This document shows, piece after piece, positions 1 to 33,783 of a stretch of 33,783 nucleotides of DNA; within the stretch, counting starts at the first letter, position 1, and the number at the start of each line of letters is the position of its first letter. Origin of the DNA: an uncultured Bacilli bacterium. GTDB taxonomy: Bacteria; Bacillota_I; Bacilli_A; RF39; UBA660. A program made the translations under genes and the position numbers. Under the pieces are notes generated by a model. That model did no database searches. It saw nothing but the letters and a program-made list of their open reading frames with translations, and was not told the origin of the DNA. Location of the stretch: positions 1 through 33,783 of the forward strand of contig CANPXO010000008.1 in NCBI GenBank assembly GCA_947586205.1. The letters run 5' to 3'.

Positions 1-216
1 GGTATCGGAGAAGACGTCATTTCCAAGAAGACTTATTGCATGCACACGGCCAAATAAACAGCTACGAGTAGCATACCAAGTATATTTTCCAACATAAGAA
101 CCTCCTAAAAGGATAGCAAAATCTGTTATTTTACAACGAGTTCCCATTTTTTGTAAAACTTGATTTTCAACTAAGTCTGGTTCAAGCAACATGACTTCTT
201 TATTTTTAAAACTCAT
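1..216 (-). CDS. Partial protein with DUF6273-like (C-type-lectin-like) sequence, running off the left edge
   Basis: Minus-strand reading from ATG at 216 after a good RBS (GAGGAGTG): MSFKNKEVMLLEPDLVENQVLQKMGTRCKITDFAILLGGSYVGKYTWYATRSCLFGRVHAISLLGNDVFSDT. Resembles the 'VFLLS...CKxTDYAxxxGAY...WWLRS' pattern of DUF6273. Confidence 0.6.
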   Translation of the reverse strand, partial: MSFKNKEVMLLEPDLVENQVLQKMGTRCKITDFAILLGGSYVGKYTWYATRSCLFGRVHAISLLGNDVFSDT

Positions 217-419
217 AATATATCACTCCTCACACACAATATAACACATAAATTTTGATAATGAACACATTTCATAATTAAATTTCTAAATATATTACCA
301 CTTTTTAATCACAAATTTTCGTCATCTACCACGCACTGAAAGTATGTGACCTAGCCTTTTTCGACACAATCAAAAAGTTCTTTTGTTTAAAATATTTGCA
401 TACTTTATTTTTATAACTT

Positions 420-1196
420 TCATTTATTTCTATACTCTTGAAAAGAAGGTAACGATAAGACAAGCTCTTCTGGTGAAGAAATTACATAATCAATTTCTGG
501 AGTTTTATCATAATAAAATGGAACTATTTTTTTACATTTAGCGGCATAGTAAGAATTAATATATTCTTGATAATACAATCTTTTACCACAACAATTGCAT
601 GTAAATTTTCCATCATAATCTATCATTTTAGCATCATGTCCAAATAAACGACATAATTCAGTTTTTAAAGAATTTAAATATGCAATATAATTATTTAATT
701 CATCAATTTTTTCTTGAATAGTTTGACAAGTCTTGCCATTTATTAATAATGAATTATCTTGATAAATATCCGTAGGAATCTCAGCTGTATATTTTTTTAC
801 TTTAGGATATCTATAAGTGATTTGAGTATTGTGAGTTACGCTTCCACAAATAGTACATTTATATGTAAAATTACCATTTTGAGCAAAACCATATTCAAAA
901 GAATGACCATCAATTTTATGTAATTCTTTATAATCGATTAAAACGTAGTGATGACCTTTTTTTTGACAATATAAAACCAAAAGTGATTCTAAATCTTTTT
1001 TTAAATTATCTAATTCTTCATTATTTTTTTTAATTTCTGTATTAATTTCATTAATTTTATTAAGTCTTATTTCTTTAATGACTTCAATTTTCTTTTTATT
1101 TTTTTCTAGTAACTCTCTTATAGATTTTTCATTAGCTCCAATAGCTACAATTTCACTTTTGAAATTTTCATCTAATAAATTTATATCATTTTTCAT
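420..1196 (-). CDS. Hypothetical coiled-coil protein with two zinc-ribbon-like Cys pairs (CTIC, CNCCG)
   Basis: Open 258 aa ORF; Lys/Glu-rich N-terminus; CxxC pairs. Confidence 0.65.
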   Translation of the reverse strand: MKNDINLLDENFKSEIVAIGANEKSIRELLEKNKKKIEVIKEIRLNKINEINTEIKKNNEELDNLKKDLESLLVLYCQKKGHHYVLIDYKELHKIDGHSFEYGFAQNGNFTYKCTICGSVTHNTQITYRYPKVKKYTAEIPTDIYQDNSLLINGKTCQTIQEKIDELNNYIAYLNSLKTELCRLFGHDAKMIDYDGKFTCNCCGKRLYYQEYINSYYAAKCKKIVPFYYDKTPEIDYVISSPEELVLSLPSFQEYRNK

Positions 1197-1287
1197 TGAT
1201 AATAGACCTCCAATCGGATACGAAAATATATTATATAATACATAAATAAATAATTCAACTTATTTTTCACAGAAATTGCAAGCACTT

Positions 1288-1564
1288 GGTTACTATTCAC
1301 AGCTAAAATGTCCAAAAATTAATTTTTACCACTTTTGGTATTAAAAATACTGTAAAATTGGGAATTGCCATATAAAAAGCATTGATTTTTTATATAAATC
1401 TCCCACTTTTTGTACATTTTATTATTGACTTTTACACACTTTGGAAAAAATGGCATTTTTAACAATTTTTTTTGAAATAACTGCAAACCCTTATATTATC
1501 TAGGTTTACGAGATTTTCTAAAATCGGCTGTGAATAGTAACAGCACTTGTTACTATTCACAGCC
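1288..1564. repeat. MITE-like inverted-repeat structure: GTTACTATTCACAGC (1289-1303) ... GCTGTGAATAGTAAC (1527-1541), plus an adjacent perfect 17-bp hairpin (1526-1542 / 1548-1564)
   Basis: Exact 15-bp terminal inverted repeats about 220 bp apart in non-coding DNA, with a third copy directly abutting. Confidence 0.6.
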
Positions 1565-1619
1565 CAGGAAAGTAAATAGTAACCAAATTTCATAATTAAA
1601 TTCTTAAAACTATTATCGC

Positions 1620-2813
1620 TCATCGAATTTTTATATACCCATTCTTTTGCATCTTATAATTTCTTTGAAACATAAAATGAACAGTTATATATTGATATAT
1701 AGAAGACACCACTTGTCCTAAAGCAGTACAAAAAGGTGTATTTAAGAAGGAACAAAGCACTCTTAAAACATTGGATATAATTTTATTTGTTGTTGCTTTT
1801 ACCGGAGAATATTCTATTTGTAAATAACAATTCTTTATTTTATATAATGGAGACAAAAGAAAGCAAAAAATATCAAGTCCCAAATAAACGAAAAAGATAG
1901 ATAATGAAACCTTATAAAAAGGATTTAATAAAGCAAAAGACAGAAAAATAATACCAAATAAAATTCCTAACAATTTATAAGCATTTTTTAAATGTTCCTT
2001 ATAATTAAAATGATTTTTACTAATATCAATTTTAGCCACAGTAGCAATAGATCCAAAAGCATCCCACTCACTATCAGTAAGTAACGTAGCAAAATTTAAA
2101 GCTAAAACATAAGCACTTCCATATTCTATTGAACGACTTAATCCAAAAAGATAAATCAAAAAAAGCATAATATATTCAAAAATATCCATGGAATCATATC
2201 TGATATATTTAAAAAGTTGAAACTTCAATTTAAATTTATGATATTGTTTTATTGTTACATAAAAAGTATACACAAAAATTGAAATAAGGGTAATCACAAT
2301 TATAAGCCATTTATCTTTAAATAAAATCGATGATGAAATAAGAATAATAAAATTTAAAGCATTAAAAGTAATACAATAACGATTGGCAAGTTTTTCTTTC
2401 CCATCATAATATAATTTTTCAAGCACATAAGAAAATACAACAGATATATATAATTGAATAATAGAATATAAACCAAACTCTTTATAAATAGAAACATCTA
2501 AATTCATAAATTGAATATAAGAATCAATATGGATAGCCAAAAATAAAAAAACAAAAAAGCTAATAATAATTCCCCATGTCATACCACTTAAAACAGCATT
2601 TTCATCTTTCTCTTTTTCTTGACAAATATTAGGCCCGACTCCAAAAACAGAGTGAAATACAGACCAAATAAATTGAATAGGATAAGTTAACGTAAAAACA
2701 TTTGCTAAATTTTTATCTACCAAAATTCCAAGTAAAAACCATTGTAATACAGGAATAAAGGAAAAAATAGCATTATTAAAACTAATTCTTGTTAACCTTT
2801 TCATATATATCAC
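1620..2813 (-). CDS. Polytopic membrane protein, MATE-like transporter
   Basis: 397 aa, about 10-12 hydrophobic segments; N-terminus resembles MATE family proteins. Confidence 0.5.
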   Translation of the reverse strand: MIYMKRLTRISFNNAIFSFIPVLQWFLLGILVDKNLANVFTLTYPIQFIWSVFHSVFGVGPNICQEKEKDENAVLSGMTWGIIISFFVFLFLAIHIDSYIQFMNLDVSIYKEFGLYSIIQLYISVVFSYVLEKLYYDGKEKLANRYCITFNALNFIILISSSILFKDKWLIIVITLISIFVYTFYVTIKQYHKFKLKFQLFKYIRYDSMDIFEYIMLFLIYLFGLSRSIEYGSAYVLALNFATLLTDSEWDAFGSIATVAKIDISKNHFNYKEHLKNAYKLLGILFGIIFLSFALLNPFYKVSLSIFFVYLGLDIFCFLLSPLYKIKNCYLQIEYSPVKATTNKIISNVLRVLCSFLNTPFCTALGQVVSSIYQYITVHFMFQRNYKMQKNGYIKIR

Positions 2814-2832
2814 TACATTTCAAAAATTTCTT

Positions 2833-3201
2833 TTATTTACGATACCCTTTTGTTTTATACATTCCACATTGAAGATACGTTTTATAATCATAGCTTTCAT
2901 TATTATAAGTAACGGTAACATATCCATCACAATCTTTTTCATTGACTTTTTTATTTTCTAAAACTCCAAATTCTATTAACTCATCAAAAGAATAATCTAT
3001 ATCTTCTTGATAAAGCATCGAATTTTCCATAATGTATTCTTTTGTTTTAGAAGCAAGCTCACTTTCAAATTCTTTATAGACTTTCGTAGTATGTTTAAAA
3101 TAAAAACCAAACACGGTCAAAGCTGTAAAAATAAGAACTAAAATAGCACCCCATACATAACTAATCAACCGCATTTTTTTTAAATTAACACTGCTATTCA
3201 T
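2833..3201 (-). CDS. Small single-TM protein, paralogous to the next gene (C-terminal two-Cys motif C-D-GYV...YLQC)
   Basis: N-terminal TM segment; C-terminus CDGYV...YKTYLQCGMYKTKGY aligns with CEGYV...FDAYISCNHYETEGY of the neighbour. Confidence 0.55.
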   Translation of the reverse strand: MNSSVNLKKMRLISYVWGAILVLIFTALTVFGFYFKHTTKVYKEFESELASKTKEYIMENSMLYQEDIDYSFDELIEFGVLENKKVNEKDCDGYVTVTYNNESYDYKTYLQCGMYKTKGYRK

Positions 3202-3207
3202 AACAAT

Positions 3208-3561
3208 CTAATATCCTTCTGTTTCGTAATGATTGCAAGAAATATAGGCATCGAAGTTCTTTTCACTCATCATAACATAACCCTCACAAATATCATCATC
3301 AACGGTTAAATCTTTTAAAGATAAATAATCTTCAAGAACTAATTCATCACTCGTTACATAATCGCTTTTATTATCCTTATAGTAACGCTTCGCAGCTCTA
3401 AGTAGATTTTGTTCTACTTTTTGATAAGCACTTTTTGTTTCATTACCAACAGCTCCATAAAGTTGTCCCACTAAAACAGCAATAAGTAATACAAAAAAAA
3501 GAAGTATGGCAGATAGGAATAACATTTCTTTTAACCCCCAGCCATGGTTATTCCTAAGCAT
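3208..3561 (-). CDS. Pilin/pseudopilin-like small membrane protein
   Basis: Start MLRNN after RBS GGGAGG; N-terminus NNHG|WGLKEM followed by a hydrophobic helix, resembling the prepilin G|FTLxE motif with Glu at +5. Confidence 0.5.
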   Translation of the reverse strand: MLRNNHGWGLKEMLFLSAILLFFVLLIAVLVGQLYGAVGNETKSAYQKVEQNLLRAAKRYYKDNKSDYVTSDELVLEDYLSLKDLTVDDDICEGYVMMSEKNFDAYISCNHYETEGY

Positions 3562-3563
3562 AA

Positions 3564-3842
3564 TTATTCCTCCCAATTCTTTTCTATTTCAGTTTTAATA
3601 AATGCTGCCCCAAAACCATATCCAGGCGTCGCAGCAGTCCCATCATATTCAAAATACTTATAACCAAAACTAACACATTGATAATAAGTTCCTTTACTAT
3701 TTGTTTTAGTCGTTTCACTTAAACAAACTAAAGGTTTATTTCCTCCACGTGCTCTGAAGTAATCAACAACAAAAAGAACCATCCAAGCAACAATAATAAC
3801 AAGTACACAAATCTTAAGAATTGTTATAATTTTTGATTTCAC
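3564..3842 (-). CDS. Small single-TM hypothetical protein
   Basis: 92 aa ORF with N-terminal TM, directly upstream of the pilin-like gene. Confidence 0.5.
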   Translation of the reverse strand: MKSKIITILKICVLVIIVAWMVLFVVDYFRARGGNKPLVCLSETTKTNSKGTYYQCVSFGYKYFEYDGTAATPGYGFGAAFIKTEIEKNWEE

Positions 3843-3945
3843 AAATATCCCTCATTTCCTAAACTACTAATATCATATCAAATTTCTTTCATTTCCACAA
3901 TACGATAACAAAAAAACTCGTAAAATTTTTACGAAGTCTTTTCAT

Positions 3946-4716
3946 TCAAGCATATATATAAAGTTTATTATTTTCTAATTTCAGTACATCTGACAAAGTC
4001 ACCATAAATTCTGAATTTGTCGGTTTTGCCTTATCATAATCAATACTATGTCCAAATACTTTATCCATCATGTCATAATCAGCTCTACTCCAACTCACTT
4101 CAATGGCATGACGAATAGCTCTTTCGACTCTAGATGGTGTAGTATTATATCGACTTGCAATTTCTGGATATATTTCTTTGGTAATTCCACCCACTAATTC
4201 AGTTGCTTGATAAAGCATTAAAATTCCTTCTCTTAAATATTGATAACCTCTTATCTGTGATGGAACACCTAAATCATGAAGTAACTCCGTAACTTTTAAT
4301 TGTACTTCATAGTTCACATCTCTTTTATAATACTTGCTATTACCAAGATGAAAAATTTCATAAATTCTTTTTTCTAAAGCATCTAAATGACATGGCTTTA
4401 ACATATAATAATCAACATTATACTTATTGGTCATTTGAACCACATATTCTTTTCGATAACTTGTAAGAATAATCACATGCTTCTTGATGTTTTTAGCAGC
4501 CATTTCTTCTAGTATTTCAATTCCATCTTTCCCAGGCATAATGATATCCATAAGTAAAATGTCGACCTCTGGATGTTTCTCCAAAAAATCCATTACTAAA
4601 CTGCCATCATTTAATACTTCTACGACTCTGATATTTGTGTTGCCTTCAAAATACTTTTTAACACTACTCGTAAACTCCAAACTATCGTCTACTACTAATG
4701 CATTAATTTTTTTCAT
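3946..4716 (-). CDS. spo0A: Spo0A, sporulation master response regulator
   Basis: Receiver domain (VVDDS...LLMDIIMPGKDGIE...TSY...YYMLKP) plus Spo0A C-terminal domain (LLHDLGVPSQIRGYQYLREGI..., TPSRVERAIRHAIEVSW). Confidence 0.96.
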   Translation of the reverse strand: MKKINALVVDDSLEFTSSVKKYFEGNTNIRVVEVLNDGSLVMDFLEKHPEVDILLMDIIMPGKDGIEILEEMAAKNIKKHVIILTSYRKEYVVQMTNKYNVDYYMLKPCHLDALEKRIYEIFHLGNSKYYKRDVNYEVQLKVTELLHDLGVPSQIRGYQYLREGILMLYQATELVGGITKEIYPEIASRYNTTPSRVERAIRHAIEVSWSRADYDMMDKVFGHSIDYDKAKPTNSEFMVTLSDVLKLENNKLYIYA

Positions 4717-4802
4717 TTTTCTTCTCCTCGCCTAAAGTACCTCTACCTCCAACACGCACATTAATCGTACCATTCATTTTACACTTTGAAAAGGGTATAT
4801 TT

Positions 4803-4849
4803 TGTCTAACTATGTCTACTTGTGTCTAGTTTTGTCGAAAAATGTCGAA
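4803..4849 (+). promoter_or_regulatory. Five TGTC-boxes phased at exactly 10 bp (TGTCTAA, TGTCTAC, TGTCTAG, TGTCGAA, TGTCGAA): putative Spo0A-box array upstream of spo0A
   Basis: TGTC at 4803, 4813, 4823, 4833 and 4843; the last two are perfect 0A boxes. Confidence 0.75.
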
Positions 4850-4880
4850 CGGTATCACAAATACACACAAAAGTGAAAAA

Positions 4881-4905
4881 ATATGATGAATTTTATCACC
4901 ATATT
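4881..4905 (-). terminator. Hairpin plus T-run after the stop codon of 4904..6385; contains a 21-bp sequence repeated at 7956-7976
   Basis: Minus strand ATATGGTGA-TAAAAT-TCATCATAT followed by TTTTTTC. Confidence 0.55.
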
Positions 4906-6385
4906 ACAAAGAAAGACGAAACATATTGTCGAAACTACCATCACCAGTAACTAGTAAAACAGAGGTTGATAAGTAAACAGAAGGATAAATATTATATACA
5001 CCCCAAAGCCAATCGCTATGTAATTGTCCTTTAAGTATAGAAAAGCTGCATGGGGAATTTATAAAATCACTAGGTGTCATAGTCCATAAGTTATTATTAT
5101 AAAACATCCAATTGTTGATATTACAATTTAAATTTTCCTCAAGATTCCACTCACCCATTTTAATATTCTGACATTTTGTTTGATTTAATTCAGTTGCATT
5201 TCCTATAGTTGCAAAACCATAATCACTTGGATAAATAAGGCCCACTTTCCCTTTCCAACTTGTAGTTTTTTCTACATTATCATTACAATCCGAAACACTA
5301 TACTGTTTACAACTATCGCCTGTAGTATTACTTCTTTCGATATTATAGGCTTGTATCACATTGATATCAGCATTAGATTGTCCTTGAAAACTACTACCCA
5401 TATTCCATGTTACTTCTTCTAACATCTTTTTTAAGTTTTCAGGTATTCCACTTTCTACAAAATCACAAGATACTCTTGACCCATTCGCATACTTATAGCA
5501 GCTACCTTTTTCACGATTCCAATATAAGCTATTATTGATATATTCATTTTTTTGTATTACCCCTTCATTGTTTTCCAATTCATTTCTATCATACCCATTA
5601 TTTAATAATTTCATAATATCACTATTACTCCACTCATTAACACCATGTCCATTATTTATATTTGATGCAGAAATATCCCACGCAAACTCTCCAATAGAAT
5701 CTTGTTTTACTAATTTTATTCTTTGTCCTTCTGGAGTATTGACAAGCCCTATGACTCTCCAAATTTGTCCATCAATATTAACATAGTTATGAACATAGTC
5801 AGTCGGATTACTAATGGCATCATAATTTTTTCCAGCATATCTTCGTTCTTCCTGTTTTAAATTATCTACTTGTTCTTTTGTTCCTTCCCAAGTAATATCT
5901 GCACTACTATGGTCTATTAAATAAAGTCCTGATACTCCACTATTTTCTTCTTGAATAGATAATTTTTGAATGTATTCCACAAAATTTTCTCCCTTTTTAA
6001 AATACAAATTACACTTAGTTCTAGATGTTGTCATTCCCTTTACTTGAACAATACAATCATTTGTCATAGAAACTGTAATATTTGGATCTTTCTCACCATT
6101 CACTCCACAGTAACTGTTTTTTGTATCTAATCGGTATCCCGCATCTTTACTGGGCATTTCTTTTTGTATTTTATATTCATGATTATCATTCATTTGATAA
6201 TAAGCAAAATAAAGATTTCCTGGGTCTTGGACAGTCCCTTTGATAACATTCTGATTTGTTTTCACCTCAAATACGGCAAATGTTCGATAAAAAACTACGC
6301 CTGCAACCAATAAAATACATGTTATGGTAAATACAATAATTCCAAATTGTTTATGATTTCTTTCTTTAAACTTTTTTAGTTTCAT
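4904..6385 (-). CDS. Modular membrane-anchored surface protein (shared 'MKLKKFKE' N-terminal module, DUF6273-like C-terminal region)
   Basis: N-terminal ~130 aa paralogous to 14697..15962 and 31818..33683; YVNIDGQIWRVIGLVN and ...PSVYLSTSVLLVTGDGSFDN... motifs. Confidence 0.75.
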   Translation of the reverse strand: MKLKKFKERNHKQFGIIVFTITCILLVAGVVFYRTFAVFEVKTNQNVIKGTVQDPGNLYFAYYQMNDNHEYKIQKEMPSKDAGYRLDTKNSYCGVNGEKDPNITVSMTNDCIVQVKGMTTSRTKCNLYFKKGENFVEYIQKLSIQEENSGVSGLYLIDHSSADITWEGTKEQVDNLKQEERRYAGKNYDAISNPTDYVHNYVNIDGQIWRVIGLVNTPEGQRIKLVKQDSIGEFAWDISASNINNGHGVNEWSNSDIMKLLNNGYDRNELENNEGVIQKNEYINNSLYWNREKGSCYKYANGSRVSCDFVESGIPENLKKMLEEVTWNMGSSFQGQSNADINVIQAYNIERSNTTGDSCKQYSVSDCNDNVEKTTSWKGKVGLIYPSDYGFATIGNATELNQTKCQNIKMGEWNLEENLNCNINNWMFYNNNLWTMTPSDFINSPCSFSILKGQLHSDWLWGVYNIYPSVYLSTSVLLVTGDGSFDNMFRLSL

Positions 6386-6409
6386 ACTCTTTCCTACTTT
6401 CTAAAACAA

Positions 6410-6454
6410 TTGTAACACAAAATCACATTTTTTTTGTAACTGATAATCACAATT
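6410..6454. promoter_or_regulatory. Two direct repeats (TTGTAACACAAAATCACATTT / TTGTAACTGATAATCACAATT), 24 bp apart, in the divergent intergenic region
   Basis: 17/21 identical; located between the surface-protein gene and the divergent XRE gene. Confidence 0.45.
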
Positions 6455-6489
6455 TTTAACATAAATATATCTTTTTTGAAAAAATAGAA

Positions 6490-6942
6490 TTGGTGAAAGT
6501 CATGATTAATTTAAGAAATATGCAAGAAATCAGACAAGATAACGACATTAGTCAAGAAAAGATGGCTTCTATTTTAGGAGTCACTCGAGATGCTTTAGCA
6601 AAATGGGAAACATGTGCAACCTTACCAAATCTAAAAAATGTTTTTTATTTTGCTAAATATTTTTCTTTTTCTATAGATTACGTTTTAGGTCTTAGTCGTG
6701 ATAGAACCAAAGTAGAATATAAAGAATATAATCCTCATCTACTTGCTAATAATCTAAAATTTCTTAGAACTCATTCTGACTATACTCTAATGAAATTAGC
6801 AAAAAAATTAGAGGTCAGTCATGCAGCCATTGTCCGTTATGAACAAGGAAAAAGTAATCCAAGCCTTAATGTCCTATATCGATATTCCAAAGCTTTTCAA
6901 GTATCTTTTCATGAATTATGTACAACTACTTTCTACAGATAA
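6490..6942 (+). CDS. Regulator with two tandem XRE/Cro-CI HTH domains (likely start MINLRNM at 6502)
   Basis: IRQDNDISQEKMASILGVTRDALAKWET and LRTHSDYTLMKLAKKLEVSHAAIVRYEQGKSNPS. Confidence 0.85.
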   Translation: MVKVMINLRNMQEIRQDNDISQEKMASILGVTRDALAKWETCATLPNLKNVFYFAKYFSFSIDYVLGLSRDRTKVEYKEYNPHLLANNLKFLRTHSDYTLMKLAKKLEVSHAAIVRYEQGKSNPSLNVLYRYSKAFQVSFHELCTTTFYR

Positions 6943-6957
6943 AAAAAGAAATAGAGT

Positions 6958-7824
6958 TTAATTTCTATTTTCTTCTTTTAACTTTTCAATTTCTGTTATT
7001 GATAATCCTGTAAGATCCATAATTTCCTGAATATCATATTTTTTTTCTAGCATTGATTTTGCAATTTCAATGTTCCTGTTATTCGTAGCTTCTTCAGCCG
7101 CTTCTTCCTTAGCAAGAGAGATTCTCGTATTCGTAAGACGTTCTTTGTCTTCTTCTTCAGAAACTGTCCTTATAAATGTTCCATCACTATTTAATATATA
7201 CATTTTCTGATCAAACTCCTTTACTAATTCATCTTTCTTGGATAATTCTACAAGTTCTTCTTCACTTGCTCCTAACATCACTAGATGAATATTCTCTTTG
7301 TCTCCTTGTATGTTCTTATCATACCATTCTTTTTTTACATTTTCAATATTGATTGTAATCATTTTAAAATGGTCAACATATGGAGTTAAAGTTTCTTCAT
7401 CTAAGAGTCTATAAATTTTCTTCTTTCCTTCACTTTCATTCTTATTGAAATCGAAGTCTATATGAATGAAGTCGCTTTTGGTGTCGTATTCTTCTCCTCT
7501 TTGAACTTTTTGAGAGTAAAAAGAAGTAAAGTAAGCTAGGTTTCGTACTCTTGTTGCAAGGTCAAAACTCGTATTCACCTCACAATTGAGAAAATTGCCA
7601 TCTTTAGTTTGTAATAAAACATCTAAGACTTTGACTCTTTCTTTTTTATTACGAACAGCAAGTTCAGTGGGAAAGAATTCTAACACCTCGACGGGTTCTC
7701 CTAAAGCTTCAGATAAAACGGCATTCATAAGCCTCGTATCATCAGGATTTGCAAAAACAGTTTTGAAAAGTCGATCGGTACGTACACTTAAATATACGTT
7801 AGAATCAGTTGTTGTATCTGTCAT
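6958..7824 (-). CDS. Rpn family / PD-(D/E)XK nuclease family transposase-like protein
   Basis: RTDRLFKTVFANPDDTRLMNAVLSEALGEPVE..., LDVLLQTKDGNFLNCEVN..., C-terminal LEKKYDIQEIMDLTGLSITEIEKL. Confidence 0.8.
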   Translation of the reverse strand: MTDTTTDSNVYLSVRTDRLFKTVFANPDDTRLMNAVLSEALGEPVEVLEFFPTELAVRNKKERVKVLDVLLQTKDGNFLNCEVNTSFDLATRVRNLAYFTSFYSQKVQRGEEYDTKSDFIHIDFDFNKNESEGKKKIYRLLDEETLTPYVDHFKMITINIENVKKEWYDKNIQGDKENIHLVMLGASEEELVELSKKDELVKEFDQKMYILNSDGTFIRTVSEEEDKERLTNTRISLAKEEAAEEATNNRNIEIAKSMLEKKYDIQEIMDLTGLSITEIEKLKEENRN

Positions 7825-7873
7825 AAAAATTCCCCCTTTGAAAGATACAAATCGTATTCTACAACAGAGGGTA

Positions 7874-7900
7874 TGTCGAAACTTGTCGAACGATGTCGAA
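7874..7900 (+). promoter_or_regulatory. Three perfect TGTCGAA Spo0A boxes at 10-bp spacing upstream of the Rpn-like gene
   Basis: TGTCGAA at 7874, 7884 and 7894. Confidence 0.75.
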
Positions 7901-7955
7901 ATTCAATCATATTACTCCACTTTTCATGAAATATCATATAACATTCAAAAAATAG

Positions 7956-7976
7956 GATGAATTTTATCACCATATT
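7956..7976 (-). terminator. Second copy of the 21-bp hairpin sequence GATGAATTTTATCACCATATT, 3' of 8003..8989
   Basis: Identical to 4885-4905; minus-strand hairpin followed by TATTTTTT. Confidence 0.5.
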
Positions 7977-8002
7977 TTTTGTTTAACCCTCTAAAACTAT
8001 CT

Positions 8003-8989
8003 TTATCTTCGCATCAATTTATAATCTAATTCTTTTTGAGAAAGTTCTAAAGTATTTAAGTCATAACTATATAATGTCGCGAATTCTTCAGTATTCACAT
8101 TATCAATAGTAATGTTTAAACGTCCATCCTTCACTATACACTGAATAGATTTGCTTTCATTCCATTCCATAATTTCTTTTAAAGGTTTTTCTTGATAATC
8201 AAATATTTTTAAAATGTTATCGTCATCCACTGCTATTACGTAGGACTCTGTTAGATAAACAAGAGCTTTAAATGTCCTACTTGTATAAATTTTTTCTCCT
8301 TTTTGATTATAGATTTCATAGTTCTTATCACTCCCTGGATAACCATAATAAACAGGCTCATTACTAATCTTGGATGTCACAAGCTCATCATTATTTTTAT
8401 TTGTGATAAAGCTGAAAGTGGAAGCATCTAAAATACGTTCAAAATTTTTGTTATAGACATTTACATAATTGGCTCCTGATCCTGGAAGCGAACTCATATA
8501 GTAATCACCTAAAACATGTAAAGCTGAGTATTTGACATCATCGCATCCAAAGCGGTCCTCTGTGATTTCTTGTAATCGTTTTCCAGTTGTTTTATCTAAA
8601 ATAAAGAAATGAGCAAGTTTACAAGAACCATTATCTTCTAAAAAAGTGATAGTCTTTTCACCAGCTTGAGACATTTTATATTTTTTATTAAGATCCAATG
8701 CCAAGTTCACTTTCTTTTTATTTAAAAAGTCATAATAAACATAGGTATTATCTAGCAAAAAAACATCAGCATCATGAACTAAGATATACTCTTGTTCACT
8801 ACAATTGTCATTTCGACAACGGTAAGTTCCAACAAGTTCATAATCGTTATGTTTTGTCATACTTGAAAAATAAAATTGATTGTTTTTATAAAAATAAATA
8901 ATCTTAGATGGTTTCATATATAGGAATACTCCTATCGAAAATAAAAGAATGACAATTAGTGATACACCAATGATAATTTTTGCTTTCAT
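8003..8989 (-). CDS. Membrane-anchored hypothetical protein, beta-propeller-like
   Basis: N-terminal TM; repetitive Tyr/Asp-rich beta-type sequence. Confidence 0.55.
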   Translation of the reverse strand: MKAKIIIGVSLIVILLFSIGVFLYMKPSKIIYFYKNNQFYFSSMTKHNDYELVGTYRCRNDNCSEQEYILVHDADVFLLDNTYVYYDFLNKKKVNLALDLNKKYKMSQAGEKTITFLEDNGSCKLAHFFILDKTTGKRLQEITEDRFGCDDVKYSALHVLGDYYMSSLPGSGANYVNVYNKNFERILDASTFSFITNKNNDELVTSKISNEPVYYGYPGSDKNYEIYNQKGEKIYTSRTFKALVYLTESYVIAVDDDNILKIFDYQEKPLKEIMEWNESKSIQCIVKDGRLNITIDNVNTEEFATLYSYDLNTLELSQKELDYKLMRR

Positions 8990-9040
8990 TTTATACTCCT
9001 TTTCATTATATATATGCTTTTATTATAACATGCAAAATAC

Positions 9041-9709
9041 TCATTTCGTATAAGAATAACTTTCTTCTATCAAATTCATAATTTCTTGATCTGATATGGT
9101 GTCATCTAATAGAATGGTAATCCAACTTTTTTTATTCATGTGATAGGCTGGATAAAAACCTTTTTGTTTTTGTAAAGTTTCAACTTTTTTAGGGTCTAAT
9201 TTTATATCAATGATTTCCACTTCTTTAGAAGTTGTATTATCTAGTTTCTTTTTATCAATATTCATGATGATACCGTACCATTTATGACTCTTTGCATTTT
9301 TAAACACAGCATAACTAGGAAACTTCGGCCATTCAAATTCGGGTTCATTGTTATATTTTTTATGTATTTCTTCGGCAATACGATTTGTTTGTTCATAAAG
9401 GAAAGGTTTTATTATACAACAATGATTTCTTATATCCATTAGAATATTTTGAAATGCTTCTTTTACTTGTGCGGTATAGGAAGCATGACTCTTTTTGATT
9501 CGAAAATTAGTATATTCTTCTTCCATAGCTAAATCATAAATCTTACCTTGAACATATCCATCGTTCTTGATTTCAATATCAACTCTGAAAGAATTGTCTA
9601 GAATATTTTGGGAATACACATACTTATCTTTTTCTTTTTTAAAGCCATAGGAAAGAAGTTTATCAAAATGAATATTTGCTTTTTTAAAAATTTCTTCTTC
9701 GATTGTCAC
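9041..9709 (-). CDS. MmcQ/YjbR-like protein
   Basis: C-terminal ...GFYPAYHMNKKSWITILLDDTISDQEIMNLIEESY typical of YjbR. Confidence 0.75.
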   Translation of the reverse strand: MTIEEEIFKKANIHFDKLLSYGFKKEKDKYVYSQNILDNSFRVDIEIKNDGYVQGKIYDLAMEEEYTNFRIKKSHASYTAQVKEAFQNILMDIRNHCCIIKPFLYEQTNRIAEEIHKKYNNEPEFEWPKFPSYAVFKNAKSHKWYGIIMNIDKKKLDNTTSKEVEIIDIKLDPKKVETLQKQKGFYPAYHMNKKSWITILLDDTISDQEIMNLIEESYSYTK

Positions 9710-9791
9710 TTTTCCTCACCACACTCTTACATTCATTATAGCAACTTGATAGAAAAAAGAAAATACTTCGTCTTTATTATTCTATAAAACG

Positions 9792-11627
9792 TTATTCTAT
9801 AAAATAAACTTGATACCAAATGAGGAAACAGTAAATATTAAAAATCTTCCTTCCATTATTTTCTTTCTTTTGATAATGATTGTCTAATAAATTTAAAATA
9901 TATTCTTGATTCAGAAATTCTTTAACAAAAGGTTTTTCAAACATATCTTTTACTTTTTGATAATATTTTTCTTCTTGAATCCATTTCGAAAACGGGACAG
10001 GAAAACCACATTTCTTTCGTTTTGCACATTCTTTTGGGAGAACGTTTTTGGAAAGAGTTCGAAATATTCTTTTGGTAGTATGTCCTTTTACTAAAAATCT
10101 TGTTGGTAACTCTCTTGCAATTTCAAAAACGTATTTATCTACAAAAGGTGTTCGAAGTTCTATGGAGTGAGCCATACTCATTTTATCAGCTTTGAGTAGA
10201 ATATCTTGAGGAAACCAAAAATGAAAATCAATATAGAGTTTTTTATAAAGTTCACTTTTTCCTTTTACTTTGTCATAGTATGGTTTTAAAATATCACTAA
10301 TTTTTTCTTCATTTCGAAGATGCTCAGATAAAATTAAATTTGCTTCTTCACTTTCCATATAGGTGCCTCTGCCAATATATCTTTCTTCCATCGGAAGCCC
10401 GTAACGAAGAAGAGTGTTTTTGCCTTTGAAGTTTGGAAGAGGTTTACAAAAATTACGAATTTGCTTACGTATACACAAAGGAATCTTCACATAAAGATTG
10501 AGAGGGAAAGGATTCACATTTTCGTTATAGCCTGCGAACATCTCGTCAGAGCCTTCCCCAGATAACACAACTTTGACTTTTTGAGATGCGAGTTCACTTA
10601 AGTAAAATAACGGGACAGTCGTTAGGTTTGCATAAGGTTCATCAGCATGCCATTCGATTTTTGGCAATACTTCAAAAAAATCATCAGCATCTATTATTTT
10701 TCTTTCATTTTTTATATCCTCAATTTCACTTAATCTCCTCGCATACTCTGTTTCGTTAAAACCTTTTACTGGAAAACCAATCGAAAATGTTTGTTTTGGT
10801 TTAGCAACGGCTACAACATAGGAAGAATCAATCCCTCCACTTAAGTAAGACCCTACTTCGACATCACTGGTTGTTTGGTGATAGTAGATAGAATTGTTGA
10901 TAGCATCTTTTAATCTCTTCTTCTCTTTTGCAAAACTTGCCCATTTTTTTCTCTCAAATGTAATCTCAAAATAGGAAGAAATTTTTAACTTGCCATTCTT
11001 ATAATGAAAGTAATGTCCTGGTTTTAATTTATACACATTTTTAAAGAACGTTTCTTCTTTCACAGAATATTGAAAAATTAAATACATCTTCAGAGCATCC
11101 GTATTGATTTCTTTTTGAAATTCTGGATGAACTAGCATGGACTTAATTTCAGATGCAAACATAAATTCATTCTCCGCTTGATAATAGTAAAAAGGTTTCA
11201 TACCAAAATGGTCTCTAGCTCCAACAATCTCTCCATTCTTCTTATCATAGATTACAAATGCAAACATTCCACGAAGTCTTTTAAATAACTCATCTTTCCA
11301 TGCTTCATAACCAAGTAGAATGACTTCGGTATCAGATTTTGTTTGAAAAGTATATCCTAATTTAATGAGTTCTTGTTTCAATTCTTCATAATTATAAATC
11401 TCTCCATTAAAAACAATCGCCATGTTTTTTTTCTTATTATACATGGGTTGAGATCCACCTTGAATATCAATAATCGATAATCTTCGATGTCCTAATGCTA
11501 CAAGTTCATCCGCATAGTATCCTTCGCCATCAGGTCCTCGGTGAATGATTTTATCCGCCATTTCTTTAACAATTTGTAATTTTTCTTTCTTTGATTTTTG
11601 ATCTACAAAGCCAACAATTCCACACAT
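9792..11627 (-). CDS. asnB: Asparagine synthase (glutamine-hydrolysing)
   Basis: MCGIVGFVD start at 11627, HRGPDGEG, YLSGGIDSS, VVLSGEGSDEMFAGY, ELRTPFVD. Confidence 0.95.
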   Translation of the reverse strand: MCGIVGFVDQKSKKEKLQIVKEMADKIIHRGPDGEGYYADELVALGHRRLSIIDIQGGSQPMYNKKKNMAIVFNGEIYNYEELKQELIKLGYTFQTKSDTEVILLGYEAWKDELFKRLRGMFAFVIYDKKNGEIVGARDHFGMKPFYYYQAENEFMFASEIKSMLVHPEFQKEINTDALKMYLIFQYSVKEETFFKNVYKLKPGHYFHYKNGKLKISSYFEITFERKKWASFAKEKKRLKDAINNSIYYHQTTSDVEVGSYLSGGIDSSYVVAVAKPKQTFSIGFPVKGFNETEYARRLSEIEDIKNERKIIDADDFFEVLPKIEWHADEPYANLTTVPLFYLSELASQKVKVVLSGEGSDEMFAGYNENVNPFPLNLYVKIPLCIRKQIRNFCKPLPNFKGKNTLLRYGLPMEERYIGRGTYMESEEANLILSEHLRNEEKISDILKPYYDKVKGKSELYKKLYIDFHFWFPQDILLKADKMSMAHSIELRTPFVDKYVFEIARELPTRFLVKGHTTKRIFRTLSKNVLPKECAKRKKCGFPVPFSKWIQEEKYYQKVKDMFEKPFVKEFLNQEYILNLLDNHYQKKENNGRKIFNIYCFLIWYQVYFIE

Positions 11628-11656
11628 ACGACTCCTCCAAAGTTGTTTCATCAAAA

Positions 11657-11701
11657 AACAACGTATCTTTATCCTAAGTATAGCAATAGAAATACGTTGT
11701 T
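11657..11701 (-). terminator. 10-bp perfect stem (AACAACGTAT/ATACGTTGTT), 25-nt loop, TTTTTT tail, between the histidine kinase and asnB
   Basis: Exact inverted repeat with T-run on the minus strand. Confidence 0.6.
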
Positions 11702-11732
11702 CCTTTAATTTTTTCTTAACAAAATCTTAATT

Positions 11733-12857
11733 TTATCTTAATTTGTTTTCCTTTGGAAGCTCGACAATAAACTTCGTCCATTCTTCATCACTAGTTGCCC
11801 AAATTCTACCATTATGAAGTTCCACGATTTCTTTCGCAATCGCAAGGCCTAGTCCACTTCCGCCTGTCCTTGAAGTTCTTGAAGAATCTAAGCGATAGAA
11901 TTTTTCAAATATTTTATCTAATTTTTCTTTTGAAATTTCTTTTCCTTTATTACTCGTGATAACATAAACTTTATCATCCTTTTCTAAAGTTTGTAAAAAA
12001 ATGGTTTTATCAGCGCTATAATGAATTGCATTTTTTAAAATGTTTCCAAAGACTCGTGCGAGTTTATCAGAGTCTCCATAGAGTAGACATTTGACATCGG
12101 ATGTAAATTTTACTTCTTTCTCTGTTTCTTCCAAAAGAGGATAAAAATCATCAATGATTTGTTCTAACATTAAGTTTAGATCTAACCATTCTTTTTCTAA
12201 AATAATTTTTTCAGAATTAAATCTAGCTATTTCAAATAGTTCATTAATTAAATCTTCCAATCGATAAGATTTTTCTAAAGCAACATGGATATATTTTTCT
12301 TGTTTTTCTAAAGGCATATCTTTGATATCTTCAAGTAAAGATAAGTATCCAATAATGCTTGTTAAAGGGGTTTTAATGTCGTGGGCAAGATATACAATTA
12401 AATCATTTTTTCTTTGTTCACTTTCTTTTGCTTCCTGCATTTTCTTATCCATTTGTCTTTTTGCTTCATTTAATGATGCGGTGATGTCTTCAAGTTCAAT
12501 GGGAAGTTCTATGTCTTCTGGACTTTCTTCTGCAAGGGACTCTATTCCCTTTTTTAATGCTTTCATGTTTTTCGTGATTTTTAATATGAGACGAATTAAA
12601 AAGATAAGAGTGATACCAAGCCATACAAAGCCTATAACAGTTACCCAGCCTCCATTAAAGAAGAAGACATAAAAATCACTCATGTAAAGATAATATAGTT
12701 CTGGACTTTTATCATAAAGCCATTGGAAATCTAGTTCTCTTATAAGAAAATAAATTCCTACAAAGATAAGTAGAACCGAAACTAAACAAATAATATACTT
12801 CCAAATAGATGCTTGAATTATTTTTTGAATCATTAATTTTTCATTCTTATTTTTCAA
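11733..12857 (-). CDS. VanS-like sensor histidine kinase
   Basis: Two TMs; YLAHDIKTPLTSIIGYLSLL, NILKNAIHYS, GGSGLGLAIAKEIVELHNG. Confidence 0.88.
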   Translation of the reverse strand: MKNKNEKLMIQKIIQASIWKYIICLVSVLLIFVGIYFLIRELDFQWLYDKSPELYYLYMSDFYVFFFNGGWVTVIGFVWLGITLIFLIRLILKITKNMKALKKGIESLAEESPEDIELPIELEDITASLNEAKRQMDKKMQEAKESEQRKNDLIVYLAHDIKTPLTSIIGYLSLLEDIKDMPLEKQEKYIHVALEKSYRLEDLINELFEIARFNSEKIILEKEWLDLNLMLEQIIDDFYPLLEETEKEVKFTSDVKCLLYGDSDKLARVFGNILKNAIHYSADKTIFLQTLEKDDKVYVITSNKGKEISKEKLDKIFEKFYRLDSSRTSRTGGSGLGLAIAKEIVELHNGRIWATSDEEWTKFIVELPKENKLR

Positions 12858-13548
12858 TTTTATAACCTACTCCCCAAATTGTTTGAATGTATTTTGGATT
12901 TCTTCCTGTATCTTTCATTTTTTCTCTTAGGTGTCTGATATGAACCATAATGGTGTTGTTATCCACTTCATAATACTTTTCTTTCCAAACAGCTTTAAAT
13001 AAATCTTCGGTTTGAACCACATTACCGCGATTTAAACATAAGTACCAAAGAATTTCAAATTCGATTGGTGTAAGTTCTACTTTTTGTTCATTTAGAAAAA
13101 ACTCATGAGTATCATAGTTAATTCGAATGTTTCGAAAATCAATATCGTTTTTAGAAAAATTTTCTTGATTATATTCCTTGTATCTTCTTAACTGAGCATT
13201 TACTCTTGCGAGTAATTCTAAAGTTTGAAAAGGCTTGGTAATGTAGTCATCTCCCCCAATCATAAGACCATTTACTTTATCTAAATCTTCCACTTTTGCA
13301 GTGACAAAGATTATGGGAAAATTATATTTCTCTCTTAGTTTTTTACACAAAGTAAAACCATCTACTTCAGGCATCATTACATCGAGTATAGCTAAATCTA
13401 TAGAAAGGTTCTCAATATTTTTTAAAACTTCTTCACTATCATAATACTTATCCACATGGTAACTTGCATTTTTTAAAACAATTTCGATTAAATCAGCGAT
13501 TTCTTTCTCATCATCTACTACTAAAATGTTCATAACATCACTACTCAC
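12847..13548 (-). CDS. VanR-like OmpR-family response regulator
   Basis: ILVVDDEKEIADLIE, LDVMMPEVDGF, winged helix ELTPIEFEILWYLCLNRGNVV...VGYKIEK. Confidence 0.9.
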   Translation of the reverse strand: MSSDVMNILVVDDEKEIADLIEIVLKNASYHVDKYYDSEEVLKNIENLSIDLAILDVMMPEVDGFTLCKKLREKYNFPIIFVTAKVEDLDKVNGLMIGGDDYITKPFQTLELLARVNAQLRRYKEYNQENFSKNDIDFRNIRINYDTHEFFLNEQKVELTPIEFEILWYLCLNRGNVVQTEDLFKAVWKEKYYEVDNNTIMVHIRHLREKMKDTGRNPKYIQTIWGVGYKIEK

Positions 13549-13755
13549 TTATAACTTGATTATACATTATTTTTAGAAAAAGAAAAAGTATCAATCACAG
13601 AATGCTTTTAATACATTTGGTTACTACTATTCAGTTTATATTTACTGTTCATTTAATTCATTATACTATATGTCTCTATACTTGCCACAAAACTTTTTAA
13701 AAACTTAGTTAAAATAATAACTCAGCTTTATATCATAATACACTTTTATGTTTTT

Positions 13756-14253
13756 TTATTTTTTTATCTTTTTGGAAACTGTCATCATTCTTGTATGATA
13801 TCCATTTTTGAAATAAAAGTTTTTGCCAATCTCATTATAACCAAATACATCAATATTAATCGTATAACAATTTTGACTTTTAAAATATTCTTCCATTTTA
13901 TTTAAAAGTTCGGAGCCAATTCCTTTGCTTCTTGTTTTTTGAGTTACAATGAGTTCTAATACCTCACCCATGTTCTGTAATCGTTCATAATCAAAGTCTA
14001 CTTCAGGCATTCTAATGACACCCATAATAAGACCAACTACATCGTTTTGGTCTTGAGCTAAATAGATTTTGCCTTGATTTTTTCTTACTTCTTCCATATC
14101 TTTTATAAAGACTTTTTCTTTATAATCACCTTTTAATATATTGAAGTGATAAGGGTCAATGGAAATGATATAGTTTTGTAATTCTTCGAGTAAATCTTTG
14201 ACATCTTCTGCATACTTTTCTTCATATTCAATTATTTTCATATATTCCTCCAC
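13756..14253 (-). CDS. GNAT family N-acetyltransferase
   Basis: LELIVTQKTRSKGIGSELLNKMEEYFKSQNCYTINIDVFGYNEIGKNFYFKNGY. Confidence 0.88.
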   Translation of the reverse strand: MEEYMKIIEYEEKYAEDVKDLLEELQNYIISIDPYHFNILKGDYKEKVFIKDMEEVRKNQGKIYLAQDQNDVVGLIMGVIRMPEVDFDYERLQNMGEVLELIVTQKTRSKGIGSELLNKMEEYFKSQNCYTINIDVFGYNEIGKNFYFKNGYHTRMMTVSKKIKK

Positions 14254-14371
14254 TTCTATTATATCGTTTTCCTTCTTAAAATGAAATAAGATGTCTGCTG
14301 ATGATTGTCCTACCCATTTTATATAAGTTTTTGAGTGCCCTTAAAAATTAAAATATTAAAGATTATAGACA

Positions 14372-14608
14372 TTACAGAATGCTTTTAGGATATGGCTTTT
14401 TTTCATCTGTGCGGCAAACTAAATAATCCATGCTTGTTTGATAGTAATCAGCTAAAATGTTTAGTTTATCTAAAGGAATAATACGCGTGCCAAGTTCATA
14501 TTTTGAGTATTGTTGTTGGGTTGTTTTTAATAATTTAGCTATATCTTTTTGTAGTAAATCTTTGTCTTCTCTTATCTCTTTTAAGCGATTGATATTCATT
14601 TGAATCAC
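14372..14608 (-). CDS. XRE/Cro-CI transcriptional regulator (probable start MNINRLKEI)
   Basis: RLKEIREDKDLLQKDIAKLLKTTQQQYSKYELGTRIIPLDKLNILADYYQTSMDYLV. Confidence 0.9.
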   Translation of the reverse strand: MIQMNINRLKEIREDKDLLQKDIAKLLKTTQQQYSKYELGTRIIPLDKLNILADYYQTSMDYLVCRTDEKKPYPKSIL

Positions 14609-14643
14609 CTCTATTTATAATCTCATACATCTAAACAAGTGTA

Positions 14644-14672
14644 TTGACTGTACGTTCAAACGGGCGTATAAT
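14644..14672 (+). promoter_or_regulatory. SigA promoter TTGACT-N17-TATAAT with the imperfect palindrome TACGTTCAAACGGGCGTA overlapping its spacer and -10
   Basis: Consensus hexamers at 17-bp spacing, 25 bp upstream of the 14697 start. Confidence 0.75.
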
Positions 14673-14696
14673 AACCAATATAGAAAGAGGTTACAT

Positions 14697-15962
14697 ATGA
14701 AACTAAAAAGATTTAAAGAAAAAGATAACAAAAGAATAGGAATTCTTATATTTACAATAGTTTGTATTTCTCTTGTATCAGGTGCAATTTTGTATCGAAC
14801 ATTTGCTATATTCGAAGTAAAAACAAGCCAAAATGTTATTAAAGGAACTGTACAAGACCCTGGTAATATTTATTTTGCTTTTTATGTAAATGATGGAACA
14901 GAAGATAAAATTCAAAAAGAAATGCCTACTAAGAATTATGTTTTAGATGAGGATAAAAGTTACTGTGGAGTAAATGGAGAAAGAGATAATAAAATTAAAG
15001 TCACTTTAACAGATGAATATGGAATTTATGTCACTGGAGTCACAACTTCAAGAACAAAGTGTAATTTATATTTTGTAAGTGGAGCATTTATTTTAGGAAA
15101 ACCAATCAAAGCAATTACTAGTGGAGAAGGTCTTTATGAAGTGACTCATGAAGATACAAGTGGAACCATAAATGATACTGGTTTTAAAGAAACAGAATTT
15201 CGATATGCAGGTAATAATCCAAACAATTATGTAACATTTAATGATGAGAAATGGAGAATTATTGGACTGGTAAATGTCATGACAAGTGATAATACAGTAG
15301 AACAAAGAGTCAAGATTACTAGAAGTGAAAGTATAGGGAATATTGCTTGGAATACAAATAATATTAATGATTGGACCCAAGCAAGTCTACAACAATTATT
15401 AAATACTGGAAATTACTATACTAAAACAGGTGATTATTCTGAAAATGGTTTAACTGAAAGTGCCAAACAAATGATAGAAGAAGTGACTTGGAACATAGGT
15501 AGTAGTAAACTTGAAAATACACTTTCCAACAATTATTATACTAACGAAAGAGGAAATAACACGCCTTATAGTCACCCTTATACATGGATTGGAAAAATAG
15601 CTCTTTTTTATCCAAGTGATTACGCATATGCAACAAGTGGAAGTGAAACTTATGCTAGACAAAATTGTTTAAACAGTTTAGTATATAACTGGGAAAAAGA
15701 AAGAGATCCAACATCTTACGAAAACTGTGTATTAAATGACTGGCTTTGGGATTCACAATCTTATCAACATTCACTTACATCGGCTTGGGACGGAGAAAGC
15801 GATTTAATTCGTATTACTTCATATGGAGATACTCGACGAAATACAACTAGTAATACATCAGCTATTAAACCAACTCTCTATCTAAAACAAAATGTTAAAA
15901 TTGTGAATGATGATCAAGACGGAAGTTATGATAAACCTTATAATTTAAAACTTGTTGAATAA
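14697..15962 (+). CDS. Modular membrane-anchored surface protein (shared N-terminal module, DUF6273-like C-terminal region)
   Basis: MKLKRFKEKDNKRIGILIFTIVCISLVSGAILYRTFAIFEVKTSQNVIKGTVQDPGN; YVTFNDEKWRIIGLVN; IKPTLYLKQNVKIVNDDQDGSYDKPYNL. Confidence 0.75.
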   Translation: MKLKRFKEKDNKRIGILIFTIVCISLVSGAILYRTFAIFEVKTSQNVIKGTVQDPGNIYFAFYVNDGTEDKIQKEMPTKNYVLDEDKSYCGVNGERDNKIKVTLTDEYGIYVTGVTTSRTKCNLYFVSGAFILGKPIKAITSGEGLYEVTHEDTSGTINDTGFKETEFRYAGNNPNNYVTFNDEKWRIIGLVNVMTSDNTVEQRVKITRSESIGNIAWNTNNINDWTQASLQQLLNTGNYYTKTGDYSENGLTESAKQMIEEVTWNIGSSKLENTLSNNYYTNERGNNTPYSHPYTWIGKIALFYPSDYAYATSGSETYARQNCLNSLVYNWEKERDPTSYENCVLNDWLWDSQSYQHSLTSAWDGESDLIRITSYGDTRRNTTSNTSAIKPTLYLKQNVKIVNDDQDGSYDKPYNLKLVE

Positions 15963-15976
15963 ATATTTATCCATTT

Positions 15977-16008
15977 AAAAAATGAGATTTTGATTTGTCT
16001 CATTTTTT
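15977..16008. terminator. Bidirectional terminator between convergent genes
   Basis: AAAAAATGAGA (15977-15987) and TCTCATTTTTT (15998-16008), perfect 11-bp stem. Confidence 0.85.
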
Positions 16009-17586
16009 CTTTTTCTTCTTGCCATCGCCTAAAATATCAAACATTGTTTCATCATCCGCCACTTGTTCAGCAATACTTTTTAATTCTTTCTTGCTAAGCT
16101 CTCTTGTTTTTTCAAATTCTTCAATGATTTGAGCCGCATTATTTACTTGTTCTAAAGCATCTTCTTTGGTTTTGTCTTTTTTCTTTTTAGATTCCTCTTT
16201 AGGAGCTTCTTTAGGTTCCTCTTGCTTTAATGGTTCTTTTTGTTCTTTCTTTTGTTTTTTATCTTTCTTATTTTTAGTATCTACTACTTCTTCTCTTTTC
16301 TCTTCAAGTTTCTTTTCTATTTTTATTTCTTCTTTTGGACGTCTTTCTTTTTTCTTAGTTTTCTTAAATAATAAGATAATAATGATTAAGAAGAATAGAA
16401 TTAAAACTCCTCCAAAAATTAAGATGACATTTTTATACTTTTCAAGTTCTTGTTCTAAATTTTGAGTAATCGCGTCATTATATTTTAAATAAGTACCATC
16501 TAATTTGTCATAATAGTAATAAGAATCTTCACCATCGACAATGTTCATGGCATATACAAGTATAATATTTTTATCCATTGTAGATACAAGACATTCTCTT
16601 TTTTCTTCATTAATTGTAATATTATCTTTTTCAAATCCATTTATTACTTCAGGAATCGATTTAATATATAAAAGCATTTGATTACTTTTGTTTTCATTAT
16701 ATAAAGTAAATTCATTTTGATCTTTATCATAAATGGCAAAATGAATCTCACCTTTGGAGTCTTTCACACCAATTAATGTGTACTTACTTGTTTCAGAATA
16801 GAAAGCAGGAATATCAAAATCTTTTATTTTTACACTCGTTGGTAAATAAGTAGCTGGTGCTTCAACATTTTTGACATTTTTCATGATGGTATATTTGCTA
16901 TTATTTTCTGTTACATTAATTTCAATGGGATTTTCATCTTCTACATTCACTTTGACTGTATATATTCTTTCAGTTCCCGTTTCACTCATGACTTTGACTT
17001 CAAAAGTATTCATTCCTTCATTGACTTCAAATTCACCAGGTCCTTCTAAAGTTGCATAGTTAGACTCTTTCTCAGCTTCAATGGTTATTTTATTCACTGT
17101 GTTTGGGACGGTTATCGAATATTCTAAAGTTTCTTTGTTAAATTCAGGAGTTAAAGTATAATCTTTTACACTTAATGATTTTAAATAATTGTTTGAATCT
17201 TTTTCTCTTGGGGCTTGAACCACGACAGCTTTACTACTACTAATGTTTACAGTAGAACCATCAGCACTTGTTGCATTTCCTGAAACTGTAAAACCTATCT
17301 GACCTACATTAGTAGCTTTACAAGTAACAGATAAATACTGAGTGGAGTTCTTCGCATCACCCGTTGCATCAGCATAAGATTTTGTACATCCTCCTGTTGC
17401 ACCATTACCTGTGATTGTAATTTGCCAAGAAGCCACATTGTTTAATCGAAGGGTTGCTGTGACATTAGAACCTGTTGTTACATAATTTGAACTCGCATAA
17501 AAACTATAGGTAGGCGCGGCATGAGCCATAAGTGGTAATAGTAGAAATGAAAGGAATGTAATTCCTAAATATTTGATTTTCTTCAT
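16000..17586 (-). CDS. Secreted/anchored protein: N-terminal Ig/cohesin-like domain, cadherin-like beta-sandwich domain, TM, long Lys/Glu-rich cytoplasmic tail
   Basis: Signal peptide ...LLLPLMAHAAPTYS; NNYLKSLSVKDYTLTPEFNKETLEYSITVPNTVNKITIEA; TM VILIFGGVLILFFLIIIILLF. Confidence 0.75.
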   Translation of the reverse strand: MKKIKYLGITFLSFLLLPLMAHAAPTYSFYASSNYVTTGSNVTATLRLNNVASWQITITGNGATGGCTKSYADATGDAKNSTQYLSVTCKATNVGQIGFTVSGNATSADGSTVNISSSKAVVVQAPREKDSNNYLKSLSVKDYTLTPEFNKETLEYSITVPNTVNKITIEAEKESNYATLEGPGEFEVNEGMNTFEVKVMSETGTERIYTVKVNVEDENPIEINVTENNSKYTIMKNVKNVEAPATYLPTSVKIKDFDIPAFYSETSKYTLIGVKDSKGEIHFAIYDKDQNEFTLYNENKSNQMLLYIKSIPEVINGFEKDNITINEEKRECLVSTMDKNIILVYAMNIVDGEDSYYYYDKLDGTYLKYNDAITQNLEQELEKYKNVILIFGGVLILFFLIIIILLFKKTKKKERRPKEEIKIEKKLEEKREEVVDTKNKKDKKQKKEQKEPLKQEEPKEAPKEESKKKKDKTKEDALEQVNNAAQIIEEFEKTRELSKKELKSIAEQVADDETMFDILGDGKKKKKK

Positions 17587-17597
17587 ATATATCCTTT

Positions 17598-19421
17598 CTA
17601 TGCTTGACTAATTCCTTTTTGACCAAGCAAATGTTGTCTTAATCTTAATAGGTCAGCGGAATTTACTGTGGTATTATTTGCAAGTCTTGCTGACTCTAAG
17701 TAAGCTCCATCTAATGAAATTTGCCCAAGTAAATATTGACGCATTTTTAAAAGGTCGGCTGAATTAATAATTCCATCAGAGGTCAAATCGCCATAAATGA
17801 CTATGGAATATGTTTCACCTGATGCAAATGTAACTGTCGTTCCTGTTGTAATCTTTTCAGTATCTCCCATGACAGAACCATTTGCTTTTTTAAATGTTAA
17901 TTCACTTCCTGTTGTCTTGGCTTTTAAAGTTCCAACTGTCGTATCTAAAGCTAAATTCGTGATAAAATTCCCTTTTTTATTTAATCCCATGTTACTTAAA
18001 TGTGTAGCTACCGTAAGAGTTTTTGGAATTTCTTCTGGGGCTGTTCCAGGAGTAGATACTTGAGGTGTTGCTGGAGGATTTGTTGGTGTACTTTGTGTAT
18101 TTCCTGTCCCTCCTACATAAATACCATCACTGTTTTTTATAGAACCAGCTGAAGCATAAACCAAACCTGCTAATGCTGGATTCGATTCATTAGAATTTGC
18201 TCCAATATTAAAGAAATTATAAAATCCTTCATAAGTTTGTCCTTTATAAGTAAATTTAGCTCCATTTGTTGTATTACTTATTTTACTTCCACTTTCTTGT
18301 CTTGCTAAAGCAGCTAAATAAATAGGACTTACATTAAATGTTTTTCCTGCTTCCATAAATATACTAGAATAAGGAACATTATCAACCGCATCATTCCCAT
18401 TCATAAATGTTGGCTCTAATATGCTTTTGACTCCACTTTCTGTCTGTATTTCATTATAACTTATATTTTCAAACATAAATATACGACTTTCTTCCAAAAA
18501 GTTTCTTGGATCTAAATAATAGGCTACTGTTTCTAATGTAGCAATATACCAACTTCCTTCTGTATTAATTCTTTCTGGATCTACACAAGATGGGCAACTT
18601 GTTTCTTGAATCGAACCGACTGTTCTTTGAGTTATAGCAGTTGCATTAAAGTCTAAACCTGTTTTTAAAGAGACAAATGTCCAATTTGGATGAATTTCAT
18701 GTAAACTTCTTAAATACTTTTTATAACTTTCAGGAAATCCTTGTTCATCTAATTTTTTTTCAAATTCTTGATCTTTTACTTCACTTGTTCCCCCAGTCTT
18801 TACTCCCCTTGTCGGGTGTTTTGTAGTCTCTGGCATATTTTCAAATATTGGAATAGTGAAATTAAATGGAGAATTTAATAATTCTGATTTTTTATAACTT
18901 TGATAAGTTGTATATGCTTCACTGTAAGGGGCTTCTATATTCGCCATATATTGATGATTATTCACAGAATAACTAGAATTTGGATTTACATTAAACTTTT
19001 TTAAATAACCAGTGAACTGTCCTGCCGATACATAACCAGAAGAAATAAATTCTGCCCCACCCATGATGGCTTTTTTAGGACTTGTCCAAGGTCTACCATA
19101 AGACACTGGAATTGTATTTGTTAAACTAATGTATTGTCCACAGATATAGCCTGTGTCTTTAGAATATTCTACTTTATACCAACCTTGTGTACAACCTTCA
19201 CCACTTACTAAATTTGTATCTAATACAGTTACATAGTCCCCTTTCGATAAATAATCTAAAATATCTGCCTCTATTGTGGCCTCTTTTCTTAAGCGAACAC
19301 CTTCTCCTGTTATTTGACCGAACATGCTTGCATTTGTATATGGAATATAACTAAACACTGATATAAAAAGAAAGCAAAAAACTAGAGTAATAGAACAGAT
19401 TTTTCTAAAAATTTTTTTCAT
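17598..19421 (-). CDS. SH3-domain N-acetylglucosaminidase (autolysin-like) with C-terminal dockerin-like repeats
   Basis: SH3 (GVRLRKEATIEADILDYLSKGDYVTVL); glucosaminidase (SYKKYLRSLHEIHPNWTFVSLKTGLDF..., LAALARQESGS); dockerin-like pair GDLTSDGIINSADLLKMRQYLLG / ANNTTVNSADLLRLRQHLLG. Confidence 0.85.
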   Translation of the reverse strand: MKKIFRKICSITLVFCFLFISVFSYIPYTNASMFGQITGEGVRLRKEATIEADILDYLSKGDYVTVLDTNLVSGEGCTQGWYKVEYSKDTGYICGQYISLTNTIPVSYGRPWTSPKKAIMGGAEFISSGYVSAGQFTGYLKKFNVNPNSSYSVNNHQYMANIEAPYSEAYTTYQSYKKSELLNSPFNFTIPIFENMPETTKHPTRGVKTGGTSEVKDQEFEKKLDEQGFPESYKKYLRSLHEIHPNWTFVSLKTGLDFNATAITQRTVGSIQETSCPSCVDPERINTEGSWYIATLETVAYYLDPRNFLEESRIFMFENISYNEIQTESGVKSILEPTFMNGNDAVDNVPYSSIFMEAGKTFNVSPIYLAALARQESGSKISNTTNGAKFTYKGQTYEGFYNFFNIGANSNESNPALAGLVYASAGSIKNSDGIYVGGTGNTQSTPTNPPATPQVSTPGTAPEEIPKTLTVATHLSNMGLNKKGNFITNLALDTTVGTLKAKTTGSELTFKKANGSVMGDTEKITTGTTVTFASGETYSIVIYGDLTSDGIINSADLLKMRQYLLGQISLDGAYLESARLANNTTVNSADLLRLRQHLLGQKGISQA

Positions 19422-19550
19422 TTTTTGCCTCCTTTTATTCGACAATATTATACCATTTTTTATATGGTAATTAAATAGTATCACAAACCCTCATGTAAAT
19501 AAAGTGTCGAGTGTTTTTTCCTTTTCAAAAAATTGCACTTCTGAAATGGG

Positions 19551-19579
19551 TTGAGATTTTTATACATTTATTATATAAT
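19551..19579 (+). promoter_or_regulatory. SigA-type promoter TTGAGA-N17-TATAAT for the LCP gene
   Basis: Hexamers at 17-bp spacing, 37 bp upstream of the start codon. Confidence 0.65.
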
Positions 19580-19615
19580 TATGGACAGAATAAATGATTA
19601 GAAAGGGAAGTTGCT

Positions 19616-21703
19616 ATGAAGATATTTTTTAAGAAGTTAAAAAACACTTCCTTAAGTTATAAATTACCGTTTTTATTTACTATAATCCTTTATTTTGGAA
19701 GTTATGGATATCTTACTTATTTGTTGTTACAATTAACGGGAGTTGAAACTTTAATTAGATATATCTTAATTGGTTCATTTGCCTTTTATGGACTTATATA
19801 TATTTTAGTTAGTTTTATAAAAATGTTTCAAAATCGAAAAGGACTGTTTACTTTTCTTACGATTCTTACTTTAATTTTCAGTGGTATTTTTGGAGTTGCT
19901 TCTTTTGCGATTCGAAGAATTTATTCCAAAATAGATCAATTTACCACAAGTGATACAAGTACTTATACAAGTGTGATTTTAACACTTAAAGATATGGAAT
20001 TCACAAGTGATAGTAAAATCGGTATGGTGACTGATGAAGAAGACCGAACCGGTTATATTCTTCCTCAAGAGTGGATTAAAAAAGAAAATATTACGAATGA
20101 GATTGAATATAAAGATTCTACAATAGAGTTACTTGATGCTTTGTATAATCATGAACTAGATGCTATTTTTATTACAAAAGATTATGATGTATTATACTCA
20201 GGAGAAGAAAAATATCAAAATATTGTGAATGAAACTCAAATTGTCAAAGAGTATTCGAAAACAATGAAAACAGAAGAAAGTGAGCTTCTTGCTACGACAA
20301 AGAGTTTAACCGAACCATTTACCGTTCTTATCATGGGAGTTGATTCTGAGTCTACGAGTGGCTTAGATGCCAACGCCGCTTTTAATGGAGACACTTTAAT
20401 GCTTATTACATTTAATCCAAAAACATTAACTGCAACAATGCTTAGTATTCCAAGAGATGTCTATGTTCCAATTATCAGTGCAAGCGGGAATACAAAAGGA
20501 TATTTCAAAATCAATTCATCGGCTGCTGGAGGAACAGCAAGTACGATTAATACCATTGAAAATATTACAGATGTTGAGATTGATTATTTTGTGAAAGTAA
20601 ATTTCCATGGAGTTGTTGATTTAGTGAATGAACTAGGTGGTATTGATGTTGATGTCGAAGCACCTGATTATCAGTATTATATTCAAAGTTATGGAAAAGG
20701 AAGACTTTGTGAACAAGATTCGAATCGAAATTTTCAAAATATGATTTGTATGAATACAGGTTGGCAGCACTTAGATGGAGAACAAGCACTTGCTTATGCA
20801 AGAAATCGCCATGGTTATTTGGAAAGTGATTTTGCAAGAAATCGTCATCAACAACAAATTATTGAAGCTGTGGCAAAGAAGTTAATTCAAAATGCGAATC
20901 TAAAAGAATTTGAAAATTTATTAGATACAATTAGTCATAATATTGCAACAAATATGAAAACTTCCCAAATTTTATCTTTCTATCAATCGATTAAAGGAAT
21001 GCTTATGAATGCTTTACGAGGTGAAGAATTCATATCTATTCAAAAGACTGCTTTAACAGTGTATGACTTAGATATCCCAGGTATTTCAACGATTGGTTAT
21101 TATCAGGGTAGTATGGATGCCATTACCAAAGCTATGAAAGAAAATCTTGGTTTATTAGAAGTAGATGATGTTAAAACTTTCTATTATGATTATTCTGAAG
21201 ATTATGACCGTAATTCTAAAGTCATTGGACAAGGAATTTATTCTGGAAGAACTCTTTATCCAATTCCTGACTTTAAAGGACAAGCAGTCAGTGAAGCGAA
21301 GAACTTTGCAAGTACCCATAACTTAAATCTATCTATCGAATATGAGAGCAATCCAAATGAAATACCAGGTATTATTTTAGGTCAAAGTGTAACTCCTGGA
21401 ACACTCACTCTACAATTTAATGATTTTACGATTTATGTTAATGATCCTAACTTAGAAGAACCAACTGAAGACCCTGAAGAGGAAGATCCTCATGAACCAT
21501 CCGAAGAAGATCCTAATACAGGAAGTGAAACAGAAGATCCAGAACAAAATCAAGGTGAAGAAGAAAATACTGAACACCCAGAAGAAGAACCCATTCCTGG
21601 AACACCAACTATACCTCAAGAACCTTCAACTCCAGAAAAGGATACTCCTAGTGATGATCCTGTAAGTGATGAAAACGATAATAACGAAGAAAATGCCGAA
21701 TAG
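19616..21703 (+). CDS. LytR-CpsA-Psr (LCP) family protein with C-terminal PASTA-like domain and acidic Pro/Glu-rich tail
   Basis: ILIMGVDSES..GDTLMLITFNPKTLTATMLSIPRDVYVPI, HLDGEQALAYARNRHGYLESDFARNRHQQQII; PDFKGQAVSEAKNFASTHNLNLSIEYESN. Confidence 0.93.
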   Translation: MKIFFKKLKNTSLSYKLPFLFTIILYFGSYGYLTYLLLQLTGVETLIRYILIGSFAFYGLIYILVSFIKMFQNRKGLFTFLTILTLIFSGIFGVASFAIRRIYSKIDQFTTSDTSTYTSVILTLKDMEFTSDSKIGMVTDEEDRTGYILPQEWIKKENITNEIEYKDSTIELLDALYNHELDAIFITKDYDVLYSGEEKYQNIVNETQIVKEYSKTMKTEESELLATTKSLTEPFTVLIMGVDSESTSGLDANAAFNGDTLMLITFNPKTLTATMLSIPRDVYVPIISASGNTKGYFKINSSAAGGTASTINTIENITDVEIDYFVKVNFHGVVDLVNELGGIDVDVEAPDYQYYIQSYGKGRLCEQDSNRNFQNMICMNTGWQHLDGEQALAYARNRHGYLESDFARNRHQQQIIEAVAKKLIQNANLKEFENLLDTISHNIATNMKTSQILSFYQSIKGMLMNALRGEEFISIQKTALTVYDLDIPGISTIGYYQGSMDAITKAMKENLGLLEVDDVKTFYYDYSEDYDRNSKVIGQGIYSGRTLYPIPDFKGQAVSEAKNFASTHNLNLSIEYESNPNEIPGIILGQSVTPGTLTLQFNDFTIYVNDPNLEEPTEDPEEEDPHEPSEEDPNTGSETEDPEQNQGEEENTEHPEEEPIPGTPTIPQEPSTPEKDTPSDDPVSDENDNNEENAE

Positions 21704-21710
21704 GCATTTT
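21690..21710 (+). terminator. Terminator overlapping the stop codon of the LCP gene
   Basis: AAAATGCC-GAATA-GGCATTTT followed by TT. Confidence 0.75.
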
Positions 21711-21800
21711 TTAAATAACCTTTTAGGGTGTGGCTTGCAAGAAGCAAGCCATCAAAAATCCACTAGCTAAGCTAGTGGAATTAAAAGACTTATAGTAATA

Positions 21801-21867
21801 TGACATCTCGCGTGCTATAATATGGTGCGTTCAAGCCCATATTAAAAGCACGAAAGGAGAGATGTCA
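21801..21867 (+). promoter_or_regulatory. Long stem-loop over the tnpA RBS and start codon
   Basis: TGACATCTC/GAGATGTCA, CGTGCT/AGCACG, AATATGG/CCATATT nested arms; encloses AAAGGAG and the A of ATG. Confidence 0.8.
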
Positions 21868-22320
21868 TGGCTAAAAGTTTAGCACATACCAAGTATATGT
21901 GCAAGTACCATATTGTATATTCCCAAATATAGGAGAAAAATCATATACAATAAATTAAGAAAGGAAATCCAAAAGTATATAAAGGATTTATGCAAATGGA
22001 AGGGAGTAGAAATCCTAGAAGGACATATGATGCCTGACCATGTGCACTTGTTAGTAGAAATCCCACCAAGAATCAGTGTATCAAGTTTCATGGGGTATTT
22101 GAAAGGAAAAAGTAGTTTGATGATCTTTGAAAAGAATCCAAATTTGAAATATAAGTTTGGGAATAGAAATTTTTGGGCAACGGGATATTATGTAAGTACA
22201 GTAGGACTCAATGAAGCAACAATAAGGAAATATATAAGAGAACAAGAAAATGAAGATATGATGGAAGACAAATTAAGTAAGAAAGAATATATTAACCCTT
22301 TTAAAGGTTTGTTAAAGTAG
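21867..22320 (+). pseudogene. tnpA: IS200-like transposase TnpA, frameshifted near 21910-21932
   Basis: ATG at 21867 gives MAKSLAHTKYMCKYHIVYSQI*; the rest (YIPKYRRKIIYNK...GHMMPDHVHLLVEIPP...) continues in another frame. Confidence 0.85.
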
Positions 22321-22457
22321 TCATTACACTGGGCTTGAACTTGAGAAAGCCAGCCTCCATATGCGGGCTGGTAGATATTTTGGCCTTATAGGCCATGTGA
22401 AAACCACACCTTTTAGACGTGGTTAGTTATTACACAAAAAAACACTTTTTACAAGCA

Positions 22458-22796
22458 TTATTTTGTTAATACATCAAAACCAACTGTATTCGTATTTGCT
22501 GTAGGGTTTATGGTATCAGTAATTGTATTGTTTATATTTTGGTCTAAGTTTGGTTGAGGAAAAGTATTACTTTTTCTTGCAGCCGCGGTGACAGCTTCAT
22601 TCATTGATTTATTTTGAGCCATAGATGCAAGTTCGGAAATATCCACTTCTCTTTCTTTTGGTCGATTAATTTGAGATATACCATTCTTTGCTTCTTTTTG
22701 ATCTACAAGATATCCAATTAAAGCAAAAATTAAGAATACTGCAATGAATACAAACCAAAAATAGTTTGCAGATAACAGTTCATTTAATACTTCCAT
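22458..22796 (-). CDS. Small single-TM hypothetical protein
   Basis: 112 aa; N-terminal TM FVFIAVFLIFALIGYLV; Asn/Thr-rich tail. Confidence 0.55.
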   Translation of the reverse strand: MEVLNELLSANYFWFVFIAVFLIFALIGYLVDQKEAKNGISQINRPKEREVDISELASMAQNKSMNEAVTAAARKSNTFPQPNLDQNINNTITDTINPTANTNTVGFDVLTK

Positions 22797-22867
22797 AACC
22801 CTCTTTCCTTTCCTATTTAGGAAATTATAACATAGATTCTAAAAAAAGTTAAGTATTGAAAAATATA

Positions 22868-23341
22868 TCATTGTTTCTTATTTATCAAACGTCTCATTGC
22901 CTCTTTTTGAATTATTGAGCCATCTTTTTCTTTTATGATTAAAAGCAACTTACAAAAATAATCATACATTTCATTTGGGTCTTGAGAACCTAAGACAATA
23001 TGATTTTTTTCAAATGTTTCTTGTTTATCGAAAGAAATAAAAGTACTAAAACTTGTTTCAATATCTACGTATTCTATAACACCATTAGATTTATTTTTTA
23101 AAACATAGATTTTATTACTATCTTTTTTATCCACATATGACGGGAAGATATCGTCCATTCTAAATCTTTTCTCTTTAGAAATATCTGCTTTTAATTTTAA
23201 ATATTCTTGAATTAAAGGATTTCTTTCTAATTCAGATATTCTTTGTTTCTTTTCATATAACTTTTTTCTTTTCTTTAAAAATTCTTGATATTTCTTTCTA
23301 CCTTTTATTACCTCTTCATTTTTCAAAGTAAACTCCCCCAT
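22868..23341 (-). CDS. Hypothetical protein
   Basis: 157 aa ORF, charged, with an upstream start context. Confidence 0.5.
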   Translation of the reverse strand: MGEFTLKNEEVIKGRKKYQEFLKKRKKLYEKKQRISELERNPLIQEYLKLKADISKEKRFRMDDIFPSYVDKKDSNKIYVLKNKSNGVIEYVDIETSFSTFISFDKQETFEKNHIVLGSQDPNEMYDYFCKLLLIIKEKDGSIIQKEAMRRLINKKQ

Positions 23342-23384
23342 TACTTGATTTATTATTATAAGACTTTTCTAGAAAAAAACAATA

Positions 23385-23606
23385 TCATTCTTTCACAAGA
23401 TTATCCATGGAATAATGATAAGTTTTACAAATAGCATAGGCTGTAGAAGTTGTAATCAAATGATTTCCTGTTTCATAATGACTGTAAGTTGTTTGAGAAA
23501 TTCCACATTTTTTAGCAAATTCAGTTTAAGATAATTTTAAACTTTTTCTGAGGTTTTTTAGTTTTTTGCCTATGCTTTCTTTATTCAAATTTATTTCAGT
23601 TATCAT
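23385..23606 (-). pseudogene. XRE regulator interrupted by one in-frame TAA
   Basis: Minus-strand translation MITEINLNKESIGKKLKNLRKSLKLS*TEFAKKCGISQTTYSHYETGNHLITTSTAYAICKTYHYSMDNLVKE*; stop at 23526-23528 where XRE proteins usually have Gln. Confidence 0.75.
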
Positions 23607-23694
23607 CTTTTTGTTTTTATTAGATAAATTTGTTATGAAATCTAAAGAATAGTGATATAAATTACAAAATTGAACTAATAGAATAAAAAAAGAT

Positions 23695-24132
23695 TTAGTA
23701 AAGATGCTTTTGCTCTCTTTCTAAATCTCTTTTTTTAATACTTTCTCGTTTATCATAAAGCTTTTTACCTTTGGCAATCCCTATTAAAACTTTTGCATAA
23801 TTATTTTTAATATACATTTTAAGAGGAACAATACTAATCCCCTCTTTTTCTTTTTCTTCTTTTAGTCTTCTGATTTCTTCTTTATGTAATAATAACTTTC
23901 TTGTTCTTCTCTCTTCATGATTGAAACGATTTCCTTCTTCATATTTAGCTATATAGGAATTTAGGAGAAATGCTTCCCTACCTTTAATCGTTACATAAGA
24001 ATCTTTTAAATCAGCAGAGCCTTTTCGAATACTTTTAATTTCTGTTCCAACTAAGGAAATACCTGCTTCGATTTCTTTTAATATCTGATAATCATAGTAC
24101 GCTTTTCTATTTCTAATTTCCATTTTCTTCAC
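23695..24132 (-). CDS. smpB: SsrA-binding protein SmpB
   Basis: [41 protein letters not shown]...[16 protein letters not shown]. Confidence 0.96.
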
Positions 24133-26230
24133 CTACCAGTTCAAAATCTATCATGCTAGTTTCTTTACTTGCTCTTACACATTTTACTTTTACGATATCA
24201 CCAATACGATATGTTTTTTTGGTGTTATTTCCAATCATAGCTAAAGACTCTGGAACATAATTAAAATAATCTCCTTTTAGGGTACTTACATGAACAAGTC
24301 CTTCTACTAAATTTGGAAGTTCGACAAAGAAACCAAAGTTCGTCACTGTATCAATCATACCTTCATAGATTTCACCAACATGACTTTCCATATATTCAGC
24401 CATTTTCATATCATCGACATCTCGTTCAGCATTTTGGGCCGCGACTTCTCTTTCACTCGAATGTTCAGCTATTTGAACTAAACTATTATTTAAGGTATCT
24501 ATGGTTGTCATTGAAAAATCTTTTTCTACTAAGTATTTCTTTAATAAACGGTGGACTGTTAAGTCTGGAAATCTTCTGATTGGACTTGTAAAATGAGTAT
24601 AAGCATTACTTGCTAAACTAAAGTGACCAATGTTTTCTTTTGAATATTCTGCTTTTCGCATACTACGAAGAAGCATGGAAGATAAAATCTTAAATTCTTT
24701 TTTATCATGAAGTTCTTCTAGTATACTTTGCATTGTTTTTGGTTTCATATCAATCACTCTTGTTTGAAGTGAATAACCAAGTATTTTTAAAAGATTGGTA
24801 AAATCATCTATTTTTTCACTGTTAGGCTCGCCATGGACACGATAGATAAAAGGTAAATCCATATTATAAATATGAGTTGCTACGGTTTCATTCGCCGCAA
24901 TCATGAAGTCTTCAATGAGTTTTTCTCCATCACCACGTTCTACAACTACAACATCGATTGCATGGCCCTCTTCATCTTGAATGATTTCTGGTTCATCCAA
25001 ATCAAAATCCATATATCCACGAGAAATTTTTTCTTTTCTTAAAATGTGAGCAAGTTCATTCATCTCTTTTAATGTGTCGGCAAAGTCTTCATAACCTTCT
25101 GGGACTGTGTCTTCCATAAGGATTTGATTGACTGCTGTATAAGTCATTTTCTTACGACTTTTAATGTATGATTCAAAGATATCATAATCAATAATTTTGC
25201 CATTTGGATTAATCGTCATCACGCAGGACATGGTTAAACGAATCTCGCCTTCATTTAATGAACAAATTCCATTGGATAGTTGATGAGGAAGCATAGGAAT
25301 GACTGTATTTGCAAGATAATTCGATGTTCCTCTTTCATAAGCAGCATCGCCAAGTGGTGTATTTTCTTTGACATAATGGGATACATCGGCAATATGGACT
25401 CCTAAAATGTAATTGTTTCCTTCTTTTTTTAAGCTAATCGCATCATCAATATCTTTGGTATGTTCTCCATCAATAGTGAAGATACAATCTTTCGTTAAAT
25501 CTCTTCTGTTCTGAAGCTCCGACTCCGCGACTTCAGATGGAATGGTTTCTAATTCTTTCTCTACTTCATTCCCAAAGTCTGGGTCAATATTGTATTTATA
25601 AGCAATACTTAAAATATCCATACCTGGATCGTCTTTATGACCAATTATTTTGATAATCTCTCCATGAAATTTTTTAGGAGCATATTCATCTTTTAATTTT
25701 ACTAAAACTTTATGACCTGCTACACAATTTTTTAAAGTATCTTTTTTTAATTTAATATCAAGATTTAATTTTTCATCATCTGGTTTAAAAATAAGGCCAT
25801 TTTTTCCATCAATTAGTTCTCCTACAATAGTATTAATTTCTCTTTTAATAACACGAATAACTCTTCCTTCTGGTTTGAGTCCTTTTTTAATGACTTCTGC
25901 TAAAACAATATCATCATCAATGGCACCGTTCACATCGGCATCATCAATGTATAAATCATCTTCTTTAGGTAACACGACAAATCCAAAACCCTTTTTGTTT
26001 CCTTCAAACTTGCCTATTTTTAAATTCACACAGTTTTTAAGAAGAATATATTTATCTTTTTTGGTTTTATATACAATGTAATCACTTACTAGTTCTTCTA
26101 AAACATCTGTAAGTTCTCTTAGTTCTTCTGCTGTTTGATATCCCATTAAATCATTGATTTGAATGAGATCTTTTGCTTCATAAACACTTTCTAGTTTTTG
26201 TAATACTTCTTCTTTCATGTGAAATTTCAC
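24113..26230 (-). CDS. rnr: Ribonuclease R
   Basis: [52 protein letters not shown]-terminal S1 domain. Confidence 0.96.
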
Positions 26231-26277
26231 CTCTTAAATTTATTATACAAAGAAATGATCAAAAATTACAAATAAAA

Positions 26278-26314
26278 AAGAAAAATCTGTCAATATAAAG
26301 TAAAGATTTTTCTT
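26278..26314 (-). terminator. Terminator between secG and rnr
   Basis: AAGAAAAATCT / AGATTTTTCTT inverted repeat. Confidence 0.55.
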
Positions 26315-26343
26315 GTATTTACTTATAAAGATATTTTATCTCT

Positions 26344-26571
26344 TTATTTTGTTGTTAAGTATAATATTAAAGATATTACAAAGAAAGCAACACCTAAAAC
26401 TGCTGTTAGTCTTGTGATAATAAGTTCTAATCCTCTTTCTTTTACAACTCCAAAAAGTCTATCATTTCCACCTGAAAATATTTGTCCTGCATCTCCACTT
26501 GCTTTATTACTTTGTAATAATACTAAAACAATAATGAGTACAGAAAGTATTAATAAAATTGTTTCTAACAT
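26344..26571 (-). CDS. secG: Preprotein translocase subunit SecG
   Basis: LIVLVLLQSNKASGDAGQIFSGGNDRLFGVVKERGLELIITRLTAVLGVAFFV. Confidence 0.9.
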   Translation of the reverse strand: MLETILLILSVLIIVLVLLQSNKASGDAGQIFSGGNDRLFGVVKERGLELIITRLTAVLGVAFFVISLILYLTTK

Positions 26572-26619
26572 ATATATTTCCTCCAGTCCTATCTAATTTA
26601 ACATATTTTTCTTTGTTTT

Positions 26620-27204
26620 TCAAGAAATGTGTAATGTTTCTTCAATGATTTTATAGATTTCTTCTCTTCCCTTCTTCGTTGTTGCCGAAAATTTTATAAA
26701 ATCTTGATCTAAATTTAATGTTTCTTTGATAATTTTGTCTTGTTTATCTCTTAAGGAAGAACTCACTTTATCATATTTAGTTGCTACTATTGTAATAGGT
26801 ATATTGTAGTATTTTAAGAAGTTATACATTAAGACATCATCTTCGGTTGGTTTGTGTCTATAATCAATGAGCATGAATACTTGAGATAAATCTGTTCTAC
26901 TCTTTAAATACTCTTCAATCATTAAACCGATTTTATAATCACTATCTTTAGATAATTTCGTATAACCATAGCCAGGAACATCCACTAGATAAAATTGTTT
27001 GTTTATTTGATAAAAGTTTAAAGTTTGAGTTTTTCCAGGTTTACTTGAAGTTCTTGCAAAGTTCTTACGTCCAATTAAAGCATTGATAAAACTTGATTTT
27101 CCAACGTTACTTCTTCCAACAAGTAAAAATTCTTTTAGATTGTCTGTTGGATATTGACTCAGTCTCACTGCGATGTTGGTTAATTCTACAGAATCAATTT
27201 TCAT
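26620..27204 (-). CDS. engB: Ribosome biogenesis GTP-binding protein YsxC/EngB
   Basis: FLLVGRSNVGKSSFINALIGRKNFARTSSKPGKTQTLNFY, DVPGYGY, ATKYDKV. Confidence 0.95.
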   Translation of the reverse strand: MKIDSVELTNIAVRLSQYPTDNLKEFLLVGRSNVGKSSFINALIGRKNFARTSSKPGKTQTLNFYQINKQFYLVDVPGYGYTKLSKDSDYKIGLMIEEYLKSRTDLSQVFMLIDYRHKPTEDDVLMYNFLKYYNIPITIVATKYDKVSSSLRDKQDKIIKETLNLDQDFIKFSATTKKGREEIYKIIEETLHIS

Positions 27205-27360
27205 ACCTCACACCTCTTTTGGTATATCTATTATATGATACTTTCTATGTTTTTGCAAACTAATCTTCGTACTGTTGTAATTACAAAGACCAAGTTACAA
27301 GAACATAGTGAAATTCTTTTTAATCGACAAATTAAAAGAGGCTTAAAAGCCTTTTTGTTG

Positions 27361-27876
27361 TTATTCGTAAACTTTTATGGAAGTTACTATGAAATCATAG
27401 TCTTCTAATGGATAAGTTTGATGGCAAAATTCACAAACACCAGTTTTGTTGATACTCATACTTGCTCCACAGCTAGGGCATTTACGAACTCCATCAATTT
27501 CTTTTGTATCATTCTTTTTTTCTAAAGTAATATCATTTCTTTTTTCTATTCTTCTTTGGTCTGTTCCAAATATAATTTTTCCAGTAGAATTATCTAAAAT
27601 ATAGTCCATATATCTTGATATTAATTCGATGTGGATAACTGTTTTATCTTCTTGCTCTTCAACATCAACAATCCTCGAGTTTTTCACATTAATTTCATCA
27701 TAGATTTGTTTTTGATTTTTCTTTTTGTTTTCTTCTAATATTGATTCATATTTCTCATAGACTTCATCACTTAAGAAATGTTTTACATCTCGTAAATTTT
27801 CAATAGTCATTCCTGTATAAAGTTTCACAAAGATATTATCAATTTTTGTTTTGATTAAAGTTTCGTTAATTTCCAT
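27361..27876 (-). CDS. Tim44-like domain protein with zinc ribbon
   Basis: Paralogous to the C-terminal half of 28570..29421; CPSCGAS...CEFCH. Confidence 0.65.
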   Translation of the reverse strand: MEINETLIKTKIDNIFVKLYTGMTIENLRDVKHFLSDEVYEKYESILEENKKKNQKQIYDEINVKNSRIVDVEEQEDKTVIHIELISRYMDYILDNSTGKIIFGTDQRRIEKRNDITLEKKNDTKEIDGVRKCPSCGASMSINKTGVCEFCHQTYPLEDYDFIVTSIKVYE

Positions 27877-27884
27877 AGTGCACC

Positions 27885-28541
27885 TTAAAGATTTTCCAAA
27901 AACTCAATGGATCTATTTTTGGTAAGAATAGCATTGGTTGCATTTAATATTCCTGATAATACACAGTAAGCGCCCGCTAATTGAGTAAATAATATGTTTG
28001 TAAATGGATTGATAAAAATTAAGATACTCATAAATATGGATAGAAGTGCGCTTATAAATAGTGTAAGCCAACTTTTTTCACTAATTATTTTTAAACGTAA
28101 TGCTAAGTCGATTTTCATGACTGCTAGATAAATTAGCCAAAAACCAATGAATATCGTAATCATTTGAGTAAAGGTAAATGGACTCATGATGATAAGAACT
28201 CCCAAAATTAAATCTAAAATCCCGTATATAATATGAAATTTAAAGAAATAAAGATCTCTACTTTTTAAATAAGCATAGATGTTTAAACCACCAAAACATA
28301 ATACAACGATTCCAAATAAAATACCAATCACATTAAGGCTTAACATTGGATTTAATAAGAATAAAACTCCTACTAAAATAAGTAATATGGATAAACCAAT
28401 TTCAATCCACATAATATTTGTGAATAAGCGGTCAAGGTTTGTGAATAATCTTTTTGTTCTTTTATGGAACATTTTTTGAAAAAATTCTTGAAAACTTAAA
28501 GTATCTCTTACTTCTTCTTTCTTTTCATTATACATATACAT
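27885..28541 (-). CDS. DUF308/HdeD-like membrane protein
   Basis: Repeated TM pairs LLILVGVLFLLNPMLSLNVIGILFGIVVLCFGGLNIY and ILDLILGVLIIMSPFTFTQMITIFIGFWLI. Confidence 0.7.
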   Translation of the reverse strand: MYMYNEKKEEVRDTLSFQEFFQKMFHKRTKRLFTNLDRLFTNIMWIEIGLSILLILVGVLFLLNPMLSLNVIGILFGIVVLCFGGLNIYAYLKSRDLYFFKFHIIYGILDLILGVLIIMSPFTFTQMITIFIGFWLIYLAVMKIDLALRLKIISEKSWLTLFISALLSIFMSILIFINPFTNILFTQLAGAYCVLSGILNATNAILTKNRSIEFLENL

Positions 28542-28569
28542 GCAACTCCTTTGTGACTTTATTATACCA

Positions 28570-29421
28570 CTATTCTTTGGATTGAGAAAGGTTTGTTTTC
28601 TTACTTAGAATATATTTTGTGGATAACTTCTCAAATTTGGTATGACAGTATGGACAAGTATCTGTATTTTCTTCTATCTCTGCTCCACAGTTTGGACATT
28701 TAGTTACCTTATCTTTGATAGCTTTTACAAATGTTAAATTGTATCTTACAATGACTCGACGAGACTTATCTCCTCTTACCACATTTTTAGTTTCTTCTTC
28801 AATCACATAATCATAGAATCTTACTTGTAAATGAACTTGTACAGAAATGGTATCTTCTGTTTTAAACATATCAATAATTTTAATATCATCTAATGAGAAA
28901 TTGTCCATAATATTCTTTTGTTTTTTGGCTTTTAATATTTGTAACTGACTTTCATACATGTTATATAGTTCATCGGTTAAAAGCTTGCGAAGAATATCAA
29001 AATCAAAGTTTGTCCAAGCATTTTGGATTTGAATAAAGGTGTCATTGACATTACTCTTAAATTCTTCAATGTTCATATCTGGGTCGATGGCATGAATTTG
29101 TTCTTCACTCATTTCTTGATATTGTGGATAAACACTTGTAGAAGAACTATGTCCTTTATTGGCAGACGACGCAATGAGAATAACGATTACAATCATAAAT
29201 ATGATTAAGAATGCTACAGAAGAACTACCTGAACCCGATGAATAAGAGCCATAATCATCATCCCAGTCCCAACTACTTCCTGAGTCCCAGCTTGAACCAG
29301 AATCCCAACTAGAACCCGAGTCATAGTCAACATCCCATCCAGAGTCAGCTTTCGCAAATTGAAATACAAAACTGAAACTCAATAAAAATATTAATAAATA
29401 GCTTATCCACTTCTTTTTCAT
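28570..29421 (-). CDS. Secreted/TM Tim44-like domain protein with SWDSGS repeats and zinc ribbon
   Basis: Signal peptide; SSWDSGSSWDSGSSWDW; CPNCGAEIEENTDTCPYCH. Confidence 0.75.
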   Translation of the reverse strand: MKKKWISYLLIFLLSFSFVFQFAKADSGWDVDYDSGSSWDSGSSWDSGSSWDWDDDYGSYSSGSGSSSVAFLIIFMIVIVILIASSANKGHSSSTSVYPQYQEMSEEQIHAIDPDMNIEEFKSNVNDTFIQIQNAWTNFDFDILRKLLTDELYNMYESQLQILKAKKQKNIMDNFSLDDIKIIDMFKTEDTISVQVHLQVRFYDYVIEEETKNVVRGDKSRRVIVRYNLTFVKAIKDKVTKCPNCGAEIEENTDTCPYCHTKFEKLSTKYILSKKTNLSQSKE

Positions 29422-29516
29422 AGCTTTCTCCTTAGTTTGTCCTTATTATATCATAGTCTTAGAAGAATTTGCATTTTTTCTTAAAGTATGATAGTATATA
29501 CATCAATTAAAAAGGG

Positions 29517-30794
29517 GTGATACCTATGATTTTAAGAGAATTATCGATTGAAGAATTTACAGACTTTGTATCCGCTAGTCCACTTTGGACTCATTATCAA
29601 ACGATTAACTATGCTCTTTTAATGGGAGAAAACGGTTATGATTATGATTTGATTGGTTTTGTGAATGAATATGGTCAGATAAAAGCGGCTTCTTTAATTC
29701 TTACAAAAACAATTAAATTTCATACCAAATATGGTTATGCACCTAAAGGATTTATTCTAGATTATTTTAATCAAGGCTTATTAAAAGAATTTGTAGAAGC
29801 CTTAAAAGCTTATTATAAAAAGAAACATGTGGTATTTATTAAAATCAATCCTGAAATTGCTATAAGTGAAATAGATACAACAAACTTTGTAAAAACTTAT
29901 AATTGGAATTATGATATAAAAGAAATTTTAGAAGATAATGGCTTTATTAAGTTAAAAGATAATTTATATTTTGAGTCTCTCCTCCCAAGATTCAGTGCAG
30001 TGATTTCTTTAAAAAATTATGATATTAAAGAAATCAGTAAAAATACTAGAAATAAAATTAATCGTTCTACTTTAAAGGGGTTACACTTAGAAAAAGCAGA
30101 GAAATCTGGAATTGATATTTTACAAAATTTTATTGCAAAAAAACGAAATACTCGTGACTTTTACTATAAAGATTATTATAATGTGTTTGAAAGAAATGAT
30201 ATGATTGATTTATTTTTAGTGAATATTCATCCTGATGAGTTTTTAGTAAATGCTCGTAAGCTTTATGAATTAGAATTAGAAAAAAATAATCATTATCAAT
30301 CTTTATTAGAAAAAGAAAGTACAAATAAAAATATTAATCAAAAGATGGATTCAGATCGAAAGTTACTTTCTTATAAACATGATGTAGAACTTGCAACAGA
30401 ATTAAATAAACAAAAGAATCGTATTTATATCGCAGGTGCTTTAGTCATTCATCAAAAGAATCGTATACAAATATTAATGAGTGGATATGATAAGAAATAT
30501 AAATCATTTGATGCCAATTATTTTTTACATCATTCCATATTAGAGTATTATAAAGAAGATTATGATTATGCGGAATTAAATGGAATGACAGGAGATTTTT
30601 CTTTAGAAAATCCATATAACGGATTAAATCAATTTAAGTTAGGTTTTCGTCCAAGAGTTTATGAATATATTGGAGAGTATGATTTGCCAATTGATTCTAA
30701 AAAATATTATAAGTTAAGAAGCAGTGGGGTTTTAGCTAAAATATTTAATAAAACAGATATAAAAAAGAATAAAAAGGAGAAGAAAAATGATTAA
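29517..30794 (+). CDS. FemAB/FemX-like peptidoglycan bridge aminoacyltransferase
   Basis: FTDFVSASPLWTHYQT..., GYAPKGFILDY, LNGMTGDFSLENPYNGLNQFKLGFRPRVYEYIGEYDLPID. Confidence 0.85.
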   Translation: MIPMILRELSIEEFTDFVSASPLWTHYQTINYALLMGENGYDYDLIGFVNEYGQIKAASLILTKTIKFHTKYGYAPKGFILDYFNQGLLKEFVEALKAYYKKKHVVFIKINPEIAISEIDTTNFVKTYNWNYDIKEILEDNGFIKLKDNLYFESLLPRFSAVISLKNYDIKEISKNTRNKINRSTLKGLHLEKAEKSGIDILQNFIAKKRNTRDFYYKDYYNVFERNDMIDLFLVNIHPDEFLVNARKLYELELEKNNHYQSLLEKESTNKNINQKMDSDRKLLSYKHDVELATELNKQKNRIYIAGALVIHQKNRIQILMSGYDKKYKSFDANYFLHHSILEYYKEDYDYAELNGMTGDFSLENPYNGLNQFKLGFRPRVYEYIGEYDLPIDSKKYYKLRSSGVLAKIFNKTDIKKNKKEKKND

Positions 30795-31464
30795 AAAGAA
30801 AAAAAATGGGGAGTTAATTGTTATTTCAGGTACTACTTGTGCAGGTAAAGGAACAATCGTAAAAGAACTTGTAAAAAGAAATGAAAACTTAAAAGTATCA
30901 ATCTCTTACACTTCTAGAGAAAAAAGAGAAAATGAAGTGGATGGAAAAGATTACTTTTTTGTAACACCAGAAGAATTTGAGAAAAAAATTCAAAATGAAG
31001 ATTTCTTAGAATATGCTAAAGTTCAGTATGGTAAGTATTATGGTACTCCTAAAAAAGAAGTAAAAGAACTTTTAGCTAGTGGAAAAGATGTGATACTAGA
31101 AATTGATGTTCAAGGTGCTAAACAAATTAAAGAAATGTTTCCGGAAACAATTTTAATTTTTATTCTTGCTCCGAGTATGGAAGAAGTAAAAAGAAGAATT
31201 AAAGCAAGAGGAATGGAAAATAATGAACAAATTCTTAAAAGATTCCAAGTTGCTTATCAAGAAATTAATGAAATCAATAAATATAATTATGTTGTTGTGA
31301 ATGACATATTAGAAGATGCTGTACAAAAAGTAGAAGCTATTTTAATCAGTGAAAAATGTAGAGTAGATAGAATTGAAGAAATAGCTGTGGAAAATGAAGA
31401 AGAAATTATTCATGAATTCTTAATGGATAAAGATTTTGATAATACACCTTTAGATATTAATTAA
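30787..31464 (+). CDS. gmk: Guanylate kinase
   Basis: LIVISGTTCAGKGTIVKEL, SISYTSREKRENEVDGKDYFFVTPEEFE, ILEIDVQGAKQIKE. Confidence 0.95.
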   Translation: MIKKKKNGELIVISGTTCAGKGTIVKELVKRNENLKVSISYTSREKRENEVDGKDYFFVTPEEFEKKIQNEDFLEYAKVQYGKYYGTPKKEVKELLASGKDVILEIDVQGAKQIKEMFPETILIFILAPSMEEVKRRIKARGMENNEQILKRFQVAYQEINEINKYNYVVVNDILEDAVQKVEAILISEKCRVDRIEEIAVENEEEIIHEFLMDKDFDNTPLDIN

Positions 31465-31704
31465 ATATTGTAAATAATCATAAACCAGTTATATTTAATG
31501 ATAAAACTTTAATGACATAGTTTAATTCATGTTTAAAGATACTTTTAAAATTGTAATCTTCAATTTCTTTGATTTTTCTTCTTTCTTATTGATTTTTTCT
31601 GTATTTAGTAATAATATCATAGAATCTTTTTGGGTAAAAGATATTTGGGTTTTTGAGATTTAAGAACATCCTTTTTTGTGTTTTATTCTATTTTCTTTAT
31701 TCAA

Positions 31705-31740
31705 AAAAGACAAGAGGTTTTTTATTTTCTCTTGTCTTTT
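31705..31740. terminator. Bidirectional terminator
   Basis: AAAAGACAAGAG (31705-31716) / CTCTTGTCTTTT (31729-31740), 12-bp perfect stem with flanking T-runs. Confidence 0.8.
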
Positions 31741-31781
31741 CTTTCTCAAATAATTTTCAATTTTCTTTCTTTTCTATATCA

Positions 31782-31810
31782 CTTATCTACAAATTTACAA
31801 TGTGGATAAG
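31782..31810 (-). other. Hairpin 7 bp downstream of the surface-protein stop codon, 9/10-bp stem, no strong T-run
   Basis: CTTATCTACA (31782-31791) / TGTGGATAAG (31801-31810), 9-nt loop. Confidence 0.6.
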
Positions 31811-31817
31811 TAAAGGG

Positions 31818-33683
31818 CTAGGGTGTACAAACGACACGAAAACTAGCATAAACATTCGCTCGACCGTAGTCATTATCGAAAGCCGCGAGACCCGCGTCCG
31901 TGCCGTCTGTAACATTACCACCACGGATGAACCACGGATTGTAGCCAGAGACAAATAAAGCAGTGGCTCCATTGTAACTTCCTATAGTTCTTGGAGTTGT
32001 GCCACTATCATAATATACTTGATAAAATGGTCCAAATTCTTTTGTTCCATCTCCTAAATGTCCTCTTTTAAAATCTTGGCTTGTTATATTATAATCATAT
32101 AAGTCATAATATTTTGAAGAAGGCCATGAAACTCCATTTATTTTGCTTTCATCATTAGAATCATTAGAATATGGTCCATTAAATCCTGAATTATTTTCAG
32201 AATCTGATCCACTTGTTGGTGATGAATTAATATTACTTCCTTGCATAACCCCCATCACATATTCCCATGCTCCACCAGCCATATCATAAACTCCTGAATA
32301 ATTGCCTGTTGTACTTGCTACTTGACTTGCTTTATTATAATAACTCAAAACTTTTGTACCATCTGTTGTTAAAGATACGTGTTCATAAGAATTACAATCT
32401 TTCATTGAATTTGTATATCCACATATTGGTGCTTCTTTTGCTGACATGCCTGTTATATAACTACCATTATTATTAATTCTTACTTCTTCACATTTTGTCT
32501 CTCCATTTTCTTCATTACATCTTCCATATTTACTGTTTGTTAAATATGCTACTGCTCCCCATTCTGTATTTTTCATCATATGACTTTCTAAGTCTCTTTT
32601 ATATTCATAACTTGTATAAAAAGCATTTGCTACTTGAATATTTCTCCAACTATAAACATTTGGTTTAATGATAACTTTTGTTGAATTTGTTTCATTATGT
32701 TGAGCTCCTGCTTTATTCCAACTATTTATAGGCATGACACTTCCATCACTATTTTGATTATATCCTGTTTCAAACTTTCCAACCCAAAAACCATTACTAT
32801 CAAATGCTTCAAAGGCCGGATGAACGATTGAGTCTCCTTTACTCAATAATGTTGTACTTATTCCTTTATCCTTTGAGCCAAATTCTATCTCAAAGGCATT
32901 ACTGGCTCCCTTATTTCCACCTTCAATGGAGTTATAAAAGCTTTGAACATCTACATGTTGTCCTTTATCTTCGGCAGTAGAATAACTATTAAATGTTTCT
33001 TCATTACCTTGTAATTTATAACTATATCTTGGGATCCATACAAAATAACTTTCAATATTTTCTTCTGGTATTTGTTCTCCAGGTCTATAATTATCTTCTA
33101 CTCCAGTCTTTAGTATCACTGCATTTGCCCATTTTTTATCTGCATATTTATACCAATCACTTGTGATATCTGCTTTATAGACATTTCCACCTTTATCTCC
33201 TGTATATAAATCAGGTCCTTTTGTTTCTGAGATAGTAACTGGTACTAATCTTCCATTTCCTAAATCTGGTATAGCACCATTTAATAATTCTTCTTTATAT
33301 ATTTTCTTAAAATGAAGATAACACTTTGTTTTAGTTGTTGATACATTTTTAATTTCTACACTCCAATTTTCATAGTTCCAATTTACATTACTTATTTTCT
33401 CATTATTTAACATATCTATACAATAACTACTACTTGTATCTAAAGAATAACCATTACTTTTTTTAGGAGCTTCTTTTACAATTTCATTATCTTGGTAAAA
33501 TGCAAATTCTATATCTCCCATACTCTGAACTTCTCCATTAATCACATTTTGATTTATTTTCACTTCAAAGATTGCAAATGTTCTATAGAGTATTACTCCA
33601 CTAACTAACAAAATACAAACAATGGTAAATACAATAATTCCTATACTTTTATTATCTTTTTCTTTGAATCTCTTTAGTTTCAT
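31818..33683 (-). CDS. Modular membrane-anchored surface protein with C-terminal FGE-sulfatase/C-type-lectin-like domain (candidate DGR variable protein)
   Basis: Shared N-terminal module MKLKRFKEKDNKSIGIIVFTIVCILLVSGVILYRTFAIFEVK; YFVWIPRYSYKL; GVYDMAGGAWEYVMGVM; terminal PWFIRGGNVTDGTDAGLAAFDNDYGRANVYASFRVVCTP. Confidence 0.8.
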   Translation of the reverse strand: MKLKRFKEKDNKSIGIIVFTIVCILLVSGVILYRTFAIFEVKINQNVINGEVQSMGDIEFAFYQDNEIVKEAPKKSNGYSLDTSSSYCIDMLNNEKISNVNWNYENWSVEIKNVSTTKTKCYLHFKKIYKEELLNGAIPDLGNGRLVPVTISETKGPDLYTGDKGGNVYKADITSDWYKYADKKWANAVILKTGVEDNYRPGEQIPEENIESYFVWIPRYSYKLQGNEETFNSYSTAEDKGQHVDVQSFYNSIEGGNKGASNAFEIEFGSKDKGISTTLLSKGDSIVHPAFEAFDSNGFWVGKFETGYNQNSDGSVMPINSWNKAGAQHNETNSTKVIIKPNVYSWRNIQVANAFYTSYEYKRDLESHMMKNTEWGAVAYLTNSKYGRCNEENGETKCEEVRINNNGSYITGMSAKEAPICGYTNSMKDCNSYEHVSLTTDGTKVLSYYNKASQVASTTGNYSGVYDMAGGAWEYVMGVMQGSNINSSPTSGSDSENNSGFNGPYSNDSNDESKINGVSWPSSKYYDLYDYNITSQDFKRGHLGDGTKEFGPFYQVYYDSGTTPRTIGSYNGATALFVSGYNPWFIRGGNVTDGTDAGLAAFDNDYGRANVYASFRVVCTP

Positions 33684-33706
33684 ATTCTTCCTACTTTCTG
33701 TAATCT

Positions 33707-33734
33707 ATTATAACATACCGCGGACAATGTCCGC
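33707..33734 (-). promoter_or_regulatory. -10 TATAAT (33707-33712) with palindrome GCGGACA-A-TGTCCGC (33720-33734) overlapping the spacer/-35 region
   Basis: Perfect 7-bp arms with a 1-bp centre, upstream of the 31818..33683 start. Confidence 0.65.
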
Positions 33735-33746
33735 AACCTAATTATC

Positions 33747-33779
33747 AAAAAATTCCAAGAACAAACCTTGGAATTTTTT
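33747..33779. terminator. Terminator, 13-bp perfect stem
   Basis: AAAAAATTCCAAG-AACAAAC-CTTGGAATTTTTT. Confidence 0.85.
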
Positions 33780-33783
33780 GTAC

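Follow-up and report, generated by a model that had tools for sequence, protein, structure and literature searches.

In Treponema denticola, one RT serves dispersed CLec targets, which number 2 to 7 per isolate and carry C-terminal VRs; for the remote targets of this species, both a leftover status and continued function have been considered possible (PMC4891356). For Trichodesmium erythraeum, TR/VR homology is reported at 18 loci, of which at least 11 are hypervariable in metagenomes (PMC8867640). In Thiohalocapsa PB-PSB1, VRs match a distant TR at non-adenine sites, which was taken as trans activity, and are diversified in nature (PMC10907252). About 20% of multi-VR DGRs have more than one template, and one atypical case has 6 unique TRs (PMC6642488). 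Surveys of the surroundings of RTs miss remote targets, as was admitted for its own method in PMC8144416.

Here we analyzed a stretch of DNA of 33,783 nucleotides from an uncultured Bacilli bacterium (the window), which is contig C8 of an assembly of 1.48 Mb in 104 contigs (G000). We propose, at a probability of roughly 0.8, that one gene of the window is a trans (remote) target of a DGR located on another contig, C31. At the level of sequence, the elements established are the TR/VR pair, a directional adenine-specific difference between its members, the cassette, a paralog family and a common 3' element.

Results

Target gene and protein

Features of the target locus are given below by window position.

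31818..33683, minus strand: target gene, an ORF of 621 aa with C-terminus ...GGNVTDGTDAGLAAFDNDYGRANVYASFRVVCTP
33549..33683, minus strand: N-terminal anchor segment MKLKRFKEKDNKSIGIIVFTIVCILLVSGVILYRTFAIFEVK, a basic stretch then a hydrophobic one
31821..32810, minus strand: C-terminal FGE-type C-type-lectin-like domain, by profile match to 5VF4
31824..31969, minus strand: variable region (VR), 146 bp, an ungapped match to template TR1 on C31
31824..31844, minus strand: conserved VR 3' end AGTTTTCGTGTCGTTTGTACA, common to TR1 and TR2 (GTTTGTGCA end)
31801..31817, minus strand: 17 bp past the stop codon, CCCTTTACTTATCCACA, identical in the C31 target
31781..31811, minus strand: hairpin directly 3' of the VR (-4.3 kcal/mol as DNA, z = -3.3)

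The encoded protein consists of an N-terminal membrane anchor common to a large family, followed by the C-terminal FGE/C-type-lectin-like domain. About half of its ~45 matches in the own genome comprise the N-terminal anchor only, which is also present in the window genes 4904-6385 and 14697-15962 and in many others. Judging from its composition, the anchor segment probably mediates membrane attachment, and the protein would be displayed on the surface. When a profile of 28 relatives was compared with the PDB, the best match was 5VF4 (TaqVP, a DGR variable protein; E = 6e-5), with SUMF2 and PvdO next, weakly. Pfam FGE-sulfatase was detected in 7/28 relatives at E <= 0.001 and, in the window protein itself, at 0.0055, which misses the cut-off. 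By sequence profile, the C-terminal domain is thus a predicted FGE-type C-type-lectin fold with the VR at its C-terminus, bearing out the reading of this terminus in an earlier note on the same DNA. A fold search with low-confidence predicted structures (predicted twice) returned nothing below E = 1.

The GC content of the VR is 0.507 vs 0.298 in the gene body, and A occupies 45% of third codon positions in the gene body compared with 8% over the final 150 bp. The GC island therefore results largely from missing adenine and is not an independent signal. This loss of adenine fits constant template codons that avoid A, together with A-to-N replacement at variable positions. Horizontal transfer as the source of the GC island was rejected because adenine depletion accounts for the GC content. 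The earlier note had correctly seen a GC-rich gene end but had treated it as a signal of its own. Its placement of a DGR VR at the 3' end of the gene stands, although the VR runs slightly further, to 31969, and the gene lies on the minus strand.

Among the other window genes, 17598-19484 (minus strand) encodes, judging from its sequence, a secreted-looking protein with a dockerin-like repeat at the C-terminus (DGIINSADLLKMRQYLLGQ ... NSADLLRLRQHLLGQ). By eye from the translations, 21913-22320 (plus strand) is an IS200-type transposase-like ORF and 6958-7824 (minus strand) a PD-(D/E)XK/Rpn-type transposase-like ORF.

C31 cassette

A search of the own assembly with the VR as query identified near-repeats on C31, C47, C11, C16 and other contigs. 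The match on C31 (TR1, C31:142-287) lies ~3.4 kb upstream of a DGR-type RT, which is one of three RTs in this genome, located on C31, C11 and C6. The interval between TR1 and the C31 RT contains another template (TR2) and a local target, followed by a MutS-I-like gene and avd.

C31 ~121-300: TR1 unit
C31 ~464-645: TR2 unit
C31 886-2814: local target
C31 2918-3292: MutS-I-like gene (family search: MutS_I)
C31 3282-3701: avd (NF033474 and PF22296, both over cut-off)
C31 3674-4714: RT (RVT_1)

The C31 RT matched RVT_1 at 8e-16 and PHROG 1423 (reverse transcriptase) at 1e-104. It contains HMDD and IPIGNYTSQ, the latter of which we take to be the GxxxSQ-type motif of DGR RTs. The product of avd scored 84.9 bits against NF033474 DivGenRetAVD (cut-off 80), 1.5e-20 against PF22296 bAvd and 6e-26 against the PHROG 'Avd protein of DGR'; a search for solved structures related to Avd found none. 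The earlier note had suspected a remote DGR target with its RT and template outside the window. Both were located on C31 of the same assembly, where the near-repeat of the VR differs from it chiefly at template adenines ~3.4 kb from the RT, and the TR1/VR pair, together with the C31 RT and avd, supports that suspicion.

The TR1 and TR2 units have 326 bp in common at 82% identity, and their differences (7/51 A, 18/128 non-A) are without A bias. Further template units may be missing, given that contig C31 starts only ~120 bp before TR1. A solitary third unit was observed at C42:2933-3195 (minus strand; in L275), with conserved leader, GTTTGTGCA end and spacer and a shrunken, adenine-poor core; this unit could be a decayed template.

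Adenine-specific differences between template and variable regions

Counted by template base, mismatches from TR1 to the window VR affect A at 16/38, C at 3/30, G at 3/38 and T at 2/40 positions, or A 16/38 and non-A 8/108 overall (Fisher p = 4.5e-6). When the comparison was reversed and the VR taken as template, there was no A excess (4/26), identifying the C31 copy as the template. In the gene bodies of the window and C31 targets, used as a control, 19.6% of A and 25.7% of non-A positions differ, again without A excess. The codons changed from TR1 to the window VR include AAT>TCT, AAC>TAC, AAT>GAT, AAC>GAC, AAC>TAC, AAT>TAT and AAT>GCT, in addition to AGC>GGC, AAA>ATC and CAT>CGA, so the earlier interpretation of NNY codons as altered AAY template codons was right. 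TR2 fits the window VR more poorly than TR1 (21/109 non-A), and no unit fitting better than TR1 was found within the own assembly.

The VR of the C31 local target differs from TR1 at 17/38 A and 2/108 non-A positions (Fisher p = 5e-10). Between the window and C31 VRs, 23/38 template-A columns differ and 10/108 other columns, and at the latter, the TR1 non-A columns, the VRs are closer to each other than are the gene bodies (~25%). Two remote VRs, on C47 (17/37 A, 3/103 non-A, p = 3.5e-9) and on C11 (12/37 A, 4/103 non-A, p = 2e-5), show the same pattern, and the VR at C16_426 gave a Fisher p = 6e-4. These p values are uncorrected for ~17 paralogs x two templates; after such correction, those of the window, C31, C47 and C11 hold and that of C16_426 is marginal. 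Against the template, the remaining paralogs have 18-45% non-A differences, and their A bias is weaker or none. In the closest relative, a sister species from rabbit gut (Lapin-026__bin92, G029), the VR of the nearly identical cassette departs from TR1 at 10/38 A and 2/109 non-A positions. Between the two species, with one genome for each, variation of the C31 VR falls mainly in template A columns.

Putative homing element

The GTTTGTRCA end of the template is kept, among the paralogs, only in the window and C31 targets, and these two are also the only ones to have the 17 bp and a hairpin after it. At the site corresponding to the window hairpin, the C31 target has a stronger one (z = -4.6). 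The VR 3' end at 31824..31844 is the likely counterpart of an initiation-of-mutagenic-homing site, and we take the 3' ends and hairpins of these two targets to resemble the homing site and hairpin of phage BPP-1. The VRs on C47 and C11 are TR1-like, yet have neither the common 3' end nor the hairpin; the putative 3' element may thus not be needed. Adjoining the target gene, window 31563-31799 is an intergenic repeat that recurs on C37 (87% over 243 bp), and window 31700-31799 matches C4 at 91%.

Paralog family and sister species

The window gene is one of ~17 dispersed, mosaic paralogs in its own genome, a few of which are cut by contig ends. In sliding windows, for example, C7_19956 and C17_16264 are 100% identical over one 200-bp window and ~90-94% identical over most others. 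Such mosaicism implies that sequence moves between paralogs. About five of the ~17 carry TR1-like VRs, and several others are frozen between the sister species. Three are frozen with the VR included, namely C7_9317/G029C3, with a body identity of 97.5% and an identical VR, and likewise C16_9871/G029C7 and C28/G029C20. At C57/G029C30, C47/G029C19 and C21/G029C6, the downstream flank is 93-99% identical and the gene is replaced or reshuffled. In the G029 counterpart of the C31 cassette, the RT is 99% identical, the target body 76% identical and the VR different. Across the genus, relatives of the target protein are present in 28/37 species genomes and a bAvd match in 24/37.

The window target has no ortholog in G029, where the orthologous gmk adjoins a different paralog. 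In the own assembly, contig C75 opens (1-1410; L209) with the gmk region of window 30060-31465 in a copy 93.8% identical, after which comes another target paralog; the arrangement could reflect either duplication of the locus or strain variation within the bin. Comparison of C16:426-2357 with G029:C36:6605 revealed bodies 90% identical, a conserved flank and VRs only 48% identical, making this paralog another candidate for a remote target that was rewritten recently.

Two further DGRs of the genome have complete cassettes.

C11:10500-17500 (L033): C11 DGR, own TR/VR, another target type
C6:11000-18000 (L034): C6 DGR, own TR/VR, another target type

Their own TR/VR pairs differ at 15/28 A and 2/70 non-A positions (C11, p = 2e-8) and at 25/38 A and 3/78 non-A positions (C6, p = 7e-13). 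The products of window genes 4904-6385 (minus strand) and 14697-15962 (plus strand) share homology with the C6 target in their C-terminal domains (E = 1e-12 and 2e-26, respectively). As targets of the C6 or C11 DGR they are unsupported, with no A-biased TR match; they are possibly former targets or were never targets.

Template arrays in relatives

In a scan of 86 loci around RTs related to the C31 RT, A-biased TR/VR pairs were found in 28/86, and several loci had arrays of template units.

L082:475-4373 (G037:C5): 11 units
L077:2919-8320 (G038:C44): ~18 units
L074:2463-5596: 11 units
L076:274-5026: 7-8 units
L102:3315-4949: 4 units
L114: 2 units

By comparison, the own genome has two intact units and one degenerate unit. 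The array units are non-coding and located beside DGR RTs, and their hosts are rabbit-gut and other Bacilli MAGs. An origin of the arrays in a single clade was rejected because the RT tree places them in several branches. The L082 units agree at ~95-97% over leader and 3' spacer and at 81-89% over the core, whereas the flanks of the L077 and L074 units are conserved no better than their cores. The local VR of G038 differs from its single best unit at 10/24 A and 0/110 non-A positions, with the next unit at 10/94. In G037, remote VRs in 12 genes favor different units; C1:11994, for example, pairs with TR2336 at 7/109, the next unit being at 13/104. Most of these fits are loose, however. Within the G037 array, changes are more frequent at adenines of the core than at those of the flank (23% vs 4%), and no such excess was seen in the L077 and L074 arrays. 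Template self-mutagenesis is thus unproven as a general rule, also because TR1 and TR2 differ without A bias.

Discussion

According to the mechanism proposed here, TR1 or a closely related unit would be transcribed as the non-coding template, and the DGR RT with Avd, possibly aided by the MutS-I-like protein, would copy this RNA into cDNA with misincorporation at template adenines. The cDNA would home to, and replace, the 3' end of a homologous surface-protein gene, with the conserved VR end and the downstream hairpin as guides. This would rewrite roughly a dozen residues of a protein that is anchored, lectin-like and presumably ligand-binding, with its scaffold left unchanged. We infer that rewriting at the window locus may be current.

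The window VR carries eight non-adenine differences from TR1, four times the count of the C31 target, and hence its last rewriting was either not from TR1 in its present form or took place long ago. These differences suggest an older rewriting, or a template that was lost or has diverged. It is conceivable, though we consider it less likely than not, that the VR was once written by the C31 DGR, or came from a C31-type target through duplication or gene conversion that included the downstream 17 bp, and is no longer diversified. The 8/108 non-A differences and the identity of these 17 bp to the C31 target are in agreement with such a history, as are the three paralogs plainly frozen with respect to G029 and the movement of sequence among mosaic paralogs. 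However, the window VR retains a strong A bias and diverges little at non-A positions when compared with the gene body, and it has kept the template-like 3' end and the hairpin, all of which argue against such a history.

It also appears rather unlikely that the VR was written by a unit other than TR1 which is missing or broken in the assembly. The contig start close to TR1 leaves room for missing units, relatives own 4 to ~18 of them, and a degenerate third unit exists on C42; a sibling with other adenines could also explain several non-A differences (GAT>ACT, GGT>GTT). On the other hand, the assembly holds no better unit, TR2 being worse. That no DGR is involved, and that the paralogs simply diverged under diversifying selection around a conserved GC-rich end, is very improbable: although the family has ~17 members, many without a convincing template match, this reading is contradicted by the way the VR differs from a non-coding repeat next to a DGR RT and avd, namely directionally and specifically at adenines, and by the absence of A bias in the gene body.

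A remote DGR target alone is of a known type; what sets the present system apart is the array organization in relatives together with the mosaic multi-target family. A literature search of limited reach found no description of long template arrays. We tentatively put forward, as a possibility still short of even odds, a DGR variant in which one RT uses a tandem library of leader-TR-spacer units to rewrite a dispersed, recombining surface-lectin family and the templates diversify too. If so, the bacterium would keep an evolving template repertoire along with a stock of receptor variants, some frozen and some active. The arrays make it testable whether each unit has its own targets and whether the templates themselves evolve; if both hold, bacteria would have a modular repertoire of many templates, many receptors and one mutagenic RT, in place of a single template for each receptor. 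How much RT-adjacent surveys can miss is illustrated by the present 1.5 Mb genome of a gut bacterium, which carries three DGRs and, in a single target family, ~17 paralogs.

As in T. denticola, a single RT would serve dispersed CLec targets with C-terminal VRs. That species has one TR per genome (PMC4891356), whereas the system described here has two TRs and a degenerate one as well as ~17 paralogs; its cassette includes a MutS-I-like gene, and arrays occur in its relatives. Several DGR RTs per genome and many remote loci are shared with Trichodesmium, a cyanobacterium with a different genome context, for which template arrays are not mentioned in the part of the account considered here (PMC8867640). 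As in Thiohalocapsa PB-PSB1, the VR matches a TR elsewhere in the genome, but the window VR is an imperfect match at non-A positions and the protein is anchored, not an NTPase-associated sensor (PMC10907252). In its predicted FGE-type C-type-lectin fold and in the position of the VR at the extreme C-terminus, the window protein resembles TaqVP of Thermus aquaticus (5VF4, PMC6328139); TaqVP is a single-domain prophage protein, whereas the window protein adds an N-terminal anchor and ~290 further residues. Finally, the DGR with 6 TRs has few A-to-N changes, whereas an array unit described here pairs with a VR by A-only differences, and the array units, up to ~18, share a conserved leader and 3' spacer (PMC6642488).
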